Below are positions 1-64,000 of a stretch of DNA of 64,000 bases, piece after piece. Positions within the stretch are counted from its first letter, which is position 1. Every line of letters starts with the position of its first letter. Origin of the DNA: Candidatus Acididesulfobacter guangdongensis (GTDB taxonomy: Bacteria; SZUA-79; Acidulodesulfobacterales; Acidulodesulfobacteraceae); contig SGBC01000004.1 of the NCBI GenBank assembly GCA_004195045.1, positions 62,001 to 126,000 of the forward strand, given 5' to 3'. The position numbers were made by a program, and so were the translations under genes. The notes under the pieces are model-generated. The model had not been told where the DNA came from, did no database searches, and was given only the letters and a program-made list of their open reading frames with translations.

Positions 1-1
1 T

Positions 2-391
2 CGGTTTAAATTGCGTCATCCTTATAAAATTATCAAAGATTATAAAATTATAATTGAAAAAAGTAATAAAATATTAAATGACGCTATGTTTAGAAAAATA
101 TTCTATTTTAAGTCCATTGCCGGCGGCACGGATTTAAATAATGATAAAGCGATAAAAAATAGAATACTTACCGATAGAAACAGTTTGCGATTGTCGTATA
201 ATACATTGCAGTCAATAAGCCCTTATTCTGTTCTAAAGAGAGGCTACAGCATAGCTCTCAGCGAAACTGATAAAATTATTTCTTCAATTACGGATGTAAA
301 TATAAATGACAAGATTAAAATAATAATGAACGATGGTCTAATTAATTCAACAGTTATAAGTAAAGATAGTAAAATAAATAAAATTAGCTGA
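2..391 (+). CDS. xseA: Exodeoxyribonuclease VII large subunit, C-terminal fragment
   Basis: The reading frame is open to the left edge, so only the C-terminal part (about 130 residues) is present. The stretch reading SPYSVLKRGYSIA is the conserved C-terminal signature of XseA (family form SP..vL.RGYai), followed by the short beta-rich tail typical of the family. XseA with XseB forms exonuclease VII, which degrades single-stranded DNA in the cytoplasm. The OB-fold and catalytic core lie outside the window. The TTG at 11 is not the true start. It converges on modC. Confidence 0.85.
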   Translation, partial: RFKLRHPYKIIKDYKIIIEKSNKILNDAMFRKIFYFKSIAGGTDLNNDKAIKNRILTDRNSLRLSYNTLQSISPYSVLKRGYSIALSETDKIISSITDVNINDKIKIIMNDGLINSTVISKDSKINKIS

Positions 392-411
392 TTGTTAACA
401 TAGTTAACAAT
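391..411. terminator. Short perfect hairpin between convergent xseA and modC
   Basis: ATTGTTAAC, a 3-nt loop and GTTAACAAT form a perfect 9-bp inverted repeat immediately after the xseA stop. There is no clean U-tract on either strand, so a terminator role is only suggested by its place between two convergent genes. Confidence 0.3.
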
Positions 412-432
412 AATAAAACAATAATAAATATC

Positions 433-1602
433 TTATTTCAATCTTGCATGTTTCTTTTTTATTATGTGTATTGCAGATTTTTTAAGAGAAATCGATACTG
501 ATTTGCCTACTGATAAATTCATTATTTCATAGGCATGAAACGGCAGTAAAACTTTAAATTGAATATTATCAGCCAGATTTTCGGAAGTATCTATTAAAAT
601 ATCCATCATACGCGAGGTAAAAACCGCAGACGTTATTTTTCCTCTGAAATGATTTTCTTTCACAGCTTTCGAAGGCGTTCTGTCTTCTCTCAGAATTATT
701 ATATCTTCAGGTCTTATAACAAAATATACATTTTCATTTTCTTCAAATTCCTGCTGATAGTAGCTTTCGATATATTGCTCATTATTTAAGCCGTTATTTT
801 TAAAATAAATCATTATATTATTATTTTCTTTATCTATCGCGGCGATTTTTCCTTCAAATATATTTTCCGTGCCGAGCAGATAAGCAGTGTCCATTGTTGA
901 CGGTTTTTTTAGAATATCTTTTGGATTTCCTGAATCCTGTATATGTCCGTTATTTAAAATAAACATAGTGTCTGAAAGATTCATAACGTCTTCAATGTCA
1001 TGAGTTACTAAAAGTATTGTTATTTTAAGTTCTTTTTGAATATGTTTAATTAAACTTCTTACTTTTGTTTTAGAGATAATATCTAAATTAGAAAATGGTT
1101 CATCCATAAGAATAATTTCAGGGTTTGTAACAATAGCTCGGGCTAAACTGATTCTCTGTGATTGTCCCATGCTTATTTCATTGGGATACCTTTTTTCCAA
1201 TCCTGATATGCCTAAAATATCCATAATATTTAAAACTGTTCTTTTAATTGATGTTTCGTTATGTTTGCTTGAAAACAATTTTTCAATGTTTTTATTTAAT
1301 TTTAGCCCGAAAGCAATATTGTTCATTATATTCATATTCGGAAATAAAAGCGGTTCGTCCATTACAAGAGAGATAGAACGTTCGTAGGGTTCCATTTTAT
1401 TAATATTATTTCCTTTTAAAAGAATATCGCCGGAATCTTGCTTTATTAAACCGCAAATTATAGACAGGAGGGTGCTTTTCCCCTCCCCGGAATAGCCGAA
1501 TATTGAAGATATTTCGCCTTTTTTAATAGTCAAGGTTATATCTTTGAGTATTTTTTTATTCTTAAACGATTTGTTTATATTTTTAATTTCTAAAAAATTC
1601 AT
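433..1602 (-). CDS. modC: Molybdate/tungstate ABC transporter ATP-binding protein ModC
   Basis: 389 residues. ATPase of an ABC importer, working on the inner face of the membrane with ModB and ModA encoded just upstream on the same strand. Walker A reads GYSGEGKST near residue 36, Walker B ILMDEPF near 165 and the H-loop LLVTHD near 198. The C-terminal third looks like a TOBE/MOP-type oxyanion-sensing region. Two motifs deviate: the Q-loop, normally VFQ, reads VMD, and the signature, normally LSGGQ, reads ISMGQ. Last gene of the porin-modA-modB-modC run. The family is clear; the choice of molybdate over tungstate rests on gene context. Confidence 0.85.
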   Translation of the reverse strand: MNFLEIKNINKSFKNKKILKDITLTIKKGEISSIFGYSGEGKSTLLSIICGLIKQDSGDILLKGNNINKMEPYERSISLVMDEPLLFPNMNIMNNIAFGLKLNKNIEKLFSSKHNETSIKRTVLNIMDILGISGLEKRYPNEISMGQSQRISLARAIVTNPEIILMDEPFSNLDIISKTKVRSLIKHIQKELKITILLVTHDIEDVMNLSDTMFILNNGHIQDSGNPKDILKKPSTMDTAYLLGTENIFEGKIAAIDKENNNIMIYFKNNGLNNEQYIESYYQQEFEENENVYFVIRPEDIIILREDRTPSKAVKENHFRGKITSAVFTSRMMDILIDTSENLADNIQFKVLLPFHAYEIMNLSVGKSVSISLKKSAIHIIKKKHARLK

Positions 1603-1749
1603 TGAGTTATATTTTGAGTTTTATTAATTATGTTCAATATTTATTGAATATAGATATATAAAATAAAATAAAATAAGAAATATATAAATAAAAATAAATT
1701 TAAAGCTGCGATTTTTCTATATTCATCATCATTATTATTATATTCTATA

Positions 1750-2571
1750 TTATTTTGTACGCTTTGCCCTATAATAAAAAAACTTAAAAATACCGAGAGA
1801 TATAAAAGATATGAGCATTAATACGGCAGAAATCGCAATTGCCGCAGGATAATTTCCGTAGCTGGTTTTAACAAAAACTTCAATAGGCGCTGTTTCAGTC
1901 AGGTTTGGAATAACTCCGGAGACCATCTGTGTGGCGGCGTATTCGCCCATAGAGCGCGACCAGCTCATCGCTGCCCCTGCCAATAAACCGTTTAATGAAA
2001 GAGGAAGTATTATTTTATATAATATTTCAAAAGACGAAGCCCCTAATGTTTTGCTTAAATTAATCATTTTTCTGTTTATCGAATCAAATGATTCCTTTAA
2101 AATATTAACGAAAAAAGGAAATGAAATTATAAGCTGAACAAGTATTATACCTTGCGGAGTAAAAACAAATTTTATTCCGTGAGATATAAAAAATTTACCT
2201 ATCGGATTCAGCGGACCCATTGTAATTAATACTGCGAAGCCAATCACAAGAGGGGATGTCGTGAGAGGAAGGGTGCTTATTAAATCCAGCAAAAATGAAA
2301 TCTTATTTTTTTTAAAAGATAATATATAGCTTAATGGTATCCCTATTATTAGATTTATTAAGACTACCGCAGATGATATTTTAAAACTTAAAAAAATAGC
2401 ATTCCAAAGATGAGCGTTTGATATTTCCGACAAAAATAATTTCAACGATGTTTGAAAAAATATTCCTGCTAAAAGCAAAGATAAGCCTATAAAAAAAGCA
2501 AAGCCTATAAAAAAAACTATAATGTCAAACGTTTTATTATTTCTTATGAATAATTTTTTGAAATTTTGCAT
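1750..2571 (-). CDS. modB: Molybdate/tungstate ABC transporter permease ModB
   Basis: 273 residues, the usual size for ModB. Several strongly hydrophobic membrane spans are visible, the first around residues 15-40 and the last before the basic C-terminal tail. The cytoplasmic EAA-type loop reads LSKTLGASSFEILYKIILPLS, and further on SWSRSMGEYAATQMVSG matches the ModB/CysT permease family. It forms the channel through which ModC drives oxyanion import. The gap of 147 bp to modC and 236 bp to modA holds no other gene. Confidence 0.9.
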   Translation of the reverse strand: MQNFKKLFIRNNKTFDIIVFFIGFAFFIGLSLLLAGIFFQTSLKLFLSEISNAHLWNAIFLSFKISSAVVLINLIIGIPLSYILSFKKNKISFLLDLISTLPLTTSPLVIGFAVLITMGPLNPIGKFFISHGIKFVFTPQGIILVQLIISFPFFVNILKESFDSINRKMINLSKTLGASSFEILYKIILPLSLNGLLAGAAMSWSRSMGEYAATQMVSGVIPNLTETAPIEVFVKTSYGNYPAAIAISAVLMLISFISLGIFKFFYYRAKRTK

Positions 2572-2807
2572 TTAATAATTTAAATATAATACATCGAAAT
2601 TGTTTTTAATTTAACTTTGTGTTTTTTAAAGAAGATTTTATATTTTAAAAATAAAAGATATAAAAGAAAGAGTAAAAATAAAAAAAATAGCTACCGCACT
2701 ATAATCATGTGCAGGATATGTTTGGATAAAATATTGCCTGCTCATCAATAATGCGATAGTTATTATATAATATGAATTTTTAAATATCTAATATTTTTTT
2801 TATTATC

Positions 2808-3614
2808 TTATTGTACCGGTGTAAAACCCCAATGTTTCAGTATTTTTTTTCCTCTATGCGAAAATAAAAGTTGCTCAAACTCTTTATCTAATATTTTATG
2901 TTTTGATTGATTAAGTATTGATACCGTAAATTTTGCGCGTGTATTATATTTCGGCTTAATTTTTATGATATTTATTTTAGCGCCCGTTTTTTTAAGTTCC
3001 AGCAGCTGAGAGGTATATAGAATTCCTAAATCAGTATTTCCGGAAGCTAAAATAGGCATAACAAGAGCAGCGTCCAATAGATGGTCTGCATGTCCTGTTA
3101 TTATTCTGAAAGCGCCGGGATATTTTTTATTAATTTTTCTGAACATCGCCCATGTATAATCTCCTGCAGGGTCGCTGTGAGGGCTGGATGTTGTCAGCGA
3201 CACATTTTTATCCATTAATTTCTGAATCAGATTAGATGCTGTAACATGAGCAGGATTGCTTATGGGTGTTGCAGCAGCAAGATAGTCGTAAGCAAAAACT
3301 TTATATGAATTTAAAAAACCTTTTTTTTCTAACTGCCGTTGAAATTTTCCGTTTGCCGACAGAAACATATCGGCAGGAGCGCCTTCTTCAATATCCCCCT
3401 TTAATACGCCTGCCCCAAGGAAGTTATAATATATAATAACTCCGGGATGTTCTTCTTTAAAAATCTTTCCTATTTCCATTATAGGTTTAGGAAGAGCATC
3501 TGCCGCAAGTATTCTTAAAGTTGCTGCTTCAGCTTTGGCGTTGTTTAAATTAAACGAAATAAATGCAAATAAAAACAAAAGTAACGCAAATGTAAAAAGC
3601 TTTTTTTTGTTCAT
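2808..3614 (-). CDS. modA: Periplasmic molybdate/tungstate-binding protein ModA
   Basis: 268 residues with an N-terminal signal peptide (basic MNKKK, hydrophobic core to about residue 25, AEA cleavage region). The mature part begins LRILAADALPKP and has GAGVLKGDIEEGAPADMFLSA, a typical oxyanion solute-binding pattern, and SDPAGDYTW in the second lobe. It captures molybdate or tungstate in the periplasm and delivers it to ModB. No Moco-riboswitch-like structure was recognised in the 288 bp upstream, which is AT-rich with a short TTAG/TTAA repeat tract, so expression probably depends on the promoter upstream of the porin gene. Confidence 0.88.
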   Translation of the reverse strand: MNKKKLFTFALLLFLFAFISFNLNNAKAEAATLRILAADALPKPIMEIGKIFKEEHPGVIIYYNFLGAGVLKGDIEEGAPADMFLSANGKFQRQLEKKGFLNSYKVFAYDYLAAATPISNPAHVTASNLIQKLMDKNVSLTTSSPHSDPAGDYTWAMFRKINKKYPGAFRIITGHADHLLDAALVMPILASGNTDLGILYTSQLLELKKTGAKINIIKIKPKYNTRAKFTVSILNQSKHKILDKEFEQLLFSHRGKKILKHWGFTPVQ

Positions 3615-3902
3615 TTTTTTACCTCTTTTTAATTAATGTTTGTTTAGTTAATGTTCTATCTAGCAGCCTGCAAGCCTGTTTGTCTGTCCCTGTCTTCTGT
3701 TATTCTATCTATATACTTATTAATTAATAAATTAGTTAGTTAGTTAGTGTATCCATTTATATTTATTTTCTGCTGTACTGCATTATTAATTATTTGATTT
3801 TAGTTTATATAATTATATATAGTTTTATACATAATTATAATAATAAATTATATGCTGCCGACATACAGTTATTTAAATATAATTCAATATATTGATTTTT
3901 TA

Positions 3903-5225
3903 TCAAAAAGTTCTTATGAGCATAAAATTAATAGTGTTCTGTACACTTTTTCCATCGCCGAAAACCCTGTGATTTGTAATTTGATTTTCAAGTTCAACCC
4001 TAAATTGAGCATGCTTAAAAATATTCATAGCGGGTCTGAAACCAAGCGTAAGCGTAGAATCAAAATAATTAAACGCTTCCCCCGGTATGCTCACGGACTC
4101 CCACATACCGTTCGGATCCCATACCCTTACTTCCCTTACGGTTTGTGAAAATCTGCCTATTTTTGATAAATCATAATGATGTATATAAAAGGCAAGCCCT
4201 GAAAAGTGTGATCTGCCGTATGTTGAATTTGATGTAGGAATTAGAGCTGTGTTGGGCGATACGGCATTATTTATATTGATATTATTATTTTGAACAATAG
4301 ATTTATTAATTCCTCCGTTAATTCCCATTTCATAATCCAGAACAAAATCTAAACAATGTAATGTTTTATATTCAGCATCCATATAATTATAAAAATATTT
4401 ATTTAAATTATCAGGTATTATATTATTATTATATATGAGAAAATTTTCCGCTCCGTAAACCATGCCCTCATGAAAATTTATTATCTTTAATGGTTTATAT
4501 GAAATATAAAATTCATAAGTGGGATAGCTGTTTATCGGCAGCATTGACTGATAAACATAAGAAACCTGAAAAAATGTTTTTAATTTTTTAGGAATAATAG
4601 GATAACTGAGCGCTATTCCGGTGAGTGAGCCCGGTTCCACAGAGTCGATAATAGAATATGTATTTTCCCAGTTTTTTGACAAATTGTGCGATTCAAAGCC
4701 TATTGGCGAATTATGCATGCCTATATCGACTTTTAGACCGTTTCCGACGGGTATGCCGAATGATACATACAGATTTCTGAAACCGTAAAGAGGTCTTTTA
4801 TATGCCGGTTCCATATAATACGAAAGATTCCCCATGTATGATTCAGGATGCTGAATACTTTCGCCTGTATCTAATGTAGCCGTAAAACCTACGCCAAAAT
4901 TATTTCTTCCGTCCGAAAACGGATTTTTAGATAATGTTATATCTAATTCGTTTATTGTGAAACCGTTAGCTTTAAAATCATCGTTATAATTTCCGTTATA
5001 ATTTCCATGAGGATATTCTGGAGCAGCAATGGGGTCTGCAAAATTATATGTATAAGATGTAGCAAATACACCTGAGAGTTTAATTTGCGATAAAAAATTA
5101 TTTTTTTTGCTGTATGAAGATGCATAAGTTATGCGAGGTATATTAAATAATACAACAGACATAATTTGCATAACTGCAAAGAGAACAATTAAAAATTTTA
5201 AAGAGTTCAGTCGTTCCTTTTTCAT
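3903..5225 (-). CDS. Outer-membrane beta-barrel (BBP2/porin-like) protein
   Basis: 440 residues with an N-terminal signal sequence (MKKERLNSLKFLIVLFAVMQ, then a hydrophobic stretch to about residue 35). The rest alternates short polar and aromatic segments typical of beta-strands, includes FRNLYVSFGIPVGNGLKVDIGMH-type strand pairs and ends in phenylalanine (LIRTF), as outer-membrane barrels do. It resembles the putative beta-barrel porin-2 family. It lies directly upstream of modABC on the same strand, and a ModE-like palindrome stands 159 bp before its start, so an outer-membrane route for molybdate is a reasonable inference; a general porin is the alternative. Confidence 0.7.
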   Translation of the reverse strand: MKKERLNSLKFLIVLFAVMQIMSVVLFNIPRITYASSYSKKNNFLSQIKLSGVFATSYTYNFADPIAAPEYPHGNYNGNYNDDFKANGFTINELDITLSKNPFSDGRNNFGVGFTATLDTGESIQHPESYMGNLSYYMEPAYKRPLYGFRNLYVSFGIPVGNGLKVDIGMHNSPIGFESHNLSKNWENTYSIIDSVEPGSLTGIALSYPIIPKKLKTFFQVSYVYQSMLPINSYPTYEFYISYKPLKIINFHEGMVYGAENFLIYNNNIIPDNLNKYFYNYMDAEYKTLHCLDFVLDYEMGINGGINKSIVQNNNININNAVSPNTALIPTSNSTYGRSHFSGLAFYIHHYDLSKIGRFSQTVREVRVWDPNGMWESVSIPGEAFNYFDSTLTLGFRPAMNIFKHAQFRVELENQITNHRVFGDGKSVQNTINFMLIRTF

Positions 5226-5383
5226 TTTGATTTCACCGTTAATTTTGTTTATTAATTTTGAATTTTAGAGACTGTAAGTAAAATTTTCTGATAAGACTTA
5301 CTATTTAACTTATTTTAAAAATTTTTATTCTTTCTTTTTTTTTGCAATTTCAAGTAATTTGTTCTCGATAGCTGCTCGTTCAT

Positions 5384-5407
5384 CGTTATATCTTTAATGA
5401 TATAACG
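5384..5407. promoter_or_regulatory. ModE-like operator palindrome
   Basis: CGTTATAT, 8 nt, ATATAACG: a perfect dyad (9-bp arms, as the flanking C and G also pair). From memory, the E. coli modA operator has the same CGTTATAT-N8-xxATAACG form. The site is upstream of the porin-modABC run. A lone extra half-site ATATAACG sits at 5499-5506. No modE gene is in the window. Confidence 0.6.
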
Positions 5408-5526
5408 GTATAATAAAAAAAATATAAATTTGCCATCAGAGATGTTGAGATATAATTATAAAAAATAGACCGCAATAATTATTGTTAGGACTATTATGAT
5501 ATAACGAAAAATAAAAGTCAATAAAA

Positions 5527-6633
5527 TTATTTTAAATATCTGTTGACGTTATTATTTTGAGTAGTTAGCGATTTGGCAAATATCGTTTTACCTTTTTTTG
5601 TTGCGATGAAATATAAATAATTTGTCTTCAACGGATGCATTGCAGCCATTATTGCCGCAATATTCGGATTTGCGATTGGCGCCGGAGGAAGTCCGTAATT
5701 TAAATAAGTGTTATACGGAGATTTTGTTTTTATATATTTCACGTTCATGCGATAGCAAAATTTGATAAATCCGGCTGTTTTCTTTTTTGCTCCCTTGGAA
5801 TATTTATTATTTTTATTATTAAGCTCCGTCTTGTTTAGATATTTATTAGATTTTTTTTCATAATTTTTAAACATATTTAAATCTTCCGCATATATATTCG
5901 TAGGATCGCTTTCTAAAGGCATATTTATATCCAATCTATTATGAAACACTGAAGATACCGTTTTCATGTCTTTACCGCCGTTTGTCTCTTTGATAATCAG
6001 CGAAGCTATAGTTAAATCTTTATAGGATATTTTTAAATTTTTAGTTTTTAATTTAAATTCATTAAACATTTTTTTTAAAATATTTTTAGGCGTCGAGTTG
6101 ATTTTAAAAATATAGGTATCCGGATATAAATATCCTTCCGCGCTTTTTTTATCGATGCCAATACTCAATAAGACATTTTCATTAAAACTTGCTTTGATGA
6201 ATCTGATTTCTTTTACTATATGTTTTTTATTCAGAAGCATTGCAATTTGAAAAATATTCATACCCGGAACAATCGTTATTTTTGCAGTAGCAATTTTCCC
6301 GTTGACAAATTTATAATAAATCGAAGCGGGGGATTCATTCATGGAAACATAATATGTACCGGATTCTATATATCTTGAATAACCGGTTATGAAACCTATA
6401 AAATAAAACAGATATGGATTAGATATAATATGCCTTTTATATAATTTAAAAGAGACAGTTTTTAATGAGTAGCCTTTTTTTATTCGAAATAAAGCGGTTT
6501 TGTGTTTAATATAAGATTGCGGGGTGAAGGCGTAAAATAAAAGATACAAAATTAAAAAAAGCGGGACAAAATAAATAAAATTTTTTTTTATTTTATTTAT
6601 TTTTTTGGATGTTTGATAATTAAAATAGCACAT
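5527..6633 (-). CDS. mltG: Endolytic murein transglycosylase MltG
   Basis: 368 residues. One N-terminal membrane span (about residues 18-36) anchors the protein in the inner membrane with the YceG domain in the periplasm, where it cleaves nascent glycan strands. The catalytic region reads LIIKETNGG with Glu216 as the probable catalytic acid, followed by VFHNRL and LESDPTNIYA. The terminal GLPPAPIANPNIAAIMAA block is diagnostic. Between these blocks is a Lys/Asn-rich insert (about residues 250-285) not expected in the family. Upstream of the ruvX-bioB pair is on its other side; the start codon is the first ATG after a TA-rich leader. Confidence 0.9.
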   Translation of the reverse strand: MCYFNYQTSKKINKIKKNFIYFVPLFLILYLLFYAFTPQSYIKHKTALFRIKKGYSLKTVSFKLYKRHIISNPYLFYFIGFITGYSRYIESGTYYVSMNESPASIYYKFVNGKIATAKITIVPGMNIFQIAMLLNKKHIVKEIRFIKASFNENVLLSIGIDKKSAEGYLYPDTYIFKINSTPKNILKKMFNEFKLKTKNLKISYKDLTIASLIIKETNGGKDMKTVSSVFHNRLDINMPLESDPTNIYAEDLNMFKNYEKKSNKYLNKTELNNKNNKYSKGAKKKTAGFIKFCYRMNVKYIKTKSPYNTYLNYGLPPAPIANPNIAAIMAAMHPLKTNYLYFIATKKGKTIFAKSLTTQNNNVNRYLK

Positions 6634-6763
6634 GTCGGATACTGAAATAAACCATTTAGTTTCGTTTTATTTTTTTGATGTAATTGTATTGTGCAATAAA
6701 TTTCTAAATTTATATTCCGGATGCTACAATAGCTATCTATTTGTTCGGATATACTTTTATTAT

Positions 6764-7222
6764 TCAAATATCTATATTATTTATACCATTATTTATGCCG
6801 TCCAAATATGCTTGAAGGACAAATGAAGCAGCTATGGAATCAATAGCCTGTTTTCTTTTTTTTCTATTCACGTCTTTGTCTATTAAACTTCTTCTTGCTT
6901 GGGCAGTTGAAAATCTTTCATCGTAAGTAATTATAGGAATGTCTTTGATTGGCAGGTTTTCAATAGTTTTTTTGAATTCACTTATGAATTTTTCAGTTTC
7001 AATAGAAAGCGATGACTGCTGTCCGCTGAGACCGACAGGCATTCCGACAACCACTGCCGATACATTTTCGGCAACAATAATATCTTTTAGTTCAGCGGCT
7101 GATTTTTCAAGGTTTTCATTTATTATAAACTTGCGCGGAAATGCGACAGCGCCTCTATCATCGCTTAAAGCTACGCCAATTCGTTTAAGTCCGTAATCAA
7201 TACATATAGCTTTTTTATTCAT
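6764..7222 (-). CDS. ruvX: Holliday junction resolvase-like RuvX/YqgF
   Basis: 152 residues. RNase H-fold nuclease implicated in 16S rRNA 5'-end maturation in bacteria. The N-terminal AICIDYGLKRIGVALSD carries the first catalytic Asp, VVVGMPVGLSG the central strand and ITYDERFSTAQA the second acidic site, and IDSIAASFVLQAYLD ends the domain; all are hallmark YqgF motifs. Its ATG overlaps the bioB stop by one base (TAATG), so the two are translationally coupled. Confidence 0.93.
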   Translation of the reverse strand: MNKKAICIDYGLKRIGVALSDDRGAVAFPRKFIINENLEKSAAELKDIIVAENVSAVVVGMPVGLSGQQSSLSIETEKFISEFKKTIENLPIKDIPIITYDERFSTAQARRSLIDKDVNRKKRKQAIDSIAASFVLQAYLDGINNGINNIDI

Positions 7223-8262
7223 TATGATGCTTCAAATCCAAGGTCGTTTATTAACTCAACATCTAATTCAGTATTTCTTCCGGAAGTTACTAAGTAATTT
7301 CCCAGAAGAAATCCGTTAGCTCCAGCCATTAAGGCGAATGGCTGTAATTGCCGTAAATTTAATTCCCTGCCTCCTTGCGCAAGTATGTTCTTTGACGGAT
7401 TAATCAGGCGAAAGATAGAAATAGTCTTGAGACATTCCATAGGTGTTAAGTCGCGATTATTTTCCAACGCTGTCCCTTTAATTGGATTTAAAAAATTAAT
7501 AGGAATATTGTCAACATCAAGCTCCTTTAACTGTCTTGCCATTTTAATTCTGTCAAGACGAGATTCGCCCATACCTATTATAACGCCGGAGCATACTTTA
7601 AGTTTGGCATCTTTTGCTTTGTTTATTGTTTCAATATTATTTTTGTAAGAGTGTGTCGTACAGATATTGCCGAAGAAATCTTTACTGGTTTCAATGTTGT
7701 GATGAAAAATTTCCAATCCGTGAAATTTTAAATATTCCAAGTCGCCTTTTTCCATTAATCCCAAAGATGCGCATGCAGTGATTCCTATATCATCTTTAAT
7801 AGTCTTAATAGCTTCGGCTATAATGGAAAGTTCTTTTTTGTCGCTTACCGACGTTCCGCTTGTGACTATGGAAAATTCATTTGCTCCGTTTTCTTTAGCG
7901 GTTCTGGCAGCATTAACTAATTCTTTTACCGGAAGAAGTTTATTTATTTTTTTATTAATTTTAGGTATTTTTGAAGATTGTCCGCAGAAAGCGCAGTCTT
8001 CTGAGCATAAACCCGTTTTTGCGCTGACGATTGAACAAAAATTAATTTTGTTGCCTGTCCATTTTTCTTTAAGTTCCAGCGCAATAGAGAAAACAGCCAG
8101 CATCTCAGATTTGCTGCAATCATAAATAGACAAAAGAATATCGTCTGGAATTTCTTTATTTTCGGAGATATAATTTCTTAATGTATCAGCTAAACCTTTA
8201 TTGGCGGAAGATTGTTCTGAAACTTTAAAAATGTCATCAGTTTTCAAATTCATGATTTTCAC
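7222..8262 (-). CDS. bioB: Biotin synthase
   Basis: 346 residues. Radical SAM enzyme that inserts sulfur into dethiobiotin. The [4Fe-4S] motif is Cys86-x3-Cys90-x2-Cys93 within AKTGLCSEDCAFCGQSS, the classical BioB sequence. Later motifs such as FHHNIETS, GVIIGMGES and ILAQGGRE also match the family. The other biotin genes in the window, bioF and bioC, are on the plus strand at 10658-12911; bioA and bioD are not present. The gene overlaps ruvX by one base. Confidence 0.95.
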   Translation of the reverse strand: MKIMNLKTDDIFKVSEQSSANKGLADTLRNYISENKEIPDDILLSIYDCSKSEMLAVFSIALELKEKWTGNKINFCSIVSAKTGLCSEDCAFCGQSSKIPKINKKINKLLPVKELVNAARTAKENGANEFSIVTSGTSVSDKKELSIIAEAIKTIKDDIGITACASLGLMEKGDLEYLKFHGLEIFHHNIETSKDFFGNICTTHSYKNNIETINKAKDAKLKVCSGVIIGMGESRLDRIKMARQLKELDVDNIPINFLNPIKGTALENNRDLTPMECLKTISIFRLINPSKNILAQGGRELNLRQLQPFALMAGANGFLLGNYLVTSGRNTELDVELINDLGFEAS

Positions 8263-8549
8263 CTAATTTACAGTAAGACAAGCCTCTCAATCTATTTATT
8301 GACTAATTAAATTAACAACTAATTTATTAAAATTAATTAATGAACTAAATAGCTAATTAAATAACTTGATTGATTAACTAACTTAATTAACTGGTACTTA
8401 TTAACTAACCCAACAAATAATAGTATTTGTGATGCAATCTTATTTTTTTATTTAAAACCGTATACCTAACTAACGTAACAAATAAGTCACTTGCAATATT
8501 TTATGAAATTATTCGGATTAGCAAGAAATTGCCGCTTTTAACACACAAA
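8263..8549. other. AT-rich non-coding gap
   Basis: No gene seen. The sequence is rich in TTAA/CTAAC words, including a loosely repeated CTAAC-xx-AACAAATAA near 8405 and 8468. Confidence 0.5.
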
Positions 8550-8954
8550 TTAAAAATCAAAAAAACCGAAATTTTTCAAATTGTCAAGCATTTCTTCAAT
8601 ATCATTTGATTTTTTCAGCGAATCTGCAATAATTTTAAGCTTATCCTGATAAGTTATAACTTTCTCTCTCATAGTTAATATGACGGATATACCTTCATTA
8701 TTAATAGCAAGGTCGTTTTTTAGATGAGAAATAGTTTGAAGTTTATTGAGGCTTGATAAATCCATAGACAAATAATCGTTTTCTTTGTTTATAGAAATTA
8801 AGCCCTCATCAATAAAAAAGCAAACAGCGCTCCTGCTCAAACAAAATGTAGTACAAATGTTAGACAAGCTTGTAAATTTATAAATATCATTTGAACAGCT
8901 GTCTGATGAATAATTTTTTTGTATTTTCATTTTAGAGTCAGACTTATTTGTCAA
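8550..8954 (-). CDS. MerR-like/CbpM-like chaperone modulator
   Basis: 134 residues. After an unconserved N-terminus, residues about 28-80 (TTFCLSRSAVCFFIDEGLIS ... LNKLQTISHLKNDLAI) resemble the winged-helix half of MerR-type and CbpM-type proteins, with a helical C-terminal tail (VITYQDKLKIIADSL). It sits 94 bp downstream of a cbpA-type dnaJ on the same strand, the usual place for CbpM, which restrains CbpA activity. The sequence match is weak, so the assignment leans on context; an HspR-like transcription factor is the alternative. Confidence 0.55.
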   Translation of the reverse strand: MTNKSDSKMKIQKNYSSDSCSNDIYKFTSLSNICTTFCLSRSAVCFFIDEGLISINKENDYLSMDLSSLNKLQTISHLKNDLAINNEGISVILTMREKVITYQDKLKIIADSLKKSNDIEEMLDNLKNFGFFDF

Positions 8955-9048
8955 AATATACGTCCATGATTTATCTTATATTCTATAAAAAGATATAGAG
9001 AAAATATAATTATTGTTCTGAATAATTTAACTAATTTTATTTAATAAC

Positions 9049-9954
9049 TTAATAACCTTCTTTGGCTAATTCATTAAAATATTTTTTGGCGTTATCAGAT
9101 ATATTAGACGGCAATTCCACCTGAATATTTACTATTTCATCTCCGTAAATTTTTCCTTTAATATCAGGAGCGCCTTTTTTAGGAATCCTGAACTTAGCGC
9201 CATTTTGCGTTCCGGGAGGCACAGTAAGCATTATCTTTCCGTCAATAGTCGGAACTTCAACCTTTGCTCCAAGAACGGCTTCTGTCAATTTTATTTTTTT
9301 AGTTACATAAATATCGTTGCCCTTTCTTTCAAAAACGTTATCGCTCATAACGCCGATTTCAATATATAAATCACCGTTTTTTCCCCCGTTTATTCCAGCA
9401 GAACCTTTGCCTTGGATTCTGATTTTTCCGCCGTTGGCTATACCGGCAGGTATTTTTACTTTTATTTTTTCGTTATTAAAATCAATTATTTTTTCGATTC
9501 CGCTTACGCTTTCTTGAACGGAAATATTAAGTTTAGCCTGAATATCCTGACCGGTTTGAGGACCTCTTTGTTTAGATGACCTATTGAATAGATCTGAGAA
9601 AATATCTTCAAAATTAAACTCTCCTCCTCCGGCATTAAAATTATAGTTTTGCTGCCCTCCGCCCATATTGCCGCTGTAATAATATTGATTTTGTCCTTGA
9701 GATGCAGACCCGCCGCCTCCATTTTTATAATTGAAGTAATTGCTGCCAAGGTCATCATATTCCTTCCGCTTTTTTTCATCTTTAAGGATATCGTATGCTT
9801 CTTGAAGTTCTTTAAATTTATTTTCAGCTGTTTTATCGTTGGGATTTACATCGGGATGATATTTTCTGGCTAATTTCCTATATGCCTTTTTTATATCATC
9901 CGCAGAAGCTTTTTTGTCTATGCCTAAAATTTTATAATAATCTTTTGTTTCCAT
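9049..9954 (-). CDS. cbpA: DnaJ-class co-chaperone (CbpA type)
   Basis: 301 residues. J domain at residues 4-70 with the HPD tripeptide at 33-35 that stimulates DnaK ATPase, then a Gly/Gln/Asn-rich linker (about 75-115), then two C-terminal substrate-binding beta-domains. The zinc-binding CxxCxGxG repeats of classical DnaJ are absent, so it is a type II/CbpA-like J protein. Its partner DnaK is not in the window. The downstream gene is a probable CbpM-like modulator. It is transcribed divergently from the RmlC-like gene at 10142. Confidence 0.9.
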
Positions 9955-10141
9955 ATATTATATTTATACCAAAATTTTAAAATCTATTCAATATTTTATT
10001 TAAAAAATATAACTTTAATATTCTTTTTTTTAATCGTTTATATTATAATTTATTTTACAGATAATTAAATTGAATCTTTTCATATTATTTTTTTATACAA
10101 TTTAACAATATTACAAGAATTATAAAATATGGAGCGTAAAA

Positions 10142-10627
10142 TTGGAAAATTTAAATTTTAAAATTGGAAAAATTGACGGTATAGCCGTGTTGCCTGTTGC
10201 AAAAAATATAGATGAAAGAGGATGGCTTGCCGAACTTTACAGAACAGATGAACTTGATGAAAGTATATTTCCTAAGATGGCTTACGTTTCATTGACAAAT
10301 CAGGGGGTCAGAAGAGGTCCTCACGAACATAAAACGCAGACAGACTATTTTTGTTTTATCGGACCGTCAAATTTCAAAATAATTTTATGGGATAACAGGA
10401 AAAGTTCAAAAACATATATGAATAAAACCGTTTTATTTTTTGGAGAAGATAAACCGGCCTCCGTCATTGTTCCGCCTGGAGTAGTCCATGCTTACAAGAA
10501 TATAGGCATAACAGCCGGAATAGTCATTAACGCAGCTAATGTGCTGTATGCCGGATATAAAAAGCAGGAACCTGTCGATGAGATAAGATATGAGAATGAT
10601 GCTGAAACGATTTTTAAATTTGATTGA
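10142..10627 (+). CDS. RmlC-like dTDP-4-dehydrorhamnose 3,5-epimerase family protein
   Basis: 161 residues, cupin fold. ERGWLAELYR, RRGPHEHKTQTDYF and VIVPPGVVHAYKN correspond to the RmlC signatures; the His in GPHEH and the Tyr near the C-terminus are in the expected places. The family epimerises nucleotide-linked 4-keto sugars for surface polysaccharides. The start is TTG: GGAG lies 7 nt before it and no in-frame ATG fits. Neighbouring genes are for biotin, so the sugar substrate cannot be named. Confidence 0.75.
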   Translation: MENLNFKIGKIDGIAVLPVAKNIDERGWLAELYRTDELDESIFPKMAYVSLTNQGVRRGPHEHKTQTDYFCFIGPSNFKIILWDNRKSSKTYMNKTVLFFGEDKPASVIVPPGVVHAYKNIGITAGIVINAANVLYAGYKKQEPVDEIRYENDAETIFKFD

Positions 10628-10657
10628 TAAAAATATTTTTTAACATATGCCTAATAT

Positions 10658-11824
10658 ATGCTTATTAGAGAACTTATTTCAAATGAAATAGAAAACATTA
10701 AGCTGAAAGGTTTTTATAGACAGCTCAATGAAAATAAAAACAATAATGCGATTATTAACTTATCGTCCAATGATTATCTTGGATTGGCTTATAATGCGGA
10801 AATAAAAAGAGCTGCAAAACAAATAATTTCTGCATATCCTCTGTCTAGCGCGTCGTCTCCTTTAATGTACGGCTATTTTATGCCGCATATTGATTTGGAA
10901 AACAAATTATGCAGCTTCAAAGGAGGATATGAAAGATGTATTCTTTACCCGTCAGGCTATCAGGCAAATATGGGAGTAATCTCCGCTTTATCGGGAATAT
11001 CGCTCAGTAAAACCTTTATAGCGTTTGATGAATTATCCCATGCGTCAATTGTTGACGGCGTATTGTGTTCAAAAGCAAAATTCAGAAGATTTAGGCATAA
11101 TGATTCTGAGCATCTTGATAAAATATTAAAAAAATATAGTTCCTATGAAATAAAAATCGTTATAACAGAAGGCGTATTCAGTATGGATGGCGATATTGCC
11201 GATCTGCCGGATATTATAAATGTATCAAAAGATAATAACGCAATTACGATTCTTGACGATGCCCACGCTACCGGAACTATAGGGTCGCTTGGCGGAGGCA
11301 GCTGCAATTTTTACAGCGACAACGGCGTAAAACTGAAACCGGATGTTATGGTCGGTACGCTTGGTAAAGCTCTTGCTTCTGAGGGAGCTTTTGTTCTTTC
11401 TGATAATTTAATTATTGACTATTTAATAAATAAAAGCAGACCGTATATTTTTTCTACGGCAATATCTCCTGTTGCTGCAGGTATCGCGCTGCAGGCGTTA
11501 AATATTATTGAAAATAAACCTGAATTAGTTATTAAATTACAGATGATGTCTCAAAATATCAGGATTGTTTTAAAAAATAGCGGATTAAATATTCTGAATT
11601 CAAATACGCATATAATACCCATATTGATAGGCGATGAAATAAAGGCTGCAGAAATAGAAAAGACATTCATTAATAAAGGTATACTTCTAAAAGCGGTTAA
11701 ATATCCTACTGTTGCCAAAGGCAGCGCCAGGTTGCGTTTAAGTGTAAATGCTGGGCTTAGCGATGCCGATGTCAAATACGTTTTAGATAATCTAACAGGA
11801 TTGATTAAACAAATAGGTCATTAA
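10658..11824 (+). CDS. bioF: 8-amino-7-oxononanoate synthase
   Basis: 388 residues. PLP enzyme that condenses pimeloyl-ACP with alanine, the first step of the biotin ring pathway. LSSNDYLGLA starts the conserved core, FDELSHASIVDG and LDDAHATGTIG line the cofactor site, and the PLP-binding lysine lies in GTLGKALASEGAF. The alpha-oxoamine synthase family includes Kbl and HemA, but the neighbouring bioC makes BioF the best reading. It precedes bioC by 52 bp on the same strand. Confidence 0.88.
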   Translation: MLIRELISNEIENIKLKGFYRQLNENKNNNAIINLSSNDYLGLAYNAEIKRAAKQIISAYPLSSASSPLMYGYFMPHIDLENKLCSFKGGYERCILYPSGYQANMGVISALSGISLSKTFIAFDELSHASIVDGVLCSKAKFRRFRHNDSEHLDKILKKYSSYEIKIVITEGVFSMDGDIADLPDIINVSKDNNAITILDDAHATGTIGSLGGGSCNFYSDNGVKLKPDVMVGTLGKALASEGAFVLSDNLIIDYLINKSRPYIFSTAISPVAAGIALQALNIIENKPELVIKLQMMSQNIRIVLKNSGLNILNSNTHIIPILIGDEIKAAEIEKTFINKGILLKAVKYPTVAKGSARLRLSVNAGLSDADVKYVLDNLTGLIKQIGH

Positions 11825-11876
11825 ATTTTGTTAAATATTAGTTAATTAATGTGGCAGCTGCTGCATATATGCATAT

Positions 11877-12911
11877 ATGATAAATAAAAATAAAATCAAT
11901 AAAATAGATAAAAACAAAGTTAAAAAAAATTTTTCAAATTCTCATCAATATGATAATGCAATATCGTATCATAGCATCACCCTTGAAATGATTGCGGACG
12001 ACATATTATCTTTTTTTATATCGCGGCATAGTGCAGTATTTATTAATAATGACGGCTGGTTAAATAGATTAAACATTCTTGATGCAGGCTGCGGAACGTG
12101 CAACGGACTTTTGCATATTAAAAACAAAATAAATAATAACAATATAAAGAATTTTGATTTTATCTATCTGGGGGTTGACATAGCATTAGGAGCATTAAAA
12201 AGAGGGCAGTCAAAAGTTAAAGCCGATGAAACTGGCGGTGCTTATTTGTGTTGCGCTGATTGTGAAGAAATGCCGGTAAAGAATAAAATAATGAATGTTG
12301 TTTTTTCTAATATGGTTTTGCACTGGCTAAATAAACCTTTACATTTTATTAAATCAGTTAAAAACAGTTTAAACTTAGATAGTGAAAATTTATTTATCTG
12401 CTCATTTCTTTCCGAAGGTACGTTAAAAGAACTTAATCTGTGCTATGATAAATATAAATATTCGGGCGGCAATACTGCGAAAAATGTTGCCCTCCATAAA
12501 TTCCCCGATGCCTGTTATATTAAAGAGCTATTAATTTCCGAAGGTTTTGTCGTAGAAGAATTTAAAATTGTAGAACATAAAGAATATGCGAAAACAGCTT
12601 TTGAATTATTTAAGAGGATAAATCTTATAGGAGCTAAAAATTCTACAAATAATTTTATTATAAAAGATGATTTAAATAAAACTAAACCTGAAATAAAAAA
12701 CACAGAATTATGTAAAAATAACGCAAGCGTAAATAATCAGCCTGCATCTATTGGCGATCATGCCGATAATATTAGAAGCGAGCCTATTTTTTCACGATAT
12801 TCAATCCTTAAAAAAGTTCTGAAAGATTATGAAAATACATACACTGCAGATGGGGATAATGTTTACGCCTCTTATTATTTAACTTATATAAGAGCAAAAC
12901 TTGCAGATTAA
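11877..12911 (+). CDS. bioC: Malonyl-ACP O-methyltransferase BioC
   Basis: 344 residues, longer than typical BioC (about 250-280). The N-terminal VKKNFSNSHQYDNAISYHSI is the BioC-type lead-in, ILDAGCGTCNG the SAM-binding motif I, and VVFSNMVLHWLNKP the post-motif region. It methylates malonyl-ACP to prime pimelate synthesis. A Lys/Asn-rich insert of roughly 55 residues before the C-terminus (about 250-310) explains the extra length. It follows bioF, and the terminator at 13031 probably ends the transcript. Confidence 0.85.
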   Translation: MINKNKINKIDKNKVKKNFSNSHQYDNAISYHSITLEMIADDILSFFISRHSAVFINNDGWLNRLNILDAGCGTCNGLLHIKNKINNNNIKNFDFIYLGVDIALGALKRGQSKVKADETGGAYLCCADCEEMPVKNKIMNVVFSNMVLHWLNKPLHFIKSVKNSLNLDSENLFICSFLSEGTLKELNLCYDKYKYSGGNTAKNVALHKFPDACYIKELLISEGFVVEEFKIVEHKEYAKTAFELFKRINLIGAKNSTNNFIIKDDLNKTKPEIKNTELCKNNASVNNQPASIGDHADNIRSEPIFSRYSILKKVLKDYENTYTADGDNVYASYYLTYIRAKLAD

Positions 12912-13030
12912 ACTTTTATTGTAAAAACTTTTATTATAATAGACGTTAAATAAAACCTGCTAATTACGATAATTTGACCTGAAGGTTTGGGATTAAACTT
13001 TTATTGCATTTTATTGGAATAGATGTTAAA

Positions 13031-13085
13031 AAAATCCCCGATAGCTTACATGCGTTATAACTGCATATAAGTTATCGGGGATTTT
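13031..13085. terminator. Bidirectional rho-independent terminator
   Basis: An 18-bp stem (AAAATCCCCGATAGCTTA with TAAGTTATCGGGGATTTT, one G-U pair) encloses a 19-nt loop between convergent bioC and pal. A-run and T-rich flanks allow use on both strands. Confidence 0.85.
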
Positions 13086-13120
13086 ATTATTATTTACTTC
13101 TTTTTTTATTTTAAAATAAT

Positions 13121-13681
13121 TTATTTTGAAGCAGGTACGAAATGGTCTCTTCTGTTTATAGCATAACAAACTCTCGTATGAGCTCTGCATATTGGTTTTT
13201 CTTTACCAAAGCTAATTGTTTTAAGTCTGTTTGCGCTTATGCCAAGGTCTTCTAAATAAGCCTTAGCAGCATTTGCTCTTCTCCAACCGAGCGCTAAGTT
13301 ATAACTCTCTGAACCTCTTCTATCGCAGTTGCCCTGAATCTGAATGGCAGTATCGCGATGATATTTTAAATATATCGCATCTTTTTTCAAAATCATTTTG
13401 TCTAACGGAGTAAGAATGGATTTGTTAAACGCAAAATGAATGTTATTGCCGTTAGAGGCAATATTGTAAGATGCAAGCCATGGATACTTTCTTAAATAAG
13501 AGTTGACTTTTTGAGAAACGACAGGTTGTGTCGGCTGCTGAATAGCTACTGCCGGTTTCTTTGCAGGCGGCAAGGCGCTTGAAGATGTTTTAGTCACTTT
13601 TGGAGCGCAGCCGGAAAGAACGGCAGATACTCCGAATACTAGTCCAAGAATAGACAAGCCTATCTTTGTTTTTTTGTTCAT
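13121..13681 (-). CDS. pal: Peptidoglycan-associated lipoprotein, OmpA family
   Basis: 186 residues. Lipoprotein signal peptide with lipobox LSGC, acylated Cys25. After a Pro/Gln-rich spacer, the OmpA-like domain carries IQIQGNCDRRGSESYNLALG and RANAAKAYLEDLGI, the residues that grip diaminopimelate in peptidoglycan. It ties the outer membrane to the wall and works with Tol proteins, which are not in this window. It is a single gene here with an AGAG-type ribosome site before the ATG. Confidence 0.92.
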   Translation of the reverse strand: MNKKTKIGLSILGLVFGVSAVLSGCAPKVTKTSSSALPPAKKPAVAIQQPTQPVVSQKVNSYLRKYPWLASYNIASNGNNIHFAFNKSILTPLDKMILKKDAIYLKYHRDTAIQIQGNCDRRGSESYNLALGWRRANAAKAYLEDLGISANRLKTISFGKEKPICRAHTRVCYAINRRDHFVPASK

Positions 13682-13848
13682 GTTACTCTCTCCTTAAAAA
13701 ATAAAATTAAATAAATTTTGTTTAAATAAAAAAATATAAAATCATCTTTTTTCATTATACAATTTATATATATATCATTATTTAAAAAAAAATCAATATA
13801 TTTTTTATAGACGGTTGAATTATTTTTTTTATGAGATAAACTTTAATT

Positions 13849-14898
13849 ATGGATAGTTATGCCGATAATAAAAAAAATGAATTTTATATTCAGTGGCATT
13901 TTATGGACAGCTGTAATCTAAGATGTATTCATTGCTATCAGAATGATTATCTATTTAAAGAGCCCGACTTAAATAACTTAAATATTATTTTTCGCAAACT
14001 TGATGATGCTTTGGCAAAATGGAAAATGAACGGTTTTGTTTCATTGACGGGAGGAGAACCGTTCCTGAGTCCTTCATCTTTATTTTATGTGGCTGAATTA
14101 ATAGAAAATTCGCCAAATTTTCAAAATGTTGCCATATTATCAAACGGTACGTTAATAGGCGAAAATATTATTAAAGAAATTAAAAGGTTTAAAAAAATTA
14201 CGGAGATTCAAATATCTATAGACGGACCTAATGCTCAAATACATGAATCCATAAGAGGAAAGGGTACGTTTTTGAAAACGGTTGAAACTGTTAAAAAATT
14301 AGTCGGTGCAGGATTAAAAACTTCTATCATGTTTACGGTGCATAAAAAAAATATGGATTATGCCGAGGATATGCTGTATTTAGCTAAAGAGCTTAAAGTA
14401 AATGCCTTAACTGTTGAAAGAATGACAACAATGAATGAAGAAGAAAAAAAAGAATTTTTTATAAATCCTTATGATTTAGAAAGAATTTATAAAAACATAT
14501 ATGAAAAATCTAAAGTAATATTTGCAGAATCTGCGACAAGACTTATAACTTCCAGACCGTTATGGAATCTGGTAGATGAAAATGCAGGCGGATTTTGCCC
14601 GGTAGGGCTTTCTTCGGTCTGCATTCTGCATGACGGTACCGTGCTTCCCTGCAGAAGGCTATATTTGCCGCTGGGAAATATTATTGAAGAAGGTCTCTTT
14701 AAAATATGGTATGGTTCAAAAATTTTATGGGATATGAGAAATAAGAAAAATATTTCGGATAATAGCGGCGCTCATACGCAATCTGCATGTTCGGATATTA
14801 ATTGTTCCCATTTTAAAAGATGCGGAGGATGCAAGGCGATAAGCTATTATTATCATGGAAATATACACGAAAAAGATCCTCAATGCTGGCTCAGCTGA
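13849..14898 (+). CDS. Radical SAM/SPASM peptide-modifying enzyme
   Basis: 349 residues. The radical SAM cluster ligands are Cys22, Cys26 and Cys29 in SCNLRCIHC, and GGEP follows at about residue 67. The C-terminal SPASM region has Cys250, 258, 268, 314, 319, 325, 328 and 346, enough for two auxiliary [4Fe-4S] clusters. Such enzymes make thioether, C-C or other crosslinks in ribosomal peptides. The next genes encode a PqqD-like peptide-binding protein and a tiny Cys-containing peptide, supporting a RiPP maturase. No precise subfamily could be assigned. No strong Shine-Dalgarno precedes the ATG. Confidence 0.85.
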   Translation: MDSYADNKKNEFYIQWHFMDSCNLRCIHCYQNDYLFKEPDLNNLNIIFRKLDDALAKWKMNGFVSLTGGEPFLSPSSLFYVAELIENSPNFQNVAILSNGTLIGENIIKEIKRFKKITEIQISIDGPNAQIHESIRGKGTFLKTVETVKKLVGAGLKTSIMFTVHKKNMDYAEDMLYLAKELKVNALTVERMTTMNEEEKKEFFINPYDLERIYKNIYEKSKVIFAESATRLITSRPLWNLVDENAGGFCPVGLSSVCILHDGTVLPCRRLYLPLGNIIEEGLFKIWYGSKILWDMRNKKNISDNSGAHTQSACSDINCSHFKRCGGCKAISYYYHGNIHEKDPQCWLS

Positions 14899-15011
14899 TT
14901 TTATAAAACAATACAGTTAATGAGTACATTAATGCCGGTTTAACTGATTTTATAAAAAAATACGGTTATACGGTTAGTCGGTACAATTAATTAAGGGATG
15001 GTTCGCTGATT

Positions 15012-15290
15012 ATGAATGTTAAATATAAACTTTTACCTCAATATATTCTGCATAATGACGGAACGGACAAGTATATGCTATTTGATACGCAGACAGGCGG
15101 CATATACAAATTAAATGCCGTATCATTTAATATTTTGTCCCTTTGCAGCGGTGAATACACAAGCGATGAAATAAAAGATGAGATCTTAAAAATGTTTGAT
15201 GTTGACTTAGATGTTTTAACTGAAGATTTTAATGATATTATTACAAAATTTCTAAATGAAAATATAATTTCTTGCCCAACTTCACCATGA
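15012..15290 (+). CDS. PqqD-like (RRE) peptide chaperone
   Basis: 92 residues. YMLFDTQTGGIYKLNAVSFNIL followed by LCSGEYTSDEIKDEIL is the PqqD fold pattern: three beta-strands and a helical bundle that bind precursor leader peptides and present them to the radical SAM enzyme. It lies 113 bp downstream of the SPASM enzyme and 229 bp upstream of the precursor gene. The tail reads CPTSP before a TGA stop. The bases coding for this tail form one arm of a perfect inverted repeat (see 15274-15425). Confidence 0.8.
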   Translation: MNVKYKLLPQYILHNDGTDKYMLFDTQTGGIYKLNAVSFNILSLCSGEYTSDEIKDEILKMFDVDLDVLTEDFNDIITKFLNENIISCPTSP

Positions 15291-15425
15291 TTATCAGCAG
15301 CATATTGTACTATAATTTATGGGGCAATAAAAATGCCTGTGAAGACTACAAAATAAAAAATAAAATGTAATAATATTAATGTGTTGTAATATAATTTTAG
15401 AATAACAAAAGTGGTGAAGTTGGGC
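15274..15425. repeat. 14-bp perfect inverted repeat flanking the pqqD-precursor spacer
   Basis: GCCCAACTTCACCA at 15274-15287 is matched by TGGTGAAGTTGGGC at 15412-15425. The intervening 124 bp are AT-rich. The arms could form a large hairpin in the transcript or be the ends of a small inserted element. Confidence 0.85.
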
Positions 15426-15469
15426 TAAAACTCCTAAAAAAATGTTTTTTTGGGATTAATGAATTTTTT

Positions 15470-15475
15470 TATAAT
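15470..15475 (+). promoter_or_regulatory. Possible -10 element for the precursor gene
   Basis: A perfect TATAAT stands 44 bp before the precursor ATG, but the -35 position (TTTTTG, about 15447) is poor. A T/A hairpin at 15432-15455 lies just before it and could attenuate read-through from pqqD. Confidence 0.35.
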
Positions 15476-15519
15476 TTTTCTTAAAATAACGTCAGTTAAA
15501 ATTAAGGAGGTGAAAAAAC

Positions 15520-15639
15520 ATGAAAACCAATTACGAAAAGCCGATTTTGGAAAATCTGGATGCCGAAGAATTTTATTCAACTTTGATGGAAAACTATGGA
15601 ATTAACGATTCGTGCTATTCTTGAAAATCCTGCAAGTGA
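15520..15639 (+). CDS. Candidate selenocysteine-containing RiPP precursor peptide
   Basis: A perfect AAGGAGG at 15504-15510 lies 9 nt before the ATG. The frame runs 34 codons to UGA at 15622-15624, and if that UGA is selenocysteine, 39 residues to UGA at 15637-15639. The leader carries YEKPILENL (residues 5-13), similar to the YxxPxL box that RRE proteins bind, and an acidic middle. The end reads NDSCYS, or NDSCYSUKSCK with Sec: Cys32-x2-Sec35-x2-Cys38. A perfect hairpin at 15641-15657 follows at SECIS-like spacing. The radical SAM and PqqD-like genes lie upstream and a terminator downstream. That this is a precursor is well supported; Sec decoding is inference. Confidence 0.7.
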
Positions 15640-15657
15640 AATGTGCAGTTGGCACAT
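15622..15657 (+). promoter_or_regulatory. UGA codon with SECIS-like hairpin
   Basis: UGA at 15622-15624 is followed by a perfect stem ATGTGC (15641-15646) / GCACAT (15652-15657) with loop AGTTG. The loop begins 22 nt after the UGA and has G as its second base, fitting the bacterial SECIS rule (apical loop 16-37 nt downstream, G among its first two bases). A competing CTGCA/TGCAG stem (15630-15648) is possible. Confidence 0.5.
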
Positions 15658-15663
15658 AAGAAT

Positions 15664-15728
15664 TAAGCGCCTTATTCTTGAAATATTAAAAAAATATAAA
15701 AAGAAAAAGGCGCTTATTTTATTTATTT
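15664..15728 (+). terminator. Rho-independent terminator of the precursor gene
   Basis: TAAGCGCCTTATTCTT (15664-15679) pairs with AAGAAAAAGGCGCTTA (15701-15716), 15 of 16 positions, followed by a T-rich run. Confidence 0.85.
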
Positions 15729-15835
15729 TTTTTAATTTTCATTGATTATACTGTATTGATTTGAAATATTGCGTAATTATTGCAGCAATAGTTTAGTTGA
15801 AGTTTTATGCATATTAAAATATAAAATACTTATAT

Positions 15836-15885
15836 TATCTTATCTTATCTTATCTTATCTTATCTTATCTTATCTTATCTTATCT
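15836..15885. repeat. Pentanucleotide tandem repeat (TATCT)10
   Basis: Ten uninterrupted copies of TATCT end one base before the gatD stop codon (gene on the minus strand). A simple repeat of this kind is prone to slippage. Confidence 0.97.
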
Positions 15886-15886
15886 T

Positions 15887-16669
15887 TTATATTGTTTTGC
15901 CGATTATTTTTTGTAAATCTTTTATATCTTTTCTTGCATTAATTTCAAAATTATTATCAATATTGATATTATTTTTTGCAGTTATATCATCAAGCCCGAT
16001 TTTATATTTATTTTTAACGGCTGTGTCTATAAGCATATCGCAAAAAATAAAATTTTTCGGCAAAATACTTCCATGCATATATGTACCGTAGAAATTATTT
16101 GCGACAGCCCCCTCGCTTTTATCTGCGCCGTTGTTGCCGTATCCAGCCAACACTTTTCCGAAACTCTGCTGCGATTCAGATAAGTACGTTCTCCCCCCGT
16201 GATTTTCAAATCCTACAATTATAATATCGCCGAAAATAGAGGCTATATTTCCTGTTAATCGGGGTTTTTCCGGTTCAGCTATTGTATGTCCGCTAAAAAT
16301 AGAAATGCCTTCTATTATTTTATTATCTGCAGCTTTGTAGTAATTTAGCAGAAGCTGATAGCCACCGCAAATTGAAAGCATTATTTTGCCTGCATCTTTA
16401 GCATCTTTAAGCTCATTTTTCTTGTTAATTGTTAAATCTTTATAAATCAAAGCCTGTTCGGAATCCTGCCCTCCGCCGATAAACATAATGTCCGTTTTGT
16501 TTATGTCTATTTTTTCGCCTATAGTAGACGATTTAATGTCAACGTTTATTCCATAAAGTGAGGCTCTGTACTTAAAATATAGAATATTTCCTCTATCCCC
16601 GTATATATTCATAATCTCAGGATAAAGGTCAACGGCTTTCAATTTTAGCTTCAGCGAATTATTATTCAT
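15887..16669 (-). CDS. gatD: Lipid II isoglutaminyl synthase glutaminase subunit GatD-like
   Basis: 260 residues, CobB/CobQ-type class I glutamine amidotransferase. LYPEIMNIYGDRGNILYF and FIGGGQDSEQ are GatD-type N-terminal signatures; the nucleophile is Cys101 in SICGGYQLL and the catalytic His is near 199 in GTYMHGS. GatD releases ammonia from glutamine, which MurT uses to amidate D-Glu in lipid II. A MurT homologue lies at 22051-23622 on the opposite strand; the two normally form one operon in Gram-positive bacteria. A cobyric acid synthase-like role is less likely because the protein lacks the synthetase domain. Confidence 0.82.
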   Translation of the reverse strand: MNNNSLKLKLKAVDLYPEIMNIYGDRGNILYFKYRASLYGINVDIKSSTIGEKIDINKTDIMFIGGGQDSEQALIYKDLTINKKNELKDAKDAGKIMLSICGGYQLLLNYYKAADNKIIEGISIFSGHTIAEPEKPRLTGNIASIFGDIIIVGFENHGGRTYLSESQQSFGKVLAGYGNNGADKSEGAVANNFYGTYMHGSILPKNFIFCDMLIDTAVKNKYKIGLDDITAKNNINIDNNFEINARKDIKDLQKIIGKTI

Positions 16670-17098
16670 TTTTGTGTAGATAGAATTTAGTGAAATTAGA
16701 TAAAAAGCAAAGCCTGAATTTAGTTTAATTCATCATTAAATAATTGCCCGTTATTTTTTGATATTGTTTTATTAGTTTGTTTATCTGTTTAATAAGTTAT
16801 GACATTGTGATAAAATTGTACCGACTGTTGCGCTATAATTAATTTTATTTTATTAATAAACTAAGATTGCGTCTATTGTAACATAATTTAATGCTTTAAA
16901 TTAAAATTGCATTGATTATACCATAATTCGATGCTTTAGCTTAAATAGATTAAATTGTTTATTGCATAATATAACTTAAATATACATTATAAGTTATAAA
17001 TATAAAAAATATAAATAAAATATAAATATCGCACCTGCTTTCAGATATAACTTAAATAAAATAATAAAATAAAAATAATTAAAAAAGGAAAAATTATT
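16670..17098. other. Non-coding gap with a degenerate 40-bp tandem duplication
   Basis: No gene seen between divergent gatD and the glyoxalase-fold gene. Bases 16866-16905 and 16906-16945 are two adjacent 40-bp copies, about 80% alike (shared ATTGC start, CATAATT and ATGCTTTA blocks). The rest is simple AT-rich sequence. Confidence 0.6.
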
Positions 17099-17515
17099 AT
17101 GAAGCTGATACACACCGCTATAAAAACCGTAAATTTAGACAAATCTTTAGCCTTCTATACCGATATATTAAATATGCATATTAAAGAAAAAAAATATATT
17201 GAAGCGCATAAAGTAACGCTGGTTTTTTTACAAGATGATGCATCAAATTTTGAAATAGAACTTATTTTTGAAGCAGATGCTGAAAATGAAAAAACAGAAA
17301 ATGTAAATTATGGGCACACAAATGGCGCCGATTGCAGTTTTGCCCATTTTGCTTTTATGACAGATAATATAGACAGAGATTTTATCGCCATGAAAGAAAA
17401 AGGAGCCGTATTTATGCGCGAACCATTTTATTCGCTTGATAAAAGTATGAAATTAGCATTTATTAAAGATCCTGACGATAATACGATAGAATTGATACAA
17501 TATTTTAAATTATAA
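17099..17515 (+). CDS. Glyoxalase-fold (VOC superfamily) protein, lactoylglutathione lyase-like
   Basis: 138 residues with two beta-alpha-beta-beta-beta modules. HTAIKTVNLDKSLAFYTDIL supplies the first metal His; ELIFEAD, SFAHFAFMTDNID and DDNTIELIQ supply the Glu-His-Glu positions in GloA order. Family members convert the hemithioacetal of methylglyoxal to lactoylglutathione or act on related substrates. GAAAAATTATT precedes the ATG. A single gene here, so the exact substrate is uncertain. Confidence 0.75.
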   Translation: MKLIHTAIKTVNLDKSLAFYTDILNMHIKEKKYIEAHKVTLVFLQDDASNFEIELIFEADAENEKTENVNYGHTNGADCSFAHFAFMTDNIDRDFIAMKEKGAVFMREPFYSLDKSMKLAFIKDPDDNTIELIQYFKL

Positions 17516-17546
17516 AAATAAAAATGACTTTCATTTTTTTATTTTT
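17514..17546. terminator. Weak bidirectional A/T hairpin between convergent genes
   Basis: AAAAATAAAAATGA pairs with TCATTTTTTTATTTTT around a CTT loop, with a two-base bulge. It lies between the glyoxalase-fold gene and queF, which converge. Confidence 0.45.
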
Positions 17547-17551
17547 TATTT

Positions 17552-18001
17552 CTATACCTGAGTGCCGCGATTGACGCTATTGTATTTAACTTTGACTATT
17601 GTATCAAGTCCGCCCCTTGATTCAAATTTTGCTTCAATTTCCATATATTGAGGTTTCAATAAGTCAGTCAAATCATTTAATATTCGGTTTACGGCATGCT
17701 CCTGAAGTATTCCGATGTTCCGAAAAGACAGCAGATAATATTTTAACGACTTCATTTCAACGAGACTGTCATTCGGAATATATTTTATATTAAGTTCTGC
17801 CGTATCAGGAAGTCCGCTCCAGGGACAGACTGAAGTAAATTCTTTTGTTCCGATATTCACTTCTGTTCCGCTTTGAGGATAATCGAAAGGGATTGTTTCT
17901 AAAACTTTTACGTCTATACCGGCTTCAGTTTTAATATCAAATCTTTTTTCTTTGTATTTGTTATCGTCATAGTGATTGTACTGCTCATATAAATCAGACA
18001 T
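17552..18001 (-). CDS. queF: NADPH-dependent 7-cyano-7-deazaguanine reductase QueF
   Basis: 149 residues, the short (type I) form. The nucleophile is Cys59 in SVCPWSGLPD with Asp66, and EMKSLKYYLLSFRN is the QueF motif that binds NADPH and substrate. It reduces preQ0 to preQ1 for queuosine in tRNA. AAGGAG stands before the ATG. The other queuosine genes are not in the window. Confidence 0.95.
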   Translation of the reverse strand: MSDLYEQYNHYDDNKYKEKRFDIKTEAGIDVKVLETIPFDYPQSGTEVNIGTKEFTSVCPWSGLPDTAELNIKYIPNDSLVEMKSLKYYLLSFRNIGILQEHAVNRILNDLTDLLKPQYMEIEAKFESRGGLDTIVKVKYNSVNRGTQV

Positions 18002-18408
18002 AATATTATAATCTCCTTAAAATAAAATGACCGGAAAATAAAATAGCCGGCAGGCATTATTTATTAGACAACAGGGTGTTAACGCATCAGCTAAGTAAGG
18101 CAGCAGACGTATAATCAATTATTTATTATAATTTATTGATTGTAATTATTATATCTCGTGCATATAATTCGTTTTTTTTGTTTGATAATATGCAATTTTT
18201 CATTTAAGATATGTATATGATATATATCAAACAAAAAGAAAAACAAACAAACAAATCATTATTATATTGCGAGATAATCAATAATCAAATAATCAGTAAT
18301 AAATAATATAGCATAAAAAAATCAGTTTTAAAATTATTAAATTATTTAATAAATTAAATATTAAACTAAAGATAAATATAATTATAAAATAAATACGTAA
18401 AATATATA
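18002..18408. other. Divergent intergenic region with a 13-bp inverted repeat
   Basis: Lies between queF (minus) and murI (plus). TTTTTGTTTGATA at 18175-18187 and TATCAAACAAAAA at 18225-18237 are perfect inverted copies separated by 37 bp, possibly an operator or a transcript hairpin. No preQ1 riboswitch was recognised and no gene seen. Confidence 0.6.
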
Positions 18409-19329
18409 ATGTCAACTGATAATAGCCGACCGATAGGTATTTTTGATTCCGGATTGGGCGGTCTGACCGTATTCAAAGAAATACGGCAATTGCTTAGATA
18501 TGAAAATCTTATATATTTCGGTGATACGGCAAGAGTACCTTACGGAAACAAATCGAAAGAAACAATTTTAAGATATTCCAAAGAAATAACAAAATTTTTA
18601 CTAAAAAATGATGTAAAACTTATTGTCGTTGCCTGCAATACCGTATCAAGTTTAGCTCTTGATGAATTAAAAAAAGAATTCGGCATACCTATTTTTGGCG
18701 TGATAGAGCCGGGCGCCAGATGCGCTTATAAAAAATTAATTGAAAGAAGCCGCAGTGAGAATAAAGGAACTGCAACTGAAAAAAAAATCTTAAGCGATGC
18801 AGCAGCCGATTTGTCCGATACGGCAACTATAGCAGTTATCGGAACATCTGCAACAATAGGGAGCAAGGCTTATTCCAACGCAATAAACAGATTAAATAAT
18901 TATAATAACGGCGAAGGCGCAAACATAAATGTTAAGATAATAGAAAAAGCCTGTCCTTTATTAGTCCCGCTTGTAGAAGAAGGTTGGATTAATTCCGATA
19001 TTACACGCGATGTAATAAAATATTATTTGCAGCCTGTAATTGAAAGCAATCCGTTTTCTATCGTTCTTGGTTGCACCCATTATCCGATGTTAAAAAAAAT
19101 TATCTCAGAAATTGCGGATAACAGCACAGAAATTATTGATTCAGGAAAAGAAGTCGCTATAGAAGTAAAAAATTTTTTACTTAGAAATAAAATGTTAAAT
19201 GGCAAGGCTGATAGACCTTATGAAAAATATTATGTCAGCGACGATCCTGAAAAATTTAAATTGCTGGGAAGCAATTTTATCGGCAGCAATATAACGGAGC
19301 ATATCGAAGTTGTAATTGATTTTCTTTAA
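18409..19329 (+). CDS. murI: Glutamate racemase
   Basis: 306 residues, somewhat longer than the usual 260-270. IGIFDSGLGGLTV opens the fold, VVACNTVSS and LGCTHYPML hold the two catalytic cysteines. It makes D-glutamate for peptidoglycan, the residue that MurT/GatD would amidate. An insert of about 30 residues (near 110-140, rich in Ser/Lys/Asp) explains the extra length. It precedes metH by 101 bp. Confidence 0.95.
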   Translation: MSTDNSRPIGIFDSGLGGLTVFKEIRQLLRYENLIYFGDTARVPYGNKSKETILRYSKEITKFLLKNDVKLIVVACNTVSSLALDELKKEFGIPIFGVIEPGARCAYKKLIERSRSENKGTATEKKILSDAAADLSDTATIAVIGTSATIGSKAYSNAINRLNNYNNGEGANINVKIIEKACPLLVPLVEEGWINSDITRDVIKYYLQPVIESNPFSIVLGCTHYPMLKKIISEIADNSTEIIDSGKEVAIEVKNFLLRNKMLNGKADRPYEKYYVSDDPEKFKLLGSNFIGSNITEHIEVVIDFL

Positions 19330-19430
19330 ATAACATTTTATATAATAACATTTAATATTTAATATAATTTACATGAAAAAATTAAAAAAATAAATGAAAA
19401 AAGGCATACATTAAAAAAGGTTCAAAAACT

Positions 19431-21896
19431 ATGATAAAAAATTTTAGAAAAGAATTGCAAAAAAGATTAATTATGTCCGATGGCGCATTGGGCACTGTTT
19501 TACAGCTTCAAGGTCTTCTGCCTAAAGGTTTATTGCCTGAAAGTTTTAATATAACCGATAAAATTGAGCATATTATAGCTGTTCATAAAAGCTATGCGGA
19601 GGCTGGAAGCGAAATATTAGTGGCAAACACTTTTGGGGCAAATAGAATAAAACTCGCAGAATACGGTCTGGAAAACAAATTATATGAAATTAATTATAAT
19701 GCCGTAAAAGCAGCGCAAAAAGCCTCCGAAGGCAAATGTCTTATAGCTATGTCTTTAGCTCCTACCGGAAAATTTATTTATCCGGTCGGTGAATTAACAT
19801 TCAAGGAAAGCGTTGAATTATATAAAGAACAGATAAAAGCCGGTCTCGATGCCGATGTTGATTTATTTCAGCTTGAAACTATGATAGATCTGCAGGAGGT
19901 CAGAGCGGCAATAATAGCCGTTAAAGAATTAAGCGACAAACCGGTAATAGCGATGATGACATTTGATAATACATACAGAACTATTCTTGGCACCACCCCC
20001 GAAGTTTTCGCCGTTACCGCCGACAGTCTGGGTGTCGATGTTATCGGAGCAAATTGTTCCGTCGGACCAGAAGATATTTATGAAATTTTAAAAAAAATGG
20101 CTGCCGTTACCGATATTCCTCTCATTTCTAAGCCTAATGCAGGCATACCTTCTTTAATAAACGGAAAAACCATATTTCCAGGCAAGCCGGATGATTTTTC
20201 CAAAATAATAGAAGAACTTGCATTAATAGGAGTCAGGGTTGTATCAGCCTGCTGCGGTAGCAATAGCTCGTTTATCAGAGCTATGTCGGACGAAGTAAAG
20301 ATAATAAACAGCGGCGGATTACCCGAAAAAGGTATAAAAAGAGAACCGGGGCTTTTTGTAACTTCCAGAACATCAGTTATAGGATTAGGCTCTAATCATC
20401 CGCCTGTCATGATAGGGGAAAGAATAAATCCTACGGGAAAAAAAGATTTTATAGAAGAGTTAAAAAACGGCAAAACTAATTATATTAGAAAAACTGCTAA
20501 AATTCAAATCGATGACGGCGCATCCATGCTTGATATTAATGTCGGCGTTCCCGGTACTGACGAAATTGAACTGATGAAAAAAGCAATCTTGGCTGCTTCT
20601 AATGTTGTGCAGAGCCCCTTAGTTATAGATTCTTCCAATCCTGATGCCGTAGAAGAGGCTCTCATGCTATATCCTGGTAAAGCATTGATTAATTCTATAA
20701 GCGGCGAAGAAAAAAAGTTAACTAAATTAATGCCTCTTATTAAAAAATACGGCGCTGCCGTTATAGTTCTTGCTTTAGACGACGGCGGCATTCCCGAAAC
20801 ATCGGATGAGAGAATCAAAACTGCGTATAAAGTTTATTACAAACTAACGGATTTTGGCATTAAATCGTATGATGTTATGATCGATTTTTTAACCCTTCCG
20901 ATAAGCGCCGGACAAGATAAGGCGCTGATAACATTAGACGCGATTAAAAAAAATAAAACTATTCTGAATCTTCCTACCGTTCTGGGCGTCAGTAATATAT
21001 CTTTCGGTTTGCCGAAAAGAACCCATATTAATGCAGCTTTTTTAACGATGTGTTTTTCGGAAGGATTGAGCGCCGCTATAGTAAATCCAGAAGACGAACT
21101 GCTAACAGGCAGTTTTTATGCGGTAAAAGTTTTAATAGCCAAAGATTATCTTGCAAAGGCTTATATAAATCATTTTTCGGAAAAAGCAAACAGTTATAAT
21201 AACGAAAAAAATTTAAACACGTCAGAAAAATCTAAAAATGCAGATGATAAAAGCAATATCTTAAGTCCGGGCGAAAAATTGTACAGCGCTGTTTTAAACG
21301 GAGAAAAAGAAGGCGTTGTTTCTATTGTGGAAAATTTGCTGTCCGAGGGTATAGCACCTTTAGAAATAGGCAATAAATATTTAATACCTGCACTTGAAGA
21401 AGTTGGAAAGCTTTTTGATAAAAATATATATTTTTTGCCGCAGGTTATGGAAAGCGCAGAGGTTATGAAGATTGCTTTTGCCAGAATTAAGAGAGATTTG
21501 CCGAAAAACATAAACGATGCTGAAACCGTAAAAATTTTAATGGCGACCGTTGAAGGAGATGTTCACGATATCGGCAAAAATATTGTCGCAACGCTTTTAG
21601 AAAATAACGGTTTTGAGGTTATCGACCTTGGCAGAAATGTAAAGACCGAAAAAATAGTTGAAGAGGCAATAAAAAACAAAGTCGATTTTGTAGGGCTATC
21701 GGCTTTGATGACGACTACCGTCGGTGAAATGGAAAATGTTATAAAAGAATTGAAAAAAAACGGTATAAATGTTTTTTCAATGGTCGGCGGAGCCGTAGTA
21801 AACGAAGATTATGCAAAGTCTATAAATGCTGATATTTATGCAAAAAATGCTATGGAAGCTGTTGAAAAAATTAAACAATTAATAAATAAAAAATGA
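19431..21896 (+). CDS. metH: Cobalamin-dependent methionine synthase lacking the reactivation domain
   Basis: 821 residues against about 1,200 for full-length MetH. Order: homocysteine-binding barrel (1 to about 300; zinc ligands Cys209, Cys274, Cys275), pterin-binding barrel (about 320-580; MIGERINPTGKK), an Asn/Lys-rich linker, cap domain and cobalamin-binding domain with GDVHDIGKNIV, where His712 is the lower cobalt ligand. The protein ends there, so the C-terminal AdoMet-binding domain that reduces inactive cob(II)alamin is missing. An external activator is needed; the ASKHA protein at 33053-34438 is a candidate. Confidence 0.93.
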   Translation: MIKNFRKELQKRLIMSDGALGTVLQLQGLLPKGLLPESFNITDKIEHIIAVHKSYAEAGSEILVANTFGANRIKLAEYGLENKLYEINYNAVKAAQKASEGKCLIAMSLAPTGKFIYPVGELTFKESVELYKEQIKAGLDADVDLFQLETMIDLQEVRAAIIAVKELSDKPVIAMMTFDNTYRTILGTTPEVFAVTADSLGVDVIGANCSVGPEDIYEILKKMAAVTDIPLISKPNAGIPSLINGKTIFPGKPDDFSKIIEELALIGVRVVSACCGSNSSFIRAMSDEVKIINSGGLPEKGIKREPGLFVTSRTSVIGLGSNHPPVMIGERINPTGKKDFIEELKNGKTNYIRKTAKIQIDDGASMLDINVGVPGTDEIELMKKAILAASNVVQSPLVIDSSNPDAVEEALMLYPGKALINSISGEEKKLTKLMPLIKKYGAAVIVLALDDGGIPETSDERIKTAYKVYYKLTDFGIKSYDVMIDFLTLPISAGQDKALITLDAIKKNKTILNLPTVLGVSNISFGLPKRTHINAAFLTMCFSEGLSAAIVNPEDELLTGSFYAVKVLIAKDYLAKAYINHFSEKANSYNNEKNLNTSEKSKNADDKSNILSPGEKLYSAVLNGEKEGVVSIVENLLSEGIAPLEIGNKYLIPALEEVGKLFDKNIYFLPQVMESAEVMKIAFARIKRDLPKNINDAETVKILMATVEGDVHDIGKNIVATLLENNGFEVIDLGRNVKTEKIVEEAIKNKVDFVGLSALMTTTVGEMENVIKELKKNGINVFSMVGGAVVNEDYAKSINADIYAKNAMEAVEKIKQLINKK

Positions 21897-22050
21897 CAAT
21901 TTCACAAGGGCTGTAAAATTTTTTAAAGGAAATTTGATTATTGAAACCTGAATATCTAACAAAATAGAAAGGTTAATCAAATTGCACAATTTTTAATCAG
22001 CAGGTAAGTTGTTAAAATATTAGAGTAATTCTTAAGTTATTGAAATTATT

Positions 22051-23622
22051 ATGTATTTAAATATAAAAAATAAAATTGAAATCATTCTGTATAAATTTTT
22101 TAAACTGATTTTAGTTGCAGTTTTCAAAAGAAACGGGGATGTATTACCGATTTATTTGCTAAAAAAATTAGATAAAAATTTAATTGATAATTTTGCAAGA
22201 GATATAAATGCTATAAATATTCCGGTAATATTTGTCACAGGAACTAACGGAAAAACTACAACCGCCAATTTAATAGCTTCAGGTTTAAATAAAGCCGGTA
22301 TGAAAGTTTGTTCAAACATCAACGGAGCAAATATGACAAACGGCATTTTCGGGTCTATTATTGAGCGATATTCATTTAATGGCAAATTTAATGCGGATAT
22401 TATGGTAATTGAAACAGACGAGAAGGTTTTTCCATATATTATTTCAAAAATAAATCCGGATCTTGTAGTAATTACTAATTTTTATAGAGACCAGTTAGAC
22501 AGATACGGAGAAGTAAATACTACAATGCTCAGTATTAAAAAATCAATACAGTCTTTAAAAACTTATCCTGTTTTAATTTTGCCTTCCAATGAACCTCTCG
22601 CGTCTTTTGTGGGATTTAATACTAAAAATAAAAAGTTTTATTTTAACGTTAAATCAGAGAAAAAAGAATTTAATAATGATTACAACAACAATAATAATGA
22701 CAATAACAACGGTAAAAGCAATAATGACAAATTAAATACATTAAATGCTTTAGGTAGCGATTTAGATGACCATAACTTATGTAAACGCGAAAAAGAAAAT
22801 AGCAATATCGCTTTAACCGATGCAATCTCCTGCCCTCAATGCGGAAATATATTGTCCGCTTATTTTAACGTTCATTATACTATGATAAATTATTGCTGTA
22901 ATTATTGCGGATATAAAAACGCTGCTGCTGATGTAGAGGCAGAATCGTCCGGCGATGATTATATAACTTTTAATTTTAAAAATATGGAAGAATTTAATTC
23001 TAAGGTAAAAAGCAAAGGATTCTATTTTAAGCCTTCAATACAGGGTTATTATAACATATTAAACTATATGGCAGCCTTTCTGGTGCTAAAATTTTATTGC
23101 ATAGACGACGAGATAATAAAAAAAACATTTGAAAATTATTCCACAAAATTTGGCAGGTCTTTTAAGAAAATAGTTCAAGGAATAGAGTGCAGCATAGATT
23201 TAGTAAAAAATCCATCAGGATTCAACAATGTATTAGAAAAGATATTTGAAAAAGATGATTGCATTAATGCTTTATTTGCTTTTTCCGACAGAGATGCGGA
23301 CGGCAGGGATATTTCATGGATTTGGGACGTAAATTTTGAAAAATATATTAATAAATTTAATAATATTGCAATTACGGGGCTTAGACCGTACGATATGGCT
23401 ATAAGGCTTAAAACTGCCGGAATAGATATAAAGAAAATAAAAGTAAATCATAATGTTAAAAAAGCGTTTAACGGAATTATAAATGACAGATATAATTACG
23501 GCAATGCCGTAGACGGCAGCTATAACTGCTGTAATTACAGCAATAATAAAAAAAAATTAAATAAACTCTATATATTTTCAACTTATACAGAACTTTCAAA
23601 TTTAGAAAAAATTATTGTATAA
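22051..23622 (+). CDS. murT: Lipid II isoglutaminyl synthase ligase subunit MurT-like
   Basis: 523 residues. Mur-ligase ATPase motif VTGTNGKTTTANLIASGL near residue 70, and RDQLDRYGE in the central domain. A Cys4 zinc ribbon (Cys261, Cys264, Cys282/283, Cys286) is inserted in the middle domain, the mark of MurT. The C-terminal DUF1727-type region has FSDRDADGRDISWIWD. With GatD it amidates D-Glu of lipid II. Two Asn-rich inserts (about 210-225 and near the C-terminus) are unusual. Follows metH by 154 bp. Confidence 0.87.
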   Translation: MYLNIKNKIEIILYKFFKLILVAVFKRNGDVLPIYLLKKLDKNLIDNFARDINAINIPVIFVTGTNGKTTTANLIASGLNKAGMKVCSNINGANMTNGIFGSIIERYSFNGKFNADIMVIETDEKVFPYIISKINPDLVVITNFYRDQLDRYGEVNTTMLSIKKSIQSLKTYPVLILPSNEPLASFVGFNTKNKKFYFNVKSEKKEFNNDYNNNNNDNNNGKSNNDKLNTLNALGSDLDDHNLCKREKENSNIALTDAISCPQCGNILSAYFNVHYTMINYCCNYCGYKNAAADVEAESSGDDYITFNFKNMEEFNSKVKSKGFYFKPSIQGYYNILNYMAAFLVLKFYCIDDEIIKKTFENYSTKFGRSFKKIVQGIECSIDLVKNPSGFNNVLEKIFEKDDCINALFAFSDRDADGRDISWIWDVNFEKYINKFNNIAITGLRPYDMAIRLKTAGIDIKKIKVNHNVKKAFNGIINDRYNYGNAVDGSYNCCNYSNNKKKLNKLYIFSTYTELSNLEKIIV

Positions 23623-23910
23623 TTAAATTGCCGTTATAACGATACTGTCGCCGAATAATGTAATTTTTCGTTGCCCATTTTTAATTTTAGTGATAAACTT
23701 TTCGTTATAAGCCGCTTTGGTTATAATTCGCTTTGATTATATGTGCAGCCTGTATTTGTTTAACATTTTTGCTGCGCAATAATTTTAAATGTTGCTGCGC
23801 TATCGCTTTTTTAACGTCGTATTTTGTTAAACGTCTTTACTATAGAATATCCTTAGTGTGTTCTTTAAATTTTTAACGGTAATAATAATTTAAGGCTATA
23901 TATAAATATC
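23623..23910. other. Non-coding gap
   Basis: No gene or convincing RNA structure seen; a few TTATAA-containing words repeat. Confidence 0.4.
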
Positions 23911-24273
23911 ATGAATCCATACTATTATATGATTTTTGCCGTTATCTTTTCATCGTTTGGCCAGCTTTTGCAAAAAATAGGCTCGGGTAAAGTAAAAGAG
24001 GAACATTTAAAAATAGGTTTTAAATCTGTCCTTATATTTTTTAATCCCTTTATTTTCAGTGCGCTGGTCATCCTTTTTTTCGCCACATTATTTTATCTTC
24101 TGGCATTATCCAAACTTCCGCTGTCTATTGCATACCCGCTCTTATCAAGCGGTTATATTTTTGTGCTGTTGCTTTCAAAATTTTTTTTGAAAGAAAAAGT
24201 TGGAATCAGAAGATGGCTTGGGGTTTTTGTTATTATTACGGGGATATGCGTTGTTTTTTTTTCAGGCAGGTAA
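23911..24273 (+). CDS. Small EamA/SMR-type membrane protein
   Basis: 120 residues with four hydrophobic segments (about 1-20, 42-62, 70-92, 99-117). YYYMIFAVIFSSFGQLLQKIGSG and LPLSIAYPLLSSGYIFVLLLSKFFLKE follow the small multidrug resistance/ArnE-like half-transporter pattern. Such proteins work as dimers, exporting cations or flipping lipid-linked sugars. Substrate unknown. It precedes recO. Confidence 0.7.
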   Translation: MNPYYYMIFAVIFSSFGQLLQKIGSGKVKEEHLKIGFKSVLIFFNPFIFSALVILFFATLFYLLALSKLPLSIAYPLLSSGYIFVLLLSKFFLKEKVGIRRWLGVFVIITGICVVFFSGR

Positions 24274-24428
24274 AATAAATAATAAAATAATAAAAGAGTT
24301 GCAGACACTAAAGCAATAAAAAAAATATAAAATAAAAATAAATGATACTTGTATAGAATAGGTTGTATAATCATATTTATTTAAAAAATAATTTAATTTA
24401 AATATTTACAATTCGGAAGATAATTTTA

Positions 24429-25193
24429 ATGAACGTGTTATCGTCAAAATCTTTTATTGTTTCCATAAAAAAAATGAATGAAGCAGACTTATTAATAGTC
24501 TATGTTACCGAAGATTATGGAAAAATCGTCTGTTTTGCCAATAATGCAAGAAAAAGCAAAAAGAGGTTTCTTGGAAAACTTGAACCCGCTATGCTGACAA
24601 GTATAAAATTTTATGAAAAAGCGGGAATGTCGCTGGCAATACTTTATGAAGTAGATTCTGTCGAAGAATATAAAAATATCAGAAAAAATATAAATGCCTA
24701 CATGTCTATATCAAAACTTCTGGAAATTACAAAAGCGCTTGTTCCTGAAAAAGACAAAAATATAATGATTTTTAATTTGCTAAGGGACGTATATATTAGT
24801 TTGAATGACGCGGTCGGAAACGATTGCACGGAAGATATCATCTTAAAGCATGAGCTTTATTTTATTTCTAATTTTTTAAAGTATATCGGCATATTTCCCA
24901 ATTTTACGACATGCACATTATGTTCGCAGAAAAATGCAGATAATTATTTTACTTTCAGCATAGCAAAAGGCGGAGCAGTCTGCGGCAATTGCGCCAAAAC
25001 GGTAAAAACAATAAATTTGCCTGTAAGCGCCGTAAAAATTATTAATCTCATGGCAAATTCCAGTACTTCGATAATTTCAAAATTAAATGCCAAAGACTAT
25101 GTCCTGAGAGACTGCATTAACTTTTTAGAAAATATTTTATCCTCTTATGCAGGAAATTCATTTAAATCTTTCAATCTTAATAAAAAATATTAA
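24429..25193 (+). CDS. recO: DNA repair protein RecO
   Basis: 254 residues. The N-terminal OB fold reads SFIVSIKKMNEADLLIVYVTEDYGKI, and residues near 160-190 form a Cys4 zinc site (CTLCS ... CGNC). RecO anneals single strands and loads RecA with RecR. It is 20 bp upstream of selA, so they are probably co-transcribed. Confidence 0.9.
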   Translation: MNVLSSKSFIVSIKKMNEADLLIVYVTEDYGKIVCFANNARKSKKRFLGKLEPAMLTSIKFYEKAGMSLAILYEVDSVEEYKNIRKNINAYMSISKLLEITKALVPEKDKNIMIFNLLRDVYISLNDAVGNDCTEDIILKHELYFISNFLKYIGIFPNFTTCTLCSQKNADNYFTFSIAKGGAVCGNCAKTVKTINLPVSAVKIINLMANSSTSIISKLNAKDYVLRDCINFLENILSSYAGNSFKSFNLNKKY

Positions 25194-25213
25194 TTTAAAT
25201 TAGTTTATAAATT

Positions 25214-26656
25214 ATGGATAGCTTAAACAAATATTTAAGAAAATTTCCGAAAATTCAATTAATTTTGCAGGATGAAGGTGTCAAAAAATTAATAGACAAA
25301 TATTCTTATAATGCCGTAAAAGATAAATTAGAAGAAATATTGTCAGAAGAAAAAGAGAAAATAAAAATAAAAATAAATTTTAAAGATGATGCAGTACTTG
25401 AAGACAATATTTTTAAAATAGAGCGCTTCGCATTTTTGCTGAATGATTATTTTAATAACTTTTCATTCAGTCTTAAAAGGGTTATTAACGGAACGGGCGT
25501 AGTTGTTCATACCAATCTTGGCAGGTCTATCTTGCCGAAAGCGGCAGTTGAAAATGTGTTTAAAATATCTTCTTCATATTCAAATCTTGAATTCAATCTT
25601 GAAGAAGGAATGAGGGGTAAAAGATATTCCCATGTGGAAACATTGCTTAACAGAATTTTAAACTGTGAAGCGGCTATTGTAGTTAATAATAATGCTGCTG
25701 CCGTGTTTATGGCGTTAAATACTTTTGCCGCAGGAATCAAAAAAGAAGTTATAGTTTCGAGAGGCGAGCTTGTTGAAATAGGCGGTTCGTTTAGAATTCC
25801 GGATATAATGAAAGCGTCAGGAGCGCAGCTTATCGAAGTCGGAACTACAAATAAAACTAAAATTAATGATTACGAATCAGAAATAAACGAAAATACGGCG
25901 CTGCTGCTTAAAGTTCATCACAGCAATTTTAAAATGACGGGATTTGTTCACGAGGTAAATTCTAAAGAGCTTGTAGAAACAGGAGAAAAATACAATATTC
26001 CTGTTATGGAAGATCTCGGTTCAGGAAGTTTTATCAAATTTGAAAAATTCGGTCTTCCAAAAGAGCCTACCGCTCAGGAAGTTATTAACGCAGGGATTGA
26101 TATAGTAACATTCAGCGGAGACAAACTTCTTGGCGGACCGCAGGCAGGTATTATTGCAGGCAAAAAAGAGTATGTTGATTTAATTGCAAAAAACCCGTTA
26201 AACAGGGCTTTCAGGATTGACAAAATGACTCTGGCGGCGCTTGAAGCAGTCTTGTTTGAATATTTAGATATAAATAACGCTATCAAGAACATTCCGACCC
26301 TCCGCCTGCTTTCACAAAATATTTTAGAAATAAAAAAAAGAGGGTTAAAACTTTTAAATAAGGTTAAAAAGCTTGAAAGCACCTATAAAATCATGTATAC
26401 TTTTAACATTATAGAAGATTTCAGTATTGTAGGAGGCGGAGCAATGCCTGATTACGAAATGAAAACATATTGCCTGTCCGTTACTCATAAATTTTTTGCG
26501 GCGGAAAAATTAAGCGAAATATTCAGAGGTTTACAAATACCTGTTGTCGGTAAAATCAAAGACGGTAAATTCCTGATCGATTTAAGGACTGTTTTAGATG
26601 ACGATATAAACGATATAATCGGAAATTTCATAAAAGTTTCTCAGATGTCAAATTAA
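25214..26656 (+). CDS. selA: L-seryl-tRNA(Sec) selenium transferase
   Basis: 480 residues, the normal bacterial SelA length. RVINGTGVVVHTNLGRSILP is the family signature and Lys304 in TFSGDKLLGGPQAG is the PLP lysine. SelA converts seryl-tRNA(Sec) to selenocysteyl-tRNA(Sec) using selenophosphate from SelD, which is encoded about 4.3 kb downstream. The presence of both genes means the cell can read UGA as selenocysteine. selB and the tRNA(Sec) gene selC were not found in this window. Confidence 0.96.
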   Translation: MDSLNKYLRKFPKIQLILQDEGVKKLIDKYSYNAVKDKLEEILSEEKEKIKIKINFKDDAVLEDNIFKIERFAFLLNDYFNNFSFSLKRVINGTGVVVHTNLGRSILPKAAVENVFKISSSYSNLEFNLEEGMRGKRYSHVETLLNRILNCEAAIVVNNNAAAVFMALNTFAAGIKKEVIVSRGELVEIGGSFRIPDIMKASGAQLIEVGTTNKTKINDYESEINENTALLLKVHHSNFKMTGFVHEVNSKELVETGEKYNIPVMEDLGSGSFIKFEKFGLPKEPTAQEVINAGIDIVTFSGDKLLGGPQAGIIAGKKEYVDLIAKNPLNRAFRIDKMTLAALEAVLFEYLDINNAIKNIPTLRLLSQNILEIKKRGLKLLNKVKKLESTYKIMYTFNIIEDFSIVGGGAMPDYEMKTYCLSVTHKFFAAEKLSEIFRGLQIPVVGKIKDGKFLIDLRTVLDDDINDIIGNFIKVSQMSN

Positions 26657-26793
26657 TTAAATAGAAAAATAAAAAGACATATTTGAACGACGCTTACTTA
26701 TATATTAATATTATATATATAAAATAATTTAATATTGTGGTATTATAATAATATCATCGCTTTTAATTTATAATATAATATGCGGGTTTGCTT

Positions 26794-27390
26794 ATGCTAT
26801 CTTCCAGTGTATTAGTTCTAAATAAATCCTTTTTGCCGGTTCACGTAACTTCTCTTAAGAGGGCTTTTATACTTTTATATCAAGGAGCTGCTAAGGCTGT
26901 TGATGAAAATTACCGCACATTCACTTTTGATTCATGGAAAGATATTTCTGTTACAGACGGCGCTCAATCAGTAGGTCTCGTGGATAGGTTCATTAGAGTG
27001 CCGAGGGTAATTCTTCTTACAGGGTATGATAAAGTACCTAAAAGATATATTAAATTTTCGAGAGCAAATATATTTTTCAGGGATAAAAATAAATGCCAGT
27101 ACTGCGGAAAAGAATTTAAAAAAAACGATTTAAATTTAGACCATGTAATTCCCAGAACGTACGGCGGAATATCTTCATGGGAAAATGTCGTATGCAGCTG
27201 CATTAAATGCAATAGAATTAAGGGCGGCAGAACGCCGGAAGAAGCGGGAATGAATTTAATACGGAAGCCTAGAAAACCGGAATGGTCTCCTTATTATCAT
27301 ATATCTTTGACAAATATATTATATAAAGAATGGATGCCGTTTCTTAATATTGTTGATAGCGCCTACTGGCACGTAGAACTTGAAGAGTAA
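26794..27390 (+). CDS. HNH endonuclease domain protein
   Basis: 198 residues from the ATG at 26794; an in-frame TTG lies two codons upstream. The HNH module near 105-150 reads CQYCGKEF, LNLDHVIPRTYGG, ENVVCSCIKCN, RIKG: a zinc-bound HNH fold with two CxxC pairs. The N-terminal SVLVLNKSFLPVHVTSLKRAF marks a widely conserved stand-alone bacterial HNH family of unknown role. It lies 21 bp or so before mlaE but there is no obvious functional link. Confidence 0.85.
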   Translation: MLSSSVLVLNKSFLPVHVTSLKRAFILLYQGAAKAVDENYRTFTFDSWKDISVTDGAQSVGLVDRFIRVPRVILLTGYDKVPKRYIKFSRANIFFRDKNKCQYCGKEFKKNDLNLDHVIPRTYGGISSWENVVCSCIKCNRIKGGRTPEEAGMNLIRKPRKPEWSPYYHISLTNILYKEWMPFLNIVDSAYWHVELEE

Positions 27391-27413
27391 ATTATAAAAA
27401 TATATAAAAACAT

Positions 27414-28193
27414 ATGGATTTTATATTGCGTTATTTTGAAAGAATAGGACTGTTTGTTTTATATATAATAAATGAATTAGGTTCTCTAATTATATATTTG
27501 TGGAACTGCACTCTGTCTATTCTCCGGTATTCCGTGAATCTCGACAACCTTTTTGACCAGATGTCTTTTATAGGAATAGGTTCATTTTATATTGTCGGAT
27601 TGACGGGTCTTTTTACGGGCATGGTTTTAGCTCTTCAGTCATATTACGCAGCTAGGATTGTGGGCGTAACTTACATGATTGGTCCCACTATTGCCCTTGC
27701 AATGACCAGAGAGTTAGGACCTGTCTTAACCGCATTAATGATTACGGCCAGATGCGGGTCATCCATGGCTTCGGAAATAGGCACTATGAAAATTTCGGAA
27801 CAGGTAGATGCCCTTGAGGTAATGGCGGTAGACCCTTTTTATTTTCTTTCAGTTCCGAGGATCATCGCTTCTATGATAATGCTTCCTATAATGTCTATCG
27901 TAACCTCGCTTATAGGAATATTTGGAGGATACGTAGTTTATAAATTTTTTCTTGGATTAAACGGCACGGTATTTGTCGATATGATATACAAATATATTAA
28001 TCTCAGCGATATTTATAACGGTTTAATAAAGGCAGTTTTTTTTGGAATTATACTTGCTACTATAAGTACTTTCAAAGGTTTTGAAGCATCCGGGGGTTCT
28101 AAAGGCGTAGGGAGAGTGACGACGCAGGCGGTTGTACTGAGTTCAATTTATATTCTTTTTGCTGATTACATACTGACTTCAATATTATTTTAA
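27414..28193 (+). CDS. mlaE: Lipid-asymmetry ABC transporter permease MlaE
   Basis: 259 residues. Five or so membrane spans, with the core ALAMTRELGPVLTALMITARCGSSMASEIGTMKISEQVDALEVM, here in shortened form TRELGPVLTALMITARCGSS, characteristic of MlaE/YrbE. Inner-membrane part of the system moving phospholipids between inner and outer membranes. First of three same-strand genes with mlaF and mlaD. Confidence 0.93.
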   Translation: MDFILRYFERIGLFVLYIINELGSLIIYLWNCTLSILRYSVNLDNLFDQMSFIGIGSFYIVGLTGLFTGMVLALQSYYAARIVGVTYMIGPTIALAMTRELGPVLTALMITARCGSSMASEIGTMKISEQVDALEVMAVDPFYFLSVPRIIASMIMLPIMSIVTSLIGIFGGYVVYKFFLGLNGTVFVDMIYKYINLSDIYNGLIKAVFFGIILATISTFKGFEASGGSKGVGRVTTQAVVLSSIYILFADYILTSILF

Positions 28194-28280
28194 TATTGTT
28201 TTTAGATTATAGACCTCAATTATATATGATATTTATTATACGATATATATTATAAAATTATTTATATGATTTATATAATT

Positions 28281-28368
28281 CATTAAATTAAATTAAATTA
28301 AATTAACTTAAATTAAGTAAAATAAAATAAAGTTAAGTTAAAACTAAACTAAACTAAATTAAATTAAT
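28281..28368. repeat. AAATT-type pentamer-rich tract
   Basis: Runs of (AAATT)n and (AAACT)n occupy the mlaE-mlaF gap (about 220 bp), which has no gene of its own. Confidence 0.7.
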
Positions 28369-28413
28369 AAATGAATTAATGTCGGAATTCTATTGTATTT
28401 TGGATTTATGTAA

Positions 28414-29157
28414 ATGATAATTCTTGAGAATATAAATAAATCTTTTAAAAACGTTAAGGTTCTGAATAATCTCAATATAAGTTTTGAAGATAAGAAAATT
28501 ACCGTTGTAATAGGCAGAAGCGGGGAAGGCAAAAGTGTTATGCTGAAGCATATAGTAGGGCTCTTAAGACCTGATTCAGGCAGAGTTCTATTCAACGATA
28601 TTGATCTAAATACCATAAATAAGAAAGAGCTGAATGAATTAAGAAAAAAATTTGGAATGGTATTTCAGGACGGAGCATTGTTTGATTCAATTAATATTTT
28701 TGAAAATGTAGCATTTCCTTTAAGGCAGCATCTGAAATTATCCGAAGGAGATATTATAAAAAAAGTGATGTCCGGTTTAAATGATGTCGGTTTAAGCGGG
28801 ATTGAATCAAAAATGCCGGCAGAATTGTCCGGCGGTATGAGAAAAAGGGTGGCAGTCGCAAGAGCCATGATATTAGAGCCCGAAACAGTTCTTTTTGACG
28901 AACCTACTACCGGACTTGACCCTATAATGTCGGATGTAATAAATAATCTCATAATTTCAACGCAGAAACACTTTAAATATACAGGCATTATTATAAGTCA
29001 TGATATCGAAGGAGCTTATAAAACAGCTGATACTATTGCAATGTTATATGAAGGTGCTATAATTGAAAAAGGTGATGCCGAAAAATTTAAGACATCGGAT
29101 AATCCGGTTGTAAGACAATTTGTAACAGGAAGCATGAATGGTCCGATAGTTATATGA
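28414..29157 (+). CDS. mlaF: Lipid-asymmetry ABC transporter ATPase MlaF
   Basis: 247 residues. Walker A GRSGEGKSVMLKHI, Q-loop GMVFQDGALFDS, signature LSGGMRKRVAVARA and Walker B TVLFDEPTTGLDP are all intact; the LSGGM signature and GRSGxGKSV Walker A are typical of MlaF/Ttg2A. It energises MlaE. Confidence 0.95.
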   Translation: MIILENINKSFKNVKVLNNLNISFEDKKITVVIGRSGEGKSVMLKHIVGLLRPDSGRVLFNDIDLNTINKKELNELRKKFGMVFQDGALFDSINIFENVAFPLRQHLKLSEGDIIKKVMSGLNDVGLSGIESKMPAELSGGMRKRVAVARAMILEPETVLFDEPTTGLDPIMSDVINNLIISTQKHFKYTGIIISHDIEGAYKTADTIAMLYEGAIIEKGDAEKFKTSDNPVVRQFVTGSMNGPIVI

Positions 29158-29336
29158 TTTGCATCGTTATATGTTCTTATATGCAGCATATTATTTTAAG
29201 CAAAAATTGAGTATGTTTGTATTAAGTTTCAGTATATACGATGTAATTTTGTTTAGTTTATAGCAAAATGTGTCAAAAATAACCGATATCGAATAAATTG
29301 AATCTTTTTTTTATTATTTTTTACTAATGATATATC

Positions 29337-30917
29337 ATGAAACTAAATAAAGAAACTAAAGTTGGTCTTTTTACCGTCGCAATTCTGATAATACTTGTTT
29401 TCTTTTCTATGAAAGTCGGTAAGATTAACCTTTTCAAACCCCCTACATATATTATTTCCGCGTATTTTGCGTCTGCAAACGGCATAAGCACCGGAACTAA
29501 CGTTGAAATGGCAGGAATAAAAGTTGGAACGGTCAAAAAGATTAAACTCGAAAACGGTCAGGCGCGTGTTTATATGGAAATAAATTCCAAATATAAAATT
29601 TATCCTGATTATACCGCTTCGATAAGGTCTATGAGTTTATTGGGAGAGAGCTATATATCTATTGCTCCTGCTAATACTATACAGGCTTTATCGTCAAAAC
29701 CGGTGCCTGAAAATGAAATAATTAAAAGCTATAAATCGCCTGAAAATATGTCTTCCTTGATTTTAAAATTTGCAAAAACTGCTGATAATCTTGATGCCGT
29801 TACAAAATCGCTGAAAAAATCAATCGGCACTAAAACGGGCGAACATAAAATAAAAGCAATATTGGCTAATATTGCAGAACTTTCAGATAATTTAAACAGA
29901 TTAGTATATTTAAATCAGAAGAACTTTAATGTGATAATGACTAATTTTGCCGGTTTTTCCCGCAATATTAATGGATTAACCGTCGAAAACGACAGGGCGT
30001 TGACAAAAACAATTCATAATTTTAAGGCAATATCCGATAATTTAAGACAGGAGCTTCCTTCTATCACCGATAACATCAAAATTGTGTCGGCAAATTTAAG
30101 CGATATTTTAACTAAAAATAAGTCTAATATCAATAGAAGCCTGCTGCATATCAGGAAAGACACAAAACAGCTTCAATTGTCTTTAAATCAAATATACGGT
30201 ATATCGTCAAAGATAAATAAAGGCAGAGGAACTTTAGGCAAACTTGTAAATAGAAGCTCCGTATATAATAATCTTAACGGTTCGCTTAAAGGCATTAATA
30301 ATTTAGTAGGGGGTTTTAATAGTTTTAAGGTTGGAATGAATATAAATTCTCAATATTTAGACCGTTCAAACGGTTCGGTCACAGAAGTCAATGTGAGACT
30401 TCAGCCTTCTCCTGGTCATTATTATGTTCTCGGTGTAGATTCGACGCCTGTCAATTACGGCAATTCATACGGAGAAACCCAGACTACAACATATACTACC
30501 AATAATCCGCCGTCGGGTGAGTTTTATCCTTCAAGCGTCACAACAAACACCACTCAATATTCAAATTCTAATAGTCTTAAATTTAATGCAGAAATTGCGA
30601 AAAATTTTTATAACTGGACTTTTTTGGCGGGACTTATGTATTCAACCGGAGGAGTCGGCGTTAACTACTATATTCCATATACAAATAGAAATTTAAAATT
30701 ATACGCAAGAGCATTCGGATTCAATTCTAATAACGGCTCTGCAGAAGCATACGTTAATGCAGGCGTGAGTTATACATTTTTACGTCATCTTTTTGTAGAT
30801 ACGGGGTATGATGATATTTTTAGTAAAAACAACAATAGGTCGCTATTCGTAGGCGGCGGTATCAAATTTACCGATAAAGATTTAGAATATTTACTAGCCG
30901 GCAGCAAGATGCCGTAA
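29337..30917 (+). CDS. mlaD: MCE-family MlaD protein with long C-terminal extension
   Basis: 526 residues; E. coli MlaD has about 180. An N-terminal membrane anchor (about 8-25) precedes the MCE domain (about 38-115; ANGISTGTNVEMAGIKVGTVKKIKL). A helical region with repeated NLxxxL heptads follows (about 130-320), then a C-terminal part (about 340-526) rich in short beta-strands and aromatic residues that resembles an outer-membrane barrel segment (YYVLGVDS ... LFVGGGIKFTDKDLEYLLAG). The extension may reach across the periplasm to the outer membrane. The 180 bp gap to mlaF contains nothing recognised. Confidence 0.85.
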   Translation: MKLNKETKVGLFTVAILIILVFFSMKVGKINLFKPPTYIISAYFASANGISTGTNVEMAGIKVGTVKKIKLENGQARVYMEINSKYKIYPDYTASIRSMSLLGESYISIAPANTIQALSSKPVPENEIIKSYKSPENMSSLILKFAKTADNLDAVTKSLKKSIGTKTGEHKIKAILANIAELSDNLNRLVYLNQKNFNVIMTNFAGFSRNINGLTVENDRALTKTIHNFKAISDNLRQELPSITDNIKIVSANLSDILTKNKSNINRSLLHIRKDTKQLQLSLNQIYGISSKINKGRGTLGKLVNRSSVYNNLNGSLKGINNLVGGFNSFKVGMNINSQYLDRSNGSVTEVNVRLQPSPGHYYVLGVDSTPVNYGNSYGETQTTTYTTNNPPSGEFYPSSVTTNTTQYSNSNSLKFNAEIAKNFYNWTFLAGLMYSTGGVGVNYYIPYTNRNLKLYARAFGFNSNNGSAEAYVNAGVSYTFLRHLFVDTGYDDIFSKNNNRSLFVGGGIKFTDKDLEYLLAGSKMP

Positions 30918-30924
30918 TAAATAT

Positions 30925-32001
30925 ATGACAAACAAAAAATATAAATTAACCTCTATGACATCTGCTCACGGCTGAGGGTGCAAATTAGGTCCGGAGGACC
31001 TATCTTCAATAATTGATAAATTGCCTGTTCTGCCTAATGACAATGTTCTTGTAGGTTTTGATTACAAAGACGATGCCGGTATATACAAAATATCGGATGA
31101 CAGGTGTCTTATTCAGACCGTAGATTTTTTTACGCCTGTAGTGGATGAGCCTTACGCTTTTGGACAAATAGCCGCGGCTAATGCTTTATCTGATGTTTAC
31201 GCTATGGGAGGACAGCCTATAACTGTTTTAAACATTGCATGCTTTCCTATAGCAAATGTCGAAAAAGATGTTTTTAGAGAAATATTGCTTGGAGGATTAG
31301 ATAAAATAAATGAATCCGGCGCAGCGCTCCTCGGCGGACATTCTATTGACGATAAAGAGCTGAAATATGGTCTTAGCGTTACAGGTATGTGCGGAATAGA
31401 TGAGATATATTCCAATAAAGGGGCTGAGTCCGGCGATATTTTATATCTTTCCAAAAAATTAGGAACGGGGTTTATAGTCAGCGCGTTATGCACCGATTTG
31501 TTAAAACAGTCTGTTTTAGATGAAGCTGTTTGTTCTATGACTAAATTAAATAAAACAGCATCAGAATTGGTTATTTCTTTAAAAAAGGCGGTGCATGCCA
31601 TGACCGATATTACAGGATTCGGTCTTGTAGGGCATACGTCTGAAATGATGATAGCCGGCGGTGTTTCTTGCGAATTAAATCTTGAAAACCTTCCTTTAAT
31701 CAGCGGAAGTTTAGAATTAATACAGAAAGGAATTAATCCCGCAGGCACCAAACGGAATAGAAAATTCTTTTCTCAATATGTAAATATTGAAGAAAATGTT
31801 GATGAAAATCTTGTCTGGGCTGCTTTTGGCGCTGAAACATCGGGCGGACTTTTAATCTGCGTATCCAGCGAACAAGCTGCCGTTCTTGAAAATTTATTTA
31901 AAAATGCCGGAGAACCGCTATACAGGGTTGGAAAAATATTAAATAAAGTATTAGATATAAAAGATAAAGATAATGTAAATACTATTAATTTAGTCAGATA
32001 A
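30925..32001 (+). CDS. selD: Selenide, water dikinase (selenocysteine-containing SelD)
   Basis: 358 residues when the in-frame UGA at codon 17 (30973-30975) is read as selenocysteine. LTSMTSAHGUGCKLGPEDL is the SelD active-site loop, in which family members have Cys or Sec at this place. Gene callers would start at the TTG at 31021 and lose the active site. After the loop the ATP-binding core is standard: DNVLVGFDYKDDAG, ANALSDVYAMGGQP, MTDITGFGLVGH. It makes selenophosphate for SelA. A SECIS-type hairpin follows the UGA. It starts 5 bp after mlaD ends. Confidence 0.95.
30973..31002 (+). promoter_or_regulatory. selD UGA(Sec) and SECIS element
   Basis: UGA at 30973-30975. A perfect 7-bp stem TAGGTCC/GGACCTA (30986-30992, 30996-31002) carries loop GGA, which starts 17 nt after the UGA and begins with G, as a bacterial SECIS should. 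Confidence 0.85.
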
Positions 32002-32010
32002 TATTACGTA

Positions 32011-32037
32011 CTTTAATCCTGCAATAGAAAGTTATCT
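32011..32037. repeat. Partial copy of a dispersed repeat
   Basis: CTTTAATCCTGCAATAGAAAGTTATCT is the reverse complement of 35734-35760 with one mismatch in 27. It follows the selD stop directly. Confidence 0.85.
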
Positions 32038-32041
32038 ACTC

Positions 32042-32133
32042 GGAAAAGGTGTCAGATTAATTTTTTTTGCAAATATTTTCTTTGTTGATTGAACTGCTCT
32101 ATATGCAAAAAAATAAAATCTGACACCTTTTCC
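32042..32133. repeat. 92-bp element with 16-bp perfect inverted ends
   Basis: GGAAAAGGTGTCAGAT at 32042-32057 and ATCTGACACCTTTTCC at 32118-32133 are perfect inverted copies around 60 bp with no ORF. This looks like a MITE or a remnant related to elements that travel with small Y1 transposases. It sits between convergent selD and the PAS/GGDEF gene and could terminate both. Confidence 0.8.
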
Positions 32134-32143
32134 TATAAGTTTT

Positions 32144-33043
32144 CTAAAATTTTTTAAAACTGAATGTTTTGTTTTTCTCAAATTCTAATTTTGCTTCGTC
32201 TATAAGAAGATTCCAATTTTTAAAATGTCTTTTAATATCAAATTCGGAAATTCCGTAATATAGCACAGGCTGCAGCGGTCCGTTAAATTTTACCGCTTCC
32301 GATATTGATTTTTTTATTTTTTCGAATTTTGTTAATGCAACATCTAAACCGGTATGGGTTAATATTGCATAAAAATCATTAAAATTAAATTTGAACAGAT
32401 AATCTGTTTTTCTGAACTTCTGATTTAAAAACATTCCATAGTATCTAATCAGTTTATTAAGTTTTTCCTGTCCATAAGACTGTCCGATTAATACTAAATT
32501 TTCAAAACTGAAACATACTACGGAAAAAGTCACGCCGTACCGTTTGCATCTTTCAGCTTCTTTTTCTGCGATTTCATCAAACTGTTCTTTTAGCAAGAAA
32601 CCGGTTAATTCGTCATATGCTTTGCAGTTATTCATTTCAGATAATTTAATAATGTTTTCAGCTATTTTTGTCATATCAAAAAAAATAACTAATGTGCCGT
32701 TAAATAATCCAAAATTATTAAAAAGCGTTATGGTTTCAATTTGAAAGTATTTTTTTTGAGGAATTTTATTGACCGATATTGTATTAATAATTTTATTGAT
32801 TGACAGCAAACCGGATGTATTAAGTTTTTTTATTTCTTCAGGCAATTCTTCATTAAAAGATATGCAAATGTCGTCATTAGTCGAAAGTCTAAGCGCTTTA
32901 GCCTGTTCGTTCATATAAATTATGTCGCCTTTTATATCTTTAACTGCCAGCGGTTTATTATATGACGAAAATACTTTGACGAAATTTAAGCCCGGAAAAA
33001 ATTCTGTATTTAATCTTTCGTCTTCAAATATTTTTATCTGCAT
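32144..33043 (-). CDS. PAS and degenerate GGDEF domain protein
   Basis: 299 residues. A PAS-like sensor (about 22-135; PLAVKDIKGDIIYMNEQAKAL) is followed by a diguanylate-cyclase-fold domain (about 145-290) opening with YDELTGFLLKEQF. The GGDEF loop position reads FNFNDF, so the catalytic residues are lost. It probably senses or binds a ligand rather than making cyclic di-GMP. Downstream of the corrinoid-activator-like gene with 9 bp between them, so it may be co-transcribed. Confidence 0.7.
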   Translation of the reverse strand: MQIKIFEDERLNTEFFPGLNFVKVFSSYNKPLAVKDIKGDIIYMNEQAKALRLSTNDDICISFNEELPEEIKKLNTSGLLSINKIINTISVNKIPQKKYFQIETITLFNNFGLFNGTLVIFFDMTKIAENIIKLSEMNNCKAYDELTGFLLKEQFDEIAEKEAERCKRYGVTFSVVCFSFENLVLIGQSYGQEKLNKLIRYYGMFLNQKFRKTDYLFKFNFNDFYAILTHTGLDVALTKFEKIKKSISEAVKFNGPLQPVLYYGISEFDIKRHFKNWNLLIDEAKLEFEKNKTFSFKKF

Positions 33044-33052
33044 ATTATTATA

Positions 33053-34438
33053 TTATTCCCATAATAAATTTTTAATAAATAATTTTTCAAAAAGTTTGCT
33101 TCCAGACAGCGGAAAGTTTTTTGAAATTGCTGTAATTTTTGATATATCCAGTGTCCTTACTGAATTAGCAGTAATTAAATATTTTTTACATCCTTCGAGG
33201 GAACTGTCGAAAATATAATTTATTTTTTTATTTTTGAAAGGAAAAATATCTATAATATCTATATTTTCATTTTTGATATAATTACCGAAAGAACCCGATA
33301 TATAAACATCGAAGTCATCTTCAACATCGATTTTATATTTATTTAGCAGTATTTCAGCCGCAGATTTTACGGCAGATTTAGCAAATTGAAACTGCCTGAC
33401 GTCATCTTGATAAAATCTGATATCTGTTTTGCTGTTTCTGTAGATAACGACTTCATTTTCTACATTATCTACTCCGCTGTTTACTACCGAATAGCTTTCT
33501 GAATCAATAAGTTCTTGAGGCATAATTCTGCCGTTTTTATCTATGATTTTTTCACGGAGCAAGGAAGCCATTAAATCAATTATGCCGCTTCCGCAAATTC
33601 CTTCCGGAATTTTAGAGCCGTTAATCGTCTCGAAATTAAACAGACCGTTTTTCAGTTCAATAGAAGAAATAGCAGAACCTTGCGCCAGCATTCCGTGTTT
33701 TATATTTCCTCCTTCAAAGGCAGGTCCGGCAGGCGCCGATGTTGTAAAAATTTTATTTTTGTTACCTATTGCTATTTCTACATTTGTTCCAAAATCCGCT
33801 ATGAAAGCGGGTCTGTCTCTATTTGTCAGATCTAAATAATAAATAGATGATACCGTATCGCCTCCGACAAATCCGTCTAAAATAGGAAAAATGAATAAAT
33901 CGCTGTCTAATGTACCTTTGTTTTTGCCATTGCTAAGATTAGTTTTGCCAAAACAATCGGATGAAATATTGATTGCTGCGTCTGAATGGTTTGAATCCGT
34001 GGTTAAGTTCTCAGTGCCTATATCTATATATAGAGACAAACCTATTTCATTTGTTTTTTTTGGGAACGATATGTCGAAAGAAGGTCTGTAAGGCGGTTTT
34101 GCGAGATCAGATAAAGGTTCTCCGCAAAAAGCTAATTCCATCGCAGTATTGCCCGCAAGGGCAATTTCAGTTATATCTTCCGGGTAAATACATAGTTCTT
34201 TTATAAAATAATTTAAAAGATTGCCAATTGTTAAGAAAGCTTTTTCCTGCAATTTTTTAACGGATTGTTTGTCAAGACCGTTCTGTATCCGTTTTACGGA
34301 ATCTAATCCAAAGTCTGGATACTGAAGATTGGTAGAACTTTTCTCCAGAATTACGTTATTGGTTTTTTTGTCTATTAAAGCAGCCGCGATTGTTGTAGTT
34401 CCCAAATCTATCGCTGCGGAATATTTTTTTGATGACAT
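33053..34438 (-). CDS. ASKHA-domain ATPase, RACE/RamA-like corrinoid protein activator
   Basis: 461 residues. Starts directly with the ATPase motif AAIDLGTTTIAAALID; LAGNTAMELAFCG, DGFVGGDTVSSI, ADFGTNVEIAIGN, GPAFEGGNIKHGM and GICGSGIIDL follow, the order seen in the DUF4445/RACE family. These enzymes use ATP to drive reduction of inactive Co(II) corrinoid proteins to Co(I). Typical members have an N-terminal [2Fe-2S] domain, which is missing here, so a separate redox partner would be required. The reactivation-domain-less MetH in this window is a likely client. Confidence 0.72.
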   Translation of the reverse strand: MSSKKYSAAIDLGTTTIAAALIDKKTNNVILEKSSTNLQYPDFGLDSVKRIQNGLDKQSVKKLQEKAFLTIGNLLNYFIKELCIYPEDITEIALAGNTAMELAFCGEPLSDLAKPPYRPSFDISFPKKTNEIGLSLYIDIGTENLTTDSNHSDAAINISSDCFGKTNLSNGKNKGTLDSDLFIFPILDGFVGGDTVSSIYYLDLTNRDRPAFIADFGTNVEIAIGNKNKIFTTSAPAGPAFEGGNIKHGMLAQGSAISSIELKNGLFNFETINGSKIPEGICGSGIIDLMASLLREKIIDKNGRIMPQELIDSESYSVVNSGVDNVENEVVIYRNSKTDIRFYQDDVRQFQFAKSAVKSAAEILLNKYKIDVEDDFDVYISGSFGNYIKNENIDIIDIFPFKNKKINYIFDSSLEGCKKYLITANSVRTLDISKITAISKNFPLSGSKLFEKLFIKNLLWE

Positions 34439-34492
34439 ATATAATATAATACCTATTTGTTTTAAAAATCATATTATAATATATTGTAAATA

Positions 34493-35572
34493 TTATAGCA
34501 AATTAACTTTTAACTGCCCGCACCCGCCGTAAATACTTTGAGCCTTAGAATGTCTTATCGTTACTATAAATCCGGCTTTCATCAGTTTATCCTGAAAATT
34601 ATTATAGGCAGTTTCGCTTGTTCTTTCGTAATTATTTTTTGTCGGCGTGCCGCAGGAAGTTTTTGCGAGGTCTGTATTTTCAATATCAAATTTATTAAAC
34701 GGAATTAGATTAAATTTGACATTTTGCGGAAAAAATAATTTTATCAGTTCTTTTGCATTATTTATTGAATCATTAAAATCTTTTAATAAAACATATTCTA
34801 AGGTTATTTTATTGTGCCCGAAGTATTTCCCGCTGCTTATAAACTTTGCAATGTCTTCTATGGGATATTTTTTATTAATAGGCATAATCTGGCTTCTTGA
34901 ATAATTATTTGAAGCGTTTAGAGATATGGCAATTTTATATTTTAAATCTTTAATCTCGATTAGTTTATCTATTATGCCGCATGTTGAAATTGTAATCTTT
35001 CTTCGCGCTACCCCTATAAAGTTAGGATCTGAAATAATTTCAAGAGCTTTTTTTACTTCAGACAGATTATCTAAAGGTTCGCCCATACCCATAAATACTA
35101 TATTAGTAATTTTAGTTTTGCATTCGTTTTCTATCAGTAAAATTTGAGAGATTATCTCTCCTGAAGTTAAATTTCTTTGAAAACCGGAGTTGCCGGTGCT
35201 GCAAAAATCGCATAGCATTTTACATCCTGCCTGAGATGAAACGCATAATGTTTTTCTTTTGCCGTAATCAATGAATACTGATTCGATGGCAGAACCGTCG
35301 TTAAGTTTTATAAGATATTTTATTGAATAATTGCCGTCGGCTGCGTCTTCTCTAAAATTAGCTGTAATCTCCGGCATTGTAAAATTAAAATGATAGTCGA
35401 GGCTCGCTCTCAGAGTTTTTGAAATGTTTGTCATATTATTAAAATCATAGACTTTAGCACTGTAAATCCATTTCATAATTTGGAACGCATTAAATTTTTT
35501 TGCAGAATTTTTTATGCAAAAAGCTTCTAATTCTTCTAATGAAAGGCAAAAAATAGAATTTTTATTAGTCAT
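34493..35572 (-). CDS. rlmN: 23S rRNA (adenine2503-C2)-methyltransferase RlmN
   Basis: 359 residues. Radical SAM motif Cys117-x3-Cys121-x2-Cys124 in SSQAGCKMLCDFCSTG; FMGMGEPLDN and the C-terminal GGCGQL cysteine (the methyl-transferring pair with the Cys in the SAM region) are all present. It methylates C2 of A2503 in 23S rRNA and of A37 in some tRNAs. On the minus strand upstream of the ASKHA gene. Confidence 0.95.
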   Translation of the reverse strand: MTNKNSIFCLSLEELEAFCIKNSAKKFNAFQIMKWIYSAKVYDFNNMTNISKTLRASLDYHFNFTMPEITANFREDAADGNYSIKYLIKLNDGSAIESVFIDYGKRKTLCVSSQAGCKMLCDFCSTGNSGFQRNLTSGEIISQILLIENECKTKITNIVFMGMGEPLDNLSEVKKALEIISDPNFIGVARRKITISTCGIIDKLIEIKDLKYKIAISLNASNNYSRSQIMPINKKYPIEDIAKFISSGKYFGHNKITLEYVLLKDFNDSINNAKELIKLFFPQNVKFNLIPFNKFDIENTDLAKTSCGTPTKNNYERTSETAYNNFQDKLMKAGFIVTIRHSKAQSIYGGCGQLKVNLL

Positions 35573-35928
35573 AAAAATTATTATTGTTATCCGGATTTAA
35601 AATTTTTGAATTATTTTATTTGTTTAGTTTATTTTAATATTATATAATTTATATGCGAAACAACACAACTTATATTATTACCTTAATTCTGCAATGGAAA
35701 ATATTTATGCAGTTCTTTGCTAGGTTAAGCAAAAGATAACTTTCTATTGCAGGATTAAGGTATTATTGAAAATTCGCGAATAATTTTTTATAATAAACAG
35801 ATAAATATAGCAAAAATATTTATTAGCGTTACATTGCATATTACAATAACTATAATATTTATAATAAATAATACTCAATAATAATATATATCATAAAGAA
35901 ATACAATAAATTAAAGAGCATAAATATC
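35573..35928. other. Non-coding gap containing a palindromic repeat
   Basis: Between divergent rlmN and cbiC. Apart from the element at 35680-35761 nothing is recognised. Confidence 0.5.
35680..35761. repeat. 82-bp palindromic repeat element
   Basis: ACCTTAATTCTGCAATGGAAA at 35680-35700 and TTTCTATTGCAGGATTAAGGT at 35741-35761 are inverted copies, 19 of 21 positions. An inner imperfect stem lies around AGTTCTTTGC/GCAAAAGATAACT. Part of the right arm recurs in inverted form at 32011-32037, so this is a dispersed repeat family. Confidence 0.85.
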
Positions 35929-36660
35929 ATGGATATGACAAATTCTAATTTAGGAACGGATATTTACAATGAAAGCATTTCAATAATAAATTCATTGCTT
36001 GCGGATAATGAATTTTTTAATAATAATTATTCTGAATTTGAAAAAAACATAATAAAAAGAATGATACACGCTTCAAGCGATATTGCTTATTCGAAGACTG
36101 TTTCTTTTACTAAAAATTCAATTGCCGACTCCGTTAATTTTATAAAACAGCAATCCGGCTCAGATAAATCTATAAAAATAGTTTGCGACAGCAAGATGAC
36201 AAGAGCCGGAATAAGCAGCACCGTTAATAAAAAAGTTATTACGGAGACTAATTGCTATATAGATTTAAGCAGCAAAGAATTAAATGAAAAATTTGATAAT
36301 TTAATGTCGATTTATAATTTACAATCGGAATTTTGCAATACGGCTGATTTTCATGCAATTACAAAATCGGCTTATTCTATAAGAATTGCCGTTATTGAAA
36401 ATTTACCGGATTTCATAATCATCGGAAATGCCCCTACGGCTTTATTGGAAACGATGAAGACATGTAAAATATTATTTAAATCTCTCGGCTATAAGCCGAA
36501 GCTTATAATAGGTATGCCTGTGGGATTTGTCGGCGCAGACGAATCTAAAAGAATTCTTATGAAAGATGCTTTTTTTTCGTCCGTAAGCAATGCCGGAAAT
36601 TTGGGCGGCAGCGCAGTAGCTGCTGCAGCTATGAACGCCATTTTAAAAGAAAGCATTTAG
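35929..36660 (+). CDS. cbiC: Precorrin-8X/cobalt-precorrin-8 methylmutase
   Basis: 243 residues. RMIHASSDIAYSKTVSF holds the catalytic His, CDSKMTRAGIS follows, and IIGNAPTALLETM with PKLIIGMPVGFVGADESKR is the CbiC/CobH signature. It moves a methyl group on the corrin ring in cobalamin biosynthesis. No other cobalamin biosynthesis gene is in the window. Its last 30 bp are duplicated downstream (36700-36729). Confidence 0.93.
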   Translation: MDMTNSNLGTDIYNESISIINSLLADNEFFNNNYSEFEKNIIKRMIHASSDIAYSKTVSFTKNSIADSVNFIKQQSGSDKSIKIVCDSKMTRAGISSTVNKKVITETNCYIDLSSKELNEKFDNLMSIYNLQSEFCNTADFHAITKSAYSIRIAVIENLPDFIIIGNAPTALLETMKTCKILFKSLGYKPKLIIGMPVGFVGADESKRILMKDAFFSSVSNAGNLGGSAVAAAAMNAILKESI

Positions 36661-36729
36661 ACTAAATTAGCAAGAAAAGTTTATATTGTTAATAATCCTG
36701 CTATAAACGTCATTTTAAAAGAAAGCATT
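36628..36729. repeat. Duplicated 3' end of cbiC
   Basis: The 30 bp at 36628-36657 (ending AAAAGAAAGCATT) recur at 36700-36729 with two mismatches, 72 bp apart. Confidence 0.85.
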
Positions 36730-36743
36730 AATGGTAAAAATTT

Positions 36744-37403
36744 ATGAAAATTTCTTATAATAAATTATTCAACGAAATAAAGCGACTTAAAACTGCAAAT
36801 ACCGATGCTGCCGCTATTGCGGGTGTTTTTGCGGCTGCGTTGCTGATTTCAATGATAGTATTGCAACTTATTTATCTAAATAATGCAGAAGCAAATATTT
36901 ATATGAGGCGGGGAAAAAACGGAACCGTATATTTTTCTAACGTACCGGTTTCAAACGGCTATAAGGTTTTTATGCGCACAGCGTCTAAATATAAAAATAA
37001 GTCATATAAGATATTAAAATATAGAAAATTGATTCAAAAAGCTGCAAAGAGGTATGGTGTAAACAGCCGCCTCATCTCGGCAGTTGTGAGGGCGGAATCC
37101 GGATATAAAAAATCTGCTGTATCCGATAAAGGTGCTGAAGGACTTATGCAGCTTATGCCGGCAACTCAAAGAATGCTAAATGTGTCCAACCCTTTCAATC
37201 CGGCACAGAATATTTTTGCGGGAACAAAGTACTTAAAGAGCCTTCTTGTCAAATATAACGGAAATATGTCCTTGGCTCTTGCAGCGTACAATGCAGGCAA
37301 AAATGCGGTTAAGCAATACGGAGGAATACCGCCGTACTCACAGACGCAGAATTATGTCAAAGAGGTTGTGGATTATTATAACAGGTATAAAAAAAATAAG
37401 TAA
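36744..37403 (+). CDS. Soluble-type lytic transglycosylase (SLT domain), membrane-anchored
   Basis: 219 residues. A single N-terminal membrane span (about 25-45), a short DUF4124-like stretch (NIYMRRGKNGTVYFSNVPVS) and an SLT domain (about 92-210). The catalytic acid is Glu118 in VVRAESGY; GAEGLMQLMPAT and AYNAGKNAV complete the motif set. It cuts glycan strands of peptidoglycan from the periplasmic side. It ends just before pgsA. Confidence 0.9.
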   Translation: MKISYNKLFNEIKRLKTANTDAAAIAGVFAAALLISMIVLQLIYLNNAEANIYMRRGKNGTVYFSNVPVSNGYKVFMRTASKYKNKSYKILKYRKLIQKAAKRYGVNSRLISAVVRAESGYKKSAVSDKGAEGLMQLMPATQRMLNVSNPFNPAQNIFAGTKYLKSLLVKYNGNMSLALAAYNAGKNAVKQYGGIPPYSQTQNYVKEVVDYYNRYKKNK

Positions 37404-37417
37404 AATTGGGTAAAATA

Positions 37418-37975
37418 ATGAATAAAAATAATAATATTTATAATTTGCCCAACATTTTGACTATGGGCAGGATATTAATCGTGCCGATTATTTTTGTATT
37501 GCTGTTTTTCAATAATGAGATTTATGAATTATATGCCGCTTTGCTTTTTATTCTGGCTATGGGAACAGATTTTATAGATGGATATATTGCAAGGAAAAGA
37601 AATATTATTACGACTTTCGGTATTTTTCTCGACCCTATTGCAGATAAAATATTGGTTGTTACTATACTTATTATGCTTATACCTTTGCATAGAATTCCGG
37701 CATGGATGGTCGCCGTAATAATAATAAGGGAAATATTTGTTACAGGCTTAAGAGCAATTGCAGGCGAAAAGGGATTGGTCATACCTGCCGGCAAAATCGG
37801 CAAATGGAAAACGACCTTTCAAATGTTTGGCATCTTATTTTTGCTTGTATACTATTCACATTTTCATATCAATTTTGGAGTTGTAGGATACTGGTTAATT
37901 TTATTAAGCATATTATTATCTGTTTATTCCTTCTATAAATATTTTAAGAACGTATCGGGTGTTATTTTAACTTAA
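37418..37975 (+). CDS. pgsA: CDP-diacylglycerol-glycerol-3-phosphate 3-phosphatidyltransferase
   Basis: 185 residues from the ATG at 37418; a TTG four codons upstream is the alternative. The CDP-alcohol phosphotransferase motif DG-x2-AR-x8-G-x3-D-x3-D is complete (DGYIARKRNIITTFGIFLDP and on). Several membrane helices. It makes phosphatidylglycerol phosphate, the committed step to PG and cardiolipin, at the inner membrane. Confidence 0.93.
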   Translation: MNKNNNIYNLPNILTMGRILIVPIIFVLLFFNNEIYELYAALLFILAMGTDFIDGYIARKRNIITTFGIFLDPIADKILVVTILIMLIPLHRIPAWMVAVIIIREIFVTGLRAIAGEKGLVIPAGKIGKWKTTFQMFGILFLLVYYSHFHINFGVVGYWLILLSILLSVYSFYKYFKNVSGVILT

Positions 37976-38179
37976 AATTATTCACATGTAATAATGCAAT
38001 AATACGATTGATAATGAAAGTCATCATATGCAGGTTAGTTTTATATATTTGAGCTTTGTATAATTTTTATTTGTTAATTTTGTATGTTAAAATATAACAA
38101 AATATATTATAATATAATGACTATAAATCATAATGCCAATTTAATTAACTGAGATAACTGAAAATAATTATATAAAACC

Positions 38180-39505
38180 ATGAGTAAAGAAAATGTTTTT
38201 TTTTGGGGATGCACTATTCAGGCAAAATTTCCTTTTATGGAGAAAGCTACGCGTTTAGTATTAGATAAATTAGAAATTAAATATAAAGACATAGATTCTT
38301 TTACATGCTGTCCTGAAAAATCCTTAGTCAAAAATATAGATGAAACCTTATTTGATTTGACGGCTATCAGAAATATCGCTCTTGCAGAAAATGAAAATGT
38401 CAATATTTTATCTGTTTGCACAGGATGCTATTCCAATCTTAAACAGGCAAGAGCAAAAGTTATATCTGACCCCGATTATCAGAAAGATATTAATAAAAAA
38501 CTTGATAAAATAGGTTTAAATTTTTCAGGTTCGTCTTCCGTCTCCCATTTAATAGAGTATCTTCATGATGAGGTCGGCGTTAATAGAATTAAAGCTAATG
38601 TAAAATATCCCCTAAGAGGTTTGAAAATTGCAATTCATTACGGATGCCATCTTGTCAGACCTTCCCATGTTATCAATTTTGACAGTCCGTTCGATCCTGT
38701 AAAATACGATAATATTTTAAAAGCGCTTGGAGCGACTGTAGTAAATTACAATAATAAAATGATGTGCTGCGGTCAGTCTTTAGACAGAGTAGATGAACAC
38801 GACAAGGCTTTAGTTATGACAAGAATTAAAATGGACGCTATCAAAGAAGCATCGGTTGATGCCCTGACGACCGTATGCCCGTCTTGCTTTACTCAATTTG
38901 ATACGAATCAATTTATGCTTATAAAAGAGGGTTCAAAATACGATATTCCGGTTATAACATTGGAAGAACTCATGTGCCTTGCCTTTGGCATAGAAGGTAC
39001 CGAAGAACTTATTGCAATGCATAAAGTAAAAGCAAAAAAATTTATTGATAAATTTAATTTATCAAAGATATTTAAAGACTATTCGCTAATGTTCGATAAA
39101 GAGTCTTTGGTCAGGTGCTACAATTGCCAAGCTTGCAGAAATGATTGTCCTATGTCGCTGAATTTTGCGTCCTATGACCCTCCGCTAATAATTAAAATGA
39201 TATTAGACAATGATGTTGAACGCGCTATGTGTTCCAAGATTGTCTGGGAATGTTTAGAGTGCCATACGTGTTCCGAATTATGTCCGCAAAATTATAGCTG
39301 GGAAACCGTTCTGACTACTTTAAAAAATATTGCCATAAAAAATCAGGTAAATCCGCCTACGGTAAAAAAAGCGGAAGAATTATTTTTTAAAACGTTAAGA
39401 CTCGGCGATCCTCAAGAAGGAGCAAGAAAAAAATTAGGGCTTCCCCCTGTTAAAAAAAATATTGCCGAGGATTTTAAAAAAATTTTAGACGAAAACATTT
39501 TATAG
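38180..39505 (+). CDS. HdrB-HdrC fusion, heterodisulfide reductase-like
   Basis: 441 residues. The N-terminal two thirds is HdrB-like, with two CCG domains: FFWGCTIQAKFP, FTCCPEK, SVCTGCY in the first; HYGCHLVRPS, MMCCGQSLD, TVCPSCFTQFD in the second, ligands for noncubane [4Fe-4S] clusters. The C-terminal third is HdrC-like with two [4Fe-4S] sites, CYNCQACRNDCP and CLECHTCSELCP. The order is B then C, the reverse of many HdrCB fusions. No hdrA or flavoprotein is adjacent; the next genes are ferredoxin-type glutamate synthase. Electron partner and disulfide substrate are unknown. Confidence 0.85.
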   Translation: MSKENVFFWGCTIQAKFPFMEKATRLVLDKLEIKYKDIDSFTCCPEKSLVKNIDETLFDLTAIRNIALAENENVNILSVCTGCYSNLKQARAKVISDPDYQKDINKKLDKIGLNFSGSSSVSHLIEYLHDEVGVNRIKANVKYPLRGLKIAIHYGCHLVRPSHVINFDSPFDPVKYDNILKALGATVVNYNNKMMCCGQSLDRVDEHDKALVMTRIKMDAIKEASVDALTTVCPSCFTQFDTNQFMLIKEGSKYDIPVITLEELMCLAFGIEGTEELIAMHKVKAKKFIDKFNLSKIFKDYSLMFDKESLVRCYNCQACRNDCPMSLNFASYDPPLIIKMILDNDVERAMCSKIVWECLECHTCSELCPQNYSWETVLTTLKNIAIKNQVNPPTVKKAEELFFKTLRLGDPQEGARKKLGLPPVKKNIAEDFKKILDENIL

Positions 39506-39604
39506 ACATTGTATAAAACGCATATATATGCTAACATATGTATATAATTAAAATTAAATATAATTATTATATTTTATTCAAATAATTGTTTCGAGGATAA
39601 AAAA

Positions 39605-40768
39605 TTGCTTAGATTAAAAAATAATTTTTCAATAGAGCATGATACAGCAGGGTGCGGCTTATGCGGCATTATAAATATAAAAAAAATAAGAACTAACGGT
39701 GAAGATATTAAGAAAGCGATAGCTCTTGAACACGACAGAGGAAACGGTCTCGGCGGCGGATTTGCAGTTTACGGCTGCTATCCGGAATATTCAGAGCTTT
39801 ATGCTTTTCATGTTATGTACGATGACCTTGCCGCTAAGGAAACTGTCGAAGAGTATTTTAAAAATAATTTCATAATTGAAAAACAGGAACCCATTCCGAT
39901 TTTTAAGACTTCTAAAATCAATGACCATCCTATCCTTCACAGATATTTTATGAAACCTAAAAGCGACCGCGAAGATAGACTTTTCAGTGAACTGAAAGAT
40001 GATGATTTTGTAGTCAAAAGTGTTATGCTTATCAATTCTGATTACGACGGAGCTTATGTATTCTCAAGCGGAAAAAATATGGGAGCGTTCAAAGGCGTCG
40101 GATATCCTGAAGATATAGCCGATTTTTATATGCTTGATAATGTAGAAGGATATATGTGGACGGCTCATAACAGATTTCCTACCAATACTCCGGGGTGGTG
40201 GGGCGGAGCGCATCCATTTACGCTGCTGGATTGGTCAATTGTTCATAACGGCGAAATATCTTCTTACGGTATTAACAAAAGATATCTTGAAATGTTTAAA
40301 TACAATTTGGCTTTGAAAACCGATACGGAAGTTATAGCATATATTTTAGATTTGCTTATCAGAAAACATGGACTTCCAGTAGAGATGGCAATGAATGTTT
40401 TAGCCGCCCCTTTTTATCAGACAATTGACAAAATGGAGCCTGAACAAAAAGAACTGTATACTGCATTGAGACAGATATACGGCAGTGCGCTTCTTAACGG
40501 ACCTTTTGCCATAATATTCGGTTATCCTGACGGAATGGTCGCATTAAACGACAGAATAAAATTAAGACCGCTTGTTGCAGGAACTAAAGGTGATTTTACA
40601 TATATAGCTTCAGAGGAATCGTCGATCCGTGAAATTTGTTCTTCTCCTGATGTTGTATGGTCTCCTAAAGCAGGCGAACCTATTATAATAAAAACTGTAA
40701 AAACCAATGTAAAAACCGCTATAAATACTGAAAATATATCTCAAAAACAAAGGTTGATTATTTCATGA
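39605..40768 (+). CDS. Glutamate synthase, glutamine amidotransferase subunit (archaeal type)
   Basis: 387 residues, class II glutamine amidotransferase. The N-terminal AGCGLCGIINIKK contains the probable nucleophile (Cys17 or Cys20) after a short propeptide, and MWTAHNRFPTNTPGWWGGAHPF and VHNGEISSYG are class II substrate-site motifs. It hydrolyses glutamine and passes ammonia to the FMN subunit encoded next. The start is TTG with GAGG 8 nt upstream. It overlaps the next gene by 4 bp (ATGA). Confidence 0.88.
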   Translation: MLRLKNNFSIEHDTAGCGLCGIINIKKIRTNGEDIKKAIALEHDRGNGLGGGFAVYGCYPEYSELYAFHVMYDDLAAKETVEEYFKNNFIIEKQEPIPIFKTSKINDHPILHRYFMKPKSDREDRLFSELKDDDFVVKSVMLINSDYDGAYVFSSGKNMGAFKGVGYPEDIADFYMLDNVEGYMWTAHNRFPTNTPGWWGGAHPFTLLDWSIVHNGEISSYGINKRYLEMFKYNLALKTDTEVIAYILDLLIRKHGLPVEMAMNVLAAPFYQTIDKMEPEQKELYTALRQIYGSALLNGPFAIIFGYPDGMVALNDRIKLRPLVAGTKGDFTYIASEESSIREICSSPDVVWSPKAGEPIIIKTVKTNVKTAINTENISQKQRLIIS

Positions 40769-42285
40769 CAAAATCATCGTTTACAAATGTACAATCTGAA
40801 TATTTAGCTGTTATAGATCACGCAAAATGCATAAGATGCAAAAGATGTATTCAAAATTGCGGATGGGGAACATATAGTTTCGGCGGAGATAAAATTATAG
40901 CAGACCATTCCAAGTGTGTTGCATGCGGAAGGTGCTATACTTATTGTCCAGAGGGAGCTATATCGATACTGAAAAATCCGACCGTTATGCGTGAAAATGG
41001 AAATTGGCAGGACTATCATATTAAAAATATATGGAGACAATCTGAGTCTGGAGGAATTGCCATATCTGGAATGGGAACTCCATTAAAATACAAAAAGTAT
41101 TTTGACCATATTTTATTAGATGCCTGTCAAGTTACAAATCCTCCGATAGATCCGCTGCGCGAGCCTATGGAACTTAAAACTTTTTTAGGCAAAAAGCCTT
41201 CTAAGATAGAATTGGATTTTAACGAAAACGGTCAACCTGTTTTAAAAAATAAAATGCCTCCTCAAATAGAACTGGCAACCCCTTTTATATTTGCTCCCAT
41301 GTCTTACGGTTCTATATCTTTGAACGCTCAAAAAGCTATGGCGTTAGCTGCGAGAGCGTTAGGAATAGTTATGAATATTGGAGAAGGCGGACTACACGAC
41401 GAGCTGGTTCCTTTTGGTAAAAATATCATTGTTCAGGTTGCTTCAGGAAGATTTGGCGTTAATAGAGATTATTTAAACAGCGGTGTGGCTGTTGAAATAA
41501 AAATAGGTCAGGGTGCAAAACCGGGCATAGGCGGTCATCTGCCTGGGGAAAAGATAGGGGCGGATATATCAAGAACAAGAATGATACCTGCAGGCACAGA
41601 CGCAATATCCCCTGCCCCGCATCATGACATTTATTCTATAGAAGATTTAAGGCAGCTGATTTATGCTATAAAAGAGGCTATTAATTATGAAAAGCCTGTC
41701 TCGGTTAAAGTCGCTGCGGTTCATAATATTGCTGCTATCGTTAGCGGTGTCGTACGCGCCGGAGCAGATATAGTTTATATTGACGGATTTACCGGCGGAA
41801 CCGGAGCAGCACCGACAATAGTCAGAGATAATGTAGGCATACCTATAGAAATTGCTCTTGCTCAGGTAGACCAGAGATTACGGGAAGAAGGAATAAGAAA
41901 TGAGGCTTCTTTGATAGCGGCGGGAAGTATCAGGTCAAGCGCGGATGCCGTAAAAGCCATAGCACTGGGCGCGGATGCCGTTGCAATAGGAACCGCTGCC
42001 CTTATTACAATGGGATGCCATGTTTGCGGGAAATGTCATACAGGGAACTGCAGCTGGGGGATAACAACTCAAAGACCGGAATTAACAAGAAGGCTTGACC
42101 CTGAAGAATATGGAGAAAAACTTTATAATTTGATAAATGCATGGAGCCATGAAATGAAAGAAGTTCTTGGAGCTATGGGTGTAAATTCCATTGAAAGTTT
42201 AAGAGGTTCTAAAGAGAGACTTAGAGGAATTGAATTGACTGATTCAGAACTAAAAGCCCTGGGCATTAAACATGCAGGTATGTGA
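40765..42285 (+). CDS. gltB: Glutamate synthase, FMN-binding central subunit with ferredoxin domain
   Basis: 506 residues. Two [4Fe-4S] ferredoxin motifs at the N-terminus (CIRCKRCIQNC and CVACGRCYTYCP), then the FMN-binding TIM barrel (GEGGLHDELVPFGKN, GQGAKPGIGGHLPGEK, SPAPHHDIYS, DGFTGGTGAAP) and the Cys cluster CHVCGKCHTGNC near the C-terminus for [3Fe-4S]. It forms glutamate from 2-oxoglutarate and ammonia. The ferredoxin domain suggests electrons come from ferredoxin or HdrBC rather than NADPH; no gltD is nearby. Confidence 0.93.
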   Translation: MTKSSFTNVQSEYLAVIDHAKCIRCKRCIQNCGWGTYSFGGDKIIADHSKCVACGRCYTYCPEGAISILKNPTVMRENGNWQDYHIKNIWRQSESGGIAISGMGTPLKYKKYFDHILLDACQVTNPPIDPLREPMELKTFLGKKPSKIELDFNENGQPVLKNKMPPQIELATPFIFAPMSYGSISLNAQKAMALAARALGIVMNIGEGGLHDELVPFGKNIIVQVASGRFGVNRDYLNSGVAVEIKIGQGAKPGIGGHLPGEKIGADISRTRMIPAGTDAISPAPHHDIYSIEDLRQLIYAIKEAINYEKPVSVKVAAVHNIAAIVSGVVRAGADIVYIDGFTGGTGAAPTIVRDNVGIPIEIALAQVDQRLREEGIRNEASLIAAGSIRSSADAVKAIALGADAVAIGTAALITMGCHVCGKCHTGNCSWGITTQRPELTRRLDPEEYGEKLYNLINAWSHEMKEVLGAMGVNSIESLRGSKERLRGIELTDSELKALGIKHAGM

Positions 42286-42336
42286 AAAAACTATAATTGT
42301 ATAATATTTAACATTTTTGAATAATTCGGTGATTAG

Positions 42337-43128
42337 ATGACTACGGACGGCAATACAAAAACAGGCAGTGTGATTGCGGGCGGTACTATTGTAATAGACG
42401 CGAAAGATATGCATTACAAAGAATTAAATAAAATCATCAGAGAAAGTATTTTATCCGGGGTTAAGAATGTTTTTCTTGAAAATATAAATGGTCAGTACTA
42501 TATAGGAGACGGTATTAAAGGAGACGATATTACCATTACGGTTAATGGAGTTCCGGGAAATGATCTAGGCGTATTTATGGATGGACCTTCAATTATTGTC
42601 AATAATAATGTTCAGGATAATATCGGCAACACTATGAACGCGGGCAAAATAACGGTAAACGGAGATGCGGGAGATGTGATAGGATATGGTATGAGAGGCG
42701 GAAGGATTTATATCAGGGGCAATGCCGGCTATCGTATAGGTATTCATATGAAAGGCTATAATGAACAAATTCCGGTTATAATTATAGGCGGAAAAGTAGG
42801 CAGTTTTTTTGGCGAATATATGGCAGGCGGGGTAATGGTTCTTTTAGGGCTTGATAATTCTGAAGAGTCTGTTGGAGAATATTTTGGAGTCGGCATGCAC
42901 GGAGGCGCCATTTATCTGAAACAAAAAATAGATTTTTCAAAATACTCAAAAGAAGTGGAATTTTTAGAAGCAAATGACAGTGATATGTCCTTTTTAAAAA
43001 AATATTTATTAGAATATGCTAAAGATTTTAATTTGCAGCTTGAAGATTTAATCAGAGGTCCTTTTTATAAAATAGTTCCGTCAAGCGCTAGACCGTATGC
43101 TCATTTATATACTTCTGCGGCTTTTTAA
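42337..43128 (+). CDS. Glutamate synthase GXGXG-motif subunit
   Basis: 263 residues of right-handed beta-helix repeats of the GXGXG type (GYGMRGGRIYIRGNAG, GEYMAGGVMVLLG, GVGMHGGAIYLK). In full-length GltB this is the C-terminal structural domain; in archaea and some anaerobes it is a separate subunit, as here. Third gene of the cassette, 51 bp after gltB. Confidence 0.9.
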   Translation: MTTDGNTKTGSVIAGGTIVIDAKDMHYKELNKIIRESILSGVKNVFLENINGQYYIGDGIKGDDITITVNGVPGNDLGVFMDGPSIIVNNNVQDNIGNTMNAGKITVNGDAGDVIGYGMRGGRIYIRGNAGYRIGIHMKGYNEQIPVIIIGGKVGSFFGEYMAGGVMVLLGLDNSEESVGEYFGVGMHGGAIYLKQKIDFSKYSKEVEFLEANDSDMSFLKKYLLEYAKDFNLQLEDLIRGPFYKIVPSSARPYAHLYTSAAF

Positions 43129-43279
43129 TATTGTTGGTTAATAATTTTGTTTTAAATTATAACTTTATATGATAACATCTACATATAGCAGTGATGAAGA
43201 CTAAGAAAGTTGATTTTATAATTTAATTCGGCTAAGAAAAAAAATAAATTAAAAATAACGCAAATTTAAAATATTGTAT

Positions 43280-43537
43280 ATGAATAATTTATTTACAGGA
43301 TTGCAAAAAATGGATATTAAAAATTTAAATTTAATTGAAGAAAAAATTGTCCTTTTAAAAGATGCATTTGAAAAAATAAAAAATGAACGCGATAGATTAT
43401 TAACGGAGGTAAAAATCAAAGATGAGGAAATTAATCAGCTAAATAATAAAATAAATGAAATTGAGACAGACAATGATATAGCTATAAAAAAAATTGATGA
43501 TATTATATACAATTTGGAAAATATTAATTTAAACTAG
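43280..43537 (+). CDS. Small coiled-coil protein, ZapB-like
   Basis: 85 residues from the ATG at 43280 (TTG two codons upstream). Almost entirely coiled coil of Leu/Ile/Lys/Glu heptads (NLIEEKIVLLKDAFEKIKNE and on). It lies 25 bp before zapA, the standard place for a ZapB/TIGR02449-type cell-division protein. The assignment rests on size, composition and context. Confidence 0.6.
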   Translation: MNNLFTGLQKMDIKNLNLIEEKIVLLKDAFEKIKNERDRLLTEVKIKDEEINQLNNKINEIETDNDIAIKKIDDIIYNLENINLN

Positions 43538-43562
43538 TTTTATAGTTTTTTATAAATAACAT

Positions 43563-43847
43563 ATGAACGATGCTGTTGAACTCAAAATACTAAATCAAAA
43601 ATATTTAATAAATAGCGATAAACCTAAGAAATATTTAGAAGAGCTTGCTGCGTATGTAAATAATAAAGCAGATGAGGTTTCTAAAAAGACTAAATCTGTC
43701 GATTCTTTAAATATCGCTGTTTTGACGGCTCTCAATATCGCCGACGATTATCTCTCTACACAATTGGAAACTAACACAGAAAGTACAAGAGTGTTAGAAA
43801 AAGTAAACAATATTTATAAATATATTGCAAACTCGTCTAACGGCTAA
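43563..43847 (+). CDS. zapA: Cell division protein ZapA
   Basis: 94 residues. VELKILNQKYLINSDKPKKYLEELAAYVNNKADE is the ZapA N-terminal fold, followed by a helical region with VLTALNIADDYL. ZapA bundles FtsZ filaments at midcell. In many proteobacteria zapA is followed by 6S RNA and fau; that order is kept here. Confidence 0.88.
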   Translation: MNDAVELKILNQKYLINSDKPKKYLEELAAYVNNKADEVSKKTKSVDSLNIAVLTALNIADDYLSTQLETNTESTRVLEKVNNIYKYIANSSNG

Positions 43848-44043
43848 ATTATTAAAATACGGTAAAGTAAAATTTAAATCAAAAAAATATATAGTAAAGT
43901 TTTATAGTATTTGAAATAATTTATTTAATATATATTATATACGTTAAATGTTTCGACAGTTTTGAATAGCAGTGTGAATAAGGCGGCTTTGCAGCTTGCT
44001 TTAACTAGTTTATCTTAATAAATATATATACATATGTTATTTT

Positions 44044-44226
44044 AACCCTGCGGTGTTCGATTAGATTATTAAAATTGACCCAACAGTTGGATAGAATGGG
44101 ATCGTCCCTAATTCTCTCGATAGAAGCAAATTTAATTATTTGATTCTTAACGATGATTATTATATGATTACCACCTTATTTAAATAGGTCCAATTTTATC
44201 GTCTGTTCGGCACATGCGGGGGATTT
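44044..44226 (+). ncRNA. ssrS: Probable 6S RNA
   Basis: Lies between zapA and fau, the conserved place for 6S RNA. The 5' end CCCTGCGGTGTTCG and the 3' end GGCACATGCGGGGG can pair and match the terminal stem of 6S RNA as remembered. An inner closing stem pairs AAAATTGACC (44081-44090) with GGTCCAATTTT (44188-44198, one bulge), leaving an open central region as in 6S RNA, which mimics an open promoter to hold sigma-70 RNA polymerase. Ends are approximate. Confidence 0.65.
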
Positions 44227-44390
44227 TGTTAAGTCCTTTTATACGCATTATCCTTTTTTCTGTTATTCCTTTACAAAAATCATCAATTGAAATTTAGAAA
44301 GACGCCGTTTTGCTGCCTTAAGGTTTTCTGTATTTGACAGATTTTTACGCTGTATAGTTCTGTTTAATTTCTATCATGTGCGCTTTAAGT

Positions 44391-44420
44391 ATAATTATAA
44401 TTATAATTATAATTATAATT
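44391..44420. repeat. (ATAATT)5 tandem repeat
   Basis: Five perfect copies of ATAATT, 100-130 bp before fau. The surrounding region 44227-44529 shows nothing else. Confidence 0.95.
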
Positions 44421-44529
44421 AAATAAATAATTAGAAAATTGATTTTAAGATAAATAAAATTTAAAACGCCTAAATAAAATAATTCGTATTAATTTAGTTA
44501 AAATTATATTTGATATATTTTCATTCATT

Positions 44530-45108
44530 ATGTATTCTAAAATTGCCGTAAGGAAGGAGATGTTAAATAAAAGATTGAACTTAAAGAATGAAGAAATTAT
44601 CTATTGCAGCAATATAGTTTCTGATTATATTCAATCTTTTATAAAGCAAAGGGCTGTTAAATCAGTTGCTTTTTATATGAGCATAAAAAATGAAGTGAAA
44701 ATCGAATTTGCCGTTGATAAAGCCAAATATGAAAATATAAAGATAAATTTACCGTATTGTAAAAAAGATTCCGATATTTGTTTTTATAAATTTAAAGATA
44801 CGGAGACCCTTGTTAAAGATAATTACGGAATATTGTCCCCAAGATGCAATAAAGAAACTGATATTAACAGTATCGATGCTTTTTTTGTCCCAGGTCTCGC
44901 ATTTGACAGGACAGGCAACAGAATAGGCTATGGAAAAGGATGTTACGATAAAGTTTTGGCTGATTCTAAAAAAAATTCTATTTTTGTAGGCGTATGCTAC
45001 AATTTTCAAATTTATAATAAAAATGAAATTGAAATTACACAAAATGATATTAAAATGCATTATTTGATATGCGAAAAAGGGGTTATTAATTGTTCCGACA
45101 ATATTTAA
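44530..45108 (+). CDS. fau: 5-formyltetrahydrofolate cyclo-ligase
   Basis: 192 residues. IAVRKEMLNKRLNL is the N-terminal basic motif, and FFVPGLAFDRTGNRIGYGKGCYDKVL the ATP/folate-binding signature. It converts 5-formyl-THF to methenyl-THF. Follows the likely 6S RNA. Confidence 0.92.
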   Translation: MYSKIAVRKEMLNKRLNLKNEEIIYCSNIVSDYIQSFIKQRAVKSVAFYMSIKNEVKIEFAVDKAKYENIKINLPYCKKDSDICFYKFKDTETLVKDNYGILSPRCNKETDINSIDAFFVPGLAFDRTGNRIGYGKGCYDKVLADSKKNSIFVGVCYNFQIYNKNEIEITQNDIKMHYLICEKGVINCSDNI

Positions 45109-45225
45109 GGATGTAAAAAATATTATAAAAGTATTATTATTATTATTATGTTTAATTATGTAAATTATTTAATTTTTTAAACTAGATTGCTACTTTCAAT
45201 GAAATAATAAGGAGAAAATAATATA

Positions 45226-46779
45226 ATGGCAGAAGTTATTATAATTATAATTAGTTCGATAATTTTTTTTATAGGCGGATTTTTTGTAAATAAAACAATT
45301 GAAAATATTTCGTTAAAAAAAGGTCAGCTCAGAGCGAAAGATATTATTATTGATGCAGAAAAAAAAGCAGAAGAAATAAAAAAGGATGCTTTATTAAATA
45401 CTAAAGCCGAAATTATAAAATTAAAAGAAGCCGCAGATGAAGATATTAAACAAAAAAATCAAGAATTAATAAGGTTAGAAAAAAGAATTGCCGCAAAAGA
45501 AGACAATTTGGATAAGAGAATCGATATTATTGAAAAAAAAGAGATAGATATTTTACGAAGAGAAAAAGTTTTAATACAAACAGAAAAATCTATTTCTGAC
45601 AAAGAAAAGAAGATTGAATCCGTTTTTCATGAAAAAACTTTGGAACTTGAAAGAATATCAGGTTTGACGGCGACTGAGGCTAAAAATGAATTAATTAATT
45701 CAATTATTGAGGAAGCAAAGCATGAAGCTGCTAAATCAGTTAGAAAAATAGAAGATGAAACTAAAGAAATCAGTGATAAAAAAGCTAAAGAAATTATAGC
45801 GACGGCAATTCAAAGATATGCGGGAGATTATGTTGTTGAAAAGACTATATCTTCCGTTCCGCTTCCGAGCGATGATATTAAAGGAAGAATAATAGGCAGG
45901 GAAGGTCGCAATATCAGAGCGCTAGAAGCGGCAACAGGTGTTGATTTTATAATAGACGAAACACCGGAAGCTGTTGTTCTTTCATCATTTAATCCGGTAA
46001 AAAGGGAAATTGCAAGATTGTCGCTCGAAAAATTAATAGCCGACGGAAGAATACATCCTGCAAGAATTGAAGAAGTTGTTGCGAAGGTTGAAGAAGAACT
46101 TAATATGGCTATGAAAGAAGCCGGGGAGCAGGCTACATTTGATGTAGGAGTTCATGGTATTCATCCTGAAATATTAAAATTGCTTGGCAGGTTAAAATAC
46201 AGAACAAGTTATTCTCAGAACGTCTATAATCATTCTATTGAAGTAGCTTTTTTATGCGGAATAATGGCTTCCGAGCTTGGAGTAAATGTTAAACAGGCAA
46301 AAAGAGCAGGATTACTGCACGATATAGGAAAAGCTGTTGACCATGAGGTAGAGGGCTCTCATGCAATAATAGGCGCTGAAATTGCAAAAAAATACGGAGA
46401 ATCCCCAAAGGTTGTTCATGCAATAGCAGCTCATCATTACGATGAAGAGCCAAACAGTGTTATAGCAATTTTAGTTTCTGCCGCCGATGCATTAAGCGCT
46501 GCGAGACCAGGCGTCAGAAAAGAAATGTTTGAAACATACGTCAAAAGACTCGAAAATTTAGAAGCTATTTCAAACTCTTTTGAAGGTGTTGCAAAAAGCT
46601 ACGTTATTCAGGCTGGCAGAGAAGTCAGAGTTATCGTTCAAAGCCAGAATGTTTCCGATGACGATTCAGTCATGCTTGCTAAAGATATAGCTAAAAAAAT
46701 AGAGTCAAATCTGCAATATCCCGGACAGATAAAAGTATCGGTTATAAGAGAGACAAGGGCAACGGAATTTGCCAAATAA
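45226..46779 (+). CDS. rny: Ribonuclease Y
   Basis: 517 residues. N-terminal membrane anchor (about 1-22), a long coiled coil (about 30-190), a KH domain ([25 protein letters not shown]) and an HD domain ([10 protein letters not shown] ... [12 protein letters not shown]). Endoribonuclease that starts mRNA decay at the membrane. GGAG lies before the ATG. It is followed by a ymdB homologue, a pairing common in many bacteria. Confidence 0.96.
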
Positions 46780-46829
46780 CTATCGATAATTCAAATAACT
46801 ATTGATAATTATTGATAAAAAAGTTTCCT
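46780..46829. repeat. Short direct repeats after rny
   Basis: AACTATCGATAATT, AACTATTGATAATT and TATTGATAA follow one another directly after the rny stop. Confidence 0.6.
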
Positions 46830-46970
46830 GTTAAACTTTATTTTTGTTATTTATATTGTCACTGGCAGCGCAACGATAATTTCCTTTATAATTATATTAT
46901 ATTATATGTTGTATGATATATATAAATAATTTACTTTATATATTATATATTTACTTACTTTATATTTTAA

Positions 46971-47762
46971 ATGCGTATAGAAAAAATATTATTTATAGGC
47001 GATATTATAGGAAAACCGGGTAGAATTGGCGTGCAGAATTCATTAAACCGTTTAATTGAACGCTATCAGCCGGATTTTATTATTGCAAACGGTGAAAATG
47101 CCGCACACGGTATGGGTATCAGTCCTAAAATAGCACAATTTTTATTAAGTTTAGGAATAGACGTAATTACTTCAGGAAATCATATCTGGGATCAGAAACA
47201 GATAATAGAATATCTGCCGACAGAAAGAAGACTGCTCAGACCTGCTAATTATCCCGCAGGAGTGCCAGGCGCCGGATACGGAATATTTTCATCAAAAACA
47301 GGCAATAGAATATGCGTAATAAATCTTGAAGGCAGGGTGTTTATGAAAGAATTGATAGATTCGCCTTTTGTTGCCGCTAAAACTATAATTGAAGAAATTA
47401 AAGATAAATCAGACGCTATAATAATTGATTTCCACGCAGAGGCGACATCAGAAAAAGAAGCGCTCGGTTTTTATCTGGACGGCGAAATCTCTGCATTGAT
47501 AGGCACTCATACCCATGTGCAAACTAACGATAATATAATTTTGCCAAAAGGTACTGCATATATAAGCGACGCAGGAATGGTCGGTTCAAGATATTCTATT
47601 CTCGGCACTCAAAAAGATATAGCGGTGAATAAATATTTAACAAATATGCCTGCCAAGTTTGTACCGGAAGAAAATAATATTATGTTGAATGGAGTTTTTA
47701 TAACGTTGGACGCCGATACTAAATTGAGTAAATCTATAGAAAAAATAAATATTGATATATAA
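46971..47762 (+). CDS. YmdB-family metallophosphoesterase
   Basis: 263 residues. LFIGDIIGKPGR, ANGENAAHG, TSGNHIWD, DFHAEATSE and GTHTHVQT supply the metal ligands of the TIGR00282 family. B. subtilis YmdB, from established work, is a 2',3'-cyclic nucleotide phosphodiesterase and sits next to rny, as here. Confidence 0.93.
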   Translation: MRIEKILFIGDIIGKPGRIGVQNSLNRLIERYQPDFIIANGENAAHGMGISPKIAQFLLSLGIDVITSGNHIWDQKQIIEYLPTERRLLRPANYPAGVPGAGYGIFSSKTGNRICVINLEGRVFMKELIDSPFVAAKTIIEEIKDKSDAIIIDFHAEATSEKEALGFYLDGEISALIGTHTHVQTNDNIILPKGTAYISDAGMVGSRYSILGTQKDIAVNKYLTNMPAKFVPEENNIMLNGVFITLDADTKLSKSIEKINIDI

Positions 47763-47869
47763 TAGATAAATTTATATTATATCTGCTATTAGAATTAAAA
47801 TTTATTAATTTAAATTCATAAAGATACATATTAAATAAATTTAAAAGATACATATTAAATTAAATAAAA

Positions 47870-49348
47870 ATGGATAAAGGCAAAAAAAATATAGATTCAT
47901 TAATTATTGAACAGCTCGAAGCGTTTAAACGCGGTTCTGTCGAACTTATTAAAGAAGAAGAGCTTTATGAAAAAATAAAATTATCTATATTAAACAATAT
48001 TCCCCTTAAAATAAAAGCAGGTTTTGACCCTACTTCTCCGGATATTCACCTTGGACACACTGTTTTATTAAATAAATTAAAGACATTTCAGGATTACGGA
48101 CATGAAGTTTTTTTTATTATCGGTGATTTTACTGCGATGATAGGCGATCCTACAGGAAAATCGGAAACAAGAAAACCGCTTTCTAAAGAAACAGTTATCG
48201 AAAATTCTAAAACATATAAAGAACAGGCGTTTAAAATATTAAATAAAAATAAGACCAAAATATTATTTAACAGCTGGTGGCTGTCAAATATAAAATTAGA
48301 AGAATTTATTAAAATTTCGTCAAATTATACCGTCGCAAGAATGCTTGAAAAAGACGATTTCGAGAAAAGATTTGCGGAAAATAGACCTATAGCAGTACAT
48401 GAATTTATATATCCGCTGCTGCAGGCGTATGATTCAGTATTTATAAACGCAGATTTGGAATTAGGCGGTAATGACCAGAAGTTTAATCTCGTTGTCGGAA
48501 GAGAGCTGATGAAAAGTTTTAAACTTTCCCCCCAGGTAATATTAACTATGCCTTTATTAGAGGGACTTGACGGAATTAATAAAATGAGCAAATCATTAGG
48601 CAATACTATAGGAATATTTGATGAGCCCAATGATATGTTTGGCAAAATCATGTCTATATCAGATGAAATGATGATGAAATATTATGAATTATTAAGCGCT
48701 ATGTCGTTGAACGAAATAGAGAAATTAAAAAAGGATATGAAAAACGGTTTTAACCCATTATTCGCAAAAAAGAATTTAGCTTCGGAAATGGTTGAACGGT
48801 TTTACGACACAGAAACTGCAAAAAAGGCTTCAATGTATTTCGAAGAAGCTCATCAAAAAAGGGTAAATCCCGAAGATATAGAAACAATAACTGTCGATAT
48901 TAAACAATGCGTCGTTAGAACAGGAACGGATGTTAATTTTGAAGAAAAAGTGTTAAGCGGAAATAAAAATCTGCATATAAATTTAATATCCCTGTTGACG
49001 CATATACATGCTGCACCATCTAACGGTGAGGCTAAAAGATTGATAAAACAGGGAGCTGTTAAGATAAGGATAGATAATTTAAATAAACAGAACTATGAAA
49101 TTAAGAAAGATACAGAAATTATTTCTCAGAATTCGTTTAACAATAAAGCACAAGATAATATATATATAAATACAGACCGCACAAAAAAAAATAACGAAAA
49201 AGATGAATCAGGAAATCAGAGAACGCCTGAAGGAAATGAAATTGAAATCAGAGCAAATTCAGACGTTTTGAAACTGCCTGATTTTATTAACGAATTTGTA
49301 ATTAAAGTAGGGAAGAAAAAAATATTCAAAATAACGATAAATTGTTAA
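47870..49348 (+). CDS. tyrS: Tyrosyl-tRNA synthetase with interrupted S4 domain
   Basis: 492 residues against about 400-430 for the family. [12 protein letters not shown] contains the HIGH box and NKMSKSLGN the KMSKS box; the Rossmann fold with [14 protein letters not shown] is the TyrZ-type (TyrRS group 2). The S4 RNA-binding domain begins near 375 ([16 protein letters not shown]) and ends at the C-terminus ([14 protein letters not shown]), split by an insert of some 50 Asn/Lys/Glu-rich residues (about 405-460). It loads tyrosine onto tRNA and lies just before the rRNA promoter. Confidence 0.93.
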
Positions 49349-49367
49349 AAAAAACTTAAAAAAACCC

Positions 49368-49396
49368 TTGACATAATCTTTTCCTTATACTATACT
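49368..49396 (+). promoter_or_regulatory. rRNA operon sigma-70 promoter
   Basis: TTGACA (49368-49373), 17-bp spacer, TATACT (49391-49396). The roughly 210-bp leader includes TCTTTGAAAACT, like rRNA leader sequences that carry antitermination signals. Confidence 0.85.
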
Positions 49397-49606
49397 TATA
49401 AAACACTTCGAAACATGGCAGTTCAAAAAACGGTTCAAACCGCAATTGAAAGTAAGTTAAAAGCACCAAACAGCCATTCGTAAGATCGGTCTTTGAAAAC
49501 TAAACAGCATACAAAAATGCAATAAAATTAAAAAATGTCAAATGTAAGATGCGCTTAATGTCTTTGAATAATATTCAAATCATTAAGTACTCTTGTCAAT
49601 AAACGT

Positions 49607-51164
<1,558 letters not shown>

Positions 51165-51228
51165 AAGGGAGTATAAAAAAATCTACGTGTCTGCTGTTTA
51201 GTTTTGAAATACTGGTCGGTAGGCTTAT

Positions 51229-51305
51229 GGGCCTATAGCTCAGGTGGTTAGAGCACACGCCTGATAAGCGTGAGGTCTCTGGTTCGAGTCCAGATAGGCC
51301 CACCA
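51229..51305 (+). tRNA. tRNA-Ile (GAT)
   Basis: 77 nt with cloverleaf acceptor GGGCCTA/TAGGCCC, anticodon loop CTGATAA and encoded CCA. In the 16S-23S spacer, as is usual. Confidence 0.97.
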
Positions 51306-51329
51306 ATAGCTTAAGGCGTGTAAAGAATC

Positions 51330-51405
51330 GGGGGTGTAGCTCAGATGGCAGAGCGCCTGCTTTGCATGCAGGAAGTCATCGGTTCGATTCCGTTCACCTC
51401 CACCA
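51330..51405 (+). tRNA. tRNA-Ala (TGC)
   Basis: 76 nt; acceptor GGGGGTG/CACCTCC with one G-U pair, anticodon loop TTTGCAT, encoded CCA. Second spacer tRNA, 24 bp after tRNA-Ile. Confidence 0.97.
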
Positions 51406-51497
51406 GTTTAAAAGTGTTATTGTTCTTTGAAAATTGAACGTCTAATTAAGCAATTAAGAATTAGGATCAAGGCGAATTTTAAAGTTGTGTAACATAA

Positions 51498-54507
<3,010 letters not shown>

Positions 54508-54598
54508 TTTTTTTAATATTTAAAATGCATTTTTCCTTTTTCTTAAATTGCTTAATTAACGTTTAATGGTTAATATTTTACGGAACAATATAAAGTTT

Positions 54599-54712
<114 letters not shown>

Positions 54713-54768
54713 ATTTTTTTTTATTATATATTTAATTGATATTTAAATATTAATTTTAAAAAGTTGTT

Positions 54769-54822
54769 AAAGCCTCTTTTAAATGCATGCTGAGTTAATG
54801 CACTTAAAAGAGGCTTTTTTTT
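54769..54822 (+). terminator. rRNA operon terminator
   Basis: AAAGCCTCTTTTAA (54769-54782) pairs with TTAAAAGAGGCTTT (54804-54817), extended by ATGCA/TGCAT inside, and followed by a T-run. Confidence 0.93.
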
Positions 54823-55073
54823 AATTTAAATGATTTGACAAAATTATAATTATATGCCAATATTTAAATTAATTATTGTATTATATTTATGAAAATAAAT
54901 AAGATATAATAGATAAAATAATAATAAATAAAATAAAATGATGGAATGGCGAACGTAAATACGCCGGTAATAAAAAATAAAAAATATATAAATAGTAAAG
55001 TTATTTAATTGTAAAGCATTGGTAAAATCTTATCTTATATCTAATTGTTAATTATTGCAGGGGAAAGTATAAA

Positions 55074-56765
55074 ATGAATATGAATAATATATTATTAAGT
55101 AAAAATAACGTATCCAAAAGATTAATTTTTAATTTTATTTTAATTTCAGTTTTCTTTTTTTTGGTTGTTTTTGTGTTATTTTTAAAAAAATCATATTCGG
55201 CTGAAAGGGTTGCAGTAATGCCGTATAAAATCGTATCTACACATTATCAGCAGTATTCCTATATTACAAAAAGTATTCCTATATTGTTAGGTTCGGATAT
55301 AAGCTCTAAAAATATATTTGTTGTAAGGCATACTGATATTAAAAATTTTATAAAAGCCAATAGGATAACCTCATTTTCAAATGTAAATTTATCAAAAATC
55401 GCAAAAAAATTTAATTTGCAATATATAATTTACGGGAGAATACTTAAAATCGGAAATGTTTTTGATATAACGACAAATCTTTTTAACACTTCCGATGATA
55501 CAGTAATATATAGAAAACCTATAACTGCTCTAGGAACTAATTTTATTATAAATGATATAAACGGAATTTCAAAATCAATCAAAAATAAAATAGTTTCATA
55601 TAAAAAAATTAATAATTCAGCCGTTAGCACATCTCCTCAAATTGCTGAAAAGCGTATTAATAAAACAAGCGCGTTCATCAAAAGGTATAGTACTAATATA
55701 AAGGGCATTATAAAAACAGCCTCTAAAGCTTATGTAATACAGGCGTTTGCCGCAGGCAGAATATTAGGCAAAGGTATACAGGCGGTAATAGCGACGCGGC
55801 ATAGAATTATACTATATAATCTTCGATTAAACGGTTCTCTCGACAAAGTTGCATATTACAATCTTTCAGGGCGTTCTAATGTAATTTATCTGAATTTTTT
55901 TAAAATATCGAATAATAGAAATGCAATTGTTGTAACTAAAACTAAATTAGGTATGGTTATATCTTATTTATTAGTCTATAACGGCAAAGGAAAATTGTTA
56001 ACTAAACTTACTTCTGATTACTCTATTTTCTTAAGAGTGATGCAGTTAAATAATGGTAAAAAAATATTAATTGGACAAAATCCTGTTCAAGTTGTTTCGT
56101 CTGGAAGGTTTTTTGATGTTTCTGTTATCGGGCAGAACAATTATCCGATAGGACAGTTTGGCGGAAGTACTTACATATATAATTTTAATAATTCAAACAA
56201 TTCATTGTCGAAATTTAAGAAATTACCTTTTTACTCTGGAATAACTATTTACGGCAGTACTTATGGAAATATAAAAAACAACGGTAAGAACTATTTGCTG
56301 GCGTTGTCCAACTCAGGCAATTTAATGTTAATCAATAAAAAAGGACATACAATTTATACCGGCTCTAATGTTTACGGCGGTTCGCCGCTCCAGGTCAGAG
56401 TACCTTCTTTTGGCGGTTCACGCAGTGCAACTTATACCGGCGGTCTAATTTATAATGTGCCGCCTACATTGGTAAAATATTATAGTAATGGCAAATTTCA
56501 TGTTATTGTTTTGAAAAATTTTGGACAGATGGGATTTGTTTCGCATTTAAATTATTACACTAAAAGCGCAGTCTATAATTTGATATGGAACAAAATAGGT
56601 TTTTCTCCTATATGGGAAATTAAACCTGTATCAGGTTACAGCGCCGGTTTTTCTATTATTAAAAACAATAATAAAGTATACGTTGCAGATGCCATTGTAG
56701 CGAATCCGGGGTCTATATTTACTAAGGCGCAGAGCTATATTGTTCTTTATAAAATTTCTAATTGA
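55074..56765 (+). CDS. Exported protein with TolB-N-like and beta-propeller-like regions
   Basis: 563 residues. N-terminal signal anchor (about 18-40) then AERVAVMPYKIVS. Residues about 45-180 (VAVMPYK ... YIIYGRILKIGNVFDITTNLFN) resemble the TolB/CsgG-like N-terminal fold seen in envelope proteins. The rest (about 230-560) consists of repeated beta-rich segments with GNGKGKLL, GNLMLINKKGHTIYTG and similar turns, as in FG-GAP/VCBS propellers. No Cys lipobox. Function unknown; an envelope role is inferred from the signal and folds. Preceded by AGGGGAAAG as ribosome site. Confidence 0.6.
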   Translation: MNMNNILLSKNNVSKRLIFNFILISVFFFLVVFVLFLKKSYSAERVAVMPYKIVSTHYQQYSYITKSIPILLGSDISSKNIFVVRHTDIKNFIKANRITSFSNVNLSKIAKKFNLQYIIYGRILKIGNVFDITTNLFNTSDDTVIYRKPITALGTNFIINDINGISKSIKNKIVSYKKINNSAVSTSPQIAEKRINKTSAFIKRYSTNIKGIIKTASKAYVIQAFAAGRILGKGIQAVIATRHRIILYNLRLNGSLDKVAYYNLSGRSNVIYLNFFKISNNRNAIVVTKTKLGMVISYLLVYNGKGKLLTKLTSDYSIFLRVMQLNNGKKILIGQNPVQVVSSGRFFDVSVIGQNNYPIGQFGGSTYIYNFNNSNNSLSKFKKLPFYSGITIYGSTYGNIKNNGKNYLLALSNSGNLMLINKKGHTIYTGSNVYGGSPLQVRVPSFGGSRSATYTGGLIYNVPPTLVKYYSNGKFHVIVLKNFGQMGFVSHLNYYTKSAVYNLIWNKIGFSPIWEIKPVSGYSAGFSIIKNNNKVYVADAIVANPGSIFTKAQSYIVLYKISN

Positions 56766-56811
56766 ATTTCAACATAATATTTAGTACAATATTCAGACTA
56801 TCCAATTTAAA

Positions 56812-56888
56812 GGCGGTGTAGCTCAGTCGGTTAGAGCATACGGCTCATATCCGTAGTGTCCGGGGTTCAAATCCCTGCACCGCCACCA
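56812..56888 (+). tRNA. tRNA-Met (CAT), elongator type
   Basis: 77 nt; acceptor GGCGGTG/CACCGCC, anticodon loop CTCATAT, encoded CCA. The first pair G-C of the acceptor indicates an elongator rather than an initiator. A tRNA-Ile2 (lysidine) reading cannot be fully excluded. Confidence 0.92.
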
Positions 56889-57048
56889 TTCTCAAATAAG
56901 TTTTATTGGCATGGGTTGCTATAAGCCTGAAAGCTTTTACCGCTCACTTCTGCCTGCTTTTGCAAAGATTATATTAAACATATCGGCATTAATTTTACGC
57001 AACAGATTTTACATTGTAAATACTTACAATTAAAGTTAAAATTAAAAT

Positions 57049-57339
57049 ATGAAAATTATTTTCGATGAAAATAAAAACAAAAAATTACTCAAAGAAAGGG
57101 GTGTCAATTTTGAAACGGTTATTGATAAGATGGCAGAGGGTGAAATCAAATTAGATTTCAAGCATCCTAACAGCGATAAATATCCAAATCAAAGAATAAT
57201 GGTTATAGTAATAAACGACTATACATATTGCGTACCATATGTGCAGACTCAAAATGAAATTTTTCTAAAAACCGTTTATCCTGACAGAAGATTTAAAAAA
57301 ATAATAGGAGGCAAAAAAAATGAGAAAAACAATAAGTAA
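57049..57339 (+). CDS. BrnT-like toxin
   Basis: 96 residues. IIFDENKNKKLLKERGVNFETVIDKMAEG and the later QRIMVIVINDYTYCVPYVQ and FLKTVYPDRRFKK resemble BrnT/DUF4258-like toxins, small RNase-fold proteins. It overlaps the next gene by 20 bp, the layout of a toxin-antitoxin pair. The exact toxin family is not certain. Confidence 0.65.
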   Translation: MKIIFDENKNKKLLKERGVNFETVIDKMAEGEIKLDFKHPNSDKYPNQRIMVIVINDYTYCVPYVQTQNEIFLKTVYPDRRFKKIIGGKKNEKNNK

Positions 57340-57592
57340 TAATTATATAGACGAGGAAGAAAAAGAAATTATAGAATCCTTAAAAGATTTAGATTTAAAA
57401 TCTATAAAAAATGACACTAAAAATATAAACAAGCTTAAAAATGCTGGAGAAAATTATATAAAAAAACAAGATAAGACTATAACTCTCAGGATATCTTCTG
57501 ACGATTTAGAGAAAATAAAAATTATAGCTTCAAAAAACGGACTAAGATATCAAACTTTTATCAAAAGTATTATACACAAGTTTTTAGTATAG
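57320..57592 (+). CDS. BrnA/CopG-like antitoxin
   Basis: 90 residues. The C-terminal half KTITLRISSDDLEKIKIIASKNGLRYQTFIKSIIHKFLV is a ribbon-helix-helix/CopG-type DNA-binding and toxin-neutralising domain. AGGAGG lies inside the end of the toxin gene before its ATG. It probably binds the upstream toxin and represses the pair's promoter. Confidence 0.75.
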   Translation: MRKTISNNYIDEEEKEIIESLKDLDLKSIKNDTKNINKLKNAGENYIKKQDKTITLRISSDDLEKIKIIASKNGLRYQTFIKSIIHKFLV

Positions 57593-58316
57593 AATTAAAC
57601 GGGGAAGGCGAATTAAAGAATTAAAGGTGACGGATTTATTTATTTAACGGTTTGTTTGTTGTTTGTCAAGAGATTTGACCTCCTTTTTTCACCAATTTTG
57701 ACCTACCTATAAAATGATTAAATTACTATTCTGTTTTAAACTAATTAAATTATTTTAAATAAAAAATCTCTTATTCCCCAACACTTTTTTAAGTTAAAAT
57801 AATTAGATTTAAATGTGCAGTTCATCCGCAGCACTTTTTTTTATTTGAATCCTATTCAGTTCATTAAGTAATTTGGCTCACATGTGCAAATAAATTCACC
57901 TTATTTTTTTCATTCTCAGGCATAAACACCGAACCAAAATTGCAAATATCATAACGCAGGTTTATTTTTTAATTCAGATTGTATATTAATCAGAAATATT
58001 CTGGTCATTTTTATATAGTTGTTTTATTTGTAAGTGAATTATTGAGCTTGTAAATATCTTTAAATTTCTGATTGAAGATATAATGATATGAAATAATTTT
58101 TAGAATTTTAATTTTTTGCTTGATTTTAAAATGATGTTTTATTATAATTAAAAAAGATTTAAAAATTATGTAACTGATTCGTATTATAATTTTTTTATTA
58201 CAAGTCTGAAGCAGTAAATCCAGTTTTATGATTTATGATTAAAAACTTAACAGCAGTATTATAATATCTCAATTAAACTGTAATTTTTAGCATAATAATA
58301 AATTGGAGGATTTTTT
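57593..58316. other. Long non-coding gap after the toxin-antitoxin pair
   Basis: About 720 bp with no supported ORF. Contains TTTGACCTCC and TTTGACCTACC, repeated words that may be remnants of a mobile element, but no terminal repeats could be defined. Confidence 0.4.
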
Positions 58317-58949
58317 ATGGATGATATTTTTGAAGGCGTCTTTAAATTTAAAAATGAGGACTATGAAAAGTATAAAAATCTTTTTGCAGAATTAGAGAAT
58401 GGACAAAATCCTCATACATTATTCATCGGATGCTCTGACTCAAGGGTTGTGCCAAGCCTTATTACCAAAACGCTTCCAGGCGAGCTTTTTATGGTTAGAA
58501 ATATTGCCAATATGGTGCCTCCGTACAGAGAAACAGAAGAATATGTATCTACCACGTCAGCGATAGAGTTTGCTATTGAAGTCCTTAATGTTAAAAATAT
58601 CGTAGTGTGCGGACATTCCAACTGCGGCGGCTGCGCTTCATTGTATAAATCTGAAGAAGAGCTTAAAAATGTTCCTCATGTCAGAAAGTGGCTGGAATTG
58701 GCAAATCCTGTAAAAGAATATGTTTTAAATAATATAAATACAGAAGAAGGGAAAAATATTCAAAAATCGCTAATGACCGAACAGTTTAATATCGTACATC
58801 AGGTGAATAATCTATTTACTTACCCGTTTATAAAAGAAAAGTATATAAATAAAGAAATAAACATATACGGCTGGTATTATATGATTGCTACAGGTGAAGT
58901 GTATAATTACGATAAAAAAAACGGTTCTTTTACTGTTATTGCAAAATAA
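58317..58949 (+). CDS. Beta-class carbonic anhydrase
   Basis: 210 residues. Zinc ligands Cys39 (IGCSDSRVVPS, with Asp41 and Arg43), and His and Cys in VCGHSNCGGC near 100-103. It interconverts CO2 and bicarbonate. A good ribosome site GGAGG stands 9 nt before the ATG. Isolated gene between long AT-rich gaps. Confidence 0.94.
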   Translation: MDDIFEGVFKFKNEDYEKYKNLFAELENGQNPHTLFIGCSDSRVVPSLITKTLPGELFMVRNIANMVPPYRETEEYVSTTSAIEFAIEVLNVKNIVVCGHSNCGGCASLYKSEEELKNVPHVRKWLELANPVKEYVLNNINTEEGKNIQKSLMTEQFNIVHQVNNLFTYPFIKEKYINKEINIYGWYYMIATGEVYNYDKKNGSFTVIAK

Positions 58950-59346
58950 AAGTATATAAAAATATATCTATATAATATAATATAATCGGTGTATTTAATT
59001 AATAAATAATAACCAGATTTTACAAATTACTGCGATATATATAATAAATATTGCGCAAATTAATTTATTATAAATATAGTTGCTATTCTAAGCTATTTTA
59101 CATAGTTAAGTTTGACATTTATAAATATAGTAATATACTGAAATAAATTATTATTCTATGCTATCTCGTTATTTAGGACTATAATATATGCAAATTAATT
59201 TATTATCAATATAGTATTAGCATAAAATATGCAATGAATAAAACATGTTAACGAAAATTAAATAATGCCGATTTAAAACTAACTTTTTTTAAAGTAAAAT
59301 TTTAGATATCTAAACTAAAATTGATTTAATTTTAAAGGAGGCTGCC
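58950..59346. repeat. Non-coding gap with 25-bp direct repeat
   Basis: GCAAATTAATTTATTATxAATATAG occurs at 59055-59079 and 59190-59214, one mismatch, 135 bp apart. It lies upstream of the aldehyde dehydrogenase; nothing else seen. Confidence 0.7.
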
Positions 59347-60843
59347 ATGCTGTACAACAAACCAAAATTCAAAGAACAATATGAAAATTATATCGGTGGC
59401 AAATGGGTACAGCCGATAGACGGAGAATATTTTGACGACATTTCACCTGTTGACGGCAGTATAATTGCCAGAGTTCCCAGGTCAAACAGTAAAGACATTG
59501 ATATTGCCGTTTCCGCCGCATGGAAAGCTTCAGCATTGTGGGAAAAAACATCTACTGCAGAAAGAAGCAGTCTGCTTTTTAAGATTGCCGATGTAATAGA
59601 AAAAAATTTAGAAGAACTTGCAATTATAGAAGCGTGGGACAACGGCAAGGCTATAAGAGAAACGCTGGTAGCCGATATTCCGCTGGCGGTTGACCATTTC
59701 AGATATTTTGGGAGTGTTATTCGTGCAGAGTCTGGAACCGTTGCCGACCTTGATGCTAATACCGTTTCAATGGAAATATATGAGCCTTTGGGAGTTGTCG
59801 GACAGATTATTCCGTGGAATTTTCCTATCCTTATGGCAGTGTGGAAGCTGGCGCCAGCCTTAGCGGCAGGTAATTGTGCCGTATTGAAACCTGCTGAACA
59901 AACCCCCGTTTCCATTCTTTGCCTTATGGAAATGATAGCCGGTATTTTACCTGATGGAGTTGTTAATATTGTAAACGGATTCGGACCCGAAGCTGGAAAG
60001 CCGCTTGCAAAACATCCGGATATTAAAAAGATTGCATTTACGGGCGAGACTACTACCGGTCGTCTAATCATGCAGTATGCATCCGAAAATATTATTCCTG
60101 TAACATTAGAGCTTGGCGGCAAATCACCCAATGTCTTTTTTGACAGCGTAATGGCAAAAGATGATAATTTCCTCAGTAAAGCTATTGAAGGGTTGGTATT
60201 GTTTGCTTTTAATCAAGGCGAAGTATGTACGTGTCCGTCTCGTGCCTTAATTCAAGAAAACATCTATGATGAATTTATGAAACGGGCTTTAAAGCGCGTT
60301 GATGCTATAAAAATAGGAGATCCGCTTGATTCTGCCACTATGATGGGAGCGCAGGCATCAATCGACCAGTACGAAAAAATAAAAAATTACATTGATATTG
60401 GAAAACAGGAGGGTGCTGAGGTTTTAACAGGCGGAGATGTTTACGCGAATAAGCTATACCCTGATGGATACTATATTAAGCCTACAGTATTTAAAGGCAA
60501 TAATAAAATGCGTATTTTTCAAGAAGAAATATTCGGTCCTGTTTTAAGCGTCACTACCTTTAAAGATGAAGCTGAGGCAATGGAAATAGCTAACGATACT
60601 CTATATGGGCTTGGCGCAGGTGTGTGGTCGCGCGACGTTCATCAGGTAAACACAGTTGCCAGAGGCATTAAGGCAGGGCGCGTATGGGTGAATTGCTATC
60701 ACTTATATCCAGCGCACGCTTCATTCGGCGGGTATAAAAAATCGGGTATCGGACGTGAAACGCATATGATGATGCTTAATCAATATCGCCATACTAAAAA
60801 TATATTAACATCTTACAGTAAAGATCCTTTAGGTTTTTTTTAA
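59347..60843 (+). CDS. NAD-dependent aldehyde dehydrogenase (ExaC/AldA-like)
   Basis: 498 residues. [21 protein letters not shown] and [12 protein letters not shown] (catalytic Glu) are ALDH motifs; the nucleophile lies in [14 protein letters not shown]. Oxidises aldehydes, probably acetaldehyde or similar, to acids with NAD. Ribosome site AAAGGAGG, 7 nt before the ATG. It is followed by a DUF779 gene, a pairing often seen with ExaC-type acetaldehyde dehydrogenases. Confidence 0.93.
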
Positions 60844-60853
60844 ATAGAATATT

Positions 60854-61228
60854 ATGCATATAGAACGTATATCTATAACTGAAGAAGCCAAAGCAATAGT
60901 AGATAAGTTAAGAGAAAAACATGGAGAATTAATGTTTCACCAAAGCGGCGGATGCTGTGACGGTTCTGCTCCAATGTGCTTTTCAGTAGATGATTTTATT
61001 GTTGGGAGCAGAGATTTAATGCTTGGTGAAGTCTATGGTTGCAAGTTTTACATGGCAGCAGATCAATTTGAGTATTACAAGAACTTACATTTAACCATTG
61101 ATGTAGTTAAAGGCAGAGGGTCGAGTTTTTCATTAGAAATCCCTCTTGGAATACGCTTTATAATAAGATCGAGATTATTCACCGATGAAGAATTTGAAAA
61201 TATAATGGTTCCGGAAATATTAGATTAA
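60854..61228 (+). CDS. DUF779 family protein
   Basis: 124 residues. MFHQSGGCCDGSAPMCF and the rest match DUF779, a family found next to aldehyde dehydrogenases. The Cys-rich GGCCDGSAPMC stretch could bind metal or participate in redox. Function unknown. It starts 11 bp after the aldehyde dehydrogenase stop. Confidence 0.88.
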   Translation: MHIERISITEEAKAIVDKLREKHGELMFHQSGGCCDGSAPMCFSVDDFIVGSRDLMLGEVYGCKFYMAADQFEYYKNLHLTIDVVKGRGSSFSLEIPLGIRFIIRSRLFTDEEFENIMVPEILD

Positions 61229-61317
61229 AATTTAAAATTTATTTAATATCTAAATAGAATAACAATACTTATACTAATTTAATTATTTTTTTTATATTTT
61301 TGTTTATTAATTCAAAC

Positions 61318-62400
61318 ATGAAAATAAAAGTAGATTTGTCTCATTCGTTGAAAGATGCGAGTTATGATATATTAATAGATTCAAATATTTCCATAGGAGA
61401 AATTTTAAAATCTGCCGGAATTAGAAAAAGGGTGAGCATTGTAACGTGTAAGACTGTAAATGATTTATACGGTAATTCTATCGGCAATGCATTAAAAAGT
61501 GCAGAAATTGAACCGTTTTTTATATTACTTCCGGATGGCGAAAGTGCAAAAAGTATAAAATATCTATCGTATGTTTATGATGAGCTGATTAAAAACAGGT
61601 TTGAAAGGTCGGATTATATAATTGCTTTCGGCGGAGGCGTAATAGGGGACATTGCGGGGTATGCGTCAGCTTCATATTTGAGGGGGGTTAATTTTATACA
61701 AATTCCTACGACGCTTCTATCGGATGTAGATTCTTCCGTAGGCGGAAAAACCGGCATCGACCATCCTGCAGGAAAAAATCTTATAGGGGCTTTTTATCAA
61801 CCTAAAATTGTAATTATTGACGTAGATTTTCTTAATTCTCTGGATAATAGGGAACTTATAAACGGTTTTGCGGAAGTTATTAAATATGGGGCTGTTCTTG
61901 ATAGAGATTTATTCTTGTATCTGGAGAATAATCTTGATAAAATAATGTCAAAAGACAAACAATCTTTGATGCATATAATTGAAAGTTCTTGTCTTATAAA
62001 GGCGGATATAGTCAATAAAGATGAAAGAGAAGGCGGAGTCAGGTCTGTGTTAAATTTTGGACACAGTCTGGGGCATGCAATTGAGACGCTTTATAATTAT
62101 AAAACAATAAAACACGGAGAAGCTATTTCCATAGGGATGGTATTCGCATCTAAGTTATCAAAGGAACTTAATCTTTGCAGTTCAGAAACGGTAAACAGAT
62201 TAGAAAGACTTATTGAAAATTCAGGGCTTCCTACGGAAATTCCGAAATTTAGTCCGGAAGAATATATTAATGCCATGAAGCTTGATAAAAAAGTTGAAGA
62301 CGAATCAATAAAATTTGTTCTGATTAACAATATAGGAAATTTTAAGTTTGAAAAACTTGATTTTGCATTTATCCGCAAATTTTTAGAAAATATAATATAA
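61318..62400 (+). CDS. aroB: 3-dehydroquinate synthase
   Basis: 360 residues from the ATG at 61318; a TTG at 61300 is in frame but has no ribosome site. IAFGGGVIGDIAGYASASYLRG, PTTLLSDVDSSVGGKTGIDHP, NFGHSLGHAIE and KHGEAISIGM are the NAD, zinc and substrate motifs. Second step of the shikimate pathway. Not clustered with other aro genes. Confidence 0.96.
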   Translation: MKIKVDLSHSLKDASYDILIDSNISIGEILKSAGIRKRVSIVTCKTVNDLYGNSIGNALKSAEIEPFFILLPDGESAKSIKYLSYVYDELIKNRFERSDYIIAFGGGVIGDIAGYASASYLRGVNFIQIPTTLLSDVDSSVGGKTGIDHPAGKNLIGAFYQPKIVIIDVDFLNSLDNRELINGFAEVIKYGAVLDRDLFLYLENNLDKIMSKDKQSLMHIIESSCLIKADIVNKDEREGGVRSVLNFGHSLGHAIETLYNYKTIKHGEAISIGMVFASKLSKELNLCSSETVNRLERLIENSGLPTEIPKFSPEEYINAMKLDKKVEDESIKFVLINNIGNFKFEKLDFAFIRKFLENII

Positions 62401-62606
62401 TTAAATTTTTTTTATTTATTTTTTCGTTTTAATATATTATTAATAATAGATAGCGGTGATATAATATAATATATGTTGCAATATAATACATTGAATGCAG
62501 CACCGTTTTAATAAACGCTGAATAATTTTCAATAAATAATATGTTCACTATAATAGTGAATTAATTATCTGACTAATTTAAAAAATAACAAACAACAAAT
62601 AAAATT

Positions 62607-62855
62607 ATGGAACAAAAAACTAAGACATTTGCAGAGATTTATGAATCACAAGGGCATTATAATCAGGCGCTTGATATTTATATAGATTTGTTAAAGTCAA
62701 ATCCTCTTGATTCTGAACTGATAGATAAAATTAAAAATACTCAGAATTTAATATTAAGCGAAAGAAATAAAAGGAAAGAGTCTGCCGCTGCTAAAATTAA
62801 TTTATTTAATAATTTGTTGGCTAAAATTGAGATTTACAAACAAAAAACGGTCTAA
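62607..62855 (+). CDS. Small TPR-like protein
   Basis: 82 residues. FAEIYESQGHYNQALDIYIDLLKSNP is one tetratricopeptide-type repeat; the rest is helical, KESAAAKINLFNNLLAKIEIYKQ. Such short proteins are common in deltaproteobacteria. Role unknown. Confidence 0.6.
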   Translation: MEQKTKTFAEIYESQGHYNQALDIYIDLLKSNPLDSELIDKIKNTQNLILSERNKRKESAAAKINLFNNLLAKIEIYKQKTV

Positions 62856-62994
62856 TATACAGATTATAATAGATTTTTTCAGCATCCTGTTTTATATCTC
62901 ATAAGTTATAAATTTTGCAAAATAAACGTCTATATATCTGTTTATAAGCGTATCCTCTTTCGCAATCGTGATGCAATAAATTTCAACTAACTAA

Positions 62995-64000
62995 ATGAGG
63001 GTTAAAACGGTGCATGAGGAAAAAACAAAAGGTATCTGTAATTTAATAAATTCTCGAAAAGCAGAAGGGATTTTAATAAAACATTCTTCTAACGTCTTTT
63101 ATATTGCAGGATATTCAGGTGAAGAGTGCTATCTTTTTGTTTCAAAAAACGGGATTGTTAATTTATATGTCGATGGGCGTTATTATGAAAGAGCAGCAAT
63201 TGAAACTGAAAATAAAAATATAAATGTAAAATGTTTTAAGGAATTATACAAAGATGTAGCTTTAAATTTGCAGACGGAATTTAAGTTAAAATCAGGCGAT
63301 ATTATTCTTTTTGAATCTGCTTATTTTACTTATGAAGAATACTTTGGATTTAATTCTGAATTAAAATGGTTATCGTTTATACCTGCCCGCGATATTCTAT
63401 TAAAATTGAGATGCTTGAAAACAGCAGAAGAAATTAAAAATATAAAACAGGCTATATATATTGCAGAAAAATCGATGGCGGCGGCAATTAAAAATATTGC
63501 TGAAGATTTTAGTTCAGAAAATAAAATTTCAGAATTGGATATTGCTAATCAATACCGGATAAACCTTTTAAATATGGGCAGTTCTGAAAATGTAGCTTTT
63601 GAAACTATTGTGCTAAAAGCAGAGCGCTCAGCCATGCCTCACGGAATACCGATGAGCAATAATATTATAAACGACGGGAAAAATAATATATTATTATGCG
63701 ATTTCGGCGCTAAATATAGTCATTATAATAGCGATGAAACCGTTACACTGTTTTACGGAACACCTGATATCAAATTTACAGATATATACGACATTGTTTA
63801 TAGCGCCCAGCAATTAGCTATATCGGCTATAAAACCCGGGCTTAGATTTTGCGACTTAGATAAAATAGCCAGAGATTATATTGACAAAAAAGGATATGGA
63901 AAATATTTCACGCATTCGCTTGGTCACGGGGTAGGTTTAGATATACATGAATACCCTTTTATATCTTTTAGAAATGAAGACATAATAGAAGAAGGAATGG
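62995..64000 (+). CDS. Xaa-Pro aminopeptidase, M24 family (5' part)
   Basis: 335 codons visible; the gene runs off the right edge. N-terminal creatinase-like domain (about 10-125; VFYIAGYSGEECYLFV, VDGRYYE) then the pita-bread metalloprotease domain. Metal ligands: the two Asp of LLCDFGAKYSHYNSDETVT and the His of HSLGHGVGLDIHE. It removes N-terminal residues preceding proline. ATG at 62995; no strong ribosome site seen. Confidence 0.9.
   Translation, partial: MRVKTVHEEKTKGICNLINSRKAEGILIKHSSNVFYIAGYSGEECYLFVSKNGIVNLYVDGRYYERAAIETENKNINVKCFKELYKDVALNLQTEFKLKSGDIILFESAYFTYEEYFGFNSELKWLSFIPARDILLKLRCLKTAEEIKNIKQAIYIAEKSMAAAIKNIAEDFSSENKISELDIANQYRINLLNMGSSENVAFETIVLKAERSAMPHGIPMSNNIINDGKNNILLCDFGAKYSHYNSDETVTLFYGTPDIKFTDIYDIVYSAQQLAISAIKPGLRFCDLDKIARDYIDKKGYGKYFTHSLGHGVGLDIHEYPFISFRNEDIIEEGM

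Follow-up and report, generated by a model that had tools for sequence, protein, structure and literature searches.

A candidate selenocysteine-containing RiPP precursor encoded beside a SPASM radical SAM enzyme and a PqqD-like protein in Candidatus Acididesulfobacter guangdongensis

The cassette and its relatives

We analysed a 64,000-nucleotide stretch of the genome of Candidatus Acididesulfobacter guangdongensis (hereafter the window), in which three genes form a cassette at positions 13849-15639 of the + strand. An earlier note on this DNA had described a SPASM radical SAM enzyme, a PqqD-like protein and a short gene with an AAGGAGG motif and a terminator; each was present where it had been placed, and all features of the cassette were confirmed at their coordinates. 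The first gene (13849..14898) encodes a radical SAM/SPASM enzyme of 349 aa, the presumed maturase, which scored over the Pfam cut-offs for PF04055 (80.7 bits) and the SPASM domain PF13186 (33.2 bits). It carries the cluster motif C22-x3-C26-x2-C29 and seven SPASM cysteines (C250, C268, C314, C319, C325, C328 and C346), and these 3+7 cluster cysteines are conserved in 26/26 homologues. Judged by its residues, the enzyme has all the cysteines needed to hold a radical SAM cluster plus two auxiliary clusters. Every member of the phylum has an additional cysteine, C258, between C250 and C268; in distant relatives this residue is Thr or Ala. The closest solved structures are SkfB (7e-14) and 5wgg, a 'radical SAM domain protein' (1.5e-8) named CteB in PMC10470005, and in the AlphaFold model of the enzyme the SPASM half has a pLDDT of ~30.

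The second gene (15012..15290, + strand) encodes a PqqD-like peptide chaperone (RRE) of 92 aa, matching PF05402 with 39.1 bits against a cut-off of 23.4. A PqqD-like gene accompanies the radical SAM gene in 21 locus groups, and none was detected beside it in genomes G010 and G019. The short third gene (15520..15639, + strand), preceded by the Shine-Dalgarno sequence AAGGAGG (15504..15510), reads MKTNYEKPILENLDAEEFYSTLMENYGINDSCYS-UGA-KSCK-stop, with the in-frame UGA at 15622..15624 (codon 35) and a second UGA, taken as the stop, at 15637-15639. With the first UGA read as selenocysteine (Sec), the product would be a 39-aa peptide, MKTNYEKPILENLDAEEFYSTLMENYGINDSCYSUKSCK. Directly past the coding end, the hairpin AUGUGC-AGUUG-GCACAU (15641..15657) is followed by an intrinsic terminator, AAGCGCC...GGCGCTT with a U-rich tract (15665..15728), both on the + strand. 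Ten head-to-tail copies of TTATC (15835-15884) lie directly past the cassette.

Within the uncultured phylum to which the window belongs, 27/30 genomes contain homologous precursors, nearly all of which have GGAG or GGGG upstream, and the gene order radical SAM-PqqD-precursor is kept in most genomes. The precursor matched none of the named families at E<=1. Among the neighbouring genes are biotin genes, pal, queF, murI and metH, which we take to be house-keeping; no conserved exporter, protease or immunity gene accompanies the cassette across genomes, and a PADLOC scan returned viperin matches only, attributed to the common radical SAM core. For the comparisons below we aligned 33 alignable precursor copies, excluding a degenerate copy in G019 (in-frame stop, hairpin lost), a genome that carries an intact Sec copy on another contig. 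Invariant positions in the precursors are Y5, P8, A15-F18, C32, C38 and, as either C or U, position 35. Weak DsrE-like proteins, one of them with a signal-peptide-like start, adjoin Cys-form precursors at four loci (L051, L054, L096 and L100; clusters c18, c20 and c52), which may point to a connection with the trafficking of sulfur or selenium.

Decoding of the in-frame UGA

The core C-x-x-UGA-x-x-C-K is found in 23 aligned copies, and the remaining 10 carry TGT or TGC at the UGA position, with no other codon among them. Cysteine at position 35 had been predicted for homologues by the earlier note; TAA and TAG, the replacements that it had named as counting against Sec, stand at 0 aligned positions. 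The C-terminus still aligns in the Cys copies (CYSCKSCK, CYSCKGCK, CRTCRACF), and some genomes hold both Sec and Cys precursor copies (G011, G023 and G010). As had also been anticipated, K-(S/E)-C-K continues past the UGA in every Sec copy: K and C are invariant, with changes between AAA and AAG and between TGC and TGT, and have S or E between them. Among distinct triplets, the post-UGA differences number 18/18/63 at codon positions 1/2/3 and are thus mostly third-position; on this alignment, the codons 3' of the UGA are conserved as protein.

The hairpin behind the gene varies in relatives (GCGC-AGUUU-GCGC, GCGC-AGGUU-GCGC, GCGU-AGGUU-ACGC), and its AG(G/U)U loop lies 18-25 nt 3' of the UGA across copies (22 nt in the window). 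In an alignment of 15 distinct hairpin sequences, 93% of cells were paired and 4/6 pairs had changed on both sides, with a covariation of 0.406 against 0.186 after shuffling (0/500), and slid controls did not exceed 0.130. It fits the bSECIS model as reviewed in PMC13188914, even though 2/23 hairpins just miss the published limit of -7.5 kcal/mol (G004 at -7.1, G018 at -7.2). To gauge chance occurrence, all 2029 TGA triplets on both strands of the window were scanned for a hairpin (stem >=5 bp, loop AG(G/U)U) 16-25 nt downstream. Only two qualified, the precursor UGA and a TGA at 35162 that lies in no long open frame, a rarity which argues that the precursor hairpin is more than a chance feature. 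Folding downstream of the codon is weaker on average in Cys than in Sec copies (mean z -0.97 vs -2.24). In G011, an intact hairpin is retained behind one Cys copy, and in Cys copies of G005, G017 and G011 the hairpin is altered (GCGCGGUCGACGC or GCGCGGUCGGCGC). These intact and altered remnants suggest a past replacement of Sec by Cys. At locus L054 (7618-7780), a Cys-form precursor (SCHTCRACF) is followed by an intact SECIS-like hairpin, likely a relic of a former Sec codon.

The genome itself encodes selA, selB, tRNA-Sec (selC) and selD. The selA and Sec-type selD genes attributed to the window by the earlier note were both recovered over cut-offs on the + strand: selA, L-seryl-tRNA(Sec) selenium transferase, at 25214..26656 (TIGR00474, 575 bits, cut-off 267.9), and selD at 30925..32001 (TIGR00476, 321 bits, cut-off 125) in its Sec-containing form, whose UGA codon 17 (30973-30975) sits in the frame SAHGUGCK, followed by a hairpin. 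The proposed link of the cassette to genomes with selA and selB also held, as almost every genome of the phylum has selA, selB and tRNA-Sec (29, 28 and 26, respectively, of 31 genomes searched, over curated cut-offs).

The proposal that this UGA encodes Sec within a CxxUxxC core is therefore supported by the exchange between UGA and Cys codons, the conserved C-terminus and the covarying hairpin. Almost certainly, SelA, SelB and SelD with tRNA-Sec insert Sec at the UGA at 15622, directed by the bSECIS, and the second UGA terminates, since the hairpin distance is right for the first UGA and not for the second. A second Sec at the latter codon was rejected, given its loop distance of 7 nt and the TAA or TAG found there in most relatives outside the genus, as was reassignment of UGA to another residue, because neighbouring genes end in TGA. 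A further reading takes the first UGA as an ordinary stop, as UGA is at the ends of the radical SAM and PqqD genes and elsewhere in the genome, and the peptide as 34 residues long with ...NDSCYS as its end. This is extremely improbable, given that 10 homologues have a Cys codon here, that K-x-C-K is conserved past it and that a covarying bSECIS lies at a fitting spacing.

The phylum also has an unrelated FmdB-type zinc-ribbon gene that ends GGFG-UGA-GT, with a SECIS-like AGGUU-loop hairpin behind the UGA, and is a candidate for another selenoprotein; it is found beside radical SAM copies at L053 (near 2033) and L057 (near 8916).

Maturation of the peptide by the radical SAM/PqqD pair

The N-terminal half of the peptide, MKxxYExPxxxExxAEEF, would serve as leader, with its YxxP motif held by the PqqD protein, and the SPASM enzyme would oxidise the C-terminal core D-S-C-Y-S-U-K-(S/E)-C-K. 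In lasso and LPP systems, RiPP recognition elements bind a leader motif of the form YxxPx[L/V/I/F/A] (PMC13381572), and we counted the match of the precursor's YxxP motif to such leaders in favour of a RiPP. We infer that the enzyme and the PqqD protein very probably mature the peptide in this manner.

When the Sec-form precursor was compared with the radical SAM gene across 30 genomes of the phylum, 21 had both, 2 the enzyme gene only, 2 the Sec precursor only and 5 neither (Fisher p=0.0027, in a test that ignores shared ancestry). The two enzyme-only genomes are G007, which has Cys precursors, and G024, in which the contig ends inside the enzyme gene. No orthologue of the enzyme was found in G009 (97% complete) and G016 (78% complete), where the Sec precursor is intact, nor in G005, G015 and G017, where Cys precursors are present. 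In G002, G006 and G016 the peptide has kept its ancestral position, preceded by decayed sequence from the N-terminal part of the enzyme, and such remnants lie directly upstream of intact Sec precursors at loci L105, L106, L101 and L102. Local linkage is thus not essential, and since an intact enzyme is encoded at another place in the genomes G002, G006, G010 and G014, the enzyme may act on the precursor in trans.

Enzyme relatives were found in 24/61 genomes, nearly all of the same family, and in a search of 386 genomes only G030 and G157 matched outside the phylum. The distant relatives (Roseburia, Spirochaetaceae, Actinomycetota and G030), ~35-44% identical to the enzyme, adjoin Cys-rich precursors of the type YEKP...CxxCxxC or similar, with C-terminal ends such as WCFGCTNCNCN, CRQCSGCHGCR and CRQCSSCHGCR. 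No Sec-form precursor was found outside the phylum among the 386 genomes; the G030 precursor is a Cys form, and there is no CxxCxxC peptide near the match in G157. NCBIfam and Pfam scans of these distant precursors gave no convincing family. Two cassettes from Roseburia and Spirochaetaceae MAGs (L035 and L036) have in common the radical SAM enzyme, PqqD, a precursor ending in WCFGCTNCNCN and an amidohydrolase-like gene, and at L061, L064 and L037 CRQCS(G/S)CH(G/A)CR precursors occur with asparagine-synthase-like and glycosyltransferase-like genes.

These patterns bear on whether the peptide could instead be an unmodified small selenoprotein, redox-active or binding a metal or selenium, with the radical SAM/PqqD pair joining it only now and then or having a different target. 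Such a role would suit the genomes that keep a precursor without an enzyme orthologue (G005, G009, G015, G016 and G017), the loss of the enzyme in place with the peptide kept intact, and the DsrE-like proteins beside several Cys-form copies. We nevertheless consider it unlikely, as it would leave aside the leader/core layout with its YxxP motif, the radical SAM-PqqD-precursor order in most genomes, the relocated intact enzyme copies in G002, G006, G010 and G014, and the recurrence in distant phyla of the pairing of enzyme and precursor. The best explanation overall, to which we assign a probability of roughly 0.8, is that the short gene encodes a Sec-containing RiPP precursor, decoded through its UGA and matured by the radical SAM/PqqD pair.

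Possible chemistry, known systems and significance

The earlier note had suggested a selenoether or a thioether/selenylsulfide crosslink as the possible modification. In the reaction that we envisage, an oxidative crosslink would join a chalcogen of the core, which has three (those of two Cys and one Sec), to a carbon close by, giving a selenoether or a thioether. SPASM enzymes with two auxiliary clusters make such crosslinks on Cys-containing cores, and for this reason a chalcogen-to-carbon crosslink appears to be the most likely chemistry, albeit at slightly under even odds. Among SPASM enzymes, PapB forms thioethers and also a selenoether on a SeCys-substituted peptide (PMC10470005), and SbtM removes four hydrogens from Cys and SeCys peptides, the Cys product being a thiooxazole (PMC11002830). 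A reaction of either the PapB or the SbtM type is conceivable, with the enzyme studied here belonging to neither named family.

The closest known counterparts are the selenobacteriocins, or thio(seleno)oxazole RiPPs, with precursor TIGR04081 and SbtM, TIGR04082 (Lewis et al. 2021, as cited in PMC11002830 and PMC13188914). Both systems combine a short ribosomal precursor, an in-frame UGA read as Sec through a downstream SECIS, and a SPASM radical SAM maturase. If the present enzyme likewise made a thio(seleno)oxazole, the system would be a remote member of the selenobacteriocin class. TIGR04082 is indeed among its best-scoring families (107.3 bits) and the best family for the Roseburia relative (150 bits), and SbtM accepts both Cys and Sec substrates (PMC11002830), but these scores are far under the 350-bit cut-off, and the match is limited to the C-terminal part of the 516-position profile, the present enzyme having 349 aa and a discrete PqqD instead. 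The precursor is not matched by TIGR04081 or any other family and has a CxxUxxC core with one Sec rather than an SGUG motif with two, so that membership of this class also seems improbable.

None of the NCBIfam named families examined (SbtM, ACGX, GeoRSP, SynChlorMet, PapB and AlbA) was reached at its cut-off by the enzyme. ACGX, GeoRSP and SynChlorMet share with our cassette a SPASM radical SAM enzyme, and the latter two also a PqqD-family protein, but the enzyme scored 120.3, 105.9 and 104 bits, respectively, against a cut-off of 400 in each case (TIGR04340, TIGR04303, TIGR04250), and the PqqD-like protein 25.6 and 29.4 bits against 100 for GeoRSP (TIGR04302) and SynChlorMet (TIGR04248). To our knowledge, no Sec occurs in these three families. 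The ranthipeptide and sactipeptide synthases PapB, CteB, SkfB and AlbA are likewise SPASM enzymes and make Cys-to-carbon thioethers; the present enzyme, however, scored 78.5 bits against 340 for the PapB model and 76 against 850 for AlbA, and its precursor lacks a CX3D motif and has a natural Sec.

As regards function, we favour, with some confidence, a house-keeping redox, metal-handling or cofactor-like peptide over an antibiotic, because the system is phylum-wide, its leader and core are strongly conserved, its neighbours are presumably house-keeping genes and neither an exporter or other transporter nor a protease is conserved with it; the last two of these points speak for an internal role. 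An antibacterial RiPP would have a precedent by analogy in the selenobacteriocins, the sole Sec RiPP class described in the literature searched and, in the consulted passages of the PMC13188914 catalogue, the only RiPP precursor (TIGR04081, SGUG). With exporter, protease and immunity gene absent from the cassette across genomes, and core and leader nearly fixed across the phylum, a bacteriocin is quite unlikely. We find it possible, though on balance doubtful, that the peptides form a phylum-wide CxxUxxC selenopeptide class in which the SPASM enzyme links selenium to carbon, yielding a selenoether redox or cofactor peptide.

The precursor resembles the prokaryotic selenoproteins catalogued in Table 1 of PMC13188914 (2026) in its UGA/Cys pair and bSECIS; a YxxP-leader CxxUxxC peptide is absent among the families in the consulted rows of that table. 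In the open-access literature, to which our search extended, one class of Sec-containing RiPP precursor is described (selenobacteriocins/SbtM), and we found no system of Sec peptide and radical SAM enzyme like the present one. The peptide would add a second and separate type of selenium peptide product encoded by a gene, differing in core, leader, maturase and the layout of its chaperone and present in almost all genomes of the phylum examined. As ordinary gene calling stops at the UGA, its product would be truncated in annotation. The natural Sec/Cys pairs, which occur even in one genome, offer a way into why selenium enters a radical-SAM-associated peptide, and bear on whether biology makes selenoethers.
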